Assembly: GCF_003003095.1 (NCBI RefSeq)
Contig: NZ_PVTT01000002.1
Location: 868,001-932,000, forward strand
DNA: 64,000 nucleotides
Direction of reading: 5' to 3'
Source of the DNA: Hasllibacter halocynthiae
Lineage (GTDB): Bacteria > Pseudomonadota > Alphaproteobacteria > Rhodobacterales > Rhodobacteraceae
In this document: positions 1 through 64,000 of the stretch, piece after piece
Numbering within the stretch: position 1 is the first letter of the stretch
How the letters are laid out: each line of letters opens with the position of its first letter
Position numbers and translations under genes: made by a program
The notes under the pieces: generated by a model
Database searches by the model: none
The model's input: only the letters and a program-made list of their open reading frames with translations
Told to the model about the DNA's origin: nothing

Positions 1-204
1 GAAATAGCCGTAGATGCCGTGATCCAGCATCCCCTGCAGAGCGTCCTGGATCACCTCTGGGGGGCGGAACTCCATGTCCGCCACCCACATGGCGATGCCG
101 TCCTCCGGCGGGACGCCGTAGATCGGCTCCATCATGTCCCACTTCACGCAGTGGGTGCCGCGGCGGTCGATGATCGTGTCGAAGCGGGGATCGTGATCTG
201 TCAT
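1..204 (-). CDS. MalY/PatB-type PLP-dependent C-S lyase, N-terminal part
   Basis: Only the first 68 codons are inside the window; the gene continues beyond base 1. The reverse-strand translation opens MTDHDPRFDTIIDRRGT and continues with HCVKWD and MWVADMEF, the N-terminal pattern of MalY/PatB aminotransferase-fold enzymes (cystathionine beta-lyase type). Such enzymes use pyridoxal phosphate to cleave C-S bonds of cystathionine or cysteine conjugates in the cytosol. The PLP lysine lies outside the window, so activity cannot be checked here. A fold-type I aminotransferase of another specificity is the main alternative. Confidence 0.82.
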   Translation of the reverse strand, partial: MTDHDPRFDTIIDRRGTHCVKWDMMEPIYGVPPEDGIAMWVADMEFRPPEVIQDALQGMLDHGIYGYF

Positions 205-235
205 CCGTTCCGAATGGTGGGGCCGGATGCGGAGG

Positions 236-439
236 TCAATCCGGGGGCAGGGCGAAGAGGTCCTCGACCCGGGCGCCGAGCGCGGCTGCGAGGCGCAGCG
301 CTAGCTCGGTGGAGGGGACGAAGACGCCGTTCTCGATCGTGTTCACCGTCTTGCGGGAGACCCCGACCGCATCGGCGAGGGCGGCCTGCGTCAGCCCGGC
401 CGCTTCCCTGTGCGCGCGCAGGCGCACGATCAGCCTCAC
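236..439 (-). CDS. small XRE/Cro-type helix-turn-helix regulator
   Basis: A 67-residue protein that is almost entirely one Cro/C1-type DNA-binding domain. The HTH runs [21 protein letters not shown] (split about residues 16-36), followed by a conserved [14 protein letters not shown] helix. It starts with GTG, which overlaps the stop of the upstream membrane-protein gene as GTGA, so the two are probably translationally coupled. Stand-alone regulators of this size often sit next to a small membrane protein with four helices and may control their own pair. The target is unknown. Confidence 0.85.
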
Positions 440-849
440 CCGCGCGCCCGCCTCGCCTCGGCGATCAGCACCAGCACGAAAGGCACCGCCGCCGCCAGGA
501 AGCCGATCATCGGAACGTAGCGGTCGTATCCCATCCCGATCGCCTCCGGCCCCCAGCCGATCGAGGCGAACGCGCCGACCGCGGCCCAGTAGCCGGCCGC
601 CTGCGCCCTGAGCCAGAGGGCCGTCGCGCCCTCGTCATGCGCGGCCTCGACGGCGGCGCGCGGCAGCGCGAAGGCCGCCACGAAGACCAGCGCGGCGGTC
701 CCCAGCCCGAAGGCGAGCGACGCCCAGGCCGGCACCCGGTCCAGCAGCCCCGCCGCCCCGAGCCCGGCGAAGAGGAGGAAGGCCGCCCCTAGGACGGCGT
801 AGGCCCCCAGGCGGATCATCTCGGCGGCGCGTTCGGCGGGGCGGGGCAT
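436..849 (-). CDS. small four-helix membrane protein, function unknown
   Basis: A 137-residue protein beginning [15 protein letters not shown]. The start is chosen because a good AGGAGG Shine-Dalgarno lies about six bases upstream (856-861 on the reverse strand). Hydrophobic stretches suggest four membrane-spanning helices: around residues 12-30, 38-58, 75-95 and 112-132. I recognise no enzymatic motif. It overlaps the XRE regulator downstream by four bases, so they form a two-gene operon. This pairing of a small integral membrane protein with an XRE regulator is common, but its role is mostly undefined. Confidence 0.7.
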
Positions 850-864
850 GGCGGGCCTCCTGGC

Positions 865-914
865 GTAACCTGCGGATTGCATGTTCCCAGCCTGGAGGGT
901 AACGTCAAGGTTAC
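865..914. promoter_or_regulatory. candidate operator: inverted repeat GTAAC-N6-GTTAC
   Basis: In the 114-base divergent region between the membrane protein and def, bases 899-914 form a perfect inverted repeat with GTAAC and GTTAC arms around a six-base spacer. A further GTAACC half-site lies at 865-870. The repeat would fit a dimeric regulator (MerR- or TetR-like sites have this form), possibly the adjacent XRE protein. This is inference from symmetry only. Confidence 0.35.
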
Positions 915-963
915 ACGCCGCGCCCCGATTGCGCCTTGGCGCCTCGCCGCCTATCTCCCCTTC

Positions 964-1491
964 ATGGCGATCCGACCGATCCTCCTGCACCCGGATTCCC
1001 GGCTCAAGAAGCGCGCCGCCCCGATCGGCGTGCCCACGAACGCGCACCGCGCCTTGGCCGAGGACATGCTGGCCACCATGTACGACGCGCCGGGCATCGG
1101 CCTTGCCGCGCCGCAGGTCGGCGTGCTCGAGCGGATGATCGTCATGGACTGCGAGAAGGAGGAGGGCGCGACGCCCCGCCCCCTCGTCTTGATCGACCCG
1201 GAGATCGCCTGGTCCTCCGAGGAGCGGAACGTCTACGAGGAAGGGTGCCTCTCCATACCCGAGCAGTTCGCCGACGTGGAGCGGCCCTCGGCCGTGACCG
1301 TCCGATGGACCGATCCCGGCGGCGAACGGCGGGAGGAGACTTTCGACGGTCTGTGGGCGACCTGCGTGCAGCACGAGATCGACCATCTCGACGGGGTGCT
1401 CTTCATCGACCACGTGGGCCCGATGAAGCGCCAGCTCATCACGCGCAAGGCGCTGAAGATGAAGAAGGAACGCGCGAGGGAGGCGTCCTGA
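964..1491 (+). CDS. def: peptide deformylase
   Basis: Removes the formyl group from the N-terminal methionine of nascent proteins in the cytosol. The 175-residue protein has all three active-site motifs: GIGLAAPQ (44-51), EGCLS (about 93-97, with the metal-ligand Cys) and QHEIDHLDG (136-144, with two His ligands and the catalytic Glu). Length is normal for a type I deformylase. The start MAIRPILLHPD matches the family; an upstream in-frame ATG near 877 would add a non-conserved extension. It is first of three tandem deformylase paralogues followed by fmt, an operon handling both ends of the formylation cycle, and is likely the main active copy. Confidence 0.95.
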   Translation: MAIRPILLHPDSRLKKRAAPIGVPTNAHRALAEDMLATMYDAPGIGLAAPQVGVLERMIVMDCEKEEGATPRPLVLIDPEIAWSSEERNVYEEGCLSIPEQFADVERPSAVTVRWTDPGGERREETFDGLWATCVQHEIDHLDGVLFIDHVGPMKRQLITRKALKMKKERAREAS

Positions 1492-1495
1492 GCCC

Positions 1496-1945
1496 TTGCC
1501 CGTCCGCCCGATCGTCCTTCATCCCGACGAACGCCTCCGTGCGGTCTGCGCGCCCGTGGGCGCGGTGACGGGGCAGGTGCGGGCGCTAGCCGACGACCTT
1601 CTGGAGACGATGTACGACGCGGGTGGAAGGGGTCTCGCGGCGCCGCAGGTCGGGGTGCTGCGCCGACTGTTCGTGATGGACGTCGGCTGGAAGGACGGCG
1701 AGGCCGCGCCCGTCGTGATGGTCGACCCGGAGGTGCTGGACCTCTCCGAGGCGCGAGGCGGGACCGAGGAGGCGTGCCTCTCGATCCCCGGCGAGCCGCG
1801 CCGGGTGATGCGTCCTTCGGAGGTGACGATGGCCTGGACCGCCTTTGGGGGCGAGCGGGTCCACCGCCGCCTGCGGGGCATGGAAGCGCGCTGCGCCCAG
1901 CACGAGCTGGACCATCTGGACGGCGTGCTGATCCTCGACCGATGA
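1496..1945 (+). CDS. peptide deformylase paralogue 2
   Basis: A 149-residue deformylase-family protein, shorter at the C terminus than the first copy. Motif 1 is GRGLAAPQ, motif 2 is EACLS (Ala replaces the usual Gly but the Cys ligand is kept) and motif 3 is QHELDHLDG, so metal ligands and the catalytic Glu are intact and activity is plausible. It probably starts with TTG four bases after the first def stop; this is the only start giving the conserved [11 protein letters not shown] opening. Its stop overlaps the ATG of the third copy as ATGA. Substrate preference relative to copy 1 is unknown. Confidence 0.85.
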
Positions 1946-2439
1946 GCGGCTTCGTTCCCTGGCCAGCCCCCGTGCTCCGCTCGCCCGCCGCCCCGGTGGG
2001 CGAGGTGACGGAGGAGCATCGCGACATCTGGGACCGGATGGTCGAGGCGATGGAGGCGATGCCTGGCGTGGGCCTCGCGGCGCCGCAGATCGGGATCGGG
2101 TTGCGCCTGGCCGTCGTGGATGCCTCGGAGGGGCGAGGGCGGGCCGTGCGCTTGGCGGATCCGGAGATCGTGCGAACCTGGGAGGGCGAGGCGACGCACT
2201 GGGAGGGCTCGCCCAACGTCCGCGGCCGGGACGGAAGGATGCTGGGCGCCGAGGTCACGCGGCCCGCACGGATCGAGGTGGCCTTCACCGACGAGCGGAA
2301 CAGACGCCTCTCCAAAGGGTTCGACGGGATCTGGGCGGCGTCCGTCCAGCACCAGATCGACCATCTCGATGGGCGCATGTTCTTCGACCGGCTGTCGCGG
2401 ACGCGGCGGCACATGCTCTTGCGGAAGGCACGGCGATGA
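1942..2439 (+). CDS. degenerate peptide deformylase-like protein (paralogue 3)
   Basis: A 165-residue protein with the deformylase fold signature GVGLAAPQ and a recognisable third motif, but key residues are changed. The EGCLS motif reads EGSPNV (88-93), so the metal-ligand Cys is replaced by Ser. The HEXXH motif reads HQIDH (137-141), so the catalytic Glu is replaced by Gln. In characterised deformylases these positions are essential, so this copy is probably not a normal deformylase. The reading frame is intact, overlaps copy 2 (ATGA) and overlaps fmt (ATGA), so it is maintained as part of the operon. A regulatory or binding role is possible. Confidence 0.85.
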
Positions 2440-3350
2440 GGATCGCGTTCATGGGTACGCCGGAGTTCTCCGTTCCCGCGCTGGAGGCGCTGGTGGAGGC
2501 CGGGCACGAGGTGGCGGCGGTCTATTCGCAGCCGCCCCGAAAGGCGGGACGCGGCCAGCGCGAGCGCCCCTCGCCCGTCCATGCTCGTGCCGACGCGCTG
2601 GGGCTGAAGGTGTGGACTCCCCGCACCTTGCGCGACGAGGGCGAGCAGGCCGTCTTCGCCGCGCTGGGATGCGACGTGGCGGTCGTGGTGGCCTATGGTC
2701 TGATCCTGCCCAGGCCCGTCCTCGAAGCGCCCAGGCAGGGATGCCTGAACATCCACGCCTCCCTCCTGCCGCGCTGGCGGGGAGCGGCGCCGATCCACCG
2801 GGCCGTGATGGCCGGGGACTCGGAGACTGGCGTCTGCATCATGCGGATGGAGGAGGGGCTGGATACCGGACCGGTCCTCCTGCGCGAGGCGATCCGGATC
2901 GGCGAGACGGACACGACCGGGGACGTGTCGGACCGGCTGTCCGGGATGGGCGCGCGGATGATCGCCGAGGCGCTGGAGCGGCTGCCGGACCTCGCGGAGG
3001 CGCCGCAGGGGGAGGAAGGGGTCACCTACGCGGCCAAGGTGGAGAAGGCCGAAACGCCTATCGACTGGCTGCGCCCGGCGGGTGATGTCGCCCGTCATGC
3101 CAACGGCCTGGCCCCGTTCCCCGGCGCCTGGACCGTTCGCGGCGGCAGGCGCCTCAAGCTCCTGCGCGCGCGTGCCGTTCCCGGCGAGGGAGTGCCCGGC
3201 ACGGCCCTTGCCCGGCCCGGGCTGCGCGTCGCCTGCGGCACGGGCGTGGTGGAACTCCTGGAGATTCAGGCGGAGGGGCGTGCGAAGCAGGACGCGGCCG
3301 CCTATCTGCACGGAAATCCCGTCGCGCCGGGCGACGTCTTCGGAGGATAG
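2436..3350 (+). CDS. fmt: methionyl-tRNA formyltransferase
   Basis: Transfers the formyl group of 10-formyl-tetrahydrofolate to initiator Met-tRNA. The 304-residue protein opens [19 protein letters not shown] and carries the catalytic signature [16 protein letters not shown] (about 107-122). A C-terminal tRNA-contacting domain starts around residue 205. Length and order of motifs are normal. It overlaps the third deformylase-like gene by four bases, placing formylation and deformylation in one transcript. Confidence 0.96.
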
Positions 3351-3352
3351 CG

Positions 3353-3613
3353 ATGTTCCTGGGTCTGTTCGGCAGCGTCGTGATCGCCGGGATCGTCGGA
3401 TACTTGGCCGAGAAGTGGGGCTGGACGCATAACGGGATCCTTCCCTCCATTGTGATCGCGGTGGGGGGCGTGTTCCTTCTCTACTTCGTGCGGATCATGT
3501 TCGGGCTGCGGATCGGCTCGCCCGGGGTGGATGCGATCATCGGCGCCGTCGGGGCGCTCGCGCTGATCCCGACGGAGGCGTCCTATCGCCGTAAGCAGCG
3601 GAAACGGCGCTGA
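3353..3613 (+). CDS. small membrane protein downstream of fmt
   Basis: An 86-residue protein, two bases after the fmt stop and therefore probably co-transcribed. It has two or three hydrophobic segments (residues about 1-17, 27-50 and 60-76), a GxxG-rich character and a strongly basic tail (RRKQRKRR). The glycine-rich helices faintly recall small GlsB/YeaQ-type proteins, but I do not see the defining motifs. Function unknown. Confidence 0.7.
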   Translation: MFLGLFGSVVIAGIVGYLAEKWGWTHNGILPSIVIAVGGVFLLYFVRIMFGLRIGSPGVDAIIGAVGALALIPTEASYRRKQRKRR

Positions 3614-3730
3614 CGCGGGGGGCTCGCGGCGAGGGCCACGCTGCCGGAGGATGCGCCGCCCGGCGGTCCCCGAACCGATGACGGGGGCCTTAGGCGCGGC
3701 CCCGGCACGGCTCGCCCTCGGACGGGCCCG

Positions 3731-5107
3731 CTAGGCGGGGCCGGACAGGGGAAGGTCGTACAAGGTCGTGCCCTCGACGCCGACGACGCTGCGCAGCCGG
3801 TCCTCGGAGGCCGCGCAGCCGAGAAGGTCCGCGGCCAGTTCGGAGCGCAGCTCGACCAGCTGGGCCTGCCGGTCGTAGAACGCCTCCTCGTTGTCGAGAA
3901 GCTCGGCGATGCGCCGGGTCCCCAACTCGAGGTATTGGTCGCGGTAGATCCCGCGGGCCTCGCCCAGAAGGTCGATTTGGCTCTGAAGAAGGGCGATCCG
4001 CTGCTCGGCGGCGGCGATGTCGCGCAGCCGGCCGCGGGTTCGCAGCACCGTTTCGCGCCGCGCCGCGGCGACCGCGGCTTCGGCGGCCTCGCGCTCGGCC
4101 AGGGCGGCATCGGCGGCGGCGGAGAGCGCTCCGCCCCTCAGCAGGTCGGAATCCACCGAGACGTCGAGGCCCATCCGCATGCGGCCATCGCCCTCGGTCC
4201 GCCGTGCGACGGGTTCGACCGACAGGCTGGGCAGACGCGCGGCCTCGGCATCGGCCAGCGCCAGATCGGCCTTGGCGAGACGCAGCCGCGCGACGAGGAC
4301 ATCGCCGGCGTCGTCGGGTGCGGCGCAGCTCTCAGGCCGGATGGCGGGCACCGTGCCGCCGCGCGACTGGCCGGTCAGCACCGCGAGGCGGTCGCGCGCC
4401 TCGGCGAGCGCGAGCTCGGCGTCCCGGGCCTCGAACCGGGCGGCGCGAACGCGGATGCGGGTCTCCAAAAGGTCCGAGCGCGGCGCGGCGCCGATCGCGG
4501 TGCGCTCCGCGATGCGGTCCTGAAGGGTCTCCATGGCAGCGACTTGGTCCTCTCGCACCTCCAGCAGGCGGACGTTGGCGCGCACCGCGTCATAGGCGAC
4601 CAGGATCTCGACGATGGCCTCGTCCACCGCTTCCTGGAACGTGACGTAGCCGATCCGCATGTCCATGTCGGAGGCGGTGACGGCCCGCCCGGTCCGGCCG
4701 AAATCGACGAGAAGCTGGCGCCCGCGCAGCTCGGCGCCCGCCGCGCGGCTGGCCGCGTCGCCGACACCCCCGCCGATCGACAGCCCGAGGGCCGGGAAGC
4801 GGGCGGCACGCTGGATGCGGATCGCGTCGGCGGCGGCTGCGACCTCGCCAGCGGCGGTCCTGACCTCCGGGCTGAGGGACAGACCGGTCCGGACCACGGC
4901 GCGGGCGTCGTCCCCTTCCGCCGCGACGAGCGGCGTGAGGCCCTCCGTCCGCGCGATGAGCCTCGCCTCCAGACCGTCTGGCGCCGGAAGGGAGCACGCC
5001 CCCAGGATCACCGCCGCGGCGGCGGGCGCGAGGGTACGGCCCCGGCGTGCGGCCCGGGCGCCGGTCACGGTGCCCGGCGCCTGCCGCCGCGGACCACCGC
5101 TGCGCAT
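3731..5107 (-). CDS. TolC-like outer-membrane factor of the type I secretion system
   Basis: A 458-residue protein forming the last gene of the adhesin secretion operon. It starts MRSGGPRRQAPGTVTG and has a lipobox-like LGACSLPAP, suggesting an outer-membrane lipoprotein. The body is long amphipathic, Ala/Glu/Arg-rich helices arranged as two pseudo-repeats, typical of the TolC/CusC efflux-protein fold, with recurring LL-x-AR and LAxAEARDRLAVLTGQ-type segments. It would form the outer-membrane channel docking with the HlyD-type adaptor. Its start overlaps the end of the BamE-like gene by 43 bases. Starts further upstream in the frame lack conserved character. Confidence 0.85.
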   Translation of the reverse strand: MRSGGPRRQAPGTVTGARAARRGRTLAPAAAAVILGACSLPAPDGLEARLIARTEGLTPLVAAEGDDARAVVRTGLSLSPEVRTAAGEVAAAADAIRIQRAARFPALGLSIGGGVGDAASRAAGAELRGRQLLVDFGRTGRAVTASDMDMRIGYVTFQEAVDEAIVEILVAYDAVRANVRLLEVREDQVAAMETLQDRIAERTAIGAAPRSDLLETRIRVRAARFEARDAELALAEARDRLAVLTGQSRGGTVPAIRPESCAAPDDAGDVLVARLRLAKADLALADAEAARLPSLSVEPVARRTEGDGRMRMGLDVSVDSDLLRGGALSAAADAALAEREAAEAAVAAARRETVLRTRGRLRDIAAAEQRIALLQSQIDLLGEARGIYRDQYLELGTRRIAELLDNEEAFYDRQAQLVELRSELAADLLGCAASEDRLRSVVGVEGTTLYDLPLSGPA

Positions 5108-5499
5108 TGCGGACGCCTCCAGACCGTCTCCTCCACCCGGCCGGCCGCGTCGAAGTAGACCCGGTACTGACATACGAGGCGGTTCGCCTGGGGGTAGTCG
5201 AGTGAGAGGTCGTAGTTCCACGACCCGTCCGCATAGGCTGAGACGGGGCGGCCCAGCGCACGGACCAGATCGGCCTTCGTGCCGCCGACGCGGACCTGCC
5301 GGATCTGCGCGACGCTTCGCGGGATCCCCACGCGGGAGAAGGCGGCGTCCATGCTCTCGTAGGGGCGGGAGACACGGGGAAAGCCGCGATCGGGATCGAC
5401 AACGTCGAGCTCCGCGGCGGCGGGACCGGGAAGCGACGCGCCCCCGAACGCAATGGCGAGGCTGAGGGCGAGAGCGGCGGGAAGGCGGGTGGCGTTCAT
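5065..5499 (-). CDS. SmpA/OmlA (BamE)-like periplasmic protein in the secretion operon
   Basis: A 144-residue exported protein. The first ~29 residues are a signal peptide (MNATRLPAALALSLAIAFGG, ending near AAA). There is no Cys at the processing site, so it is likely soluble rather than a lipoprotein. The mature part contains GTKADLVRALGRPVSAY followed by WNYDLSL and YRVYFDAAGRVEETVWRRPQC, the pattern of SmpA/OmlA domains, whose best-known member BamE is part of the beta-barrel assembly machine. It sits between the HlyD adaptor gene and the TolC-like gene (overlapping the latter), so it probably helps fold or dock the outer-membrane channel or the adhesin. The family call is moderately sure; the role is inference. 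Confidence 0.65.
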   Translation of the reverse strand: MNATRLPAALALSLAIAFGGASLPGPAAAELDVVDPDRGFPRVSRPYESMDAAFSRVGIPRSVAQIRQVRVGGTKADLVRALGRPVSAYADGSWNYDLSLDYPQANRLVCQYRVYFDAAGRVEETVWRRPQCAAVVRGGRRRAP

Positions 5500-5549
5500 G
5501 TCTGGTTCCTTGTCGGAGGCCGCCGGCCGCAGGCCGCGCGGCGGTGGCA

Positions 5550-6722
5550 TCACCGTTCGCGAAGCGCCTCCTGCGCCCTGTTGAACGGCTTCACGAGGTA
5601 CTGCCACACGGTCTTCTCGCCCGTGCGGATGTCGACGGTGGCAATCATGCCCGGGGCGATGGGGAACTCGCGCCCGTCGGCGTTCACGAGGTGGTCCGCG
5701 GCGGTGCGGATGAACACCCGGTAGTAGACCTGCTCGGGCCGGACCTCGTCGCGGATCGTGTTGGGCGAGATCGTATCGACCACCCCCGCCAGCCCGCCGA
5801 AGATCGCGTAATCATAGGCGGATATCTTCACCGTCGCAGCTTGGCCGGGATGGATGAAGGCGATGTCGCGCGGCGAGATCCGCGCTTCGACCAGAAGCTC
5901 GTCCCCAGCGGGCACGATGGTCATGAGGCGACCGCCCGGGGGAACGACGCCGCCGATGGTGGTGACGGCGACGTCCTGCACCACGCCGCGCATCGGCGCG
6001 CGGAAGGTGAGGCGATCGACGGCGTCGCTGCGCCCCCGCATGACCGAGGACTGGACCTGCGCCTCCGCATTCACGCGCTGAAGCTCCTCGCCGGCCTGGA
6101 CCTGGCGGTCGGCGCGCAGACGGGCGATCTCGAGGCGAAGCTCGGAGGCCTCGCGCCGCAGGCGGATCAACTCGACGCGGCTCGAGGCGCCGGAGGCCTG
6201 CAGCCGCTCGGCGATCGAGACCTCCTCCTCGAGCAGGCCGAGCCCTTCGGTCAGGCCCGCGAGCCTGTCGGCAAGGCTCGTCCGGCGGGAGCGGAACAGC
6301 GCCCGCTCGTTGGCTCGCAGCTCGGCGAAGCGCGATCCGTCCAGCGCCGGCGGGAAGGTGACGACGTCGCGGTCGTCGATCTCGGCGCGCAGGCGGGCGG
6401 CGGCGGCGATCGCGGCATGGTAGCGCGCGGCCGCCTCCTCGACGTCCGACTCCGAACGGGTCGGATCGAGTTGCGCCACCACCTCGCCCGCCTCGACCAC
6501 ATCGCCCTCGGCGACGGCGAGCGAGGCGAGGATGCCCCCCTCGAGCGACTGGACGACCTGCTCGCGCGAGCTGGGAACCACTGTCCCCTGGCCGCTGGAA
6601 ACCTCGGCGAGGGGGAACCACCAAGCCCAGGCGAGGAACAGGACCAGCATCGCCGCGACGAGGTGGACGAGGCGACGTTCGCCGCGCCGGTCCTGCGGGC
6701 CGAAGTCGAGCGCGAGCGTCAT
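5550..6722 (-). CDS. HlyD-family periplasmic adaptor of type I secretion
   Basis: A 390-residue membrane-fusion protein. One N-terminal transmembrane helix (about 19-41) is followed by the barrel/lipoyl half-motif QGTVVPSSREQVVQSLEGG, a long coiled-coil hairpin (about 85-230, very rich in Ala, Arg, Glu and Leu), the second lipoyl half FRAPMRGVVQDVAV and a C-terminal beta domain ending TGEKTVWQYLVKPF, a characteristic ending of this family. It bridges the inner-membrane ABC transporter and the TolC-like channel. The ATG overlaps the ABC transporter stop as ATGA, indicating translational coupling. Confidence 0.93.
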   Translation of the reverse strand: MTLALDFGPQDRRGERRLVHLVAAMLVLFLAWAWWFPLAEVSSGQGTVVPSSREQVVQSLEGGILASLAVAEGDVVEAGEVVAQLDPTRSESDVEEAAARYHAAIAAAARLRAEIDDRDVVTFPPALDGSRFAELRANERALFRSRRTSLADRLAGLTEGLGLLEEEVSIAERLQASGASSRVELIRLRREASELRLEIARLRADRQVQAGEELQRVNAEAQVQSSVMRGRSDAVDRLTFRAPMRGVVQDVAVTTIGGVVPPGGRLMTIVPAGDELLVEARISPRDIAFIHPGQAATVKISAYDYAIFGGLAGVVDTISPNTIRDEVRPEQVYYRVFIRTAADHLVNADGREFPIAPGMIATVDIRTGEKTVWQYLVKPFNRAQEALRER

Positions 6723-8911
6723 GCCGCGACCCTTCCCCGGCGCAGCCGGTCCAGCACCTCGTCCTTCGGTCCGTCCAGGGCCACGCCGCCGGCGTTCAGC
6801 ACGACGAGGCGGTCGACGATCCGCAGCACGGCGGGTCTGTGGGTGGCGATGACGAGCGTGGCATCCGGCGTGTCGCGCAGGGCGTCGATGACGGCGTTCT
6901 CGGCGACCTCGTCCAGCGCGGCGGTCGGCTCGTCCAGCAGGAGGACGCGCGGGTCGCGCAGCAGCATCCGCGCCAGCAGGAGGCCTTGCCTCTGCCCTCC
7001 CGACAGCCCCAGGCCGCCTTCCTGGATCGGGTGGTCCAGCCCATCGGGCAGGTTCCGGACGAACGCGGCGAGCGACAGATCCTCGAGCTTGGCCATGATC
7101 GCCGCGTCGTCGGCGAGCGGGGCGCCGAGCACGAGGTTCTCGCGCAGCGTTCCATGGAACAGCCGCGCGTCCTGCCTCACGAGGCCGACGTCGCGCCGGA
7201 CGTCGGCGGGATCCAGAAGGCCCATGGAGACGTCGTCGAGCCGCAGCTCGCCGGAAAGCGGCTCGAGAAGGCCGCCCAGGCCCGCGAGGAGCGTCGACTT
7301 GCCGGACCCGTTGCGCCCCAGGAGCGCGATCCGCTCGCCCGGCTCGATCCGCAGGTCCGGCACGGCGAGGACCGGGGCCTCGGGGGCATGGCCGAAGGTC
7401 GCGGCTTTGAGGGCGAAGCGCCCTTCGATGACCGGCCTGTGGATGCGCTGCGTCCCTGCCGGCAGGTCGACCGGCAGGGCGAGGATGCGATCCAGCGCCT
7501 CGCGCGCGACGCGCGCCTGCTGCCAGCGGTTCACGATCTGCGTCACCGAGGTCAGTGGCGCGAGCATCCGCGAGGACAGCATGGAGGCGGCGACGAGGAC
7601 GCCGGTGCTCATCTCGCCAACCATGACGAGGGGCGCCCCGAAATAGACCACGAGGACGAAGACGCCCCCCTGGACCGTCTGCGCCCAGCTCGAGAGGCGG
7701 GAGACGAGGTCGCGCAGGCGGATCGACGCGCCGGAGGTGACCTCGGTGTAGTGGTTCCACTGATCCTGGAAGCGCGCCTCGGCCTGGAGCGACTTGATGT
7801 CGTCGAGCCCCTGGATCGCCTCGACCAGCATCGCGCCGCGCAGCGCGCCCTCCCGTGCGCTCGCCTCGGCGAGGCGCCGCAGCTTGTTCTGCGCGAGAAG
7901 GCCGGGCCCGATCAGCAGCGCCATCGCGGCGATGGGGATCCAGACCAGGCCGCCCGCGATATGGTAGAAGAGCGCGCAGAACAGGAAGAAGAACGGCAGG
8001 TCCGCCATCGCGGTCACGGTGGTCGAGGCCATCATCTCGCGCACGTGCTCGAGCTCGCGGATCTGGGCGATGAACGTTCCGGTCGCGCGCGGGCGGGCGG
8101 TGTTGCGGACGCGCAACGCGTGGCCGAACACCCGGTCCGAGATGCGCAGGTCGGCCGCGCGCCCGGCCGCGTCGGTGATGCGGCTGCGCGCGACCTTCAT
8201 GGAGAAGCCGAGCAGCACGGCGATGGCCACGCCCCCGAAGAGGACGTGAAGGGTCGGCATCGACTGACTGGGCACGACCCGGTCGTAGACCTGCATGGAG
8301 AAGAGGATGCCCGCCATGGCCAGCAGGTTGGTCACCAGCGAGGCGGCCATCACCGCCCGATAGGGCGCGAGGTCGGCCAGCACGATCTCGCGCAGCCAGT
8401 CGGGCCGCCAGGGCCGGGCGTAGTCCTCGACGCGGCTGTCGCGGGCGGCCGCGGCCGGGCGAAGCACGTAAGCTTCGCGGATGGTCCGCGCGAGCGTGGG
8501 CGCGTCGACGGGGGTCGCGAGGCCTCCGTCGCCGCCGAAGGCGACCGTGAAGCCGTCCGGCGTCCGGGCCTCGATCACGCCGACCGCCCTGCCCTCGAAC
8601 GTCGCGAGGACCGGCAGGCGCACCCCGGCGAACGCGGCGGCGGAGCCGGGCAGGCGCTCGACTAGAAGGCCGGCGGATCGGGCGAGGCGTCGGATCTGGT
8701 CCGCCTCGCCAGCCCAGGCGAGGTCCAGGCGCATACGTTCGGGCGAGACGCCGATGCGGTAGTGGCGCGCGATCCGCAGGACCGAGGCCAGCCAATCGGC
8801 GCCGGGTGGGCGCGGCGGCGCTTCCGCGGCGGCAGGGCCCTCCCCGGCCCCGACCTCTCCCGGAGGGGCCGGATCCGTCGCCGCGGCCGGCTTGGCGTGC
8901 CCCGCGTTCAC
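6719..8911 (-). CDS. type I secretion ABC transporter (LapB-like) with C39-like domain
   Basis: A 730-residue transporter that energises export of the adjacent giant adhesin. The N-terminal region (about 40-160) looks like a peptidase C39-like domain but contains no Cys, so it should be a non-proteolytic substrate-docking domain, as in RTX/adhesin exporters. A transmembrane domain follows (about 165-450). The ATPase domain has Walker A GRNGSGKST (about 530-540), signature LSGGQRQG (about 635) and Walker B VLLLDEPTAALDE (about 655). The GTG start overlaps the adhesin stop as GTGA. An upstream extension to 9022 would lie inside the adhesin gene and is not conserved in character. Confidence 0.93.
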   Translation of the reverse strand: MNAGHAKPAAATDPAPPGEVGAGEGPAAAEAPPRPPGADWLASVLRIARHYRIGVSPERMRLDLAWAGEADQIRRLARSAGLLVERLPGSAAAFAGVRLPVLATFEGRAVGVIEARTPDGFTVAFGGDGGLATPVDAPTLARTIREAYVLRPAAAARDSRVEDYARPWRPDWLREIVLADLAPYRAVMAASLVTNLLAMAGILFSMQVYDRVVPSQSMPTLHVLFGGVAIAVLLGFSMKVARSRITDAAGRAADLRISDRVFGHALRVRNTARPRATGTFIAQIRELEHVREMMASTTVTAMADLPFFFLFCALFYHIAGGLVWIPIAAMALLIGPGLLAQNKLRRLAEASAREGALRGAMLVEAIQGLDDIKSLQAEARFQDQWNHYTEVTSGASIRLRDLVSRLSSWAQTVQGGVFVLVVYFGAPLVMVGEMSTGVLVAASMLSSRMLAPLTSVTQIVNRWQQARVAREALDRILALPVDLPAGTQRIHRPVIEGRFALKAATFGHAPEAPVLAVPDLRIEPGERIALLGRNGSGKSTLLAGLGGLLEPLSGELRLDDVSMGLLDPADVRRDVGLVRQDARLFHGTLRENLVLGAPLADDAAIMAKLEDLSLAAFVRNLPDGLDHPIQEGGLGLSGGQRQGLLLARMLLRDPRVLLLDEPTAALDEVAENAVIDALRDTPDATLVIATHRPAVLRIVDRLVVLNAGGVALDGPKDEVLDRLRRGRVAA

Positions 8912-11900
8912 GCGACGAACTCGACTTCGTCCTGCAGGTCGCCCAGCACGGTGAGCGTCACGGTCTGCCCGCCCGCGCCGCCTATCGTTCCGGTGTAGAC
9001 CCCTCCGCCGCCGCCGGACCAAGCCCCGCTTAGCGTCAGCCGGTCCTCGCCGTTGCCGGTCACGGTCAGCGCGTCGTCGCCATCCGTGATCGCGGCGAGA
9101 TGCTCGGGGGTCAGGCCGTCGATCCGGTTCGCGCCCTTCGCATCGAGGTCGAGGGTCTCGACGTTCTCGAGCACGTCCGAAAGCTGGAGACCTGAGACGT
9201 CCTCGCCCGTTCGGAGGGCGACGGCGTCCTCGCCGTCGAGCGCGTCGAGACCGAAGCCAGTGAACAACAGCGCGTCGTCGCCGGTCGTCCTGGTCTGCTC
9301 GAAGAAGACCGTGGTCACCGTCGCGGACGCCACGTCCGAGACGTCCGCGCCGTCGGTCGTCGTCGCCGAGACCCCGATCTGCAGACCGGCCGTTCCGGGA
9401 TCCTGATCGTTTAGGGCGGACGCCGCCTGCCGGACGCTGAGCGTGTCGATGTCCCGCTGCGTCAGCCCGGTGATCGTGTAGGCGTCCGCCGCGGCATCGT
9501 AGCGCACCGTGTCCGCGAGGTGCCGGGCCTCGTCACCGGCGTGGAAGGAGGCGAACCTGCCCAGTCCGGTGAGGACGACCGTCGCCGTCTCGAGGTTCTC
9601 GTCGGGGGCGGCGCTGCTCGTCGTGGCGTCCTCTGCGTCCACGATCGACAGGTTGAGGTTGAGGCCGACGATCTCGCCCTCGGTGCCGAAGGTGCTGCTG
9701 GACGTCGCCTCGGCGCCGTCCGCGACCGGGCTCACGGTGACGTCGCCGACCGGGATCGTGTCGGAACGCTTGTCGCCCAGCCCCGTCTCGCCCGAGGTGG
9801 CCACGAGGTTGATGCCCGTGACCGTGCCGCTGAAGTGCTGCGGCGGCAGGATCGCCACGAAGGGGGGCAGGCTTTCCCCCTGGCCTGCGACGATCCAGGT
9901 GTTGACCGTCCCGTCGCCGCCAGCGTTGCTGGCTGGGGCTGCGCTGTCGCGGTCCGCGCCGACATGGATCACGAAGCCCTCGGGCACGTCCGTGAGCAGG
10001 ATCGACACGAACGCCTCCGATCCATCGTCGTCCGAGAGCGCCGCCGAGAGGTCCGCCAACTCGATCAGCGATGCGACCGAGCCGTCCGGCGCCTCGTCGC
10101 CCGCGGACGGATCGCTCGCGAGGGTGGCGCCGTCATTCCCGATCCCGACCGTCAGCACCTCCGTCCCGGAGGAGGTGATCGGCGCGGCGCCGGCCTCCTC
10201 GTTCGCGACGGTCGCGGTGACGGCGACGTCGCCGGCCACCATCCGGGGGGGCGTGTAGACGACGCCGACCGTTTCCCCGAACTTGGCGGCGGGGATGACG
10301 TGGTAGTCCCCGTCCGGGATGTTCGGGATGCCCGATACGCCCTCGAGTGGGTAGGTTTCCGTGCCGTCCGCGCTGGTCAGCGTTCCGCCTCGCAGGCCGA
10401 GCTCGCTTCCCGTCACCTGAAGGTAGAGGTCGCCGCCGACGATGCGGCCGGCCGCACCGTCCGCTTCGTTCGAAAGCGTGATCTCGATCGGAACGGACGC
10501 GTCGGACTCGTCGAGCGCCCCGTCATCGTCGGCCTTCCCGAGCACGATCGAGATCGCGGCCTCGTCCGCCACCGGCTCCACCGGAGCCGCGACCGCGGCC
10601 TCAGCCTCGCGCGAGGTCGCGCCGCCCTGCACGCTGGTGTTCAGCGTCGCGGTGAAGCCGAGCGCGCCAGGGGCGTTGTTCTCGTTCGAGTTGGCGGGCG
10701 CCGTGATCACGATGCTGTCCAGCAGCGCGTCGAGTGCGGCCTGCACACCTGCCGGTCCCTCGCCGGCCGGGGAAGTCACGGATTCGGTGAAGGTCTCGAC
10801 TCCGCCGATCACCGTGCGGGTCATCCCCTCGATCACCGTGCCCGAGGGAACGCCCGTGATCTCGACGGTCAGCGTGTTCGGCTCGGTGCTGGCGGTGGTG
10901 ACGCGTCCCTCGATGAGCGTGGACAGCCGCGTCGGCGCGTCCTCCGTCGCGCCGTTGCCGGTATGGGACCACTCCTCGATCTCCGCCAGCGCCGGCGCGC
11001 CCTCGCCGGACGAGCCGTAGGTCGCCTCGAGCGTGAAGCTGACCGTGTCCTCGCCGGTCGCGGTCCCAGCGTCGGCCCTGTCGCCGCGGTCGCGGACCTG
11101 AACGGTCATGTCGATGCGGACGGGATCGGTGGTCGCCACCTCCTCGCCGACGACGAACTCGACCGGGATCGAGGCGCCGTCCGCGTCGATCCGCACCGCG
11201 TCCGTGCCCACGTACTTCAGGAGCCATGTGTTGGGACCGATCAGCTCCGCGCCCGTCACCGTCACCCCCTGCGGGACGTTGTCGACGATGATGCGGGTGA
11301 CGCGTTCGCTGCCGTCCTCGTCCGGCGAGGCGACGTTCACGCCGACCGTGATCGTGTCCGGCGCGCCGAGCACGATCGTATCGGGCGAGGCGTCGTCGCC
11401 GGGGGTGCCGTCGCTGATCACGGTGTCCGCGCCCGTCGCAGTGATGGCGTCGATGACGGCGTCGGGCGCGTCCGTCGCTGCCGTCGCCGTCAGGGTGAAG
11501 GTCGTGGCCCGGTAGCCGCTGGTCGTCGGACCGGTTCCGGTCGTGGTGCCGAAGGCGTCGTCCGTAATGCGGTACTGCACCTCGAACGTCCCGATCGCGC
11601 CGTCGGCGTGGGGGTCGGCGAGGGCAGAGAGATCGCCTGCCTGGGCGGGGGCCAGGACGAAGTAGTCGACACTGCCTTCCGTCTCGATCGGAAGTCCCGC
11701 GTCCGCGAGAGGCGTCGCCCCTGCACCGACGCCCAAGTACAGGACGTATTGCTCGCCCTCGGCCTCGTCCACGCGGATGCGGACGCGTTCGATCGTCTCG
11801 TCCGCGTCGCCGCCGCGATGATCGATCCGGAAGCCGAGGGTCGTGATCTCGTCCTCGGCGATGACCGCGCCGTCGCTCACCTGCGCCTCCGGGGCCGGCG

Positions 11901-14900
11901 TGACGGAGAAGGACAGGTCGATCCGTTCGCCCGTGAGCGAATTGCCGTCGTCCTCCGTCGTGACCGCCTGAGCGTGGAAGGTGACGTCGCCGCTGAAGTT
12001 GGGCGGCACCTCGACCTCGGCTGCCGCGAAATCGGCGGGCGATAGCGCCCAGACCCGGTCCGCACCCGCCGCCGACGGCGCCGAGACGAGCGCCCCCTCC
12101 GAGAGCGAGAAGCCGCCCTGCAGCCCAGTCACCCGAACCGTCAGAGCCTCGGAACCGTCGGCGTCGCGCGCCGTGAACGTGACCAGCTCGTCCAGGGCGA
12201 CCACGTCGGCGCCGCCGTCGAGCGCCGCCTCGTCGTAGGTTCGCGGCGTGACCGCGGCGTCCGCCCCGTCGGCGACCCCGGAGACCACGACCGTGATCGG
12301 CAGCGTCTGGGGCGGGTCGAAGGTGCGCACGACCGCGTCGCCGCCGATGGTGGCCGCATCGACCGACACAGCGTCGACCAAGAGGACGAAATCCTCGTTG
12401 CTGTCCCGAGGCGGCACGATCGAGAGCGGCGCGGCGGGGTCGAAGCCCGTGATCGACGCGGTGCCGTCCGTGACGGTCAGCGCGGCGCCGTCGTAGAGAA
12501 GCCGGGCGCCGGCGGGGATGTCGCGGATGTCGACGTCGAACGTCTCGCCCGGGTCCGAGCTGCTCGGCCGGATGCCGAGCGGGATCCCGGTATCCTCTTG
12601 CCCGGTCGCGCGCGCGTTCAGCGTCAGCGCGACCTCGTCCGCGACGGGAAGGATGTCGAGATTGGTCAGGAACGCTTGCCCGCTGACGGCCTCGTCCGGC
12701 TCGCCCGCGCCTTCGGCGTCGTCATCGAAGTCCTGCGCGAGGGCGTTCACCTCGATGGTGAAGCGGCCCGACGCCTCCGGCGGGGGAAGGAATTCGGCGG
12801 TGCCGAGGGCGGCGGCCGGGATGCGCACGGGCGCGCCGCTGAACGTCGCCGTGACGGTCGCGTCGTCCTCCATCCAGCGGAACCGGGCGCCGATGGCGCT
12901 TTCCCCGCCGCCGGCCGTCGGCGTCAGAAGGGCGAACACCACCTCGTCGGCATCCTCGTCGGACCAGCCGGCCGACAGGTCGAACGGGCCGGACGCGCCG
13001 TCGCTGTTGAGGTCGAACCACTCGTCCTCCGCGCCCTGCATGGCGTATTCGACACCGGCGGTGAGGCCGAGGTCGTCGGTGTCCGCGTCGTCGCTCGCGC
13101 CGTTCTCGACCTCCGCCACGGGGGTGACGGTGACCTTCACCTCGCGGGTGACGGTCGCCGTGTCGGCGCCGTCGCGCGTCGTGACGTCTATCGAGACGGT
13201 GACGTCGCGGCTGCTGTGCGCGGGTGGGGTGATGGTGAAGCCGTCCAGCACCGCCTCCCGCTCAGCCTGCGTGCCGCCGGTGAAGGCGATCGTGGTCACG
13301 CCGTCCGCATTCGAGGTCGTGAAGCCGGCCCCGTCGCCGGTGGCGGGGGTTCCGAAGGTCCAGCCGGCCGGCACCTCGAACGAGACGCTATCGATCACCT
13401 CCTCGCCCGCGCCGTTGGCATCGCTCGCGCGGATATTCTCGAGGAAGGTCGCGGGCCGATCCTCCGCGGTCTCGACGCCGAGATCGCCCTCCGCAACGTC
13501 GCCGGCGGCCGGGGTCACGTCGAGGTTCAGCGTCACCGTGTTGTTCGAGCGGTCGACCTCGACCACGCCGTCCGCGCCGGGTTCCGCGCCGCGGAAGCCG
13601 TCCGCGTCGACGTCCTGCGCGACCAGCGTGACCCGGATGCCTTCCAGCGCGCCGCTTACGTCGCGGCCGGCCCCGACGAGGATCCGGGGGAAGCTGTCGA
13701 TCCCTCCGGTCTGCTCGCCTGCCGGGATCGTGGCCGAGCCCCCGGGCGCCACGGTCTCGGACCCGACGCGGATCGGCCCGTCGTTCGAGTTCTCGATAAC
13801 GATCGCGCGGACCTCGCTGCCGTCGAGGTCGGCGAAGCCGGATTCGAGGATGGCGCGAAGGTCGAAACGCGCATCCTCCCGGATGGTGACGTCGGCCACG
13901 GTGTCGCCGCCGTCGCCCGAGTAGGCGATCTCGTCGACGCCATCCACAGCGGCGGCCGACGCGGTGTCGTCGAAGCGCAGCTCGGCATCGTCGGTCACGG
14001 CGCGCACGGACACGTCGACCACCTCGGGCACGGCGAGCGCGCCCGCCACGCCCGGGCGCGGCGCGCCGTCCGCGTCGACCTCGAACGAGGTGACATCGGC
14101 CTGCACCGCGAAATCCCCCGAGGCGTTCCGGGGCGGCAGGACCTGCAGCGCCTCGTAGGCCGCCGAGGTCAGCGCCAGGTCGCCGGTCGCCCCGGCGACC
14201 GAGGCGACGTCCGTGATCAGGATCGCCACCGGGTCCGCGCCCACCGTCAGCAGCGCGTCCCCCGCCCCGTCCAGCAGCTTCGCGCCGGCAGGCAGCCCCG
14301 AGAGGGTGATCGGCCCGATCCGCTCGGAGGTGGGATCGTTCCCCGCGCCCGTGCCGTCGTCGGCGATGCTCGGCGCGGTCAGGCCCAGCGCCACGGCCGT
14401 GTCCTCGTCGGTGGCGACGTCGCCGCCCGCACCCAAGGCGGGGGCGTCGCTGACCGGCGCGACGGTCGCCGTCACGACCGTGTCCGACAGCGTGCCGTCA
14501 TCCGATCGCACGACGAAGCTCTCGTCGCCGGCGAAGTCCGGCGCGGGCGCATAGGTCATCGCGCCGTCCGGGGCCATCGTGACCGTCCCGTTGGCGAGCG
14601 CGTAGACCACGTTCCCGTTCGCGCCGGACGTGCCGGCCACCTCCGCGTCGTCCTGGCGGATCACGGTGTTCAACTGGTCCGCGTCCGCGGACGTGTTGAA
14701 GGTGAACGACCCGTCCTCGGGGATCGTCCGGTCGATCGTCGCGGGCGCGACGTCGTCCGCCACCGTTACGGTGAAAGGCGCTGCGGCCGTGTCGCCGTCG
14801 CCGTCGGTCACGAGCGCCGCGAACTCGAGGTCGAGCGCCTCCGCCGTCCCGTGGTCGAGCGGACCCTCAAGGGTGAACGCGTAGCCGGCGGAGGCGTCCG

Positions 14901-17900
14901 CCGGGTCGGTCAGCACGAGGGTGAACACCCGGTCCGCCGCGCCGGGGTCGCCGGCGAAGGCCTCGACGCTGCGCCCGTCCGTGGAGGTGACGTATTGCAG
15001 CGCCTCGCCACGCGAGGTGATGCCCGAGGGCAGTTCCGTCAGCGTCGCCTCGAACGCGTCCGCGCCGGGCGTCACGTCGAGCGTGCCCGTGACCGTCAGC
15101 GCGGACGCGTCGGGATCGCTCGCGCCCGGCAGGTCGGCCTCGTCCACGGCCGCGTCCGTCGGCGTGCCCGCCTCGGGCGCCGTGTCGGTGACCGTGATCT
15201 TCTGGGTCGCGGTGCCCAGGGCGGCGTCGCCGTCTCCGTCCACGACCCGGTATCCGAAGTCGTCGCGCAGCGCCGTGTCGCTGCCGGGCCGCGCGTGCCC
15301 GGCCGAGGCGAGGGGCGTGTAGCTCCACGCCCCGCCGGACGCGACGGTGAGCGTTCCGTGCTGCGTGTCCACCGTCAGCGACCCGCCTTCGGAGATCGTG
15401 GCGGTGCGCCCGGTGCCCGAACGGTCTGCATAGTCTATGCCGGAGACCCTTCCGCCGTCGGCGCCCAGCACCGCGTCCGCCAGGAGGTCGCCGCCCACGG
15501 CGCCGTCCCCTTCCTGCACCGTCGCCGGGGCGCCGTCCCTCGGCGCCTCGGCCGCGTCATCGGCGATCGTCAGGGTCACGGCGCCAGACACCGCGGAGTC
15601 CGCGTCGCGCACCTCGTAGCGAGCCGAGAGAACCGTCTCCCCGTCCGCTTGGTCGAGCGGTGCCGACAGCGTCGCCGTCACCGCCTGCGAAGCCCCGCTC
15701 GCGTCGTTCGGAGCGTCGATGACGAGCGTGAACACCGTGGCGCCGTCCGCCGAGGCGGTCAGCCGGTGACCATCCGCGGAGAGCGCGTAGCCCACCGGCG
15801 TGCCGCCGGAGCTGAGCGCCGGCAGCGCGTCGATCGTCGCCTGCGTGAACACGACGTCGACGATGCCGTCCTCGCCGGCGGTCAGCCCCAAGGGCTGCCT
15901 CGTGCTGGGGTCGTCCCCCGCCGCGCCGGCCGAGCCGGCATCCGGCAGGTCGGCCTCGTCCAGCGAGAGCGTCGCGCCGCCGGCCCCGGGGCCGGTGTCC
16001 GTCACCGTCAGGGTCTGGCGGGCCGGGGCTGACGCGGTGCCGTCCGCATCCACCAGCACGTAGGAGAACGAGCCCGCGTCGGCGCCCGGGCCCGCGGCGT
16101 CGTGGTCGAAGGCGGGGACGGGCGTGAAGCTCCACGCGCCGTCCACGCCAACCGTCAGCGTGCCGGTCGGCGTGTCCACGGTAGCCGAAGCGACCCCGCC
16201 GTCGAACTCAACCGTCTGCGCGGCACCGCCGGCGTCGGTGTAGGTGAAGGAGCCGAGATTCGCCGGACCGTCGGCGGAGGCGGTGTCGTTGTCCGTCACG
16301 TTCCCGGTCAACGTCCCGCCGCCTTCGGGAACGGTGCGCTCCACGTCGTCCGCCGCGACCGGTCCGGTGTCCGTGATCGCGATCGGCTGGGCGACGAAGG
16401 ACGTCGCGTCGCCGTCGCCGTCGAGCAGTGCATAGGCGAAGCCACCGTCGGCGTCCGCGCCGCCCGAATGCGGCACCGAGGGGGCGGGCGCGAAGCTCCA
16501 GGTGCCGTCGGCGTTCACCTCCAACGTGCCGAACCGTGCGTCGAGCGGACCCGTCCCGGCCGCGCCGTGCGCGATCTCGACCGTCCGCTCGACGCCGCTG
16601 CGGTCGACGTAGCGCACCAGGCCGACGCGCGCGCCGTCCGCGCCCGCATCGTCGTTGTCGAGCAGTCCGGGATCGCCGGCTGCCGTGCCGAGCGTGCGGC
16701 CGCCCTCCTGCACACTCAGCGGCGCCTCCTCCCGCGCCACGGGTGCGTCGTCCGTCACCGCGACCGTCAGCGAGGTCTCGCGGACGTCGCCGTCCTCGTC
16801 GACGACCCGGACCGGGATCACCTCCCGGACGGTGTCGGCCCCGGCGGCGTCGTGGTCCGACGTCGCCCCGTCCAGCGCGTACTGGAACGTCAGCCGTCCG
16901 GTGCCCGGATCGAACCCCGTGACGGAGAGGGTGCCGTAGGCCGTGCCGACCGGGGCGGCCGGAGCCCCTTCGCTGGCCGCGAGCAACTCGGCGCGCGTGA
17001 AGGTCACGTCCCCGAGAAGCAACTCCGAGACGGCCGCGTCGCCCGGGCCGAAGGCGATGGTCGAAGCCGTCGCCCGTTCGGCCGGGGAAGGCGTCGTTCC
17101 GCCGGCAAGGCCCGCTTCGTTCAGGACGATGTGCTCCGGAGCGTCGGGGACCCGATCCTCGACGATGGCGGGGATGACCTCGCGCGTGGCGCTGGCGCCG
17201 TTCCCGGCCGCGTCCCGGGCGGTCGCGGTGATCGTCACCTCCGCATCGGGAAGGGCGGCGGCGGGTGTATGGCTCCAGGTTCCGTCCGGCCCGACCTGCA
17301 GAACCACGGGGTCCTCGTCGCCGATGCTCAGCAATACGGTGTCGCTGGCTTCGCCGGTTCCGGTCAGTGTCGGGGGCTCGCCGTCGCGCACGATCACCGG
17401 GTCCATGGTGACGGCGATCGTGGTGTCCTTGACGATCTCACCGGTTGCCGTCTCCGGCGCGCCGCTGCGGTCCTGCACGTTAAGGCGGGCTGCGAGGGGG
17501 CCGTCTGCCATGTCGGAGAGATCGGCGAGGGTGGTGAACGCGCCGCCTTCGTCGATCGCGACGTCCTCTACCGGGATGGTGAGGGTCCGCGTGCCGTCCG
17601 TGATCGTCAGGGACACGAGCGTGCCGCCAGTCGGGACCTGGCCCTCGACTCGAACGGCGGAGAGATCGTCCAGCGTCGAGAGGACGCCATCGCCGGCCTG
17701 GGCGTCCTCGGGCCCCGCGTCGTCGAGGATCTCGACGGAGGGTCGCGCGTCGACGGTGACCGTCCAGGTCGCCCCGTCCGAGGAGTTCGCGGCGCCGCTG
17801 CCGTCGTCGACGGTGTAGGGAACGCGCGCGACCCCCACGAAGCCGGGTTCCGGGGTGAAGGTCAGGACGCCTTGCTCGTCGATGGATACGGCGCCGCCTG

Positions 17901-19173
17901 CCACGGCAACGGGTGATCCGGGCGCGACCGGCCTGCCGTCGATCGTGCGCACGGCGAGGGCCGAGGCCTCGCCGGCGTCGACGTCGGCGTCGTTCCCGCG
18001 AACGTCGAGGACGGCATCCTCGTCCGCCCGCACGAAGGAGGCGTCGTCCGCAGCCCTCGGGGCGTCGTTGGCGCCGTCGATCGTCACGGTCACGCGCCGG
18101 GTGTCCACCGCGCCCTCGCGGTCCGTCACCTGCACCAGAACCGTGTCGGCGAGGGCGTCGCCCGCGCCCAGGGCCTGAACCTCGGGCCGCTCGTCGTCCA
18201 GCACGTAGGACCACCGCCCGGACCCATCGACCGTGAAGGTTCCGTAGCGCCCCGCCTCGCCCGGCGCCAGCGACCAGGAATGGGCCTCGCCCGCGTCCGG
18301 ATCGTCGACCTCGAGTTGCCCGCTCCGCGCCCGGGGGCCGTCCTCGGACACGTTGCCCGCATCCTCGCCCGCGAGGACGGGCGCGTCGTTCGTCCCGATC
18401 ACGCTCAGCACGAGGTCGGCGGTCGACGTCTCGCCCGACCGGTTCGCGATCGTGTAGGTGAAGGTCTCGGTCACGACCTCGCCCTGGGCGAGCGCCTGCG
18501 TAGCCGGCCGCGCGTCGTCGAGCACGTATTCGTAGTCGCCGTCCGCACCCACCTTCAGCACGCCGTAGCGGGTCTCGACCGGTTCGCCGACGGGGGCCTC
18601 GGCGTCCTCGACGAGAAGCTCGACCACGCGGAAGGCCCGCGGATCGCTCGAGCCGTCGTTGACCAGCAGGCGGCCCGCCGCGCGCGCCGCGCCCGGCGCG
18701 TCGCCGCCAGCCTCGGTCACGTCCGCGGCATCGTCCGTCGCCCGCGGGACCGGATCGGGGTCGGAGCCGCCGCCGGCCACCGCGGCCCCCGCGGCGAGAA
18801 GGGCGCCGAGCGCGCCCATGGCGCCCGGGCCGCCTCCGGGGATCGCCGCGAGCGTCGCGCCCTCGCGCTCGATCTCGGCGATCTCGAAGCACGTCCAAGG
18901 CTCGTCGTACTGGGCCCACCAGGCGACCTCGGCGTCGTCCACGAACACGAGGTCGCTGCGGGCGCCGTCATGGGTCTGGAAGAATCCCTCGATCACGATC
19001 CGCGAGCCGTCCCGGAGGGTCAGAACGAGGTCGAGCCCCACCTTCGCGAAGTCCGTGACCTCCTCGGGGCCGAACGGCATCTCGACGACGCTCGCGCCCC
19101 GAAGGACGACGGGGCCAGCGGACGTCCATTCCGCGGCGCCGCCGCCGGCCTTGCTCGTGATAGAAACCGTCAT
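8908..19173 (-). CDS. giant VCBS/cadherin-like surface adhesin exported by type I secretion
   Basis: A 3421-residue, highly acidic protein and the first gene of the operon. Residues ~1-110 resemble the prefix module of BapA/LapF-type adhesins (DLVLTLRDGSRIVIEGFF), followed by a Gly/Ala linker (LLAAGAAVAGGG, about 125-137). Residues ~140-1350 hold VCBS-type units with recurring GTLxVxxDGxWSF/YxP and GTNDAPV motifs. Residues ~1350-3180 hold further Asp/Glu-rich cadherin-like units. The end (about 3185-3421) has the module NVETLDLDAKGANRIDGL...LTVTGNGEDRLTLSGAW seen at the C terminus of type I-secreted adhesins. No GGxGxDxU nonapeptide array is obvious. Expected roles are Ca-stabilised surface adhesion and biofilm formation. 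No Shine-Dalgarno is strong, but MTVSI is the only sensible start. Confidence 0.9.
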   Translation of the reverse strand: MTVSITSKAGGGAAEWTSAGPVVLRGASVVEMPFGPEEVTDFAKVGLDLVLTLRDGSRIVIEGFFQTHDGARSDLVFVDDAEVAWWAQYDEPWTCFEIAEIEREGATLAAIPGGGPGAMGALGALLAAGAAVAGGGSDPDPVPRATDDAADVTEAGGDAPGAARAAGRLLVNDGSSDPRAFRVVELLVEDAEAPVGEPVETRYGVLKVGADGDYEYVLDDARPATQALAQGEVVTETFTYTIANRSGETSTADLVLSVIGTNDAPVLAGEDAGNVSEDGPRARSGQLEVDDPDAGEAHSWSLAPGEAGRYGTFTVDGSGRWSYVLDDERPEVQALGAGDALADTVLVQVTDREGAVDTRRVTVTIDGANDAPRAADDASFVRADEDAVLDVRGNDADVDAGEASALAVRTIDGRPVAPGSPVAVAGGAVSIDEQGVLTFTPEPGFVGVARVPYTVDDGSGAANSSDGATWTVTVDARPSVEILDDAGPEDAQAGDGVLSTLDDLSAVRVEGQVPTGGTLVSLTITDGTRTLTIPVEDVAIDEGGAFTTLADLSDMADGPLAARLNVQDRSGAPETATGEIVKDTTIAVTMDPVIVRDGEPPTLTGTGEASDTVLLSIGDEDPVVLQVGPDGTWSHTPAAALPDAEVTITATARDAAGNGASATREVIPAIVEDRVPDAPEHIVLNEAGLAGGTTPSPAERATASTIAFGPGDAAVSELLLGDVTFTRAELLAASEGAPAAPVGTAYGTLSVTGFDPGTGRLTFQYALDGATSDHDAAGADTVREVIPVRVVDEDGDVRETSLTVAVTDDAPVAREEAPLSVQEGGRTLGTAAGDPGLLDNDDAGADGARVGLVRYVDRSGVERTVEIAHGAAGTGPLDARFGTLEVNADGTWSFAPAPSVPHSGGADADGGFAYALLDGDGDATSFVAQPIAITDTGPVAADDVERTVPEGGGTLTGNVTDNDTASADGPANLGSFTYTDAGGAAQTVEFDGGVASATVDTPTGTLTVGVDGAWSFTPVPAFDHDAAGPGADAGSFSYVLVDADGTASAPARQTLTVTDTGPGAGGATLSLDEADLPDAGSAGAAGDDPSTRQPLGLTAGEDGIVDVVFTQATIDALPALSSGGTPVGYALSADGHRLTASADGATVFTLVIDAPNDASGASQAVTATLSAPLDQADGETVLSARYEVRDADSAVSGAVTLTIADDAAEAPRDGAPATVQEGDGAVGGDLLADAVLGADGGRVSGIDYADRSGTGRTATISEGGSLTVDTQHGTLTVASGGAWSYTPLASAGHARPGSDTALRDDFGYRVVDGDGDAALGTATQKITVTDTAPEAGTPTDAAVDEADLPGASDPDASALTVTGTLDVTPGADAFEATLTELPSGITSRGEALQYVTSTDGRSVEAFAGDPGAADRVFTLVLTDPADASAGYAFTLEGPLDHGTAEALDLEFAALVTDGDGDTAAAPFTVTVADDVAPATIDRTIPEDGSFTFNTSADADQLNTVIRQDDAEVAGTSGANGNVVYALANGTVTMAPDGAMTYAPAPDFAGDESFVVRSDDGTLSDTVVTATVAPVSDAPALGAGGDVATDEDTAVALGLTAPSIADDGTGAGNDPTSERIGPITLSGLPAGAKLLDGAGDALLTVGADPVAILITDVASVAGATGDLALTSAAYEALQVLPPRNASGDFAVQADVTSFEVDADGAPRPGVAGALAVPEVVDVSVRAVTDDAELRFDDTASAAAVDGVDEIAYSGDGGDTVADVTIREDARFDLRAILESGFADLDGSEVRAIVIENSNDGPIRVGSETVAPGGSATIPAGEQTGGIDSFPRILVGAGRDVSGALEGIRVTLVAQDVDADGFRGAEPGADGVVEVDRSNNTVTLNLDVTPAAGDVAEGDLGVETAEDRPATFLENIRASDANGAGEEVIDSVSFEVPAGWTFGTPATGDGAGFTTSNADGVTTIAFTGGTQAEREAVLDGFTITPPAHSSRDVTVSIDVTTRDGADTATVTREVKVTVTPVAEVENGASDDADTDDLGLTAGVEYAMQGAEDEWFDLNSDGASGPFDLSAGWSDEDADEVVFALLTPTAGGGESAIGARFRWMEDDATVTATFSGAPVRIPAAALGTAEFLPPPEASGRFTIEVNALAQDFDDDAEGAGEPDEAVSGQAFLTNLDILPVADEVALTLNARATGQEDTGIPLGIRPSSSDPGETFDVDIRDIPAGARLLYDGAALTVTDGTASITGFDPAAPLSIVPPRDSNEDFVLLVDAVSVDAATIGGDAVVRTFDPPQTLPITVVVSGVADGADAAVTPRTYDEAALDGGADVVALDELVTFTARDADGSEALTVRVTGLQGGFSLSEGALVSAPSAAGADRVWALSPADFAAAEVEVPPNFSGDVTFHAQAVTTEDDGNSLTGERIDLSFSVTPAPEAQVSDGAVIAEDEITTLGFRIDHRGGDADETIERVRIRVDEAEGEQYVLYLGVGAGATPLADAGLPIETEGSVDYFVLAPAQAGDLSALADPHADGAIGTFEVQYRITDDAFGTTTGTGPTTSGYRATTFTLTATAATDAPDAVIDAITATGADTVISDGTPGDDASPDTIVLGAPDTITVGVNVASPDEDGSERVTRIIVDNVPQGVTVTGAELIGPNTWLLKYVGTDAVRIDADGASIPVEFVVGEEVATTDPVRIDMTVQVRDRGDRADAGTATGEDTVSFTLEATYGSSGEGAPALAEIEEWSHTGNGATEDAPTRLSTLIEGRVTTASTEPNTLTVEITGVPSGTVIEGMTRTVIGGVETFTESVTSPAGEGPAGVQAALDALLDSIVITAPANSNENNAPGALGFTATLNTSVQGGATSREAEAAVAAPVEPVADEAAISIVLGKADDDGALDESDASVPIEITLSNEADGAAGRIVGGDLYLQVTGSELGLRGGTLTSADGTETYPLEGVSGIPNIPDGDYHVIPAAKFGETVGVVYTPPRMVAGDVAVTATVANEEAGAAPITSSGTEVLTVGIGNDGATLASDPSAGDEAPDGSVASLIELADLSAALSDDDGSEAFVSILLTDVPEGFVIHVGADRDSAAPASNAGGDGTVNTWIVAGQGESLPPFVAILPPQHFSGTVTGINLVATSGETGLGDKRSDTIPVGDVTVSPVADGAEATSSSTFGTEGEIVGLNLNLSIVDAEDATTSSAAPDENLETATVVLTGLGRFASFHAGDEARHLADTVRYDAAADAYTITGLTQRDIDTLSVRQAASALNDQDPGTAGLQIGVSATTTDGADVSDVASATVTTVFFEQTRTTGDDALLFTGFGLDALDGEDAVALRTGEDVSGLQLSDVLENVETLDLDAKGANRIDGLTPEHLAAITDGDDALTVTGNGEDRLTLSGAWSGGGGGVYTGTIGGAGGQTVTLTVLGDLQDEVEFVA

Positions 19174-19412
19174 GGTCGAACCCTGTTGCTCGCAGCACTA
19201 AGAACCCCGCCTCGCGGGCCGTCATCGGCTGCCTGTCCCCTTTCCGGCGCCGTCCATCGGTCGAAAGCGTCGGCTCAACCGGCGTTTCGCCACCGTTCTG
19301 GGCGCTCGGAAGGCGTTCCGATGACCGGTTCTGGGGAAAGACTTAACGCTTGGTTAAGACCGGAGGCGCCGGCCCGAAGGCCGCGGACGCGCGGCGCCGA
19401 CGGGCCGAGCTC
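19174..19412 (-). promoter_or_regulatory. upstream region of the adhesin operon with a CtrA-type site
   Basis: This 239-base gap between rnhA and the adhesin gene must carry the operon's control region. Bases 19343-19357 read TTAA-N7-TTAA (TTAACGCTTGGTTAA), an exact full match to the CtrA consensus of alphaproteobacteria, and 19342-19358 form a six-base inverted repeat. The site is about 170 bases upstream of the adhesin start. No convincing sigma-70 -35/-10 pair is visible on the reverse strand, which fits a promoter needing an activator. CtrA binding is inference from the motif. Confidence 0.5.
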
Positions 19413-19868
19413 CTAGCGCTTCTTGAAGGGTGCCATGCCGGCCCGGGCCAGCTCGTCCGCGCGTTCGTTCTCCGGGTGGCCGGCATGGCCCTTCACCCAT
19501 TCCCAGCGCACGTCGTGGGGCGCGCGGGCGGCGTCGAGGCGGCGCCAGAGATCCTCGTTCTTCACGGGCCTCTTCGTGGCCGTCCGCCAACCCCGGCGCT
19601 TCCAGCCGTCGATCCAGTCGGTGATGCCGCCCTTCACGTAGGCGCTGTCGGTGACGACCGTGATCCGCGAGGGCCGGGCGAGCGATTCGAGCGCGGAGAT
19701 CGCGGCGAGCAGCTCCATCCGGTTGTTGGTGGTCTGCGGCTCGCCGCCTTTCAGGGCACGCTCCTTCACGACGGCGCCGCCCTCCTTCGCGAGCAGGAGC
19801 ACGCCCCAGCCGCCGGGGCCGGGATTCCGCGAGCAGGCGCCGTCGGTATAGGCGAAGAGGTCAGGCAA
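19413..19868 (-). CDS. rnhA: ribonuclease HI
   Basis: Cleaves the RNA strand of RNA-DNA hybrids during replication and repair. The 151-residue protein shows the RNase H fold in normal order: [17 protein letters not shown] (first catalytic Asp at residue 9), [15 protein letters not shown] (catalytic Glu), [14 protein letters not shown] (catalytic Asp) and [17 protein letters not shown] (fourth acidic residue). Translation appears to start at TTG, overlapping the end of the methyltransferase gene by eight bases, so the two are likely one transcript. Confidence 0.96.
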
Positions 19869-20448
19869 GGCGGGCCCTCAGGATGAGATAGGGTTCGGTG
19901 GCGCCGGCGAGGCCGGCGTCCTCGCCCGTGCGGCCGGCGACGGGGACGAGGTCGGCTTCCCGGAGCAGGGCGGCCACCTCCCCTTCGGTCCAGTAGGCAT
20001 AGAGGCGGCCCAGCCGGTCGCGCCGCTCGCCCCTGCCGAGCTTGAGGCCGATATGGAGGGCGCCGCCGGGCCGCAGGGCGCGGGCGATGGCCGCGAGATG
20101 GCCGGGCAGCGCCCTGCGCGGCGCATGGAGGAGCGAGAAGTTCGCCCAGACGCCGTGATAGGCATCCTCAGCGTCCAGCGCGTCGAAATCGGCCACGCGG
20201 GCGCGCACGCCGCGCGCCCTGGCGAGGCGGACCATGGCCGGCGAGGCGTCCACCGCGTCGACGGTGTGGCCCATGTCCGCCAGATGCCGCGCCGCGCCCC
20301 CCGGCCCGCAGCCGAGGTCGAGAACGCGTGCCCCGTCCGGCAGGAGGGAGACGAAGGCGAGCAGGTCGGCATCGGGCGGCCCCCTGAAGCGCGAGGCGTA
20401 GTCCGAGGCGTGCGCGGCGTAGGCCGCGAGGGTGCGGGCGTCGCTCAC
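19861..20448 (-). CDS. class I SAM-dependent methyltransferase
   Basis: A 195-residue protein starting [21 protein letters not shown] at a GTG that overlaps the stop of the DUF3429 gene. It carries the SAM-binding glycine loop [16 protein letters not shown] (about 45-60), an acidic motif [14 protein letters not shown], and a later [14 protein letters not shown] strand, the usual order of class I methyltransferases. The substrate cannot be told. The tail [11 protein letters not shown] is typical of the small family found next to rnhA in Rhodobacterales. Confidence 0.88.
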
Positions 20449-20900
20449 AGGATGAGGGGCAGGAGCGAGAGGACCACGCCCGCCGTGAGGATCAGCCGCA
20501 GCGCCATCCACCAGGACGGCGCGAGGCCCAGGCGTTGCGCGGTCCAGTCAATGCCGAGCAGGCCGATGAACCCGGCGACGAGGAAGGTCGCCGCCGATGT
20601 CGGCCCGCCGCCCACGAAGAAGAACGCCCAGAGCGCCGGCAACACGGAGAGGCCGTAGAGCGCGGGCGCCGCGCGCGCGTCCGCCCGGGTGGCGAAGCCC
20701 CAGGTCACGCCGGACATGAAGGACAGGATCACCGTCCCGTAGGAGAGGCCGACGAAGGGCGCGACGAAGCGCTGCCCGAGGAGGTCCGCCCCCCACCGCC
20801 AGAGACCCGGAGAAAGGGCCGTGGCCGCCCCCCAGAGGAAGGGGATCAGCCCGGCGAGCCCGAGGAGGAGCGGCGCGGGGGGGATGCCGAAGGGACGCAT
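20445..20900 (-). CDS. DUF3429 membrane protein
   Basis: A 151-residue integral membrane protein with four to five helices. The pattern LLGLAGLIPFLWGA, LSYGTVILSFMSGVTWGFATRA, LPALWAFFF and LAPSWWMALRLILTA matches the DUF3429 family as I know it. Function is unknown for the family. It is translationally coupled to the methyltransferase gene (TGA/GTG overlap) and is 32 bases downstream of the LysE-type exporter gene, so these may share a transcript. Confidence 0.82.
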   Translation of the reverse strand: MRPFGIPPAPLLLGLAGLIPFLWGAATALSPGLWRWGADLLGQRFVAPFVGLSYGTVILSFMSGVTWGFATRADARAAPALYGLSVLPALWAFFFVGGGPTSAATFLVAGFIGLLGIDWTAQRLGLAPSWWMALRLILTAGVVLSLLPLIL

Positions 20901-20932
20901 GGGCCGGACATGGCCCGGAGCGGCGCGCGCGT

Positions 20933-21541
20933 CTAGGCCCGCTCGAGCGCCAAGCGCCCCGCGAGCACGGTCATGGCGCCCGCGACGGCACGGCCCGTCC
21001 AGGCCATTACCCGGTCCGAGGCGAGGACCGCCTCGCGCGCCCAGCCGGCCAGGAGGACGTAGAGGACGAAGGTCGCGAAGGTGATCCCCATGAAGAGCGC
21101 GCCGAGCCCCGCCATCTGCGCCGCCATGGGCCCCGAGGGGTCCACGAAGGGCGGCAGGAGCGCTAGGAAGAAGATCGAGAGCTTGGGGTTGAGGACATTG
21201 AGGAGCGTCCCGCGCCCCGCGATGCGCCAGAGGGGGTCGGGCCGCCGCTCGGGCGCGACGGCCAGCGCGCCGCCGCCCCGCAGCGCGCCCCAGCCGAGCC
21301 AGAGGAGGTAGAGCACGCCGGCCCATTTCAGCGCCTGGAACATGAGGGCGGAGGCGTGCATCGCCGCCGCCAGCCCCAGGATCGCCGCCGCGAGGTGCGG
21401 CAGCGGCCCCAGCGTGCACCCGGCGGCGGCGGCGAGGCCCGCGCGACGGCCGCGTCCCAGCGTGACGGCGACGGTGTAGACGACGCCCGTCCCCGGCACG
21501 AGGCAGACAACGAGGGCGGTGAGCAGGAACGCCGGGTCCAT
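20933..21541 (-). CDS. LysE/RhtB-family exporter
   Basis: A 202-residue inner-membrane protein with about six hydrophobic helices. The N-terminal VVCLVPGTGVVYTVAVTLGRGRRAGLAAAAG and the central GTLLNVLNPKLSIFFLALLPPFV are hallmarks of the LysE/RhtB family, which exports amino acids or related metabolites. The substrate is unknown. Upstream codons offer no better start than MDPAFLLTALVV. Confidence 0.9.
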   Translation of the reverse strand: MDPAFLLTALVVCLVPGTGVVYTVAVTLGRGRRAGLAAAAGCTLGPLPHLAAAILGLAAAMHASALMFQALKWAGVLYLLWLGWGALRGGGALAVAPERRPDPLWRIAGRGTLLNVLNPKLSIFFLALLPPFVDPSGPMAAQMAGLGALFMGITFATFVLYVLLAGWAREAVLASDRVMAWTGRAVAGAMTVLAGRLALERA

Positions 21542-21671
21542 GCGGGGATCATGTCACGCCCGGGGCGACCCGGCTAGCTCCCTCCGGGCCGGAGGGACGC
21601 CTACGAGGCGCCGGCGCCCTCGGCCCATGATGCGGCAAGGGCGGGCGCCGCCGGCGGCGCGGCGGAACGGA

Positions 21672-22628
21672 TCACGCGGAGGCCGGCTCCCGCAGGACGC
21701 GGGGGACCTTGAACTCGACGTTCTCGCGGGTGGTCTCGACGACCTCGACCGACACGTCGTGGCGGGCGCGGAAGGCGTCGACCACCTCCTCGATGAGGAC
21801 GTCGGGCGCGCTGGCGCCAGCCGTCACCCCGAGCGTGCCGATCCCCTCGAGGGCGCGCCAGTCGATGTCCTCGGCCCGCTGGACCAGCTGGGCGTAAGGG
21901 CAGCCCGCGCGGGCCGCCACCTCGACGAGGCGGCGGGAGTTGGACGAGTTCGGGGCGCCCACGACGAGAAGGGCGTCGCAGCGCGGCGCGATGGCCTTCA
22001 CGGACTCCTGGCGATTGGTGGTGGCATAGCAGATGTCCTCCTTGTGCGGTCCCTGGATGGCCGGGAAACGGGTCTGGAGGGCGGCGGCGATGTCGGCGGT
22101 GTCGTCCACCGAGAGGGTCGTCTGCGTGACGAAGGCGAGGGCGTCCGGATCGCGCACCTCCAAGCGTGCGACGTCCTCTGGGCTCTCCACGAGGAGGACC
22201 TCGCCCGGGGGCAGTTGGCCCATCGTGCCGACGGTCTCGGGATGGCCGGCATGGCCGATCATCACGATCTGAAGACCCCGCTCGTGGTGGCGCTGGGCCT
22301 CGATATGGACCTTGGAGACGAGGGGGCAGGTCGCGTCGACGAAGAGCATCTCGCGCCGGGCGGCCTCGGCCGGGACGGCCTTGGGGACGCCGTGGGCCGA
22401 GAAGATGACGGGCCGGTCGGCCGGGCACTCGTCGAGTTCCTCGACGAAGACGGCGCCCTTCGCGCGCAGCCCGTCGACGACGTAGCGGTTGTGCACGATC
22501 TCGTGGCGGACGTAGACGGGCGCGCCCCACTTCTCGAGCGCCATCTCGACGATCTTGATCGCGCGGTCGACGCCGGCGCAGAAGCCGCGGGGCGCGGCCA
22601 GGAGGATCGTCAGGGGGGGTCTGGTCAT
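21672..22628 (-). CDS. ispH: 4-hydroxy-3-methylbut-2-enyl diphosphate reductase
   Basis: Last step of the MEP isoprenoid pathway, producing IPP and DMAPP with a [4Fe-4S] cluster. The 318-residue protein shows the three cluster cysteines in [13 protein letters not shown] (about residue 16), [12 protein letters not shown] (about 100) and [13 protein letters not shown] (about 200), plus the conserved [12 protein letters not shown] and SAHGVPKAV motifs. The start [17 protein letters not shown] is chosen over an in-frame upstream ATG because homologues open in this way. It probably has its own promoter in the 211-base gap upstream. Confidence 0.96.
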
Positions 22629-22804
22629 CCGCTCGCCTCGTTCCGGGTCCCTGCCCCTCACCTAGAGGGCCGGGCCGTCCACGCAAAGGGCGGCCGGTCC
22701 ACCCGACCCCTCGGCTGGGGGGATTGGCGGGTGGGGCCCGGTCGGGGATGCTCCGGAGGATTATGAGAAGCGTACGTTGCGAGACGCCGTTTTCAGCAGC
22801 TTCC

Positions 22805-22832
22805 GGCGGGTCGGGGAACGTCCCGGCCCGCC
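22805..22832. terminator. stem-loop between luxR-type gene and ispH
   Basis: An 11-base-pair stem (22805-22815 with 22822-22832, one G-T pair) encloses a six-base loop. Eight bases beyond it lies the stop of the LuxR-type gene. A short T run (22833-22835) follows on the plus strand only, so it is a weak intrinsic terminator at best for the minus-strand luxR-type transcript, or a transcript-end stabiliser. Confidence 0.4.
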
Positions 22833-22839
22833 TTTCCCA

Positions 22840-23532
22840 TCATCCGCCGAGGCGGCGGGCGAGCGCCATGCGGTCGCGCACGCCGAGCTTGCGATAGGCG
22901 GACTTGACGTATTCCGCTATCGTGTGGGGCGAGAGGTCGCAGATTCGGGCGCATTCCTTACGTGAGCGTCCCTCCGCGAGAAGGAGCGCGACCTCGCGCT
23001 CGCGCGTGGTCAGCACGCCGAGCGCGGCGGCGGCGGCGGCCTTCTCGATGCAGCGGTGCGCGATGAGGCAGAAGGCCCGCATGGCGTCGGCATGCGGCAA
23101 GACGCGTTCCTCGAACCTCGCGCGGTCGAGCGACGTGCCCAGGTTGAACCCCCCATGGCGCCGTGACCCCACGAGCCTGACCGGGATGCCGAGCCCGGAC
23201 CTGAACCCGCCCCGGGCGGCCTCCTCGACGAAAGCCGCGGCCTCGGGCGTCAGCATGTCGTGCTCGGCGGAGAAGGCCGACCCCGTGAGGTTGACCTCGT
23301 AGGAGTCGCAGCAGTGGCGCAGGAACGGATCCTCGGGCGGGGGAAGCCTGTCGTAGAGCGCGGGCAGCGTCGTCAGGAGGAAGGCGTCGGAGCCGTCCGG
23401 CGCGGTGGTGAGGTAGATCGCGTGCTCGATCCCGTGGGGACGGAGCGCGGCGAGGATCGCCCCCCAGAGTTCCGTGAGGTCCTCGACCCGCTCGAGGGTC
23501 GCCGCGGCCCGCGCCAAGTCGTTCCCGCCCAT
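22840..23532 (-). CDS. LuxR-type regulator with autoinducer-binding-like domain (solo)
   Basis: A 230-residue regulator. Residues ~15-150 form an autoinducer-binding-like domain, with LPALYDRLPPPEDPFLRHC matching the region that contacts the acyl-homoserine-lactone in TraR/LuxR, though the usual Trp and Tyr of the pocket are not clearly present. Residues ~168-228 form the LuxR helix-turn-helix (LTTREREVALLLAEGRS, LSPHTIAEYVKSAYRKLGV). No luxI-type synthase is in the window, so it is a solo regulator here. Ligand and targets are unknown. Confidence 0.85.
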   Translation of the reverse strand: MGGNDLARAAATLERVEDLTELWGAILAALRPHGIEHAIYLTTAPDGSDAFLLTTLPALYDRLPPPEDPFLRHCCDSYEVNLTGSAFSAEHDMLTPEAAAFVEEAARGGFRSGLGIPVRLVGSRRHGGFNLGTSLDRARFEERVLPHADAMRAFCLIAHRCIEKAAAAAALGVLTTREREVALLLAEGRSRKECARICDLSPHTIAEYVKSAYRKLGVRDRMALARRLGG

Positions 23533-23634
23533 GCGCGCCCTCCCGACCTTGCCGTTACGGCAGGATCGGCCGATCGGAGCGCGATGGCAAGCGCCGCGCC
23601 AGCGAGCGGGAAGGCGGCCCGATCGCCTTCGGCG

Positions 23635-24222
23635 TCAGGCCTCCTCGATCTGGGTGCCGAGGCCGGCGCGCGTGTCGCCGGTATCCCTGGGCTCTCGCGG
23701 CTCGCGCCCGATGACGTCGCGCAGCTCGTCGAGTTCGATGAAGTTGTCCGCCTGCCGGCGCAGGTCGTCGGCGATCATCGGCGGCGAGGACCGGATCGAC
23801 GAGCAGACCGAGACCCGCACCCCCTTGCGCTGCAGCCCCTCGACGAGCGCCCGGAAGTCGCCGTCGCCCGAGAAGATCACCGCATGGTCGATCCGGTCGG
23901 CCAGCGTCAAGGCGTCCACGGCCAGCTCGATGTCCATGTTGCCCTTCACGCGGCGCCGGCCCTGGCCGTCGATGAACTCTCGCGCGGCCTTCGTCACGAG
24001 GGTGAAGCCGTTGTACTGCAGCCAGTCCACGAGGGGGCGGATGGGGGAATATTCCTCCCCCTCGAGGATCGCCGTGTAGTAGGACGCCCGCACCAGGCGC
24101 CCACGGCGCGCGAACTCCTGCCGGAGAAGCTTGTAGTCGATGTCGAAGCCGAGGCCCTTGGACGCCCCGTGCAGGTTGGCGCCATCGATGAAGAGCGCGA
24201 GACGCTCGTCGCGGTAGAACAT
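23635..24222 (-). CDS. NYN (LabA/DUF88-like) domain protein
   Basis: A 195-residue cytosolic protein with a PIN-like nuclease fold. Acidic positions are visible in LALFIDGANLHGASKGLG (about 7-24), NMDIELAVDAL (about 98-108) and HAVIFSGDGDFRALVEGL (about 115-132), which together make the metal site of NYN domains. The C-terminal tail is short and charged. NYN proteins are thought to act on RNA; the substrate is unknown. The start MFYRDERLALF is chosen because the upstream in-frame extension is Arg/Gly-rich non-conserved sequence. It is divergent from folK. Confidence 0.85.
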   Translation of the reverse strand: MFYRDERLALFIDGANLHGASKGLGFDIDYKLLRQEFARRGRLVRASYYTAILEGEEYSPIRPLVDWLQYNGFTLVTKAAREFIDGQGRRRVKGNMDIELAVDALTLADRIDHAVIFSGDGDFRALVEGLQRKGVRVSVCSSIRSSPPMIADDLRRQADNFIELDELRDVIGREPREPRDTGDTRAGLGTQIEEA

Positions 24223-24335
24223 GTGGCTTCCCCCTCGCCCCGATCGGCCCGCCGATGCGGCCCGCTCCGGGCGCGGTCCCCTCACCCCCGGAAATTCTTG
24301 CATGGGTGTAGTAGGGTTAGCTAGACGCGCAAGCG

Positions 24336-24899
24336 GTGACGAAGGGTAACGTGGAACTGACGCTGGTCGCCTTGGGCGCGAACCTGCCGAGCGGCGGCAT
24401 CGCGCCGCGCGAGACCTTGCGCGCCGCCGCGGGCGAGGTGGCGCGGCGCCTGGGCCCCGTGCGGCTGTCCTCGATCTGGCGCAGCGAGGCGGTTCCGGCC
24501 GGCGCGGGGCCGGACTATGCCAACGCCGCCCTCGCGTTGCGGACCGCCCTTCCGCCCCGGCGCGTGCTGGACGTCCTCCACGGGATCGAGGACGCGCTCG
24601 GCCGGGTGCGGGGCGCGCGCTGGGGCGCGCGTGCGCTGGACCTCGACCTGGTGGCCTGGGGCGACCGCGTCGCGCCGGACGAGGACCGATGGCGCGAGGA
24701 GGCCGGGCGGCCCGCGGACCGGCCCCCGCCCGCGCCGGAGCGCCTCATCCTGCCGCACCCGCGGATGCAGGACCGGTCCTTCGTCCTTGCCCCGTTGGCG
24801 GAGGTCGCCCCCGGCTGGCGTCATCCGGTCCTGGGTCGGACCGCGGCCGAGATGCTGGCGGACCTGCCGGCCGCTCCCGGCCTCCGGCGGACGGCCTGA
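24336..24899 (+). CDS. folK: 2-amino-4-hydroxy-6-hydroxymethyldihydropteridine pyrophosphokinase
   Basis: Transfers pyrophosphate from ATP to hydroxymethyl-dihydropterin in folate synthesis. The 187-residue protein starts at GTG and carries [10 protein letters not shown] (about 11), the [10 protein letters not shown] segment, [26 protein letters not shown], the signature [15 protein letters not shown] and [19 protein letters not shown]. The order and spacing are normal, with a slight insertion ([19 protein letters not shown]) before the last motif. Confidence 0.94.
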
Positions 24900-24966
24900 G
24901 CGGCTTGCGTTCCGGGGCCGCGGCGCCTATGTCGCGGGCTTCCTACCCGAGCCAGGAGTGCAGCGC

Positions 24967-25320
24967 ATGGCCCGCGTCACCGTCGAGGACTGCGTCGACA
25001 AGGTTCCGAACCGCTTCGAGCTGGTCATGCTGGCCGCCCACCGCGCGCGCGAGATCGCGACCGGCGCGCCGCTGACCGTGGACCGCGACCGCGACAAGAA
25101 CCCCGTCGTCGCCCTCCGCGAGATCGCCGAGGAGACGCAGAGCGCCGAGGAGCTGCGCGAGCGTCAGATCGAGGCGCTTCAGACCCAGATCGAGGTCGAC
25201 GAGCCCGAGGAGGACCAGATGGCCCTCCTCATGGGGGTCGAGCAGGACAAGCCCCAGCGCGACGACATGGACGAGGAGAAGCTTCTTCGGGCGCTGATGG
25301 AGGCGCAGGGCCCGCAATAG
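24967..25320 (+). CDS. rpoZ: RNA polymerase omega subunit
   Basis: Assembly subunit of RNA polymerase. The 117-residue protein starts [20 protein letters not shown], and the core [40 protein letters not shown] is the omega signature. The Asp/Glu-rich C terminus is longer than in enterobacteria, as is usual in Rhodobacterales. A good AGGAG lies eight bases before the ATG. It is followed by rel, a pairing seen widely (rpoZ-spoT). Confidence 0.95.
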
Positions 25321-25429
25321 GGCACCCGGCCGCACCCCTTTTCGGCGCCGGGCCCGTGCCGGGCCCGCGCCACGACACCGCCGCATCGGCCCAGCAGGCT
25401 GAAGGTCGCCCGAGCCCGAGGCGCGCCGC

Positions 25430-27670
25430 ATGAACCGAACCGCCGACAAGCCTGTTCCGCAGGCAGCCGTGATTCCGCCCGCGGACACGCTGATCGCGCA
25501 GGCCCGCGCCTACAACCCCGACGCCGACGCGGACCGCATCGCCGCCGCCCATGCCTATGCCGTGCGCGCGCACGAGGGCCAGGCCCGGCGTTCGGGCGAG
25601 CCTTACGTGATCCACCCGATCGCCGTCGCCAGCATCCTCGCCGCGCAGCGGATGGACGACGACACGCTCATAACGGCGCTCCTGCACGACACGGTCGAGG
25701 ACACCGCGGCCACCACGGACGAGCTGACGGCCCTGTTCGGCACGCATGTCGCCGAGATGGTGGACGGCGTCACGAAGCTGACCAATCTCGAGCTGACGCG
25801 CGCCGAGACCAAGCAGGCCGAGAACTTCCGCAAGCTGTTCCTCGCCATGTCCAAGGACGTGCGGGTGCTCCTCGTGAAGCTCGCCGACCGGCTGCACAAC
25901 ATGCGGACCATCGCCGCGATGCCCCCTGAGAAGCAGGCCCAGAAAGCCCGCGAGACGATGGAGATCTTCGCCCCCCTTGCGGGCCGGATGGGCATGCAGT
26001 CCTTGCGCGAGGAGCTGGAGGATCTGGCCTTCGAGGTGCTGCAGCCGGTCGCGCGCCGGTCGGTGATGCGGCGCTTCGCGGCGCTGCAGCGCGCGAATCC
26101 GGGCATCGTGGATGGCGTGATCGCCGACATCCAGTCGGTCCTCGCCCGCGATGGGATCGCCGCCGAGGTGCACGGGCGCGCCAAGAAGCCCTACAGCATA
26201 TGGCGCAAGATGCAGGAGAAGGACCTCGCCTTCCAGCGCCTCTCGGACATCTACGGCTTTCGGGTGATCTGCGAGGCGGACGTCGCGCCGGAGGCCGACT
26301 GCTATCGCGCGCTCGGCGCGATCCATCAGCGCTGGGCGGCCGTGCCGGGGCGATTCAAGGACTACATCTCGCAGCCCAAGTCGAACGGCTACCGCTCGAT
26401 CCACACGACCGTCTCTGGCCGGAACGCCAAGCGCGTCGAGGTGCAGATCCGCACCCGCGAGATGCACGAGGTCGCCGAGGCCGGAATCGCCGCGCACTGG
26501 TCCTATCGCGACGGCGCGCCCGCGCAGAACCGCTTCGCCGTCGATCCCGCCCGCTGGATCGAGGCCATGGCCGAGCGCTTCGCGGGCGAGGGAGGCGACG
26601 ACCAGGACTTCCTCGAGCACGTGAAGCTGGAGATGTACTCCGACCAGGTGTTCTGCTTCACGCCCAAGGGGGAGGTGGTGAAGCTGCCCCGCGGCGCGAC
26701 CCCCGTGGACTTCGCCTACGCGGTCCACACGAAGGTCGGCGACCACACCCAGGGCGCGAAGATCGACGGGCACCGCGCGCCCCTCTTCACCCGGCTGAGG
26801 AACGGCCAATCGGTCGAGATCATCACCGCGCAGGGCCAGCGGCCCCAGGCCTCGTGGCTGGAGATGGCGGTCACGGGCCGCGCGCGCTCGGCCATCCGCC
26901 GCAGCCTGCGCGTCGAGGACCGCGAGCGGATGATCCGCCTCGGCGCGGAGCTGGTCCGCGTGGCCTTCGCCCAGATCGGGCGGCGGGCGACGGACAAGGC
27001 GCTCGGGGTCGCGGCCAAGGCGCTGGCGCTGACAGGCACGGACGAGTTGCTGGCGCGGGTCGGCTCGGCCGAGCTGTCGGCGCGGCGGGTGGTGGACATC
27101 GTCTGGCCCGGCCAGGCGCCGAAGGCCCCCGCCGCGCCCGGCGAGGCGGTGATCGGCCTGCCCCCCGGCCAGACCCCCGTGCGGGGCGCCTGCTGCGAGC
27201 CGCTGCCCGGCCAGCGCATCGTCGGCATCACCTACCGCGGCGACGGTGTGGTCCTGCACGCGATCGACTGCGCGCGGCTGGCCGACCACGAGGACGAGCC
27301 GCAGCGCTGGATCGACGTGCGCTGGTCGCCGGGTCGCCACCCGGTCGAGCATCCCGTCACCGTCGAGCTGACGATCTCGAACGGGGTGGGGGTTCTGGGG
27401 CGCATCTGCACCCTCGTCGGCGAGCAGGGCGCGAACATCGCGGACATGACGTTCCTCGACCGCAAGCCGGACTACTTCCGCCTCAGGATGGTGATCGAGC
27501 TTTCCGATCAGGAGCACTGGCACGCCGTGCAGACCGCCCTGGAGGCGGAGACCGACCTCGCCGAGCTGCGCCGGCACAGGGGCGGGCCGGCGCATGGGGC
27601 CGCCAAGGGCGCGGGCGCGGCCTTCGTGCGCTCGGACGAGGGTCGCGGCGACCATGTTCCGGCGCCGTAA
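25430..27670 (+). CDS. bifunctional (p)ppGpp synthetase/hydrolase, RelA/SpoT family
   Basis: Controls the stringent response by making and degrading (p)ppGpp. The 746-residue protein has the long Rel domain order: an HD hydrolase (AHEGQARRSGEPYVIHPIA, LLHDTVEDT, LLVKLADRLHNMRT; about 50-155), the synthetase (KPYSIWRKMQ, RFKDYISQPKSNGYRSIHT; about 245-345), a TGS domain (VFCFTPKGEVVKLPRGATPVDFAYAVH; about 405-465), and a C-terminal ACT domain (about 640-725). The HD residues are intact, so it should be bifunctional, the usual single Rel of alphaproteobacteria. Its end overlaps the DUF2062 gene. Confidence 0.95.
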   Translation: MNRTADKPVPQAAVIPPADTLIAQARAYNPDADADRIAAAHAYAVRAHEGQARRSGEPYVIHPIAVASILAAQRMDDDTLITALLHDTVEDTAATTDELTALFGTHVAEMVDGVTKLTNLELTRAETKQAENFRKLFLAMSKDVRVLLVKLADRLHNMRTIAAMPPEKQAQKARETMEIFAPLAGRMGMQSLREELEDLAFEVLQPVARRSVMRRFAALQRANPGIVDGVIADIQSVLARDGIAAEVHGRAKKPYSIWRKMQEKDLAFQRLSDIYGFRVICEADVAPEADCYRALGAIHQRWAAVPGRFKDYISQPKSNGYRSIHTTVSGRNAKRVEVQIRTREMHEVAEAGIAAHWSYRDGAPAQNRFAVDPARWIEAMAERFAGEGGDDQDFLEHVKLEMYSDQVFCFTPKGEVVKLPRGATPVDFAYAVHTKVGDHTQGAKIDGHRAPLFTRLRNGQSVEIITAQGQRPQASWLEMAVTGRARSAIRRSLRVEDRERMIRLGAELVRVAFAQIGRRATDKALGVAAKALALTGTDELLARVGSAELSARRVVDIVWPGQAPKAPAAPGEAVIGLPPGQTPVRGACCEPLPGQRIVGITYRGDGVVLHAIDCARLADHEDEPQRWIDVRWSPGRHPVEHPVTVELTISNGVGVLGRICTLVGEQGANIADMTFLDRKPDYFRLRMVIELSDQEHWHAVQTALEAETDLAELRRHRGGPAHGAAKGAGAAFVRSDEGRGDHVPAP

Positions 27671-28283
27671 CCCGCGATCCTACGCGCGCACCGCCGCGGA
27701 GGCGGTCTGGCCGCGCGGTGGCTGGGCGCGGGCGATCACCTACATGAAGCACCGTCTGCGCCGCCTGCCCGATCCGCCGGAGCGGATCGCGCGGGGCGTG
27801 ATGGCCGGCGTGATCGTGTGCTTCACGCCGCTCTTCGGGCTGCACTTCGTGCTGGCCGCGCTGCTGGCAAAGCTCCTTCGCGGCAACATCCCGGCCGCCA
27901 TCCTGGGCACGTTCTTCGGCAACCCCCTGACCTACGTGCCCATCGCCTACGTCGCGCTGGAGACCGGGCACCTGATCCTTCGCAGCCGTCCGGGCGCGGA
28001 GCCGCACGGCGCCCTGCGCGAGGCGTTCGAGGCGGCCGGCAGCGACCTCTGGACGAACGTGAGGTCGGTGTTCGCCGGGGGGCACGCGCAGTGGGACGGC
28101 CTCGTGCAGTTCTGGGGCGACGTGTTCTTCCCGTGGCTCGTCGGGGGCATGGCGCCGGGTATCGCGTGCGGCATCGCCTGCTACTACGTGACCTTGCCAA
28201 CGGTCGCCGCCTATCAGAAGGCGCGCCGCGCGAGGTTGAGCCGGAAGGTCGCCAAGCTGGCGGCCAAGCGGATGCCCGAGTGA
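27654..28283 (+). CDS. DUF2062 membrane protein
   Basis: A 209-residue protein beginning [24 protein letters not shown]. It has a basic N terminus and two or three hydrophobic segments (about 50-95 and 155-190) with [24 protein letters not shown] and [20 protein letters not shown], the core motif of DUF2062. Its function is unknown; homologues sit in this same rel-pdxJ interval in related bacteria. The ATG lies 17 bases inside the end of rel, so translation is likely coupled. Confidence 0.85.
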
Positions 28284-28297
28284 TTGGAGACGAGACC

Positions 28298-29035
28298 GTG
28301 ACGTTGAGGCTGGGGGTGAACATCGACCACGTGGCGACCGTGCGGAACGCGCGCGGCGGGGCCGTGCCCGACCCGGTGCGTGCCGCGAAGGTGGCCGAGG
28401 AGGCTGGCGCCGACGGCATCACCGCCCATCTGCGCGAGGATCGGCGCCATATCGGCGACGCGGACATCGAGGCGCTGGCGGCGGCCCTGACCGTGCCGCT
28501 GAACTTCGAGATGGCCGCCACCGAGGAGATGCAGGCCCTCGCCCTCCGCCACCGGCCCCACGCGGTCTGCATCGTCCCGGAGCGGCGCGAGGAGCGTACC
28601 ACCGAAGGCGGTCTCGAGGTCGCGCGGGAGGAGAACCGGCTGGCCCATTTCATCGCCCCCCTGCGCGAGGCCGGCTGCCGGGTGTCGATCTTCGTAGCCG
28701 CCGACGAGCGGCAGGTCGAGGCGTCCGCCCGGATCGGCGCGGAGGTCGTCGAGCTGCACACCGGCGCCTATTGCGACGCCTGGTCAGAGGGCCGCTGGGG
28801 CGATCGCGATGCCGAGCTGGAGCGTCTGCGCGCCATGGCCGCCCATGCCCACGCGCTGGGGCTGGAGGTTCATGCCGGGCATGGCCTGACCTACGAGAGC
28901 GTACCCCCCATCGCCGCCCTGCCGGAGGTGCGCGAGCTGAACATCGGCCACTTCCTCATAGGCGAGGCGATCTTCCGCGGGCTTCCCGCCGCCATCGCCG
29001 AGATGCGCCGCGTCATGGACGAGGCGCGGGCCTGA
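28298..29035 (+). CDS. pdxJ: pyridoxine 5'-phosphate synthase
   Basis: Condenses 3-amino-2-oxopropyl phosphate with deoxyxylulose 5-phosphate to give pyridoxine phosphate, the last ring-forming step of vitamin B6 synthesis. The 245-residue protein starts at GTG ([19 protein letters not shown]) after a GGAGA site and has [17 protein letters not shown], the catalytic glutamate strand [23 protein letters not shown] and [13 protein letters not shown], followed by [17 protein letters not shown] for phosphate binding. All are normal for PdxJ. Confidence 0.96.
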
Positions 29036-29090
29036 CCCCGCCCCGGACCTTCGGGCCCCTGGCCGCGCCCGCGCGGTCGGAGGGGCGGCG

Positions 29091-29543
29091 GTGATCCTCG
29101 GGATCGGGACCGACCTGGCCAGCATCGAGCGGGTCGAGGGGGTGCTGGCGCGCTTCGGCGACCGCTTCCGCGCCCGGGTCTTCACGGATGCCGAACTGCG
29201 GCGCGCGGCCTGGCGCGAGGGCCAGGAGGCCGCCACTCTGGCCAAGCGGTGGGCGGCGAAGGAGGCATGCTCCAAGGCGCTGGGGACGGGGCTGCGGATG
29301 GGGATCGCATGGCGGGACATGGGCGTCGCGAACCTTCGCACCGGGCAGCCGACCATGCGCCTGACCGGCTGGGCGGCGGACCGGCTGGCCGCCATGACGC
29401 CGGAGGGGCACGAGGCGCGCGTCCACGTCACCCTGACCGACGACCACCCCTGGGCGCAGGCCGTGGTGCTGATCGAGGCCGTCCCCGCGGGCGCGCCGCC
29501 GGTCCCGCCCGCCATGCCGCCGGGGGCCTCGCGCGCCCGTTGA
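29091..29543 (+). CDS. acpS: holo-[acyl-carrier-protein] synthase
   Basis: Transfers 4'-phosphopantetheine from CoA to the acyl carrier protein. The 150-residue protein begins at GTG ([19 protein letters not shown]), with the Mg-binding Asp in [12 protein letters not shown] and the second metal-ligand Glu in [19 protein letters not shown] Pro/Ala-rich tail of about 20 residues makes it slightly longer than the usual 125-140. It stands between pdxJ and lepB, as in other Rhodobacterales. Confidence 0.95.
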
Positions 29544-29599
29544 CCTCCCGCCGGCCGGCCCGCACATAGCCTGGGCCCCAGGCACAGGAGCGGCGAGGC

Positions 29600-30397
29600 A
29601 TGGCCCACGAGGCGAGCGCGGAGAAGAAGGGCGGCGTCTGGGAGACGGTGAAGACCGTGTTCTGGGCGCTGGTGATCGCGGGCCTCTTCCGCACCCTCCT
29701 CTTCCAGCCCTTCTACATTCCTTCGGCCTCGATGAAGCCGACCTTGCTGATCGGCGACTTCCTCTTCGTCAACAAGATGGCCTACGGCTACTCGCGCCAT
29801 TCCTGCCCGTTCTCCATGTGCTTCTTCATCGACGGGCGCTGGCTGGGGTCCGAGCCGGACCGGGGCGACGTGATCGTCTTCCGCCATCCCGTGAACGGGC
29901 AGGACTTCATCAAGCGGCTGATCGGCCTGCCCGGCGACCGGGTGCAGATGCGCCAGGGACGCCTTTTGATCAACGGCGAGGCTGTGCCGCACGAGCCCAT
30001 CGGCGACTTCGTCGAGACCTACGATCCCGGCGCCCGCGGCGGTCCGCAGCGATGCCACAACGGGCCGGTGGCCGAAGGCGCGCCCTGCATCAAGGAAGCC
30101 TTCCTCGAGACGCTGCCCGGCGACGACGAGCCGCACGTCGTCCTCAACATCCGCGACGGGCAGATCAACTTCGACGACACGGCCGTCTTCACCGTGCCTG
30201 AAGGCCACTACTTCTTCATGGGGGACAACCGCGACAACTCGACCGACAGCCGAATCGCGCAGCCCAACGGCGTGGGCTTCGTGCCCTACGAGAACCTGAT
30301 CGGCCGGGCCGACCGGGTGATCTTCTCCTCGGCGGGGCAGTCGCTCCTGTTCCTCTGGACCTGGCGGCTGGACCGGTTCTTCGAGGACATCCCTTGA
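29600..30397 (+). CDS. lepB: signal peptidase I
   Basis: Cleaves signal peptides at the periplasmic face of the inner membrane. The 265-residue protein has one N-terminal membrane helix (about 19-35), the nucleophile Ser44 in [10 protein letters not shown], the general base Lys105 in [13 protein letters not shown], and the later box [15 protein letters not shown] (about 205-220). The Cys-containing insert [10 protein letters not shown] (67-76) is typical of alphaproteobacterial LepB. Its last codon overlaps the TTG start of rnc. Confidence 0.96.
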
Positions 30398-31068
30398 CCC
30401 TCTCGGCCGAGCTGCGGGCCTTCGAGGAACGGCTCGGCCATCGCTTCGCGGACCCCGGGCTGCTGCGCACGGCGCTGACCCATTCCTCCATCGAAGGGCG
30501 CCCCTCCAACGAGCGGCTGGAGTTCCTGGGCGACCGGGTGCTGGGCCTCGCAGTGGCCGAGGCGCTGCTCGCGGGGGACCGCACGGCGGAGGAGGGCAAG
30601 ATCGCCCCCCGATTCAACGCCCTCGTCCGCAAGGGGACCTGCGCCGCCGTCGCCAGGGAGGTCGGCCTCGGCGAGGTGCTGCGCCTCGGGCGGTCCGAGA
30701 TGAAGACCGGCGGGCGCCGGAAGGAGGCGCTGCTGGGCGACGCGATGGAGGCGGTGATCGCCGCCGTGCATCGCGATGCAGGGTTCGAGGTCGCGCGCGC
30801 CCTCGTGCTGCGCCTGTGGGCGACCCGGATCGAAGCGGTGGGCGAGGACGCACGCGACGCGAAGACGACGCTCCAGGAGTGGGCGCAGGCGCGGGGCTGG
30901 CCGCCGCCCCTCTACCGCGAGGTCGCCCGCACGGGCCCCGACCACGCCCCCGTCTTCACCGTGGAGGCCCGGCTGAAGGACGGTCGCACGGCCCGCGCCG
31001 AGGCGAAGGCGAAGCGCGACGCCGAGCAGGAGGCGGCGAGGGCGCTGCTGGGCGAGGTGGGGGGCTAG
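30394..31068 (+). CDS. rnc: ribonuclease III
   Basis: Double-strand-specific RNase that processes rRNA precursors and some mRNAs. The 224-residue protein starts at TTG overlapping lepB (TTGA). It has the RNase III signature [18 protein letters not shown] (about 39-56), the second acidic motif [21 protein letters not shown] and a C-terminal dsRNA-binding domain from about residue 150 ([20 protein letters not shown] ... [16 protein letters not shown]). The stop codon overlaps that of the convergent thermonuclease-like gene. Confidence 0.96.
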
Positions 31069-31661
31069 GTCCGAGTGGGCGGCATCCGGCCCTTCTGGCG
31101 CGCGTCGCACCGCCAGAGGCGTTTGCGGATGCCGGGCTGCTCGAGGTGGGAGTAGGCGCCGCCCGAGTACTTGGGCCAGTCGATGGCATGCCCCGTGCGC
31201 ACCATCTCTGCCGATAGGTCCATGCCGTCGTCCCGACGGCATACGCCCACCAGACGGTCGTGGACGTCGTTGTCGAGAAGGTCGACCGTGATCCTGCGCC
31301 CCTTGCAGAGCCGGACCATCGCCCACTTGGCGTTGCGTCCGTAGGGATGCTCCATCTCCGGGGCGTCGATCCCGAACAGCCGGATTCGCGCGCCGTCCAC
31401 GTCGATCGTGTCGCCGTCGATCACCCAGGCCCTGCCGCTGACCTGCTGCGAAAGGTGACGCTTCGTGGCCGGACGCTGCCCGGCTGCCGAGGTGCGCGAT
31501 TTCGCCGTCTTCGGCGGTCGCGCCGGCGGTTCGTACTCACCCTGACGCTCGCCAAGGGCTTCACGCTCGCTTCCTCGGTCGGGCGGCGTCCCGGGCGAGG
31601 CGTCCCGGACGAGCAGCCAGACAAGGACCGCGACGACCGCGATGACAATTGACCCTTCCAT
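31065..31661 (-). CDS. membrane-anchored thermonuclease-like protein (SNase fold)
   Basis: A 198-residue protein with an N-terminal membrane helix ([17 protein letters not shown]), a hydrophilic linker (about 20-75) and an SNase-like domain: [29 protein letters not shown] and later [24 protein letters not shown]. The first motif fits the Ca-binding side of staphylococcal-nuclease folds. The Arg that follows GIDAPE in nucleases is not obvious, so catalysis is uncertain. It is convergent with rnc (stop codons overlap at 31065-31068) and divergent from era, an insertion on the opposite strand within the rnc-era cluster. Confidence 0.8.
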
Positions 31662-31764
31662 ACCAGGACTTTGGCAGATGGTTTGCAGGGGCATCAAGAC
31701 GAAGGTGGCGCGGGACTGTGTTTTCCGTAGTGACCTGGATCGTCCCCCGTCCTATCTCCGCTCC

Positions 31765-32679
31765 ATGACCCAGACCCCCGCCCGCGCCGGGTTCGTCGCC
31801 CTGATCGGGGAGCCGAACGCCGGGAAGTCCACGCTCCTGAACCGGATGGTCGGGGCCAAGGTCTCGATCGTCACGCACAAGGTGCAGACCACGCGCGCGC
31901 GCATCCGCGGCGTGGCGATCGAAGGCGCTTCGCAGATCGTGTTCGTGGACACGCCCGGCCTCTTCCGCCCGCGCCGGCGCCTCGACCGCGCGATGGTCGC
32001 GGCCGCCTGGGGGGGCGCGTCGGACGCGGACGTCGTGGTCCTCCTGATCGAGGCGCAGCGCGGCCTGACGGACGGGGTGCGCGCCATCCTGGACCGCCTG
32101 CGGGACGAGCCGCCGAAGGCCCCCGTGGTCCTCGCCATCAACAAGATCGACCGCGCGCCGCGCGACCGCCTCCTCGGCCTGACGCAGGAGATGGCGGAGG
32201 CCTTCGATTTCGCCGAAGTGTTCATGATCTCGGCCGAGAAGGGATACGGCACGGACGACCTGAAGGCGTGGCTCGCCGGGCGGATGCCCGAAGGGCCCTG
32301 GCTCTACCCCGAGGACCAGATCGCCGACCTGCCCCTGCGGATGCTCGCCGCCGAGACCACGCGCGAGAAGCTGACCCTGCGCCTGCACCAGGAGCTGCCC
32401 TATCAGCTGACCGTCGAGACCGAGGGTTGGGAGGAGCGGGCGGACGGGAGCGTGCGGATCGACCAGGTCGTCTACGTCGCGCGCGAGGGGCACCGGGGAA
32501 TCGTGCTGGGCCGCGGCGGCGAGACGATCAAGGCCGTCGGCAAGGCCGCGCGGGAGGACTTGTCGGAGTTCCTGGACCGGAAGGTGCACCTCTTCCTGCA
32601 GGTCAAGGTCCGCGAGAAGTGGTTGGACGAGAGGGCGCGCTTCGAGGCGATGGGCCTCGACTTCCGGGACGGGGGCTGA
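31765..32679 (+). CDS. era: GTPase Era
   Basis: Essential GTPase that binds the 3' end of 16S rRNA and assists 30S maturation. The 304-residue protein has G1 GEPNAGKSTLLN (about 15-26), G2 around TTRARIRG, G3 VDTPGLF (about 61-67) and G4 NKID (about 127-130). The C-terminal KH domain includes RIDQVVYVAREGHRGIVLGRGGETIKAVG (about 230-258). Complete, normal length. Confidence 0.97.
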   Translation: MTQTPARAGFVALIGEPNAGKSTLLNRMVGAKVSIVTHKVQTTRARIRGVAIEGASQIVFVDTPGLFRPRRRLDRAMVAAAWGGASDADVVVLLIEAQRGLTDGVRAILDRLRDEPPKAPVVLAINKIDRAPRDRLLGLTQEMAEAFDFAEVFMISAEKGYGTDDLKAWLAGRMPEGPWLYPEDQIADLPLRMLAAETTREKLTLRLHQELPYQLTVETEGWEERADGSVRIDQVVYVAREGHRGIVLGRGGETIKAVGKAAREDLSEFLDRKVHLFLQVKVREKWLDERARFEAMGLDFRDGG

Positions 32680-32683
32680 AGGG

Positions 32684-33016
32684 ATGGCGCGGCTGACCTC
32701 GGAGATGTGGGTCGCGGCCTATCTTGCGCGACTTCGGGGCGAGGCTATCCCGGCCTTCCTCGCGGCGAAGGGCGACGCGACGGCGGGCAATGTCCTGGTG
32801 AAGGTCGCGACGATGGACGGGGCGGCCAAGCTCTTCGAGTGTCGCTACGACATGATGGCCGACCGCCGGTCCTGGGAGGTGACGACCGAAGGCCCGGAAG
32901 GGGAGGTCGACGCCTCCCTCGCCCGCCAACGGGGCTTCGACCGGGATCTCTGGGTTGTCGAGGTCGAGGACCCGAAGGGCCGGCACCTCCTGGACGATCC
33001 GGGGCTGGTGCGTTGA
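32684..33016 (+). CDS. DUF1491 protein
   Basis: A 110-residue protein starting MARLTSEMWVAAYLARLRG, four bases after era, and so in the same operon. It matches the DUF1491 pattern: LTSEMWVxAYLARL, GNVLVKV, a central WEV strand and DRDLWVVEVEDPKGRHLLDDP. Function is unknown; the gene is conserved between era and recO in Rhodobacterales. Confidence 0.88.
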   Translation: MARLTSEMWVAAYLARLRGEAIPAFLAAKGDATAGNVLVKVATMDGAAKLFECRYDMMADRRSWEVTTEGPEGEVDASLARQRGFDRDLWVVEVEDPKGRHLLDDPGLVR

Positions 33017-33089
33017 GCGGCGGCCGGGGCGGCCGGGGCGGCGGTGCAGGTGGCTTGCCAGGGCGTCTCGGCAGGGCGAAGCGCGTCCC

Positions 33090-33812
33090 ATGATCGAGTG
33101 GCGCGAGGAGGGGGTGCTGCTCTCCGCCCGCCCGCACGGCGAGGCGCACAGCATCGCCGAGGCGCTGACCGTGGGCCACGGGCGGGTCGCGGGCCTCGTC
33201 CATGGGGGGCAGTCGCGGAAGAAGGCCGCCATGATGCAGCCCGGCACGCAGTTGGACCTGTCGTTCCGCGCCCGCAGCGAGGACGCGCTCGGCACCCTGT
33301 CGGCCGAGCCGATGCGTTCGCGCGCGCATCTGATGGGGGAGCGGCGGCCGCTCGCGGCGCTGAACGCCGCGACCGCGCTCCTGCGCTTCGCTCTGCCGGA
33401 GGGCGAGGCGCATCCCCGCCTCTACCGCGCGACGATGCGTCTTCTCGATGGCTTGGGCGACGCCGGGTGGGAACTGGGATACCTCGAATGGGAGGTGCTC
33501 CTCCTGGAGGAGGCGGGCTTTGCGCTCGACCTCTCGCGCTGCGCGGTGACGGGGGCGACGGACGGGCTGGCCTTCGTGTCCCCCAAGACCGGGCGGGCGG
33601 TGACGGAGGCCGGCGCGGGGGGGTACGCGGGCCGCCTCCTTCCCCTGCCGCCGGTGCTGCGGGGCGGGGACGGCGGCCCGGCGGAGGTAGCCGAGGGGCT
33701 GCGCGTGACGGGGCATTTCCTGGCCCGTTCCCTCGGCGCCGCGCTGGGGCGCCAGCTGCCGGAGGCGCGCGCCCGCCTCCTCGACGCGCTGGAGCGGGAC
33801 GGGCGCCCCTAG
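33090..33812 (+). CDS. recO: DNA repair protein RecO
   Basis: Recombination mediator that anneals ssDNA and loads RecA with RecR. The 240-residue protein begins MIEWREEGVLLSARPHGEAHSIAEALT, an OB-fold opening, and includes GRVAGLVHGGQSRKKAAMMQPG, a central helical region and DLSRCAVTGATDGLAFVSPKTGRAV, which has a single Cys where some homologues have a zinc site. Order era-DUF1491-recO supports the call. Confidence 0.94.
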   Translation: MIEWREEGVLLSARPHGEAHSIAEALTVGHGRVAGLVHGGQSRKKAAMMQPGTQLDLSFRARSEDALGTLSAEPMRSRAHLMGERRPLAALNAATALLRFALPEGEAHPRLYRATMRLLDGLGDAGWELGYLEWEVLLLEEAGFALDLSRCAVTGATDGLAFVSPKTGRAVTEAGAGGYAGRLLPLPPVLRGGDGGPAEVAEGLRVTGHFLARSLGAALGRQLPEARARLLDALERDGRP

Positions 33813-34186
33813 GGGCGCCGGAAGAGCATCTCGCCCCCATCGCGGTTCCGCAGGACGAGGACGCCGCCGAGCACCTCCGCCTCCGTCATCGCCTCCAGCG
33901 CGGCGAGGAAGCGGGCCTCGGCGTCGAGGGCGGGACAGGCGCGGCGGGTGGCGGCGAGGGCGGATGCCTCGAACCACGGATAGGGCGCGGTCTGCCGACC
34001 GGAGAAGGCGTTGCACGGCGCCCGCCCGGAGAGCGCGCCGCCCGGCCCGAGCGAGAGCGTCGCCTGTGCGCCCAGGGGCGCGCCGTCCAGCGTCTCCAGC
34101 CGCCACTCGCCCCCTCCGCCATGGCCGGCGAGCGTCTCGTCCGGGCAGAGGAGGCCGAGCGCGGTGCAGAGAAGCCCGGCCACCAT
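33809..34186 (-). CDS. META-domain (HslJ-like) exported protein
   Basis: A 125-residue protein with a short signal-like N terminus (MVAGLLCTALGLLCPDETLAG). The body has WRLETLDGAPLGAQATLSLGPGGALSGRAPCNAFSG and later LAATRRACPALDAEARFLAALE, matching META/HslJ domains (beta-rich, with the pattern GxxPCNxFSG). Such proteins are found in the envelope; the function is poorly known. The ATG overlaps the stop of the reductase gene, and its stop overlaps the recO stop from the other strand. Confidence 0.75.
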   Translation of the reverse strand: MVAGLLCTALGLLCPDETLAGHGGGGEWRLETLDGAPLGAQATLSLGPGGALSGRAPCNAFSGRQTAPYPWFEASALAATRRACPALDAEARFLAALEAMTEAEVLGGVLVLRNRDGGEMLFRRP

Positions 34187-35229
34187 CAGCGCCCCAGGGC
34201 CAGAAGGGCGCGGAAGGTCGCGCGCGCGGCCTCCTGCGGGGGGATGAAGTCGATCCCCAACTCGGCCCGCGCGCGGTCGCTTGAGACCGCCTGGCGGCGG
34301 CCGAGCGTCGGGACGATCCCCTTCAGGGCGGGATCGAAGCGCGCGAGAAGGCGGACCAGCCAGTTCGGGGCCTGCCGGCTGGGGATCCTGCGGCCCGGCG
34401 CCTCCTCCCTGGCGATGCGGGCCATCTCGACGAAGGAGAGGGGCCCCGACTGGCAGACGTAGCGCCGGCCGACCGTCGACGGGCCCGCGAGCGCGGCGAG
34501 GTGAGCGCGCGAGACGTCGCGCACGTCGACCGCCTCGAAGGTGAGGTCGGGAAGCATGGGGTCGCGGCCCTTCAGCAGGCGCTCGGCCACGGCGACGGAG
34601 GTTCCGCCCTCGTCCGCGAGGAGGGGGCCGAGGACGAAGCCCGGGTTGATCACCGTGAGGTCGAGGTCGGCCCGCCGGGCCTCGTTCCATGCCGCCCGCT
34701 CGGCCCGGGTCTTGGACAGGACGTAGGCGTTGGCGCCGGGGTGGCCTTCGGTGGACCAGTCCCGTTCATCCCGGGGGCGCCCTCCGCCGGGGTCGGGACC
34801 GTTCGCCACGGCCGCCGTGGAGGAGGTCAGGACCACCCGCCGCGCGCCGGCCGCCTTCGCCGCGCGCAGCGCGCGCACCGTGCCGCCCACCGCCGGCCCG
34901 ATCACGGCCTGCGGGTCCTTGGGCCGCTGCTCGAGCGGAAAGGGCGATGCGGTGTGAAGGATCGCCTCGCACCCTTTCGCGGCCTCCGTCCAGCCGTCGT
35001 CGCGGGAGAGGTCCAGCAGGACGAACTCGAGCCTCTCTAGGCAGTCGGGGTCGTCTAGGTGCGGCCGCAGCGCGTCCCGCACCGTTCCGGCGCGGTCCAT
35101 GGAGCGGAGCGAGCCGCGCACGGCATGGCCCGCGTTCAGGAGGTCGAGCGCGATGCGATGGGCGAGAAAGCCCGTGATGCCGGTCAGGAGTATCAAATCC
35201 GGCAGCCACGCAGCGTCCGTACGAGCCAT
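34186..35229 (-). CDS. NAD-dependent epimerase/dihydroflavonol-reductase-like protein
   Basis: A 347-residue extended short-chain dehydrogenase. The nucleotide motif is LLTGITGFLAHRIALDLLNAGH (about 14-35), followed by LTSSTAAVANG and the catalytic YVLSKTRAE (YxxxK, about 167-174), and VINPGFVLGPLL, as in dihydroflavonol-4-reductase-like enzymes. It would reduce or epimerise an unknown carbonyl or sugar compound using NAD(P)H. It is translationally linked to the META-domain gene by a one-base overlap. Confidence 0.88.
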   Translation of the reverse strand: MARTDAAWLPDLILLTGITGFLAHRIALDLLNAGHAVRGSLRSMDRAGTVRDALRPHLDDPDCLERLEFVLLDLSRDDGWTEAAKGCEAILHTASPFPLEQRPKDPQAVIGPAVGGTVRALRAAKAAGARRVVLTSSTAAVANGPDPGGGRPRDERDWSTEGHPGANAYVLSKTRAERAAWNEARRADLDLTVINPGFVLGPLLADEGGTSVAVAERLLKGRDPMLPDLTFEAVDVRDVSRAHLAALAGPSTVGRRYVCQSGPLSFVEMARIAREEAPGRRIPSRQAPNWLVRLLARFDPALKGIVPTLGRRQAVSSDRARAELGIDFIPPQEAARATFRALLALGR

Positions 35230-35584
35230 GCGCGGCCGCGCGGCCTACCCGGCAGGACGAGGCCCAGGGGAGGCGCCCCGACGTCCCTCCGTCGGCCCGG
35301 CGCCGGGCGCGGGCGGCCCCCGTCGCCCGCCATCCCCCTCGGGCGGCGCGGCGCGGCCCCGGCCGCCGCGAGCGCGCCCGGCCGAGACGCCGCGGGATAG
35401 AGAGGCATGGGGGGGCTCCTTCCTGCGGTGCGCCGGAGGGAAAGGATCGCACGCCGCCCTGCGGGGCGCAACGAAGGCCACCGCGAGAGGCGAGGCCCGG
35501 AGGAGAGCACGGCCCGCCCCGCCGCCCCCATCCACGCGCCGGCAGGAGTTGCGGCCCCATGCGCGGGCGGGCAGGTCAGGGCCC
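35230..35584. other. gap with no recognisable gene
   Basis: A 355-base GC-rich stretch between the divergent reductase and TSUP permease. The open frames that cross it encode Pro/Arg/Gly-rich sequence with no conserved character. It should hold the promoters of both flanking genes, but I see no convincing -35/-10 pair or operator. Confidence 0.5.
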
Positions 35585-36343
35585 GTGGACGAGATCACCC
35601 TCAGCGCCCTCGCCCTCTGCGTGGCGATCACCCTCCTCGCCGGGTTCGTGAAGGGGGCGGTGGGCTTCGCCATGCCCCTCATCATGGTGTCGGGCATCTC
35701 CTCGATCCTCGACCCGAAGCTCGCCGTGGCGGCGATCATCCTGCCCGTCGTCGCGACCAACCTCGCCCAGACCTTCCGAAGCGGCATCGGCCCGGCATGG
35801 GACGCCGCGCGGGAGCATCGGGTGTACATCCTGCTCGTCTGCCTCTCCATCCTCCTGGTAGGCCAGCTCCTCCCGGCGATCGACGCCCGGACGATGTACT
35901 TCGTCCTCGGGGTGCCGGTGACGACCCTTGCGGCGCTCCAGCTCGTCGGATGGCGGCCGCGGATCGCGCCGGAGCGGCGCAGGATCGCGGAGATCGTCGG
36001 GGGGCTGATCTCGGGCTCTCTTGGCGGGTTCGCGGGGACCTGGGGGCCGACCACGGTCCTCTACCTCCTGGCGCTCGACGTGCCCAAGGCGCGGTCGGTG
36101 CTGGTGCAGGGGGTGATCTACGGGGCCGGCAGCTTCGCCCTCCTGGCGACGCACAGCGTCTCCGGCATCCTGAACCGCGGCACCGTGCCCCTCTCGGCCC
36201 TGCTGCTCGTGCCCAGCCTCGCGGGCATCTGGCTGGGCTTCCGGGTCCAGGACCGGCTGGACCAGGACCTGTTCCGCCGCCTCACGCTGGGCGTGCTGGT
36301 GCTGGCGGGGCTGAACCTGATCCGCCGGGGGGCGGGATGGTGA
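35585..36343 (+). CDS. TSUP (TauE/SafE) family membrane permease
   Basis: A 252-residue inner-membrane protein with seven or eight hydrophobic helices. It starts at GTG (VDEITLSALALCVAITLLAGFVKG), and two family repeats are visible: AGFVKGAVGFAMPLIMV (about 20-36) and IVGGLISGSLGGFAGTWGPTTVLYLLALDVPK (about 139-170). TSUP proteins export or import sulfur-containing anions such as sulfite or sulfoacetate; the substrate here is unknown. The frame extends upstream to 35099 but without conserved character, so that extension is rejected. Confidence 0.85.
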   Translation: MDEITLSALALCVAITLLAGFVKGAVGFAMPLIMVSGISSILDPKLAVAAIILPVVATNLAQTFRSGIGPAWDAAREHRVYILLVCLSILLVGQLLPAIDARTMYFVLGVPVTTLAALQLVGWRPRIAPERRRIAEIVGGLISGSLGGFAGTWGPTTVLYLLALDVPKARSVLVQGVIYGAGSFALLATHSVSGILNRGTVPLSALLLVPSLAGIWLGFRVQDRLDQDLFRRLTLGVLVLAGLNLIRRGAGW

Positions 36344-36362
36344 GGCGCGCGCCGCAGGGCCT

Positions 36363-36890
36363 TCAGGAAAGCAGCTCGGGCGCGCCGCAGCCGACGAGGG
36401 GCATAGCCCCCGGGCGGGGCTCGACGGCCTCGAAGGCGGCGCGCGCGACCTCGCGCCCGTCGAGGAGGAGAGTGAAGCCCCAGGCGCCGGCCACTTCCTC
36501 GTGGGGATAGTCGAACGTGTAGAAGGCGATGGCCCGGCCGGCGGCGGGATGGGGGTTCATCGCCTGCCGCGTCTCGCCCGAGCCTCCGAAGGGCGGGTGG
36601 GTGACGATCACCTGCGCGGTGCCCGACACGCCGGAGGCGAAGGTCGCCTCGATCCCGAAGGTGGTGCCGCTCGAGAGCGGGACCATCTCCGTCGCCCGCC
36701 GGAGCACCGGATCCGCGACGAGGTCGATATAGCCCGAGACCGTGCCCGGCGCTTCCTGGCGCTCGCCGGTGTCGGAGGCGCACCAGAGCCCCGCGCGCAG
36801 GCCGGTGACGACCGCCGGATCGAAGCGGATCTCCGCGGCCGCCGGTCCGGCGAGCGCCGCGAGGAGGGCGAGGGCCCGCGCGGCCCTCAT
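36363..36890 (-). CDS. DUF3859 exported protein, copy 1
   Basis: A 175-residue protein with a clear signal peptide (MRAARALALLAALAGPAAA). The mature part has GTVSGYIDLVADP, TTFGIEA, ITHPPFGGSGETRQ and FYTFDYPHEEVAGAWGF, the DUF3859 pattern. Three Cys residues are present. Function unknown. Its ATG overlaps the stop of a second DUF3859 gene (ATGA), giving a tandem pair. Confidence 0.78.
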   Translation of the reverse strand: MRAARALALLAALAGPAAAEIRFDPAVVTGLRAGLWCASDTGERQEAPGTVSGYIDLVADPVLRRATEMVPLSSGTTFGIEATFASGVSGTAQVIVTHPPFGGSGETRQAMNPHPAAGRAIAFYTFDYPHEEVAGAWGFTLLLDGREVARAAFEAVEPRPGAMPLVGCGAPELLS

Positions 36891-37417
36891 GCGACGGGGG
36901 GCCCCTGGCAGCGCAGGAACGGAGGCTGGCCCTCGTCCGGCACGACGGCGAAGGTGACTGACAGGATGGACGTTCCCGAAAGGGCGTCCAGAACCTCGAA
37001 CGTCCATTCGCCCGGAACCTCCTCGTAGGGGAAGTCGAAGGTGTAGAGCAGGAAGGACGGCGCGGCCCCCGCGGGAGGCAGGGGCACGGGGCGGACGTAT
37101 TCGGTGATCGGGCTGACGTCGAAGGGCGGATGGGCGGTCCGGCCGGTCACCACCGTCTCGATCGGGCCGGTCCCGCGATACTCGATGCCGAAGGTCAGGC
37201 CGGTCCGCGCAGGCACCTCCAGCGTCCGGTGGCGGAAGTCCGGGATCCGTCCCTGCCATACGGTGCCCGAGGCGGTCTCGGGCGCCTCGACCAACTCGCC
37301 GTCCGTCATGCAGTAGAGGCCATGGGACACCAGTTCGACCCGGTCCTTGTCCGCGACGATGCCCGCCCCGAGGGCGGGGCCCGCGAGAAGCGCGAGGGCG
37401 AGGGCGAGCGTGCGCAT
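36887..37417 (-). CDS. DUF3859 exported protein, copy 2
   Basis: A 176-residue paralogue of the downstream gene, with a signal peptide (MRTLALALALLAGPALG). It shares LVSHGLYCMTDGELVEAPETASGTVW, LTFGIEYRG, AHPPFD and LLYTFDFPYEEVPGEWTFEVLD with copy 1, so the pair arose by duplication. The matched Cys positions (around LYC and LRC) suggest one disulfide. The two are co-translated by an ATGA overlap. Periplasmic location is inferred; role unknown. Confidence 0.78.
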   Translation of the reverse strand: MRTLALALALLAGPALGAGIVADKDRVELVSHGLYCMTDGELVEAPETASGTVWQGRIPDFRHRTLEVPARTGLTFGIEYRGTGPIETVVTGRTAHPPFDVSPITEYVRPVPLPPAGAAPSFLLYTFDFPYEEVPGEWTFEVLDALSGTSILSVTFAVVPDEGQPPFLRCQGPPVA

Positions 37418-37525
37418 GCGCCAGACCGTCGCGCCGGGCCGCTGCCGGGTCAAGGAGGGGCGTTCCCGTCCTGGCCCCCGGCGCCCGCCTCCCCGGTCCC
37501 GGCCTCGGCCCCGGCGCGGCATGGC

Positions 37526-39133
37526 TCAGCCGATCGCGACGGCGCGCACGTCCTCGTCGACATGGCCTTCGTACTGGCGGAAGTTCTCGGCGAACATCCC
37601 GGCGAGCTTGGCGGCCTGCGCGTCGTAGGCGCCTCCGTCCGCCCAGGTCGAACGGGGATCGAGCAGGGCGTCCTCCACCCCCGGCACGGCGACGGGCACG
37701 TCGAAGCCGAACACGGGGTCCTTGCGGAAGGCCGCGTCCGAGAGGCCGCCCCCCAGCGCCGCGGAGAGCAGCGCCCGCGTCGCGCGGATCGGCATCCGCG
37801 ACCCGGTCCCATGGGCCCCGCCGGTCCAGCCGGTGTTCACGAGCCAGCAGGTCGCGCCGTGGCGCGCGATCTTCTCGCGCAGCAGGTCGCCGTAGACCTC
37901 CGGCCGGCGGGGCATGAAGGGCGCGCCGAAGCAGGTCGAGAAGGTGGGCTGAGGCTCGGTCACGCCGCGCTCGGTGCCCGCGACCTTCGAGGTGAAGCCC
38001 GACAGGAAGTGGTACATCGCCTGCGCCGGCGAGAGGCGGGCGATCGGCGGGAGCACGCCGAACGCGTCGCAGGTCAGCATCACCACGTTCTTGGGATGCC
38101 CGCCCAGCCCGGTCGGGCTGGCGTTGGGGATCGCCTCCAGCGGGTAGGCGCAGCGCATGTTGGCGGTGAGGCTGTCGTCTTCGAAGTCCAGCTCGCGCGT
38201 GTCCCCGTCCCAGACCATGTTCTCGACCACGGTGCCGAAGGCGGTGCAGGTGTCGAAGATCTCGGGCTCGGCCTCGCGGGTGAGGCCGATGGTCTTGGCG
38301 TAGCACCCGCCCTCGAAGTTGAAGGTGCCCCTGGCGGACCAGCCATGCTCGTCGTCGCCGATGAGCACGCGGTCCGGATCGGCTGAGAGGGTCGTCTTGC
38401 CGGTGCCCGACAGGCCGAAGAACACGGCCGTATCGACCGGGTTGCCCTTCGCGTGGTTCGCCGAGCAGTGCATGGGCATCACCCCCTTCTCGGGCAGGAG
38501 GTGGTTCAGGACGGTGAAGACGGACTTCTTGTTCTCGCCGGCGTAGCTGGTGCCCGCGATCAGGATCTCGCGGGCGTCGAAGTTCAGCGCGATCACCGTC
38601 TCGGAGCGGCAGCCGTGCCGCCGGGGGTCGGCGCGGAAGGAGGGCAGGTTCAGGATCGTCCAGTCGGGCACGAACCCCTCCAGCTCGTCCCGCGCGGGAC
38701 GACGCAGGAGGTAGCGGATGAAGAGGGCGTGCCAGGCCAACTCGGTCACGACGCGCACGCGGAGGCGGTGCTCGGGGTCCGCGCCCGCGTGGAGGTCCTG
38801 GACGTCGAGGTCGAGGCCGCGGGCATGAAGGCGCATGTCCGCCCGAAGCGCGTCCCACGCCTCGGGATCCAGGGGGGGATTGTTCTCCCACCAGATGGCG
38901 CCCTCGGTCGAAGGGGTGCGGACGACGAACTTGTCCTTGGGCGAGCGGCCCGTGTGCGCGCCGGTCGTCACCAGAAGGGCGCCGCCGCGCCCCAGCCTCC
39001 CCTCGCCCCGCAGGAGCGCGCGCTCGACCAGAGCGGGCGCGGAGAGGTTGTAGTGGACGGCCGCCGCCTCGATGCCGGCCGCCCCGAGCGTGGCCCGGGG
39101 GTTCACGCGGCCTTGGTGGGTATGATCGAGCAC
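37526..39133 (-). CDS. pckA: phosphoenolpyruvate carboxykinase (ATP)
   Basis: Converts oxaloacetate and ATP to phosphoenolpyruvate, the entry step of gluconeogenesis. The 535-residue protein has [14 protein letters not shown] (about 54), the substrate loop [33 protein letters not shown], the kinase-1a loop [13 protein letters not shown] (about 240-252), the kinase-2 motif IGDDEHGWS and the C-terminal NTGWTGG. The GTG start ([17 protein letters not shown]) matches homologues; an upstream extension does not. It is divergent from chvI, with a shared 288-base control region, the arrangement in many alphaproteobacteria. Confidence 0.96.
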
Positions 39134-39227
39134 GGCGTCCTCTCCGATGCGGGTCGCCCGGAACGGACCCGGGCCCTTCGGGACGCTACGTATCGGAGGC
39201 CGCGCGCCGCACAACCGTGCCGGGCGA

Positions 39228-39262
39228 TGTTTACGCCAACAGCCGGGGGGTTAGCGCCAACG
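39228..39262. promoter_or_regulatory. two tandem LacI-like operator candidates in the pckA-chvI region
   Basis: TGTTTACGCCAACA at 39228-39241 and GGTTAGCGCCAACG at 39249-39262 are two imperfect palindromes of the same form (GTTNNCGCCAAC). Their centres are 21 bases apart, two helical turns, so a regulator could bind both on one face. GTTAGCGCTAAC-type sites are used by LacI-family carbon regulators in alphaproteobacteria. They lie about 95-130 bases upstream of pckA, so control of pckA by a carbon-status regulator is plausible but inferred. Confidence 0.4.
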
Positions 39263-39269
39263 GCGCGGA

Positions 39270-39315
39270 AATCGGCCAGTCCTTAGGGCGGTCTTAGGAC
39301 TTTCTGTGGCCGATT
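39270..39315. promoter_or_regulatory. nested inverted repeat upstream of chvI
   Basis: Outer arms AATCGGCCA (39270-39278) and TGGCCGATT (39307-39315) match over nine bases. Inside, AGTCCT (39278-39283) and AGGACT (39296-39301) match over six. It lies about 105-150 bases upstream of the chvI ATG. It may be a protein-binding dyad or form a cruciform; no known regulator is assigned. Confidence 0.35.
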
Positions 39316-39421
39316 GGGCGCGCAAGCCCGGGTGCGATTCGCGGCGCCGTTGATCGGCGGCCCTCCGCCGGATCATGTCACCGAAAGGGCATTGGACAGA
39401 GCAGAACGAAGGATAGAGACC

Positions 39422-40123
39422 ATGTCGCGCATCGCGCTCGTCGACGACGACAGGAACATCCTGACGTCCGTTTCCATGACCCTCGAGGCCGAGGGGTTCG
39501 AGGTCGACACATACAACGACGGCCAGGCGGCCCTCGAGGCGTTCAACCGCAGGCTGCCCGACATGGCGGTCTTCGACATCAAGATGCCCCGCATGGACGG
39601 CATGGACCTGCTGCAGCGGGTTCGCCAGAAGACCACGATGCCCGTGATCTTCCTGACCTCGAAGGACGACGAGATCGACGAGGTGCTCGGGCTGCGGATG
39701 GGGGCCGACGACTATGTCCGCAAGCCCTTCTCCCAGCGCCTCCTGATCGAGCGCATCCGCGCCATCCTCCGCCGCCAGGAGGTGGTCGCCGGGGAGACCC
39801 CCTCCGCCGAGGAGGTCGCGCAGGTCATGACCCGCGGCGAGCTGACGATGGATCCGATGCGCCACGCGGTGTCTTGGAAGGACATGGACGTCACCCTCAC
39901 CGTGACCGAGTTCCTCCTCATCCAGGCGCTGGCCCAGCGCCCGGGCTTCGTGAAGTCGCGCGACCAGCTGATGGACGTCGCCTACGACGACCAGGTCTAC
40001 GTCGACGACCGCACCATCGACAGCCATATCAAGCGGTTGCGCAAGAAGATGCGCTCGGTCGATCCGGACTTCGCCGCGATCGAGACGCTCTACGGCATCG
40101 GGTACCGCTACAACGAGGACTGA
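39422..40123 (+). CDS. chvI: response regulator ChvI
   Basis: OmpR/PhoB-type transcription factor of the ChvG-ChvI system, which controls envelope, acid and host-associated responses in alphaproteobacteria. The 233-residue protein has an acidic pocket (VDDD, residues 7-10), phospho-acceptor Asp52 in [19 protein letters not shown] and KPFSQRLL, and a winged-helix domain from about 130 ending in [15 protein letters not shown]...IGYRYNE. The start [10 protein letters not shown] is supported by homologues. It is followed by chvG after five bases. Confidence 0.96.
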
Positions 40124-40128
40124 GCACG

Positions 40129-41802
40129 GTGGCGCTCCTGGACGCCGGACCGGCGGAAGACGCGGGGGACGGGGCGGGGACCAAGGCGGGGCCGCGGATC
40201 GCGCGGCCCCGCCTGCCTTCGCTGAACCGCTCGCCGTTGGCGCGCAAGATCATCACCTTCAACCTCTTGGCGCTGGTCGTCCTGGTGTCGGGGGTGCTCT
40301 ACATGAACTCCTCGCGCGACCATCTCGTCACTCAGCGCGAGCAGGCCCACATCGTCGAGGCCGAGCTGATCGCCGCGGTGTTCGAGGCCGCGCTTCCCGA
40401 GGGTGCGCCCGTCGACCTGGCGGCCGGCGACGGGGTGGACGCGGCCCGGGCGCTGGACGCGCTGCGGCTGCCCCGCGGGATCGAGGTCTGGGTCGCCGAC
40501 CCATCCGGCGCCATCCTGGCGAGGTCCGACATCCGGGACGCGGCCCGCATCCCCGGGATCGCCGCGCCCGAGATGCCGCCCACCTACATCACCGACCGGC
40601 TCAACGACGTCTGGTCCTGGTTCGAGGAGGTCACCGGCAGCGGACCGCCCGAGGCCGCTCCGGCCCCTCCGGAGGCGCGCGTGCTCGCCCTCTCCAGGAC
40701 AGTCGCAGGATCGGGGGCTACGGTCGTGCACACGGTCGGCGTGAAGGGGGGCGAGCCCGCGTTCTGGACCGGCACCCCGATCGAGCGGGGCGGAGCGGTC
40801 GTCGGCGTCCTCGTGACCGCCACCGTCGCCGGCGAGATCGACCAGCTCGTCCGGGCCGGCCGCGAGGAGGTGCTGCAGATGTTCGCCATCGCCATCCTCG
40901 TGTCGATCGGCCTGTCGCTCGTGCTGGCCTCGACCATCGCGACCCCGCTCTCCGACCTCGCCGAGGCCGCGGCGATCCGGCAGGAAGGCCGCCGCGGGCA
41001 GGACCCGGCGCGCGTGCGCATCCCCGACCTGACGGGCCGCCCGGACGAGATCGGGAACCTCTCGGGGGCGCTTCGCGGCATGGTCGCCGCGCTCTACGAC
41101 CGGATCGACTCGAACGAGCAGTTCGCCGCCGACGTCGCGCACGAGATCAAGAACCCGCTCGCCTCGCTGCGCTCGGCCGTGGGCACGCTGCGCGTCGCCA
41201 AGCGGGACCACCAGCGCGCGCGCCTCCTCGAGGTCATCGAGCACGACGTGCGCCGCCTCGACCGCCTCGTCAGCGACATCTCGAACGCCTCGCGCCTCGA
41301 CAGCGAGCTGGTGAAGGAGGAGCAGGAGGCGTTCGACCTCGTCAGGCTCGTGGCGAACCTCGCGGAGCATCTCGGCGAGGAGGCGCGCGAGAAGGGGATC
41401 GAGTTCATCACCGACCTGCCGTCCGAGCCCATCCGCATCGAAGGGCTGGAGGCGCGCCTGGCGCAGGTCTTCGTGAACCTAGTCACCAACGCCACCTCCT
41501 TCTGCGAGGAAGGGGACGCCATCCGCGTCTGGTGCCGCCGCCGCGAGGACCGCGTCCTCGTGGTGGTCGAGGACACCGGCCCGGGCATCCCCGAGGTGGC
41601 GCTCTCCAAGATCTTCAACCGCTTCTACTCAGAGCGGCCGCAAGGGCAGTTCGGCAACAACTCGGGCCTCGGCCTCGCCATATCGAAGCAGATCGTCGAG
41701 GCGCATGGCGGCGTCGTCTGGGCGGAGAACATCCGAGCGCCGGACGCCGATCCGGGCGGCAGGCCCCTCGGCGCCCGCTTCGTCGTGGGCCTGCCGGTCT
41801 GA
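40129..41802 (+). CDS. chvG: sensor histidine kinase ChvG
   Basis: Membrane sensor kinase that phosphorylates ChvI. The 557-residue protein begins at GTG and has an N-terminal transmembrane helix (about 42-62), a periplasmic sensor region to about 255, a second helix (about 258-280) and a HAMP linker. The phosphoacceptor His is in VAHEIKNPLASL (about 339). The ATPase has NLVTNATSF (N box), VVVEDTGPGIP (G1) and GLGLAISKQIVEAHGG (G2). An FxxKIFNRFYSER F box is present. It directly precedes hprK, as in other alphaproteobacteria. Confidence 0.96.
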   Translation: MALLDAGPAEDAGDGAGTKAGPRIARPRLPSLNRSPLARKIITFNLLALVVLVSGVLYMNSSRDHLVTQREQAHIVEAELIAAVFEAALPEGAPVDLAAGDGVDAARALDALRLPRGIEVWVADPSGAILARSDIRDAARIPGIAAPEMPPTYITDRLNDVWSWFEEVTGSGPPEAAPAPPEARVLALSRTVAGSGATVVHTVGVKGGEPAFWTGTPIERGGAVVGVLVTATVAGEIDQLVRAGREEVLQMFAIAILVSIGLSLVLASTIATPLSDLAEAAAIRQEGRRGQDPARVRIPDLTGRPDEIGNLSGALRGMVAALYDRIDSNEQFAADVAHEIKNPLASLRSAVGTLRVAKRDHQRARLLEVIEHDVRRLDRLVSDISNASRLDSELVKEEQEAFDLVRLVANLAEHLGEEAREKGIEFITDLPSEPIRIEGLEARLAQVFVNLVTNATSFCEEGDAIRVWCRRREDRVLVVVEDTGPGIPEVALSKIFNRFYSERPQGQFGNNSGLGLAISKQIVEAHGGVVWAENIRAPDADPGGRPLGARFVVGLPV

Positions 41803-42001
41803 GCGCGGCGCCGACCGTGCCGCGCCCCGCACCCGGCATGCGGCGGCCGCCGCCGGCGCCGTGCCCCGCCCGCCCGAAGCCGTCCGGCGCGGCGCCCCCT
41901 ATCTCCGCCCCCGCCTTCCCGGACCCTGCGCCGCCCCCGCCGCGCGCCCTTCGCGGCCCGAAACCGCGTCCCCGCGCCCGCCCAGGCGGGACGAGGGGCG
42001 C

Positions 42002-42427
42002 GTGACGGCGCGCCCGCTCGACCTTCATGGGGGTGCCGTTTCGTGGCGCGGCGCCGGACTTCTGATCCTCGGCGCGTCGGGGTCGGGGAAGTCCTCGCTC
42101 GCCCTGCGGCTGATCGCCCTCGGCGCCGGGTTCGTGGCGGACGACCGGGTTCGCCTCTCGGGCGGGGGCGGGGCGCTGCACGCGCGGGGGCGGCCCGGCG
42201 CCCCCGCGGCGGTGGCGCGGCGGGGGATCGGCCTCGTGCCGGTGCCGCCGGGAGAGGGCGCGCGCGTCGTCCTCGCCGTGCGGACGGACCGCCGCGAGGA
42301 CCGGCGCCTGCCGCCCGCGCGCCGCCTGCGTCTGCTGGGCCATGCCGTCCCGGTCCTCCATGCCGGCCCGGAGCCGGGGTTCGCGGAGGGCCTTCTCGTG
42401 CTCCTGAAGGCGCTAGGGCCGCCATAG
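42002..42427 (+). CDS. hprK: short HPr kinase/phosphorylase
   Basis: Phosphorylates HPr on serine and couples the phosphotransferase relay to carbon status. The 141-residue protein starts at GTG and has Walker A GASGSGKSS (24-32) with a preceding DLHGGAVSWRGAGLLILG strand. It lacks the large N-terminal domain of Firmicutes HprK, which is normal for alphaproteobacteria. It precedes the EIIA and HPr genes. Residue 45 (Ser) of the HPr in this window is its likely target. Confidence 0.92.
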   Translation: MTARPLDLHGGAVSWRGAGLLILGASGSGKSSLALRLIALGAGFVADDRVRLSGGGGALHARGRPGAPAAVARRGIGLVPVPPGEGARVVLAVRTDRREDRRLPPARRLRLLGHAVPVLHAGPEPGFAEGLLVLLKALGPP

Positions 42428-42467
42428 GTCCCTGCGTCACACGCCCGTCATGCAGAGTTTCGCGCCC

Positions 42468-42497
42468 TTGAAGGCCGCGCCGCACGGGTATCTATAG
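42468..42497 (+). promoter_or_regulatory. possible promoter before the EIIA gene
   Basis: TTGAAG at 42468-42473 and an AT-rich TATCTATA at 42489-42496 could form a -35/-10 pair (spacing 15-18 depending on the hexamer chosen). The 133-base gap between hprK and the EIIA gene suggests that EIIA-HPr may be partly independently transcribed. Weak evidence. Confidence 0.3.
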
Positions 42498-42560
42498 GGG
42501 AAGGGACGGAACCGGGCCGCGCAGGCCGCCCGGCTCGCATGAAAGGGTCGAGGAGGCCCG

Positions 42561-42983
42561 ATGATCGGCATCGTAATCGTCGCGCATGGCGGATTGGCCG
42601 CGGAGTACCTCGCCGCCGTCGAGCATGTGGTCGGCCCCCTGCCGGGCACGCGCGCGATCCCGATACAGGCCGAATGCGACCGCAGCGCCAAGCGCGACGA
42701 GATATGCCGCGCGGCCGACGAAGTCGACAGCGGAGGCGGCGTGGTGATCGTGACCGACATGTTCGGGGGAAGCCCCTCGAACCTCAGCCTGCCGGCCTGC
42801 GCCGCGCGCGGGCGCAAGATCGTCTACGGGGCGAACCTGCCGCTTCTCGTCAAGCTGGCCAAGTCGCGCCGCAAGCCGCTGGAGGCGGCGGTGGAGGCCG
42901 CGCTCTCGGCGGGGCGCAAGTACATCGACGCGTTCGACGCACCGGCCGCTCCGCCGGCCCCCGCGGCCGGCACGGCGGCCTGA
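42561..42983 (+). CDS. mannose-type PTS EIIA component
   Basis: Cytosolic phosphocarrier. The 140-residue protein has the phosphorylatable His9 in IVIVAHGGLAAEYL, followed by the EIIA-man fold with VVIVTDMFGGSPSNLSL (about 61-77). An Ala/Pro-rich tail ends the protein. No sugar-specific EIIB/EIIC is nearby, so it belongs to a regulatory, transport-free PTS typical of alphaproteobacteria, acting with HPr and HprK. Confidence 0.93.
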   Translation: MIGIVIVAHGGLAAEYLAAVEHVVGPLPGTRAIPIQAECDRSAKRDEICRAADEVDSGGGVVIVTDMFGGSPSNLSLPACAARGRKIVYGANLPLLVKLAKSRRKPLEAAVEAALSAGRKYIDAFDAPAAPPAPAAGTAA

Positions 42984-42989
42984 GCCCAC

Positions 42990-43256
42990 GTGATCCGCAT
43001 GCTGACGATCGTGAACGAGAAGGGGCTGCACGCCCGCGCGTCGGCGAAGTTCGCCGAGCTCTGCGAGGGGTTCGGCGCCTCCTGCGAGGTGCGCCGGGGC
43101 GACGAGGCGGCGGCGGGCGATTCGATCATGGGCCTTCTCATGCTGGCCGCCTCCCGCGGGACGCAGATCGAGGTTGAGACCTCCGGCCCCGAGGCCGAGG
43201 CGCTGATGGACGCGCTGGACGCCCTCGTCGCGGATCGGTTCGGGGAAGGCATGTGA
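42990..43256 (+). CDS. phosphocarrier protein HPr
   Basis: Relay protein of the phosphotransferase chain. The 88-residue protein has His14 in KGLHARASAKFAEL (EI-dependent phosphorylation) and Ser45 in GDSIMGLLMLAASRG, the target of HprK. The start is GTG at 42990; ATG three codons later is an alternative. It overlaps the following acyltransferase gene by four bases (ATGA). Confidence 0.95.
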   Translation: MIRMLTIVNEKGLHARASAKFAELCEGFGASCEVRRGDEAAAGDSIMGLLMLAASRGTQIEVETSGPEAEALMDALDALVADRFGEGM

Positions 43257-44131
43257 ACGCCCCGCCCGTCCCGGCCCCGCCCGGGCGGGGGGCCGGGGGC
43301 GGGGGGGCGCACGCCCCGTTCGAGAGGTCCCGCCTCTCCTATGCGGGCACGTTCCGGGACCGTCGCGCGGCCCGGGTGATCCGGACGATGGAGTGGGCGA
43401 CGGGCAAGCGGGCCCTCCTGCGCCGCGTCCGCCGCCTCGAGGCCGCGGGCGTGCCGCATGGGCCCGCCTTCTGGCCGCGGGCCCTGGAGGCGTTGGGGAT
43501 CGACCTGCGCACCCCCGAGGCCGAGATCGCGCGCCTGCCCCGGACCGGGCCCCTGGTGGTGGTGGCGAACCACCCGCACGGCCTGGTGGACGGCCTGGCG
43601 CTGGCGGCGCTGGTCGCGCGGCGGCGTCCGGACCATGCGATCCTGGCCCGCGCCCTTCTGACGGGCGTGCGGGAGGTCGAGGAGCACACGATTCCCGTGC
43701 CCTTCCCCCACGACCCGGACGCCCGGTGCGGCATGCTGGCGATGCGCGCCGAGGCCACGGCGCGGTTGGCGCGGGGCGGGTGCGTGGCGCTCTTCCCGGC
43801 GGGCGGGGTGGCCGCCGCGGAGCGGGCCCTCGGGCCGGCGGTCGAGGGGGAATGGTCGGCCTTCACCGCCAAGCTGATCCGCCGCTCGGGGGCGGGCGTG
43901 GTCCCCGTCCGGTTCGGGGGGCGGAACTCGCGCGCCTATCAGATCGCGGGGCGCCTCTCGCCGGTGCTGCGGCAGGGGCTGCTGATCCACGAGGTCCGGC
44001 GCAGCCTCGACCGGCCCATCCGCCCGGTGATCGGCGAGGCGATCGGCCCCGAAGCGCTGGCCGCCATGGGCCCGCCGAGGAGGATGATGGCCGCGTTGAG
44101 GGCGCGGACCCTGGCGCTGGAGCCGAGCTGA
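43253..44131 (+). CDS. PlsC-type lysophospholipid acyltransferase
   Basis: A 292-residue acyltransferase. The active-site block is ANHPHGLVDGLALAALV (about 102-118), a variant of the NHxxxxD family motif, and the acyl-acceptor block FPAGGVAAAERALGPAVEGEW (about 183-203) follows; GVVPVRFGGRNSRAYQI is the third conserved block. It probably acylates lysophosphatidic acid or another lysolipid at the membrane. It is translationally coupled to the HPr gene, so it may be co-regulated with the PTS genes. The N-terminal 20 residues are Gly/Pro-rich. Confidence 0.85.
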   Translation: MNAPPVPAPPGRGAGGGGAHAPFERSRLSYAGTFRDRRAARVIRTMEWATGKRALLRRVRRLEAAGVPHGPAFWPRALEALGIDLRTPEAEIARLPRTGPLVVVANHPHGLVDGLALAALVARRRPDHAILARALLTGVREVEEHTIPVPFPHDPDARCGMLAMRAEATARLARGGCVALFPAGGVAAAERALGPAVEGEWSAFTAKLIRRSGAGVVPVRFGGRNSRAYQIAGRLSPVLRQGLLIHEVRRSLDRPIRPVIGEAIGPEALAAMGPPRRMMAALRARTLALEPS

Positions 44132-44478
44132 CCGGGCGTTTCCTTCCCGTCATCTCAGTAGGTTGCGCGCGATGCCGGGGCAGCGCGCGCTGCGGTAACG
44201 GCTTGGCAAGGTCTTCGCGGCAGGATGGCCCCATGGCGGAGCGGATCCCAACACCCAGGCGACGAGGCGGACACATCGCCGGACCCGCCTTCCCGGCCCG
44301 GAGCGGGGCGACGGGAGGGGTGCGTCCGGCCGAAGGGCCGCCGGCGCCGGAACGGGCGCCGCCCGCCCCGGCCCGGCCCGCCGGGATGCGCCGCGCCGCA
44401 GGTCCGGAGTCCCGCCGGGGGGGAGGCGGCCGGACGGGCGCGGCGCCCCTGGCGGGCCGGCGGGCGGGGCCCGGCCGC
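44132..44478. other. gap with no recognisable gene
   Basis: A 347-base GC-rich stretch between the convergent acyltransferase and 3-hydroxybutyryl-CoA dehydrogenase genes. Open frames here are Gly/Pro/Arg-rich shadow sequence. I see no tRNA, clear terminator with a T run, or repeat in it. Confidence 0.5.
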
Positions 44479-45357
44479 TCAGCGCGTCGGGACGGGGCCG
44501 CCCTCGCCGCGGTGGTCGTAGAAGCCGCGGCCGGCCTTGCGGCCCAGCCACCCGGCCTCGACGTATTTGCGCAGCAAGGGGCAGGGCCGGTACTTCGTGT
44601 CGCCGAGGCCCTCGTGCAGGACCTCCATGATGGCGAGGCAGGTGTCGAGGCCGATGAGGTCCGCAAGCTCAAGCGGCCCCATGGGATGGTTCGCGCCAAG
44701 CTTCATCGAGGCGTCGATCGAGCGCACGGTGCCGACCCCTTCGTGAAGGACGTAGGCCGCCTCGTTGATCATGGGCACGAGCACGCGGTTGACGATGAAG
44801 CCGGGAAAGTCCTCGGCCGCCGAATGGGTCTTGCCGAGACGCTCGACCACGCCGGCGCAGGCGTCGAAGGTCTCCTGCGTGGTGGCGATGCCGCGGATCA
44901 GCTCGACCAGCTGCATGACGGGGACGGGGTTCATGAAGTGGAAGCCCATGAACCGCCCGGGCCGGTCCGTGCGGCTGGCGAGCCGCGTGATCGAGATGGA
45001 CGAGGTGTTCGAGGCGAGGATCGCGCCGGGGGCGAGGTGCGGGACCAGCCCCTCGAAGATGGCGGCCTTGACGTCCTCGCGCTCGGTCGCGGCCTCGATC
45101 ACGAGGTCGCAGGCGCCGAGGTCGCGAAGCTCGGGGGTGGTCGTCACCCGGGCGAGGGCCTCGGCCTTCCGCGCCTCGGTGACGGCGCCCTTCGCGACCT
45201 GCCGGCCGATGTCGCGCCCGATCGCGCCGGGCGCGGCGGCGAGGGCATCCCGCGAGACGTCCGTGAGCAGCACCTCGTAGCCCGCGAGCGCGCAGACATG
45301 GGCGATGCCGCCGCCCATCTGCCCTGCGCCCACGACGCCGATCCGCGCGATGTCCAT
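44479..45357 (-). CDS. 3-hydroxybutyryl-CoA dehydrogenase
   Basis: Oxidises 3-hydroxyacyl-CoA (or reduces acetoacetyl-CoA) with NAD. The 292-residue protein opens with the Rossmann motif [24 protein letters not shown] and has [13 protein letters not shown], the [17 protein letters not shown] block with the catalytic His, and [18 protein letters not shown]. Length is normal for the short bacterial type. It follows etfB-etfA on the same strand, as often in alphaproteobacteria. Confidence 0.96.
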
Positions 45358-45450
45358 GGCGTGCCTCCTCTGCCGGGGGGGGTTGGCGCCGCGGCGCGGC
45401 GGCGAGGCCCGGCCGCCCTGCACGCGAGGGGCGGCGGCCGGGCCGGGACC

Positions 45451-46386
45451 TCAGGAGGCCTTCTGCGTCAGCTCGGGCACCGCCTCGAAGAGGTCGGCGA
45501 CGAGGCCGTAGTCCGCGATCTGGAAGATCGGCGCGTCCTCGTCCTTGTTGATCGCGACGATGACCTTCGAGTCCTTCATCCCCGCGAGGTGCTGGATCGC
45601 GCCCGAGATGCCGACCGCGACGTAGAGCTCCGGCGCGACGACCTTGCCGGTCTGGCCGACCTGCCAGTCGTTGGGCGCGTAGCCCGAATCGACCGCCGCG
45701 CGCGAGGCGCCCACCGCCGCGCCGAGCGCGTCGGCCAGCTTCTCGACCATGGCGAAGTCCTCCTCCGAGCCGATGCCGCGGCCGCCGGAGACGACGCGCC
45801 CGGCGGAGGTCAGCTCGGGGCGGTCGGATTCGGCGACCTTGTCCTCGACGAAGGAGGAGAGGCCCGGATCGCCCGCGGCGGATACCGCCTCGATCGGGGC
45901 CGAGCCGGTGGTCGCGGCGGCCTCGAAGCCCGCCGTGCGGATCGTGAGGACCTTCACGGCGTCCGAGGACCGCACCGTCTGGATGGCGTTGCCGGCGTAG
46001 ATCGGGCGCTGGAACGTGTCCGCGTCCACGATGCCGGAGACGTCCGGGAGGATCATCACGTCGAGGAGCGCGGCGATGCGCGGCAGGACGTTCTTCGCGG
46101 CCGCCGTGGAGGGGGCCACGATGTGCGAGTAGCCCCCCGCGAGGCCGACGACGAGGTCGGCGACCGGCTCGGCCAGGCCGTTGGCGTAGAGGGCGTCGTC
46201 CGCGACGAGGACCTTCGCCGCGCCCTCCAGCGTGGCGGCCCCGTCGCCGGTCACCCCCTCGCCCGCGACGAGGACGTGCACCTCGCCCAGTTGCGCCGCG
46301 GCCGTCATCGCCTTGGCGGTGGCGTCCATGTTCACGTCCGACCCGCCGTCGATGCGGGACACTTCGGCGATCAGCAGAACGGTCAT
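45451..46386 (-). CDS. etfA: electron transfer flavoprotein, alpha subunit
   Basis: Carries electrons from acyl-CoA dehydrogenases to the quinone pool through ETF-quinone oxidoreductase, with FAD. The 311-residue protein has the N-terminal AMP-like domain ([21 protein letters not shown]) and the C-terminal FAD domain, including [53 protein letters not shown] and [20 protein letters not shown]. It begins one base after the etfB stop. Confidence 0.97.
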
Positions 46387-47148
46387 CTACAGCACCCCCG
46401 CTTCGTTCTTCAGCTTGCTTATCAACTCGTCCACGCTGGCGACCATGACGCCGGCCTTGCGCACGTCGGGCTCGGCCGTGGCGGTCACCGCGAGGCGGGG
46501 CGAGACGTCGACGCCGTAGTCCTGGGGCGTCTTCTCCTCCAGCGGCTTCTTCTTGGCCTTCATGATGTTGGGCAGCGAGGCGTAGCGCGGCTCGTTGAGG
46601 CGCAGGTCCACGGTGACGATGGCCGGAAGCCCGACCCGGATCGTCTGCAGGCCGCCGTCGACCTCGCGCGTGACGGTCGCCCGCCCGCCCTCGATCGCGA
46701 CCTCGGAGGCGAAGGTCGCCTGCGGCCAGCCGAGGAGCGCGGCGAGCATCTGGCCCGTCGCGTTCATGTCGTTGTCGATGGCCTGCTTGCCGGCGAGGAC
46801 GAGGTCGGGCCGCTCCTCGTCCACGACGGCCTTGAGGAGCTTGGCGACGGCGAGCGGCTCGATGTCGTCGTGCACGTCCTCGGCGGCGACGATCAGGATC
46901 GCGCGGTCGGCGCCCATGGCGAGGGCGGTCCGCAGCGTCTCCTGGTTCTTCTTCGTGCCGATGGAGACGGCGACCACCTCGTCGGCGACGCCCTTCTCCT
47001 TCAGGCGGATGGCCTCCTCGACGGCGATCTCGTCGAAGGGGTTCATGCTCATCTTCACGTTGGCGAGGTCGACCCCGCTGCCGTCGGCCTTCACCCGGAC
47101 CTTCACGTTGTAGTCGATGACCCGCTTGACGGGCACGAGGATCTTCAT
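46387..47148 (-). CDS. etfB: electron transfer flavoprotein, beta subunit
   Basis: Partner of EtfA; binds AMP. The 253-residue protein has [37 protein letters not shown], the AMP-contacting DRAILI and [27 protein letters not shown], and the conserved loop [25 protein letters not shown] ribosome site lies 7-8 bases before the ATG. It forms an operon with etfA and hbd. Confidence 0.97.
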
Positions 47149-47351
47149 CGCGCTCTCCCTATCGGCTTTGGGTGCGATGTAGCGCGGGCGGGTCCGGGAT
47201 TGCAGGGCGAAAACGTCGCGTGGGGCACCGGGGACGCCGCGTTACGCGCGCGTCAACGCAATCAACGACCCCGGCGAAAATCTCTGTTCGTTCCGTTCGG
47301 GAATCATCATATCGCACTACGAACGAGGCAGGGCACATGATGGAGTAGGAG

Positions 47352-47546
47352 ATGGCCAAGGACCGTAGAAGCGCGCGGACCGGACGGTTCGTGACGAAGA
47401 GGCAAGCGGCGGCAGATCCGGAGACGACGCTCGGTGAGCGGCGCGGAGGAAGGCCGGCCGGGAGTGCGAGGAGCGCGATCACCGGCAAGTTCGTCACCGC
47501 CGCCACGGCGAAACGCTGGCCCAGCAAGGCCGGCACCGCACGGTAG
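47352..47546 (+). CDS. small basic protein with a duplicated SAxTG(R/K)FVT motif
   Basis: A 64-residue, Arg/Lys-rich protein preceded by a GTAGGAGA ribosome site. The segment SARTGRFVTKRQAAADPETT (7-26) recurs as SAITGKFVTAATAKRWP (about 41-57), so the protein is two copies of one short motif. This motif is known to me from short uncharacterised proteins found on plasmids, phages and in alphaproteobacterial chromosomes; none has a function I can name. It lies beside a palindrome cluster and interrupts the etf-pduO neighbourhood. Confidence 0.6.
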   Translation: MAKDRRSARTGRFVTKRQAAADPETTLGERRGGRPAGSARSAITGKFVTAATAKRWPSKAGTAR

Positions 47547-47556
47547 TCACTGTTGG

Positions 47557-47827
47557 GGCGGAACTCGTTCCGCCGGTGACGGAGTGGATTCCGCGCTGCT
47601 TCGGCAGGCGTGTCGGGCTGAAGCCCGACCTACGGCGGGACTGGCACAGGGCGGGCTTCAGCCCGCCTTGGCGGGCCGCTTCGGCGGTTCGCCCCCGCCT
47701 TTCGGGCCGGGGCTTCGCCCTTCCCGTCGCCGACGGCCCCACTGGGGCCGCCGCCGCTGACATTCGTCAGCGGTTCGCCCTTCCGGGGGGCCGATCGGTC
47801 CACCGGACCGATCGCCGCTTTCAGCGG
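47557..47827. repeat. cluster of perfect palindromes (REP-like)
   Basis: Six short perfect inverted repeats stand in about 270 bases: 47557-47574 (8-bp arms GGCGGAAC/GTTCCGCC), 47612-47629 (GTCGGGCT/AGCCCGAC), 47650-47667 (GGCGGGCT/AGCCCGCC), 47754-47773 (CCGCTGAC/GTCAGCGG), 47792-47814 (10-bp arms) and 47815-47827 (5-bp arms), with a weaker one at GGCCCC-act-GGGGCC near 47736-47750. The second and third share the GxCGGGCT/AGCCCGxC core of known REP-type elements. The stretch has no convincing gene. They may act as transcript ends or as targets of a repeat-mobilising transposase. Confidence 0.6.
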
Positions 47828-48390
47828 TTCGCGCCCGGAACCCACAGGACGTCGGCCTGGCCGCCGTCGTTGGCGACGCGGCCGGCGACGAAGAACCAGT
47901 CGGAGAGGCGGTTGAGGTAGCGCACGGCCTCGTGGTTGATGGATTCCATCGTCGCCAGCTCGACCACCAGGCGCTCGGCGCGCCGGCAGACGGTGCGGCA
48001 GAGGTGGAGGTGCGCGGCGAGCGGCGTGCCGCCGGGCAGGATGAAGGAGCGCAGGGGCTCGAGATCGGCGTTCATGACGTCGATCTCGCCCTCCAGGCGG
48101 GCGACCTGGGCGGCGGTGATCCGAAGGGGCGGATATTCGGCCTCGGCGTCCTTCTCGTGGTCGGGACGGCAGAGATCCGCGCCGAGGTCGAAGAGGTCGT
48201 TCGAGACCGAGGACAGCTTCGGGTCCATCTCGCCGCCATGGAGGCGCGCGAGGCCGAGCGTGGCGTTCACCTCGTCCACCGTGCCGTAGGCCTGCACGCG
48301 CAGCGCGTGCTTGGCGACGCGCGCGCCGTCGCCAAGCGCCGTCTCGCCCGCGTCGCCGGTCTTGGTGTAGATCTTGTTCAGGACGACCAT
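47821..48390 (-). CDS. ATP:cob(I)alamin adenosyltransferase, PduO type
   Basis: Makes adenosylcobalamin from cob(I)alamin and ATP. The 189-residue protein has the ATP-binding opening NKIYTKTGDAGETALGDGARV, then YGTVDEVNATLGLARL, LFDLGADLC, FILPGGTPLAAHLHLCRTVCRRAERLV and a C-terminal LNRLSDWFFVAGR, the PduO order. It overlaps the HIG1-type gene (48390). The cofactor would serve methylmalonyl-CoA mutase or ribonucleotide reductase elsewhere in the genome. Confidence 0.95.
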   Translation of the reverse strand: MVVLNKIYTKTGDAGETALGDGARVAKHALRVQAYGTVDEVNATLGLARLHGGEMDPKLSSVSNDLFDLGADLCRPDHEKDAEAEYPPLRITAAQVARLEGEIDVMNADLEPLRSFILPGGTPLAAHLHLCRTVCRRAERLVVELATMESINHEAVRYLNRLSDWFFVAGRVANDGGQADVLWVPGANR

Positions 48391-48590
48391 CAGGCGCTCC
48401 GCATCCAGAGGGCGAAGAGGAGCAGCACCACCGCGCCGAACTGCGCGATGATGCGAAGGCGCATGATCTTGTTGGCGTTGCGGCGGTTGAACTCGCCGCC
48501 CTTGGCGAAGCCGCCGATGCCGATCATCAGGATGACCAGCACGCCCAGCGCCGCGAGGATCGCGATCAGCATGAACGGATCGTCTGCCAT
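48390..48590 (-). CDS. HIG1-like twin-transmembrane protein
   Basis: A 66-residue inner-membrane protein with two hydrophobic helices (about 6-27 and 46-63) joined by a conserved loop GGEFNRRNANKIMRLRIIAQ. The loop matches HIG1-domain proteins, some of which are linked to cytochrome oxidase assembly. The same small gene precedes the cobalamin adenosyltransferase in related bacteria. It overlaps the latter by one base. Confidence 0.88.
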   Translation of the reverse strand: MADDPFMLIAILAALGVLVILMIGIGGFAKGGEFNRRNANKIMRLRIIAQFGAVVLLLFALWMRSA

Positions 48591-48649
48591 GGGGCCCCCT
48601 TCGGTTGCCGGGGCGACCTAGGGCGGGCCCCGTCCGAAGGGAAGGGAGG

Positions 48650-49480
48650 TCAGCCCGCCCGCGACAGCAGCGCGTCCCGCAGCGCCGTCGGCAGGAGGCG
48701 GCGCATCCCCTCGGCCAGGCGCGTCTCGCGGGTGACGCGGTAGCGGGCGCGCGGGCGCGGCGCGTCGAGCGCGCGCAGCAGGGCCCGGGTCACGCGCCCG
48801 GGATGGGCGCGGTGGCCTTCGGGAACCTCCGGCTCGGGCGCGCGCAGGCGGGCCTGCAGGCGCGCGTACTCCGCCGCGCGGGCGGAGGCGCCGGGGTCGA
48901 TCCACCGCTCGAAATGAGGGACGGAGTTGGTGCGGATGCGCGTCGCGATGGGCCCGGGCTGGATCAGGATGACCCGCGGCCCCGTCTCGCGGCACTCGAG
49001 GCGCAGCGTGTCGGCCAGCCCCTCCATCGCGTGCTTGGTGCTGTTGTAGGCCCCCCGCCAGGGCATCGCCGCGAAGCCCAGCACCGACGAGCACCAGACC
49101 GCGCGCCCGTCCGGCGCCGCCCGCAGCGCGGGGATCAGGCGGCGGGTCAGGTCGTGCACGCCGAAGAGGTTGGCCTCGAATATGGCGCGCAGGGCATCGC
49201 GAGGCAGGTCCTCGGCGAAGCCGGGGGTGGCGTGGGCACCGTTCGCGAAGAGCGCGTCGAGCCTGCCCCCGGTGAGGTCGAGGGCCTGCTCGCAGGCCCG
49301 GGCGACGGAGGTCTCGTCGCCCTGGTCGAGGGGGAAGCTCTCCAGGCCCTCGGCGCGCAGGCGCCCGCAGTCGCGGGGCTGGCGGCAGGTGGCGAGCACG
49401 CGCCAGCCGCGCGCGGCGAGGGCGTGGGCGGCGTGGTGGCCGATGCCGGAGGAGCAGCCGGTGACGAGGATGGTCCGCAT
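48650..49480 (-). CDS. short-chain dehydrogenase/reductase
   Basis: A 276-residue classical SDR. The nucleotide motif is LVTGCSSGIGHHAAHAL (TGxxxGxG, about 5-21), the catalytic segment YNSTKHAMEGLA (YxxxK, about 145-156) and the PG motif LIQPGPIATRI. The substrate is unknown. A start at MRTILVTGCSSG is preferred over the upstream in-frame ATG because the extension is unrelated to the fold. Confidence 0.88.
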   Translation of the reverse strand: MRTILVTGCSSGIGHHAAHALAARGWRVLATCRQPRDCGRLRAEGLESFPLDQGDETSVARACEQALDLTGGRLDALFANGAHATPGFAEDLPRDALRAIFEANLFGVHDLTRRLIPALRAAPDGRAVWCSSVLGFAAMPWRGAYNSTKHAMEGLADTLRLECRETGPRVILIQPGPIATRIRTNSVPHFERWIDPGASARAAEYARLQARLRAPEPEVPEGHRAHPGRVTRALLRALDAPRPRARYRVTRETRLAEGMRRLLPTALRDALLSRAG

Positions 49481-49519
49481 CCGCCCGGCCTGACCGGACG
49501 GGGGCCGGGAAGGCAAGCC

Positions 49520-50044
49520 TCAGCCGTTCAGGAGGCGGGTGGACATCCAGCCCTCGCGGCCGCCGACGGAGATGCGGCCCCAGTTCCCGTCCGTCTCGAG
49601 GAGCACGACCTCCGTGCCGCCGGGCCAGGAGGTGATGACGCCGTAATCCGTCCCGGGGCCCGCGCGCATGTTGACGCGGCTGCCCGCGACGGTGCGCGTC
49701 TCGCCGGCCAGCTGCACCACGTCCGTGAGGGCGGGGGCCGGGGCGCCGAGGCCCGTGCGGGCGGCGAACTCCTCCTCCGAGAGGGTGGCGACGAGGACGG
49801 GGAAGGAGGCGGGCGCCGCGTCGGGGGTGGCCGGGGTGGCCGGGGCGGCGGGGGCGGCGGGGGCGCGCAGCGCGGGGATCAGCCGCTCGGCGCCGAAGGC
49901 CTCGGCACGGGCCAGGGCGACCTCGTCGGGCAGGAGGCGGGGGGCGGGGGCCCCCTCGGCCGTCGCCATGCCGTCGCCGCCGCCCGACACCTCGTAGACG
50001 GCCCAGAGCGAGAAGAGGAGCGTGAGGGTCAGGATCTTGGACAT
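49520..50044 (-). CDS. exported SH3-domain protein
   Basis: A 174-residue protein with an N-terminal signal/anchor (MSKILTLTLLFSLWAVYEVSG), an Ala/Pro-rich linker (about 50-90) and a bacterial SH3 domain (VAGSRVNMRAGPGTDYGVITSWPGG, WGRISVGGREGWMSTRLL). SH3b domains often bind cell-wall peptides. Its Shine-Dalgarno (AAGGAGG, 50074-50080) is 29 bases from the ATG, but a perfect 17-base hairpin (50055-50071) lies between them, shortening the effective distance to about 12 bases. Confidence 0.85.
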   Translation of the reverse strand: MSKILTLTLLFSLWAVYEVSGGGDGMATAEGAPAPRLLPDEVALARAEAFGAERLIPALRAPAAPAAPATPATPDAAPASFPVLVATLSEEEFAARTGLGAPAPALTDVVQLAGETRTVAGSRVNMRAGPGTDYGVITSWPGGTEVVLLETDGNWGRISVGGREGWMSTRLLNG

Positions 50045-50054
50045 GGTCGGTCCG

Positions 50055-50080
50055 GCCGCCCGAGGGGCGGCTTCCTCCTT
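50055..50080 (-). promoter_or_regulatory. ribosome binding site separated from the start by a hairpin
   Basis: On the reverse strand the order is AAGGAGG (50080-50074), two bases, a perfect hairpin GCCGCCC-CTC-GGGCGGC (50071-50055), ten bases and ATG (50044). Nothing closer to the ATG looks like a Shine-Dalgarno. If the hairpin folds, the spacing becomes near-usable; if it is opened, initiation should be poor. This is inferred from sequence. Confidence 0.5.
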
Positions 50081-50100
50081 GTTGTTCCGGTTCGGTTTGC

Positions 50101-50127
50101 GCCCGCCGCGGCGGGCATGTGTAGAAT
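50101..50127 (+). promoter_or_regulatory. palindrome and -10-like element upstream of parC
   Basis: The divergent region holds a perfect 16-base palindrome GCCCGCCGCGGCGGGC (50101-50116) and, just after it, TAGAAT (50122-50127), a good -10-like hexamer for a plus-strand promoter. A TTGCGC lies 19 bases before TAGAAT, wider than usual. The palindrome would overlap the core promoter and could bind a repressor. Confidence 0.35.
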
Positions 50128-50188
50128 GTGCGAGACGGGACGAAGTTCCCGCCCAGCGTGCATTGATGCCGCCCCGGCCGGGGGGTAG

Positions 50189-52498
50189 ATGGTGAACATG
50201 GCCCCCCGTGAACCCAAGCCCGCCGCGCCCCAGGAGACGCTGATCACCGAGCCGCTGCGCGAGGCGATCGGGCAGCGCTACCTTCAGTACGCGCTCTCCA
50301 CGATCATGCACCGGGCGCTGCCGGACGCGCGCGACGGGCTGAAGCCCGTGCACCGCCGCATCCTCTTCGCGATGCGCCAGCTGCGGCTGTCGCCCGAAGG
50401 GGGCTTTCGCAAGTCGGCCAAGATCTCGGGCGACGTGATGGGCAACTACCATCCGCACGGGGACGGCGCGATCTACGACGCGATGGCGCGGCTGGCGCAG
50501 GACTTCACGATCCGCTGGCCGCTCGTGGACGGGCAGGGCAACTTCGGCAACATCGACGGGGACAACCCGGCCGCCGCGCGCTACACCGAGGCCCGGCTGA
50601 CGGCCGCCGCCGAGATGCTGATGGAGGGGCTGGGCGAGGACGCGGTCGACTTCCGCCCGAACTACGACGGCACCCTGGAGGAGCCGGAGGTCCTGCCCGC
50701 GGCGTTCCCGAACCTCCTGGCGAACGGGGCGTCGGGGATCGCGGTCGGCATGGCGACGAGCATCCCGCCCCACAACGTGGGCGAGCTGATCGGCGCGTGC
50801 CTGCACCTGATCAGGACGCCGGACGCGCGGGACGAGACGCTGCTGAAGCACGTTCCCGGCCCGGACTTCCCCACGGGCGGCGTCTGCGTCGAGGGCCCCG
50901 AGAGCATCGCGCAGGCCTACCGGACGGGGCGGGGCGGCTTCCGCCTGCGCGCCCGCTGGCAGGTCGAGGACCTGGGCCGCGGCCAGTGGCAGGTCGTGGT
51001 GACGGAGATTCCCTACGGCGTGCCCAAGGCCAAGCTGATCGAGAAGCTGGCCGAGCTGATCGGCGCGAAGAAGGTGCCCATCCTCGTGGACGTGCGCGAC
51101 GAGAGCGCGGACGACGTGCGCGTCGTCCTGGAGCCGCGGGCGCGGTCCGTGGACGCGGAGGTCTTGATGGGCACGCTCTTCCGCCTCTCGGACCTGGAGG
51201 TGCGGGTGCCGCTGAACATGAACGTGCTGATCGACGGGCGCACGCCGAGGGTCTGCAGCCTGAAGGAGGTCCTGCGCGCCTTCCTCGACCACCGGCGGGA
51301 CGTTCTGATCCGCCGCTCGCGCAACCGGCTGGGCAGGATCGACCGCCGGTTGGAGGTCCTGGAGGGGCTTCTGGTCGCGTTCCTGAACCTCGACCGGGTG
51401 ATCGACGTCATCCGCTACGACGAGGCCCCGAAGGACGCCCTGATGCGCGAGGACTGGTCGCGCGACCACGTCCGGGCGACGTCCGAGAAGGACTACCGCA
51501 CCCCGCCACCCGGCGAGGGGGAGCTGTCGGAGGCGCAGGTCGAGGCGATCCTGAACATGCGCCTGCGCGCCCTGCGCCGCCTCGAGGAGATCGCCCTCGT
51601 GACCGAGCGCGACGCCCTCATGGCCGAGCGGGCGGGGATCGAGGACCTGCTCGAGGACGAGGGGCGGCAGTGGGACGCGGTGGCCGGCCAGCTGCGCGAG
51701 GTCCGCAAGACCTTCCGGGCCATGCCGCGGGGCGCCCGCATGACCGAGCTGGCCGAGGCGGGCGAGGTGGCCGAGGTCGCCCTGGAGGACATGATCGAGC
51801 GCGAGCCGGTGACGGTGATCTGCTCGAGGATGGGGTGGATCCGGGCGATGAAGGGGCATCAGCCCCCCGATGCCCCCGTCAAGTTCAAGGACGGCGACGG
51901 CCCCCGCTTCGCCTTCCACGCCGAGACGACCGACCGGCTGATCCTCTTCGGGGGGAACGGGCGGGCCTACACGATCCGCGTCTCGGACCTGCCCGGCGGG
52001 CGCGGCATGGGCGAGCCGGTGCGCCTGATGGTGGACCTGCCCAACGACGCGGGGATCGTCGCCCTCCTGCCCCACGTGCCGGGGCGGCGGCTTCTGGTGG
52101 CGTCGGACGCGGGCGACGGGTTCCTCGCGCCCGAGGACGGGATCGTGGCGCAGACGCGCGCGGGCAAGCAGGTGCTGAACCTGAAGGGCGCGCGGGCCGC
52201 CGTGGTCCGCCCGATGGAGGGCGACCACGTCGCCGTGGTGGGCGACAACCGCAAGATGCTGGTCTTCGCGGCCGCCGAGCTGCCCGAGATGGGGCGCGGC
52301 AAGGGCGTGCGGCTGCAGCGCTACAAGGACGGCGGGCTGTCGGACGCACGGGGCTTCGCGCTGGCCGACGGGCTGCGCTGGCTCGACGGGGGCGGGCGCA
52401 CCCGCACGGTCGCCGACCTGGGCGAGTGGGTCGGCCGCCGGGGCGCCGCGGGCCGGATGGCGCCGCGGGGCTTCCCGCGGGACAACAGGTTCAACTAG
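50189..52498 (+). CDS. parC: DNA topoisomerase IV subunit A
   Basis: Decatenates daughter chromosomes with ParE. The 769-residue protein has the Toprim-partner breakage-reunion domain: GLKPVHRRILFAM (about 50), GNYHPHGDGAIYDAM (85-99), and the active-site Tyr132 in AARYTEAR. The C-terminal beta-pinwheel has GRAYTIRVSDLPGGRGMGEPV (about 590) and further blade repeats to the end. Position 93 in HPHGDGAIYDAM is Gly where E. coli ParC has Ser80. An ATG three codons later (MAPREP) is an alternative start. Confidence 0.96.
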   Translation: MVNMAPREPKPAAPQETLITEPLREAIGQRYLQYALSTIMHRALPDARDGLKPVHRRILFAMRQLRLSPEGGFRKSAKISGDVMGNYHPHGDGAIYDAMARLAQDFTIRWPLVDGQGNFGNIDGDNPAAARYTEARLTAAAEMLMEGLGEDAVDFRPNYDGTLEEPEVLPAAFPNLLANGASGIAVGMATSIPPHNVGELIGACLHLIRTPDARDETLLKHVPGPDFPTGGVCVEGPESIAQAYRTGRGGFRLRARWQVEDLGRGQWQVVVTEIPYGVPKAKLIEKLAELIGAKKVPILVDVRDESADDVRVVLEPRARSVDAEVLMGTLFRLSDLEVRVPLNMNVLIDGRTPRVCSLKEVLRAFLDHRRDVLIRRSRNRLGRIDRRLEVLEGLLVAFLNLDRVIDVIRYDEAPKDALMREDWSRDHVRATSEKDYRTPPPGEGELSEAQVEAILNMRLRALRRLEEIALVTERDALMAERAGIEDLLEDEGRQWDAVAGQLREVRKTFRAMPRGARMTELAEAGEVAEVALEDMIEREPVTVICSRMGWIRAMKGHQPPDAPVKFKDGDGPRFAFHAETTDRLILFGGNGRAYTIRVSDLPGGRGMGEPVRLMVDLPNDAGIVALLPHVPGRRLLVASDAGDGFLAPEDGIVAQTRAGKQVLNLKGARAAVVRPMEGDHVAVVGDNRKMLVFAAAELPEMGRGKGVRLQRYKDGGLSDARGFALADGLRWLDGGGRTRTVADLGEWVGRRGAAGRMAPRGFPRDNRFN

Positions 52499-52559
52499 GG
52501 CGGTTCAACTGCCGGCGTTCCGAAGCTAGCGTGGGGCGGAACGACGGAGAATCCCGCCC

Positions 52560-53222
52560 ATGGCCCGCATCCTCGCGCTTCTCGCGCTGCCCTTCCTCGC
52601 CGCCTGCGCCGGGTCGAACGACCCCGACCTGACGGTCCCGCGCGAGATGGGCCTCTTCCAGCTGGGGCACAACGTCGTGGTCGCGCCGGGCCCGCAGCGG
52701 GGGCCGTTCAGCCGGGCGGTGGACGAGGAGCGCTTCGCCGCCATCCTGCGGGAGGAGATGGCCCAGCGCTTCGGCCGCTACGAGGGCGGGCGGCTGGTCC
52801 ATCTGGGCGTCTCGATCGAGGGCTACGTCGTGGCGGCGCCGGGCATCCCGCTGGTGCTGTCGCCGAAGTCGATCCTGATCCTGAACGTCACCGCCTGGGA
52901 CGACGCGAGGGGCGTGAAGCTGAACCCCGAGCCCGAGCAGATCTACGTCTTCGAGAGCCTGGGCGCCGGCTTCCTGATCGGCTCGGGCTACACCTCCTCG
53001 GCGGAGGAGCAGATGCAGAACCTCTCGGAGAACGCGGCGGCGGCGATCCAGCGCTGGCTGCTGGAGCATCCCGGCTGGCTGGGCATGGATCCCGAGGCCG
53101 CGCGCGCCGCCCGCAGCGCCCTGCCGCGCCGCCTGACCCCCGGCGAGGTCGCCGCCGCCCAGGCCGAGGCGCGGGCACGGGCGCCAGAGGGGGTGGCGGA
53201 GGCCGCCGCCGGGGCGGGCTGA
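52560..53222 (+). CDS. lipoprotein of unknown function
   Basis: A 220-residue protein with a lipobox signal peptide (MARILALLALPFLAACAGS, LAAC with Cys16). The mature part has LGHNVVVAPGPQRGPFSRAVDEERFAAILREEMAQRF, a beta-rich middle (HLGVSIEGYVVAAPGIPLVL) and an Ala/Arg-rich C-terminal helix. It occurs between parC and tuf in Rhodobacterales but I do not recognise a family with known function. Likely an outer- or inner-membrane lipoprotein. Confidence 0.78.
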   Translation: MARILALLALPFLAACAGSNDPDLTVPREMGLFQLGHNVVVAPGPQRGPFSRAVDEERFAAILREEMAQRFGRYEGGRLVHLGVSIEGYVVAAPGIPLVLSPKSILILNVTAWDDARGVKLNPEPEQIYVFESLGAGFLIGSGYTSSAEEQMQNLSENAAAAIQRWLLEHPGWLGMDPEAARAARSALPRRLTPGEVAAAQAEARARAPEGVAEAAAGAG

Positions 53223-53231
53223 CGGCCCGCT

Positions 53232-53260
53232 TGATTTCCCCAAATGGCCCCATTAGGTGC
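53232..53260 (+). promoter_or_regulatory. sigma-70-type promoter of tuf
   Basis: TTGATT (53232-53237) and TAGGTG (53255-53260) are separated by exactly 17 bases and lie about 56 bases before the tuf ATG, in an AT-richer pocket of an otherwise very GC-rich region. This is the best -35/-10 pair seen in the window and fits the high expression of EF-Tu. Confidence 0.55.
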
Positions 53261-53315
53261 CCGCGCGATCGCAATCCGGGCCCTTCCGGCCCCCTGGAAA
53301 GAGGCGCGCCACGGC

Positions 53316-54491
<1,176 letters not shown>

Positions 54492-54527
54492 ACCCAGAAC
54501 CGGCAGGAAGCCAAGGCTTCCTTCGTG

Positions 54528-54552
54528 AAAGGGCCCCTCGCGGGCCCTTTTT
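54528..54552 (+). terminator. rho-independent terminator after tuf
   Basis: AAAGGGCCC (54528-54536) pairs perfectly with GGGCCCTTT (54542-54550) around a five-base loop and runs into a five-T stretch (54548-54552). It starts 37 bases after the tuf stop and should end the tuf transcript. Confidence 0.8.
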
Positions 54553-54630
54553 CGCGCCCGCGGGGGTTCCGCCCGGCAGGGGAATGGGCGAACGAGCCGG
54601 CACCGATCCCCTGTCGGAGACCACCCCACC

Positions 54631-54891
54631 ATGCGCGCCGCCATCCTCGCCCCCGCCCTCCTCTCGCTCGCGGCCTGCGCCGGGGGCGGCGGCGGGCCGG
54701 CGCCGAACGAGATGAACGTCACGCAGAGCGGGGGCGGCACCTTCTCCGGCGTCGCCGGCTCGGGCTGGACCGACGAGGAGCTGCGCGAGAACGCGTTCGG
54801 CGTCCTGTGCCCCGCCGGGCGCCCGGTGACCGAGCTGTCCGTCGAGCGGGCGCCGGACGGCTCGGCCCGTTTCGGCGGGCGCTGCGGCTAG
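54631..54891 (+). CDS. small lipoprotein
   Basis: An 86-residue protein with a lipobox signal peptide (MRAAILAPALLSLAACAGGG, Cys16). The mature part contains two Cys (VLCPAG and GGRCG), likely a disulfide, and is otherwise Gly-rich. No family recognised. It has its own transcription unit, as it stands after the tuf terminator. Confidence 0.7.
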   Translation: MRAAILAPALLSLAACAGGGGGPAPNEMNVTQSGGGTFSGVAGSGWTDEELRENAFGVLCPAGRPVTELSVERAPDGSARFGGRCG

Positions 54892-54937
54892 GCGGGCCGC
54901 GGGGGCGACGGCCGGGCCACCTCCCCCGCCCGCCGGA

Positions 54938-55510
54938 TCAGAACCCGCGGCGGATGCCGAGCGAGATCGTGGAGCCTTCCCGGTCGTTGCCATTGTTGAG
55001 CTCGTAGTCGTAGCGGTCGTATTCCAGCGCGATGCCGAAGCCGCCGCCCAGGGCGTACTCGCCCCCGAAGCCGACGCCGAGGGTGCTGCCGGAATCGTCC
55101 TCCGAGAAGGGGCCGGCGGAGAGGTTGAAATAGGCGCTCCGCACGCTGAGCTTGCCATAGACGGCCGCGCGCTTGTTGACCGCGTAGCCCAGGCGCACCG
55201 ACGCGGCGACCTCGTATTCCTCCTCGATCGTGAGTGCGACGCCCGTGCCCGCGATCTCGGCGCTTCCTTCGGCGTTCGAGAAGGCGGCGCTGAACTCGAA
55301 GCCCGCGTAGAAGCCGGCCGGCGTGACCGCGTTGCGCCCGATGGCGAAGCCCAGGCGCTGGCCGTCGACATCGGGCGCGCCGGGAGAGTCGAACTCGCTC
55401 GTGGCGGCGAAGATGCCGACATAGGAGCCCCCGAGGGCGTTCTGCGCCGAAGCGGCCCCGGCTGCCGCCGTGGCTGCCGCGACCGCGACCGCGGCGATGA
55501 TGGTCTTCAT
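54938..55510 (-). CDS. outer-membrane beta-barrel protein (OmpA/porin-like)
   Basis: A 190-residue protein with a signal peptide (MKTIIAAVAVAAATAAAGAA SAQ, cleavage near residue 23). The mature part alternates short beta-strand segments such as SYVGIFAAT, GFYAGFEFSAAF, VAASVRLGYAV, AVYGKLSVRSAYF, LGVGFGGEYAL and FGIALEYDRYDYEL, ending in SLGIRRGF with a terminal Phe, the BAM-targeting mark. This is an eight-stranded-barrel type; the ligand is unknown. Confidence 0.82.
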   Translation of the reverse strand: MKTIIAAVAVAAATAAAGAASAQNALGGSYVGIFAATSEFDSPGAPDVDGQRLGFAIGRNAVTPAGFYAGFEFSAAFSNAEGSAEIAGTGVALTIEEEYEVAASVRLGYAVNKRAAVYGKLSVRSAYFNLSAGPFSEDDSGSTLGVGFGGEYALGGGFGIALEYDRYDYELNNGNDREGSTISLGIRRGF

Positions 55511-55609
55511 GAAGATGTCCCCTTCTTTCCTTCCATCCCCTCCCCTAGCGGCTCGGCGGCGGATTTCGGCCGGTCGGGGCGGAAGGGCCGCAGGGCTGTT
55601 GCGGCGGGG

Positions 55610-56311
55610 TCACGGCGCGTCGGCGGCGGCCTCCTCGCGCAGCGCTTCGAGCGCGCGGGTCAGGGCCCCGGCCGCGTCGCGCGCCGCCTCCGGTCCGGCC
55701 CTGCGGTCCGGGACCGGCGGCCCCGGCGCATAGAGCGCGAGGGCGGGCCCCCGCCGGGGCCAGAGCGTGCCGTCCCAGCCCGGTAGGCGCCGGGCGCCGC
55801 GCTGCGCGAACGCGGCGAGCCAGATCGGCGCGCGGGCGGCGGCGGCCATCTCGACCACGGCGGCCTTGGCGATCCGCGCCGGTCCCGAGGGGCCGTCCGC
55901 CGCCATGGCGAGCGCGCCCCCCGCCCGCATCCAGCGCAGAGCCTCGCGCTGGCCGGCGAGGGCCTGGCGGGGCCGCATGTCGATGGGCGCGAGGCCGAGG
56001 CGCGCCACGTGCGCCGATCCGACCCGCCCGATGGGCCGTGGCGAATGCACCGAGGCCACGGGCGCGGGAAGGCGGACGAGGACGGGCGGCGCGAGGAGCA
56101 GCCCCTCGTGCCAGAGGGCGATCACGACGGGGCCGTCCGCCAGCGCCTCGCCCAGCGCGTCCGCGCCCCGCACGGTCCAGCGCATCCGGCGGGCGGCGCG
56201 GGCCGAGGCCGCGGAGAGGAGCCGGGCGTTGGCCTCGATCGCCCCCTCCCGCAGGCCGGGGAACCGGGCCTTCAGCCACCGGCGGGCCGGGCGGGGCAGG
56301 GGCGCGCGCAT
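55610..56311 (-). CDS. DUF374 lysophospholipid acyltransferase-like protein
   Basis: A 233-residue protein with VVIALWHEGLLLAPPVLVRL, SVHSPRPIG, an R-rich RPRQALAGQREALRWM block and the conserved MAADGPSGPARI, matching DUF374 (LPLAT superfamily), where the WH and DGPxGP motifs form the acyltransferase core. Homologues act on lipid A or lysolipids. It starts MRAPLPRPARRW with no strong ribosome site; an upstream in-frame start near 56422 would overlap the tRNA gene and is rejected. Confidence 0.75.
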   Translation of the reverse strand: MRAPLPRPARRWLKARFPGLREGAIEANARLLSAASARAARRMRWTVRGADALGEALADGPVVIALWHEGLLLAPPVLVRLPAPVASVHSPRPIGRVGSAHVARLGLAPIDMRPRQALAGQREALRWMRAGGALAMAADGPSGPARIAKAAVVEMAAAARAPIWLAAFAQRGARRLPGWDGTLWPRRGPALALYAPGPPVPDRRAGPEAARDAAGALTRALEALREEAAADAP

Positions 56312-56354
56312 GGCAGCGGGATGCGGCCCCCGGCGCTGCGGCGCAAGGCCCCGC

Positions 56355-56383
56355 TTGCGGCGTCCCGCGCGCCGCGCTAGGGG
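56355..56383 (+). promoter_or_regulatory. sigma-70-type promoter of tRNA-Trp
   Basis: TTGCGG (56355-56360) and TAGGGG (56378-56383) are 17 bases apart and end 12 bases before the tRNA 5' end, a good fit for a stable-RNA promoter. The transcript may continue into secE-nusG. Confidence 0.5.
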
Positions 56384-56395
56384 ACGGGCCGGCCT

Positions 56396-56471
56396 AGGGG
56401 TGTAGCTCAGTTGGTAGAGCATCGGTCTCCAAAACCGAGGGTCGGGGGTTCGAGCCCCTCCGCCCCTGCCA
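56396..56471 (+). tRNA. tRNA-Trp (anticodon CCA)
   Basis: A 76-base tRNA. The acceptor stem AGGGGTG (56396-56402) pairs with CGCCCCT (56461-56467), with one G-T pair; the discriminator is G and CCA (56469-56471) is encoded. The D arm has GCTCAGTTGGTAGAGC, the anticodon loop reads CTCCAAA with anticodon CCA, and the T arm GGGGGTTCGAGCCCC closes the cloverleaf. Its place directly before secE is the usual one. Confidence 0.97.
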
Positions 56472-56738
56472 GGCCCACGGGCGCCGGCCTTCGGCGCGGG
56501 CGCCGCCGGGCCGCCCGGGAAGCCCCTCGACGGAGCGTCTCGACGACGCCCGGTGCCGGCGGGGAGGGGACCGTCCGGCGCACCTCGTCATCCCATCCTT
56601 CGCGGGCCCCGCGGGTCCCGGCCGCCATCGGCACCGGCCCGGCCTTCGACCGTCGCCGGCGGCAGCGAGACGCGCCGGCGCGCCCTTGCGCCGGGCCGCC
56701 GCGCTCCGTATCTGCCACGCGCCGCAGGAGGGCAGCCC

Positions 56739-56933
56739 ATGGCCACCAATCCGCTGAAGTTCGTGAACGAGGTCCGGTCGGAGGTCTCGAAGGTCACCTG
56801 GCCGACGCGGCGCGAGGTGCTGCTGACCACCGTCATGGTCTTCGTGATGACCGCGCTGCTGGCGTCGTTCTTCGCGCTCGTGGACTTGCTGATCCGGTTC
56901 GGGCTGAACGGGATCCTGGGCATCTTCGGCTAG
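56739..56933 (+). CDS. secE: preprotein translocase subunit SecE
   Basis: Small essential subunit of the SecYEG channel. The 64-residue protein has the SecE signature FVNEVRSEVSKVTWPTRREVLLTTVMVFVMTALLASFFALVDLLI (about 8-52), with the amphipathic helix followed by one transmembrane helix. A GGAGGG ribosome site precedes the ATG. Confidence 0.96.
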   Translation: MATNPLKFVNEVRSEVSKVTWPTRREVLLTTVMVFVMTALLASFFALVDLLIRFGLNGILGIFG

Positions 56934-56992
56934 GGCCGCGCGCGGGCCTTGCGCCCGGCCGCGCCCCGTGCCACACGGCCCGCCGTTGGAAC

Positions 56993-57017
56993 GGCGCGCG
57001 CTTGGCGCGCCCTTTTT
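56993..57017 (+). terminator. hairpin with T run between secE and nusG
   Basis: GGCGCGC (56993-56999) pairs with GCGCGCC (57005-57011) around a five-base loop, followed by C and five T (57013-57017). It has the form of an intrinsic terminator or attenuator inside an operon that is usually continuous. It ends 18 bases before the nusG ATG and overlaps the approach to its ribosome site. Confidence 0.6.
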
Positions 57018-57035
57018 GTTTGTCGGAGCCCCGTC

Positions 57036-57569
57036 ATGGCGAAGCGTTGGTACTCGGTGAGCGTCCTCTCGAACTTCGAGAAGAAGATCGCCGAGCAGAT
57101 CCGCCAGAAGGTCGCCGAGCGGTCCCTGGAGGACGAGATCGACGAGGTCCTCGTCCCCACGGAGGAGGTGATCGAGATCCGGCGCGGCAAGAAGGTCCCG
57201 ACCGAGCGGCGCTTCATGCCGGGCTACGTCCTCGTGCACATGGAGATGTCGGACGAGGGGTTCCAGATCATCAACGCGATCCCGCGCGTGACCGGCTTCC
57301 TCGGCCCCCAGGGCAAGCCGATGCCGATGCGCGACGCCGAGGTCGAGGCGATCCTGGGCCGCGTGGACGAGCAGAAGGAGGCGCCGCGCACGCTGATCTC
57401 GTTCGAGATCGGCGAGAAGGTGAAGGTCACCGACGGCCCGTTCGAGGATTTCGACGGCGAGGTCGAGCAGGTCGACGAGGAGGCCCAGCGCCTGAAGGTC
57501 ATGGTGTCGATCTTCGGCCGCGAGACCCCCGTCGAGCTGGAGTACACGCAGGTCGCGAAGCAGTCGTGA
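57036..57569 (+). CDS. nusG: transcription termination/antitermination factor NusG
   Basis: Binds RNA polymerase and links it to Rho or to the ribosome. The 177-residue protein has the NGN domain ([55 protein letters not shown]) and a C-terminal KOW domain ([27 protein letters not shown]). Length and order are normal. Confidence 0.97.
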
Positions 57570-57694
57570 CCCGCGCGGGGGCCCGAGGGCCCCGCGATCC
57601 GTGGGAGGGGAGGGGGTCGCGTCCCCCGAGCCGGACCACGTCAACCCGAAGGGCCCCCGGCGCGCCGGCGGCCCGTTGAGAGAGGAGGCCGACG

Positions 57695-58147
57695 ATGGCC
57701 AAGAAGAAGGTCGGCAGCATGAAGCTGCAGGTCCCTGCCGGGCAGGCGAACCCCTCGCCGCCCGTGGGGCCGGCGCTGGGGCAGCGCGGCATCAACATCA
57801 TGGAGTTCTGCAAGGCGTTCAACGCCAAGACGCAGGACATGGAGCAGGGCGCCCCCTGCCCGACCGTCATCACCTACTATCAGGACAAGTCCTTCACGAT
57901 GGACATCAAGACGCCGCCGGCGTCCTACTACCTGAAGAAGGCGGCGGGCCTGAAGAGCCAGGGCAAGCGCAACCGTCCCCGCGGCGCCGAGAAGCCGGGC
58001 CACGAGACGGTCGCCACCGTGTCCACCAAGCAGCTGCGCGAGATCGCCGAGGCCAAGATGAAGGACCTCAACGCGTCGGACGTGGACGCGGCCATGCAGA
58101 TCATCCTGGGCTCGGCGAAGTCCATGGGCATCGAGGTGAGGGGCTGA
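57695..58147 (+). CDS. rplK: 50S ribosomal protein L11
   Basis: Part of the ribosomal GTPase centre, binding 23S rRNA. The 150-residue protein has [37 protein letters not shown] and the C-terminal rRNA-binding domain ([37 protein letters not shown]). An AGGAGG site lies seven bases before the ATG. It overlaps rplA as TGATG. Confidence 0.97.
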
Positions 58148-58848
58148 TGGCCGGGATCGGAAAGCGCAGGAAGGCCGCACTGCAGGCCTTCGAGGGCAAG
58201 GAGAACGTCACCGTCGAGGAGGCGGTCTCGCTCGTGAAGGCCAACGCCAACGCCAAGTTCGACGAGACCGTCGAGGTGGCGATGAACCTCGGGGTGGACC
58301 CGCGGCACGCCGACCAGATGGTCCGCGGCAAGGTCACGCTGCCCAACGGCACGGGCAAGACCGTCCGCGTCGCCGTCTTCGCGCGCGGCGCCAAGGCCGA
58401 CGAGGCCAAGGCCGCCGGCGCCGACGTCGTGGGCGCCGAGGACCTGATGGAGGCCATGCAGGGGGGCGACCTGGACTACGGCCGGGTCATCGCCACGCCC
58501 GACATGATGCCGATCGTCGGCCGCCTCGGGAAGGTGCTGGGCCCCCGGAACCTGATGCCCAACCCCCGCGTGGGCACGGTGACGATGGACGTCGCCGAGG
58601 CCGTGGAGGGCGCCAAGGGCGGCGAGGTGCAGTTCCGCGCCGAGAAGAAGGGCGTGATCCACGCCGGGATCGGCAAGGCCTCCTTCGACGAGAAGGCCCT
58701 GGCCGAGAACCTGCGCACCTTCGTGGACGCGGTCGCCAAAGCCAAGCCGTCCGGCGCGAAGGGCACCTACATGAAGAAGGTCTCGCTGACCTCGACCATG
58801 GGCCCGGGCGTGACCGTCTCGGTCGAGGACGCGGTCCCCTCGCAGTAG
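58147..58848 (+). CDS. rplA: 50S ribosomal protein L1
   Basis: L1-stalk protein and translational repressor of its own operon in many bacteria. The 233-residue protein has [59 protein letters not shown] and a C-terminal [16 protein letters not shown]. The ATG overlaps the L11 stop. A stem-loop follows. Confidence 0.97.
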
Positions 58849-58870
58849 GGCGGCGCGTCGAGAACGCATC

Positions 58871-58901
58871 GGGGGCGGTCCGGCGACGGGCCGCCCCCTT
58901 T
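58871..58901 (+). terminator. probable terminator after rplA
   Basis: GGGGGCGG (58871-58878) pairs perfectly with CCGCCCCC (58891-58898) around a 12-base loop, followed by TTTA. The T run is short, so termination may be partial. It separates rplKA from the downstream glycosyltransferase. Confidence 0.5.
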
Positions 58902-58996
58902 ACGTTGTTGCCGATCGGTCACGGGCCCCCGGGATCGGGAGGCGCCGCGCGCCGGGTGCCCCGATCCGGACACATCTCGTCCGCAGCGCAGATGTC

Positions 58997-60118
58997 ATGG
59001 GGCGGGGAAGGCGAGAGAAGCGGCGCGACGCGGCGCCGGAGGACTGGGCGGTCGTCTGCGTCCTGCGCGAGCCGCCGGGTCAGGTCAGGCGCTTCGTCGC
59101 GTACCATCTCGAGGCGGGGGCGAGCCGGGTTCACCTGATATTCGACGACCCGTTCGATCCCGCTTTGGACGTCGTCGCCGGCATGGGCCGCGTCGAGGCG
59201 ACGCGCGCGGCCCCGCGCTTCTGGGCCGAGCTGGGCCTGGACCCCGCCATCCGGTTCACCAAACGGCAGAACGCCGCGCTGACCTGGGCCTACCACCGGG
59301 CGCGAGAGCCCTGGCTCGCGGTGGTCGACGCGGACGAGGGGGTGCACGTGCCCGGCGGGCTCGGCGCCGCGCTCGGTACGCTCGACCCGTCGGTGGGTTC
59401 GGTCCGCCTCGCGCCCGCCGAGGCGGTCGCCGTTCCCGGCCCGGAGGAGACCTTCCGGCGCGCGGTCCGCAGCGGCGCGGCGCGGCGCGTGCACGGCGAG
59501 GCTGCCGCGCTCTTCGGGCGGAACCATGGGCTGGTGGGCCACTCCGCCGGAAAGAGCGTGTACCGGACCGGGCAGGGCGGGCTCGTCCTACGCCAGCACT
59601 GGGCGAACGGCCAGCACGCCCCCGTTCACAGGATGCCGGGCGCCGAGGGCTGCTTGCTGCATTGGGTCGGCCGGGGCTGGGAGGCATGGCGCGCCAAGCT
59701 CGAATGGCGCTTGGCCGGGCACGGCTTCCGACCGACGCTGCGCGGCGTGCTTCGGCCGCTCGTCGAGGCGGGCGACGAAGCCGGGCTGCGGGCGGCGCAT
59801 GAGGCGCTGCATACCTTGGATGCCGATCAGGTGGCGCTGATGGACGAGATCGGCGCCCTGGTCCGTCCGGGGATCGACTGGGACGGCATCCTCGCACGGC
59901 ACTTCCCCGAGGATGCCCCCAGGGCTTGCGCGCCGCCGCCCGAGCCGGTAGGGGCATCCAGCCCGGACCCGTCCGGGCACCACGTCCGAGACGGCGGGTC
60001 GGCGAGAGCCGGTAATTCCTGCCCGAGACGGGAGACAGGGTATGATCCGCGCCGGGATGCGTCCCGGGGCGATGCCGCGATCCCTTCGGACTTCGAGCCC
60101 CCTCAGGGGGGAGACTGA
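58997..60118 (+). CDS. glycosyltransferase family 2-like protein between rplA and rplJ
   Basis: A 373-residue frame. Residues ~15-140 have a GT-A-like fold with WAVVCVLREPPGQVRRFVAYHLEAGASRVHLIFDDP, FTKRQNAALTWAY and the metal-binding VVDADEGVHV (about 107-116). Later blocks (RVHGEAAALFGRN, SAGKSVYRTG, CLLHWVGRGWEAWRAKLEWRL) recall glycosyltransferases with a DxD/DADE motif found in Rhodobacterales. No clear Shine-Dalgarno precedes the ATG. The last ~44 codons run through the rplJ promoter/leader (59926-60032) and are low in conserved character, so the true functional end may be near residue 328. Sugar substrate unknown. Confidence 0.7.
   Translation: MGRGRREKRRDAAPEDWAVVCVLREPPGQVRRFVAYHLEAGASRVHLIFDDPFDPALDVVAGMGRVEATRAAPRFWAELGLDPAIRFTKRQNAALTWAYHRAREPWLAVVDADEGVHVPGGLGAALGTLDPSVGSVRLAPAEAVAVPGPEETFRRAVRSGAARRVHGEAAALFGRNHGLVGHSAGKSVYRTGQGGLVLRQHWANGQHAPVHRMPGAEGCLLHWVGRGWEAWRAKLEWRLAGHGFRPTLRGVLRPLVEAGDEAGLRAAHEALHTLDADQVALMDEIGALVRPGIDWDGILARHFPEDAPRACAPPPEPVGASSPDPSGHHVRDGGSARAGNSCPRRETGYDPRRDASRGDAAIPSDFEPPQGGD
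59926..59954 (+). promoter_or_regulatory. candidate sigma-70 promoter of rplJL
   Basis: TTGCGC (59926-59931) and TAGGGG (59949-59954) are 17 bases apart, and the L10-like leader begins about 28 bases later. Placed inside the 3' end of the glycosyltransferase frame, it would let rplJL be transcribed separately from rplKA. Confidence 0.4.
59983..60032 (+). ncRNA. L10-type ribosomal leader (rplJ leader)
   Basis: The stretch has GGCGGG (59992-59997) pairing with CCTGCC (60018-60023, one G-T pair), an inner hairpin CGGC-GAGA-GCCG, and flanking CCGAGAC motifs on both sides (kink-turn-like internal loop). This matches the layout of the L10/(L12)4 binding site in rplJ leaders of alphaproteobacteria as I remember it. 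Excess L10-L12 complex would bind here and repress rplJL translation. It lies about 130 bases before the rplJ start. Confidence 0.6.
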
Positions 60119-60161
60119 GCCGGGGGGGCGCGAAGGCGGTCCCTCATGATTGGAGAGAACC

Positions 60162-60680
60162 GTGGATAGAGCCCAGAAAGAGAACGTGGTCGAGGAACTC
60201 GGCCAGATCTTCGAAAGCTCTGGCGTCGTGGTGGTGTCCCGCTACGAAGGCATGACGGTCGCCGAGATGCAGGACCTTCGGGGGCGCATGCGCGCCGCCG
60301 GCGGCTCCGTGCGCGTCGCCAAGAACAGGCTCGCCAAGATCGCCCTCCAGGGCAAGCCCGCCGAATCCGTCGCCGAGTACCTGACCGGCATGACCGTCCT
60401 CGCCTACAGCGAGGATCCGGTCGCCGCCGCGAAGGTCGTGGACGAGTACGCCAAGGACAACCAGAAGCTGGTGGTCCTGGGCGGCACGATGGCGGGCGAG
60501 GCCCTGGACACCGCCGGCGTCAGCCGGGTCGCCAAGCTACCCAGCCGCGAGGAGCTCGTCGCTCAGATCGCGTCTTGCATCGGCGCGCCCGGATCGAACG
60601 TCGCCGGGGCGATCGGCGCGCCCGCCTCCGACATCGCGTCGATCCTGTCGACGATCGAGGAGCGGGCCGAGGCCGCCTGA
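60162..60680 (+). CDS. rplJ: 50S ribosomal protein L10
   Basis: Base of the L7/L12 stalk. The 172-residue protein begins at GTG ([21 protein letters not shown]), preceded by GGAGAG, and includes [37 protein letters not shown] and a C-terminal helical region that binds L7/L12. An upstream ATG extension of four residues is unlikely. The upstream leader suggests autogenous control. Confidence 0.96.
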
Positions 60681-60737
60681 CCGAAATGCCTTCGGGGCGC
60701 GCCCCGATGACGGAACGCAAAGGGAAAGAGAAGCGAA

Positions 60738-61118
60738 ATGGCTGATCTCAAGAAACTGGCCGAGGACATCGTCGGCCTCACCCTCCTGGAGGCCCAGGAG
60801 CTGAAGACCATCCTCAAGGACGAGTACGGCATCGAGCCCGCCGCCGGCGGCGCGGTGATGATGGCGGGCCCCGGCGGCGACGCCGGCGGCGCGGCCGAGG
60901 AGGAGCAGACCGAGTTCGACGTCATCCTGAAGTCGGCCGGCGCGTCCAAGATCAATGTGATCAAGGAAGTCCGCGGCATCACGGGCCTTGGCCTCAAGGA
61001 GGCCAAGGAGCTGGTCGAGGCCGGCGGCAAGGCCGTGAAGGAGCAGGTCTCGAAGGACGAGGCCGAGGACATCAAGGGCAAGCTCGAGGCGGCCGGCGCC
61101 GAGGTCGAGCTGAAGTGA
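60738..61118 (+). CDS. rplL: 50S ribosomal protein L7/L12
   Basis: Stalk protein that recruits translation GTPases. The 126-residue protein has an N-terminal dimer domain ([26 protein letters not shown]), an Ala/Gly hinge (about 36-53) and a C-terminal domain ([39 protein letters not shown]). It is followed by two strong hairpins and not by rpoB. Confidence 0.97.
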
Positions 61119-61133
61119 TCCCCCCGATGTGAT

Positions 61134-61159
61134 CCCCCGGGGCCCGAGGGCCCCGGGGG
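61134..61159. repeat. 26-base perfect palindrome after rplL
   Basis: CCCCCGGGGCCC (61134-61145) and GGGCCCCGGGGG (61148-61159) are exact complements with a two-base centre. It stands just after the rplL stop and just before a second hairpin (61169-61193). Perfect G/C-only palindromes of this size may act as a strong pause or transcript stabiliser. Confidence 0.6.
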
Positions 61160-61168
61160 TCGCACGAA

Positions 61169-61196
61169 GGGCGTCCCCGAAATGGGGGCGCCCTTC
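61169..61196 (+). terminator. probable terminator after rplL
   Basis: GGGCGTCCCC (61169-61178) pairs with GGGGGCGCCC (61184-61193) around GAAAT, including one T-G pair, followed by TTC. The T run is short; together with the preceding palindrome it likely ends the rplJL transcript. Confidence 0.6.
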
Positions 61197-61277
61197 CTCG
61201 TTCCGGGCCGGCCGGAAAGGCGCGCGGCCCGCGTCCCGGCGCCTCGAGGCGGATCTCCGCCCGGCCCGGCGAGCCTC

Positions 61278-62306
61278 TCACGCGTCTCGGCGGTTCGGGC
61301 GGCCCCTTCGCCGCCCTGCCAGCGCGGCCAGGGCCAGCGCGCCCATGCCGAGAACGGCGAAGGCGGCGGCGGGATGCTTCTGCGCCATGAGGAGGGTCGA
61401 GACCTCGCGCGGGGGCGGGCCGGGCTGGTTGGACCGCTCCTCCATCCCGCGCGCGGTGCCCCGGAGGTTGTCGCGCATTCCCGCGCGGGGCGGCCGGTCG
61501 GTGGTCTGCGCGGCGCGCCCCATGAGCTCCATCCCCAGGTCCGCGAGGCGCGGCGCCAGTCGGCCCGCCTTGGCGGTCAGCCATCCCGCCCCACCCACGT
61601 CGAGGTCGCGCGCGTCGTGGGTGCAGGCATGGGCGATGGCGTCGGCCACCACCTCGGGGGCGTAGACGCGGGGCGGGTTCGTGGTGCCGGCCGCGTCCAC
61701 GTGGCTGCGCGCGTGCTCCATGTAGGGGGTGTCGACCGAGCCGGGCTTGATCAGCGTGATCGACAGGTCCAGCCCCGCCTCGGCGCATTCCATCCGCAGC
61801 GCGTCCGTGATCGCCTTCAGCGCGTGCTTGGAGGCCGAGTAGGGCCCCTGCAGGATCATCGCGCGGTCGCTGAGCTGCGAGCCCACCGTGACGATCTTGG
61901 CGCACAGCCCCTCGCGGTGCAGGCGCACGGCCTCGAGCATGCCGTGGAGCGCGCCCCAGTAGTTGGTCTCGAAGAGGCTGCGCTGCTCGTCCAGCGGCAC
62001 CTCCTCGACGGTACCGTAGATGGCGACGCCCGCGTCGTTGATCCACGTGTCGATCCGGCCCCAGCGGTCGAGCCCGGCGCGGGCGGCCGCCCGCAGCGCG
62101 TCTCGGTCGGCCACGTCGCAGGGATGGGGCAGCGCCCGGTCGCGGCCGAGTTCCTCCGCGAGGGCCTCGAGGTCCTCGGCCCCGCGCGCCACGAGGATCA
62201 GCCGCGCGCCCTCGGCGGCGAGGCGGCGGGCGGAGGCGAGGCCGATGCCGGAGGTGGCGCCGGTCAGGAGGATCGTCTGCTCGGAAAGGGGTTTGAGGTC
62301 GGGCAT
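61278..62306 (-). CDS. SDR oxidoreductase with C-terminal membrane helix
   Basis: A 342-residue short-chain dehydrogenase. It has TILLTGATSGIGLASARRLAAEG (about 11-33), the NDAG-like INDAGVAIYG, and the catalytic YSASKHALKAI (about 157-167), then the KPGSVDTPYM motif. The last ~25 residues (AAAFAVLGMGALALAALAG followed by RRRGRPNRR) look like a membrane anchor. A start at MPDLKPLSEQTILLTGA is chosen as it has GGAG just upstream. The substrate is unknown; it is followed upstream by an alcohol dehydrogenase on the same strand. Confidence 0.88.
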   Translation of the reverse strand: MPDLKPLSEQTILLTGATSGIGLASARRLAAEGARLILVARGAEDLEALAEELGRDRALPHPCDVADRDALRAAARAGLDRWGRIDTWINDAGVAIYGTVEEVPLDEQRSLFETNYWGALHGMLEAVRLHREGLCAKIVTVGSQLSDRAMILQGPYSASKHALKAITDALRMECAEAGLDLSITLIKPGSVDTPYMEHARSHVDAAGTTNPPRVYAPEVVADAIAHACTHDARDLDVGGAGWLTAKAGRLAPRLADLGMELMGRAAQTTDRPPRAGMRDNLRGTARGMEERSNQPGPPPREVSTLLMAQKHPAAAFAVLGMGALALAALAGRRRGRPNRRDA

Positions 62307-62421
62307 GGGAACTCCGTCGGGTGGGGATCTTCGGGCGCCCCCCGCCGGCCGCGGGCCGGCGGGGAGGGGGACGCGGCGCGCTTCTCCGGGCGGCCGCGCG
62401 TCAGGGGGTCCAGGAGGGGGT

Positions 62422-63600
62422 TCAGGGGGTGAGGACCACCTTGATGCAGTCGTCCTTCTTGTCCCTGAACGTCTCGTAGAGGTCCGGCGCGTCGCCGAGC
62501 TTGCCGCGATGGGTGATGAGGAAGGTCGGATCGACGCGCCCCTCACGGATGTGGTCCAGCAGGACGTCCGTGTGCTGCAGCACGTGGGTCTGGCCCATGC
62601 GGAAGGTCAGCCCTTTGGCGAAGGCCGCCCCGATGGGGAACTTGTCCACGATGGCGGCATAGACCCCGGGGATCGAGACGATGCCCCCCTTCGAGCAGCA
62701 CAGGATCGCCTCGCGCAGCACGTGGGGGCGGCCCGTCTCCTGGAAGGTGGCGGTCTTGATCCGGTCGTAGACCGCGTCCATCACCCCCGAGCCGTGCGAC
62801 TCGAGCCCGACGGCGTCGATGCACTTGGCGGGCATGCGGCCGCCCGTGGCCTCCCTCAGGAAGTCGTAGGGCTTCACCTCGCTGCGATCCACGGGCTCGG
62901 CCCCCCTCGCGCGGGCCATCTCGAGCCGCTCGGGCACGTCGTCGACGACGAAGATCCGCTCCGCCCCCAGGAGCTTGCACGATTCGAGGCAGAAGAGCCC
63001 GACGGGCCCCGCGCCCCAGATGGCCACCGTGTCGCCCGGGCCGACCTGCGCGTTGACGGCCGCCTGCCAGCCCGTGGGGAAGATGTCCGTCAGGAAGAGG
63101 ACCTGCTCGTCGGCCATGCCCTCGGGCACCTTCATGTGGGTGGTGTCGGCGAAGGGGACGCGCACGTATTCCGCCTGCCCCCCGTCGTAGCCGCCGTAGA
63201 GGTGCGAGTAGCCGAACAGCCCGCCGGAGGCCTGCCCGTTCAGCTTGGCGAGCTTCTCCGCGTCCCTGTTGCTCTCGTCGCAGAGCGAGAACTCCTGCTT
63301 GCGGCACCACGCGCACGAGCCGCAGGCGATGGTGAAGGGGATCAGGATGCGGTCGCCCTTCTTCAGGTCGCCCGCCTGCGCGGCCTCGGGGCCGACCTCC
63401 TCGACCACGCCCATGAACTCGTGCCCGATGATATCGCCCTTGCGCATCTCGGGGATGAAGCCGTCGTACATGTGAAGGTCGGACCCGCAGATGGCCGTGG
63501 ACGTGACGCGGATCACCGCGTCGCGCGGATGCTCGATGCCGGGGTCGGGATGGGTGTCGACGCGGAAGTCTCCGGTCCCATGATAGGTTACGGCGCGCAT
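62422..63600 (-). CDS. zinc-dependent alcohol dehydrogenase (MDR superfamily)
   Basis: A 392-residue medium-chain dehydrogenase. The catalytic zinc ligands are in TAICGSDLHMYDG (Cys about 38) and GHEFMGVVEEVG; the structural zinc site is CGSCAWCRKQEFSLC (about 92-107). The NAD motif is VAIWGAGPVGLFCLESCKLLGA (about 192-213). It resembles formaldehyde dehydrogenase-like ADHs of bacteria (with the long insert GGLFGYSHLYGGYDGGQAEYVRVP). It may work with the SDR downstream; substrate unknown. Confidence 0.9.
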   Translation of the reverse strand: MRAVTYHGTGDFRVDTHPDPGIEHPRDAVIRVTSTAICGSDLHMYDGFIPEMRKGDIIGHEFMGVVEEVGPEAAQAGDLKKGDRILIPFTIACGSCAWCRKQEFSLCDESNRDAEKLAKLNGQASGGLFGYSHLYGGYDGGQAEYVRVPFADTTHMKVPEGMADEQVLFLTDIFPTGWQAAVNAQVGPGDTVAIWGAGPVGLFCLESCKLLGAERIFVVDDVPERLEMARARGAEPVDRSEVKPYDFLREATGGRMPAKCIDAVGLESHGSGVMDAVYDRIKTATFQETGRPHVLREAILCCSKGGIVSIPGVYAAIVDKFPIGAAFAKGLTFRMGQTHVLQHTDVLLDHIREGRVDPTFLITHRGKLGDAPDLYETFRDKKDDCIKVVLTP

Positions 63601-64000
63601 GGGTTCCTCCTGGGGAAGGGGGGACGGAGGCGCGGGCGCCCCGGTCCGGTGGCGGGGATCGGTCGTGGGCGGCGGCCGCGTCCGGCCGCGCGAGGCCGCC
63701 CGCGGCGTCCGGCGGGGCCATCCGCGGCATCGGCCGGGGCGCCGCCGACATGACGGCGGCATGGGGCGAGGGCGGGAGGATCGCCCGCCGTTTCACGTCG
63801 CGGCTTGCCGCAAAGGTGGAACATCGCTCGCTGCCCCGCATGTCGTGCGTCGTGTGTGGCAGGGGTTTAAGGGCCGAACCCGAGGGAAGGGTTCCGCCGC
63901 GCCGTGCGTCCCTCCGGCCGGGCAGGCGCGGAACCGCCGGGCCTCGCGGGCGGAGGCGGGGCCGATCGGGGCGTCGCGGGGGGCGGGCCGGGCGCATGGC
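63601..64000. other. end of window: no complete gene recognised
   Basis: A 400-base GC-rich stretch upstream of the alcohol dehydrogenase. A short AT-richer pocket at about 63790-63870 may hold its promoter, but I see no confident -35/-10 pair. An ATG at 63996 could begin a plus-strand gene beyond the window; it cannot be judged. Confidence 0.5.

Follow-up and report, generated by a model that had tools for sequence, protein, structure and literature searches.

The CtrA-type site and the rnhA-adhesin gap

The 64,000-base stretch of Hasllibacter halocynthiae DNA analyzed here (the window) encodes a giant secreted adhesin together with its exporter, and the question raised by this locus is whether the regulator CtrA controls them directly, by way of a single site in the DNA immediately upstream. 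The adhesin gene and its upstream neighbor rnhA (19413..19868; Pfam RNase_H) are both on the minus strand, and are separated by a 239 bp gap with 69% GC that runs between the rnhA stop at 19413 and the adhesin ATG at 19173. On the basis of these ORF ends we take the gap (19173..19413 including the boundary bases) as the operon control region. Bases 19343-19357 within it read TTAACGCTTGGTTAA on the forward strand, corresponding to TTAACCAAGCGTTAA on the operon (minus) strand, and are an exact match to the pattern TTAA-N7-TTAA.

A preliminary description of this DNA had reported a full CtrA consensus at this position, had called the 15-mer rare, and had placed it in the single gap upstream of the operon with no strong sigma-70 promoter nearby, and on each of these points we agree. 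The site is the sole TTAA-N7-TTAA in the 64,000-base window and the pattern is absent from 100 shuffles of it, it lies inside the sole upstream gap of the adhesin-T1SS operon, and a consensus sigma-70 search of 19100-19500 found no promoter. An Rfam search of the 64-kb window identified only a tRNA, and no RNA element in the rnhA-adhesin gap.

The adhesin-T1SS operon

The genes to the left of the gap, all on the minus strand, constitute a BapA-type T1SS operon, in which an adhesin with a BapA prefix and adhesin repeats is linked to ABC, HlyD and TolC genes. The 3,421-residue BapA-type adhesin (8908..19173) contains BapA_N, cadherin-like, Big and VCBS domains as well as T1SS-143 repeats. It scores above the cut-offs of PF22783 (68.4 bits, cut-off 27), NF033677 (48.4 bits, cut-off 35) and TIGR03660 (147.4 bits, cut-off 66.05), and below that of the whole-family model NF045619 (45.8 bits, cut-off 180). 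Its last 364 residues, checked for an RTX or secretion-signal region, match no Pfam family at E <= 0.01.

Downstream are genes coding for an LssB-type T1SS ABC exporter (6719..9022; TIGR03375, 710.8 bits, cut-off 693.1), an HlyD-type T1SS adaptor (5550..6722; TIGR01843, 315.7 bits, cut-off 208.65) and a TolC-like outer membrane channel (3731..5221; Pfam OEP, 95.7 bits, cut-off 22), the last of which falls below the cut-off of the subfamily model TIGR01844 (108.6 bits, cut-off 225). Read from its first start codon, the ABC exporter ORF and the adhesin gene overlap; the real start of the exporter probably lies further inside its ORF.

Genome-wide spacing of the motif

The preliminary description had proposed, as a check, a count of TTAA-N7-TTAA in the intergenic DNA of the full genome. 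Over the whole genome (2.78 Mb) there are eight occurrences, and none of the reversed-pattern control AATT-N7-AATT. Spacing provides a better control. Pairs of TTAA with a gap of 0 to 30 bases number 18 genome-wide, eight of them at N7 and ten distributed across the other 30 spacings, such that ~0.33 N7 sites are expected by chance (Poisson P(>=8 given 10/30) = 2.8e-9). Because the AATT control gives 15 pairs, a total for the whole 0-30 range rather than a breakdown by spacing, the excess is specific to N7 and is not a property of TTAA pairs generally. Five of the ten non-N7 pairs fall within 7 kb on contig C1 (385876-392543), which suggests an AT-rich island in this GC-rich genome, and another two are in contact with sites of the N7 type or lie next to them.

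The N7 excess indicates that most of the eight sites are likely to be real, the adhesin site included. The spacing control thus makes it unlikely that the site in the adhesin gap is a chance or decayed match without effect on the adhesin, with about a third of a site expected genome-wide against the eight observed. Counts of this kind do not transfer readily to other genomes, and among 61 family genomes counted by hand TTAA-N7-TTAA exceeds its reversed control in 19, is tied with it in three, and is less frequent in 39; in relatives, the raw number of motifs therefore tells little.

Comparison with dprA and chpT loci of relatives

The dprA gene is present in 60 of the 61 family genomes, and 30 of these 60 loci, including that of the window genome itself, were searched for TTAA-N7-TTAA with at most one mismatch, from 350 bases upstream of the start to 30 bases inside the gene. 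A site is present at 28 of the 30 loci, and in 25 of those 28 it is positioned 54-67 bases upstream of the start. The runner-up among the spacings is N6, at 10/30. One of the loci lacking a site (L139) provides no real test because the contig ends there, leaving almost no upstream DNA. Upstream of chpT the site is present in 17 of 30 loci at scattered positions, with the next best spacing in 8/30.

A matrix was constructed from the dprA sites of 25 of the 29 relatives, excluding the window's own genome; the four left out beforehand were L130 and L139, which have no site, and L135 and L141, in which it is off position. When both strands of the window are scored, the adhesin site is first with 23.0 bits on the operon strand, followed at 11.5 bits by the second-ranked locus, and twelve other sites of the same genome score 15.2-23.5 bits on their better strand. 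A perfect 15-mer that tops the window by matrix and is situated in an upstream gap speaks against a chance match. The dprA sites of the relatives mostly extend to GTTAACC (the first added C in 24 of 25, the second in 20 of 25), and the adhesin site, which reads GTTAAGT, is without this extension.

CtrA, its relay and its regulon

CtrA is encoded in this genome: the OmpR-type DNA-binding domain has six matches, of which five exceed the cut-off, and one of these proteins passes the Rhodobacteraceae CtrA equivalog NF045991 (422 bits, cut-off 350). The ctrA gene is preceded by GTAACGGTGCGTTAA, one mismatch from the motif, and a second one-mismatch site, TTCACCGGACGTTAA, is located farther upstream and precedes another ORF, which we take to be SciP-like; the stretch of this ORF submitted to Pfam matched no family. 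The ChpT-type gene was identified by Pfam PF10090, with two NCBIfam ChpT models below their cut-offs, and has a perfect site ~200 bases upstream. A hybrid kinase near recA, in which Pfam finds kinase and receiver domains only, may be CckA.

The longer pattern TTAACN5GTTAA has 24 genomic sites with no more than one mismatch, compared to zero for the reversed pattern. Five are perfect, and are associated with a GT2 glycosyltransferase, an SNase-type nuclease, chpT, an ORF that belongs to no known family, and the adhesin. Further CtrA-type sites precede dprA, recA, luxI and an ABC transporter gene, another is between fliF and fliL, and another precedes a fliI-type ATPase gene and has a flagellar rod gene on its other flank; a flagellin gene is also present in the genome. 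With ctrA present, N7 in excess and a recognizable set of targets, the proposal that the motif is in use in this genome holds, and it marks a typical Rhodobacteraceae-style CtrA regulon. Among the 24 looser sites, several lack an obvious target and one is inside a predicted reading frame, which counts in favor of a chance match at the adhesin.

The perfect site at C1:58644-58658 is ~39 bases before the start of the GT2 glycosyltransferase ORF, overlapping the carA stop, and this gene is a possible surface-polysaccharide target of CtrA. That at C1:156416-156430 overlaps the predicted start codon of the SNase-type nuclease, and a third TTAA is present 21 bases upstream. The site at C2:402525-402539 is 39 bases before a 217-residue ORF that has no Pfam or NCBIfam match and an N terminus that reads as signal-like.

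The regulon resembles those of Dinoroseobacter shibae, Phaeobacter inhibens and Rhodobacter sphaeroides, which have a regulator of the same family (NF045991) and for which flagellar genes, dprA, recA and quorum sensing are common targets in the available portions of the reports (PMC6473078, PMC7232146, PMC12363192). The same portions describe CtrA sites or relay effects in D. shibae for flagellar genes, luxI/luxR and recA, and reduced dprA expression when the relay is mutated, in D. shibae as well as in P. inhibens (PMC6473078, PMC7232146, PMC12363192). The regulon differs in that the targets given in these portions include no T1SS adhesin, and the word 'adhesin' occurs zero times in PMC4046655, PMC6473078, PMC7232146 and PMC12363192. 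Among the matches listed from open-licence literature, the text available describes no T1SS adhesin as being controlled by CtrA, which falls short of proving that no such report exists.

The preliminary description had tied the adhesin to motility or the cell cycle. The motility part is reasonable in light of the fliF/fliL and fliI-type sites, and a tie between adhesin and motility through shared regulation is plausible; the cell-cycle part is not supported. Growth and viability are described as unharmed when ctrA is lost in those Rhodobacterales that have been studied, though an influence on replication is reported in some of them (PMC8116508).

Conservation and origin of the operon

Homologues of the BapA prefix are uncommon, and were found in eight of 393 other family genomes searched, with 31-54% identity over the matched part. 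A genome-contig search gave four matches with 27-37% identity, and these were left out of the conservation test; there is no second genome of the same genus among those searched. The preliminary description had looked to conservation of the motif upstream of orthologous operons, and had named its absence beforehand as refuting. Conservation was not borne out: in the 500 bases upstream of the eight homologues, all of which are distant and have starts placed by tblastn, no site within one mismatch is present (0/8). Sites with two mismatches are present upstream of four of the eight (e.g. TTAACGGAACGTCAG in genome G117). The lack of a close site before any of the eight is a point in favor of a chance match, and is set against the genome-wide excess at N7.

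The adhesin, ABC and HlyD genes are all absent from the rnhA regions of eight relatives searched by tblastn. In five of the eight, fmt and def are on the same stretch as rnhA, and in one (G035) the alignments of fmt and rnhA end ~160 bases apart. The window differs from this arrangement in having the T1SS segment between fmt/def and rnhA, and the operon therefore seemingly entered this junction in the lineage. With neither the adhesin nor its exporter genes near rnhA in the eight relatives, the operon was probably recruited, in this lineage, into a CtrA network that already existed. As judged from these comparisons, the link between CtrA and the adhesin looks lineage-specific, because none of the eight homologues has a site within one mismatch and the operon is absent at the rnhA loci of relatives.

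Near the left end of the window (877-1945) there are two adjacent peptide deformylase-like ORFs, both of which are matched by the same def genes of relatives.

Promoter geometry and direction of control

In the accessible text of PMC6180460, five mapped CtrA promoters of R. sphaeroides start at a purine 23 or 24 nt past the site, and have an invariant A at -11 and an invariant G at -4. Applying the fla2 promoter distance of 23 nt to the adhesin gap predicts a minus-strand transcription start at ~19319, where there is a G (a purine) as +1, and the A at -11 is present; there is no G at -4 and nothing resembling TATAAT at -10. The predicted leader is ~146 nt, compared to 12-33 nt in R. sphaeroides (PMC6180460, same text). 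Within this leader there is a weak terminator-like hairpin (19206..19218, minus strand) with a 5-pair stem followed by GTTCTTAGTG, the one such hairpin found between the site and the adhesin start versus 0.3 expected in shuffles. A GC-rich hairpin at the rnhA end (19358..19416, minus strand; fold -36.1 kcal/mol) is a possible terminator without a clear U run, and was not picked up by the terminator-like site search. Overall, the geometry of the gap appears weakly consistent with activation by CtrA.

The poor -10 at the activating distance also fits a model in which CtrA binds and represses, or competes with an activator, such that the adhesin is made when CtrA is inactive and cells swim with CtrA and stick without it. 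CtrA is known as both an activator and a repressor, but according to the text available of PMC6180460, repressing sites in Caulobacter are half sites over the -10 and activating sites are near the -35, whereas the site here is a full one. In addition, no other promoter was found in the rnhA-adhesin gap, and we consider repression to be improbable.

The motif is near-symmetric and scores 22.2 bits on the opposite strand, as would suit a site serving the rnhA end, or a transcript that runs along the plus strand, antisense to rnhA. This is very doubtful, as the surrounding plus-strand ORFs overlap rnhA or the adhesin gene, no Rfam family is present at the gap, and the plus-strand direction has no A at -11. 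A site tied to rnhA is likewise not favored by the rnhA loci of 29 relatives, which have no exact site within 1,500-base flanks (shorter on some contigs).

Activation is the preferred reading, in which the 15-mer is a real CtrA operator that CtrA binds directly, most likely activating the adhesin operon. From sequence evidence we judge this to be fairly probable, and direct control by CtrA, with activation and repression combined, is likely. A CckA-ChpT relay would feed phosphorylated CtrA, which would bind the 15-mer at 19343-19357 and most likely activate rather than repress the adhesin, ABC, HlyD and TolC genes; these four would be co-transcribed from near 19319, and switched together with the flagellar, competence and quorum-sensing genes. 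The observed basis is the motif, the genome-wide spacing signal, ctrA, the sites before expected targets, and the operon anatomy. Counted against activation are the result with the eight homologues, the poor -10, the missing G at -4, the long leader with its hairpin, and the lack of the CC extension. More broadly, we are inclined to think that one phosphorelay jointly sets swimming, DNA uptake, quorum signaling and protein-mediated attachment, with CtrA directly controlling both the adhesin gene and the dedicated exporter; the CtrA network would have captured the operon in a single lineage once it had arrived beside rnhA.

Relationship to other adhesion systems

BapA/LapA-type T1SS operons share with this one the BapA prefix, Ig/cadherin-like and T1SS-143 repeats, an LssB-type ABC exporter, and HlyD and TolC-like components. 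Adhesins of this type are controlled by c-di-GMP with LapD/LapG, or by CsgD, and to our knowledge CtrA operators do not usually feature among their inputs. An RTX protein homologue is reportedly linked to gene transfer agent repression in R. capsulatus.

The Caulobacter holdfast, a polysaccharide adhesin, provides the nearest precedent, in that CtrA likewise acts on a surface-adhesion pathway. In the portion of PMC3900383 available, CtrA of Caulobacter crescentus directly activates hfsJ, upstream of which a site is reported at 66 bp, and occupies the hfiA promoter. These two genes code for a synthesis function (hfsJ) and an inhibitor (hfiA), whereas here the genes behind the site code for a secreted protein adhesin and for the exporter.

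It has been proposed that the swim-and-stick life of Rhodobacterales centers on CtrA, quorum sensing and c-di-GMP (PMC12363192). A direct CtrA operator upstream of a giant T1SS adhesin, if real, would tie that switch to a concrete protein product, and would be a clean example of how an old network takes in an operon that was acquired recently. CtrA is already well known and the adhesin operon would likely be an additional target, extending the target list and leaving the understanding of CtrA itself unchanged.

The window also encodes an OmpR-family response regulator at 39425-40120, which is presumably ChvI-like; its best NCBIfam match is TIGR03787, at a score below the cut-off.
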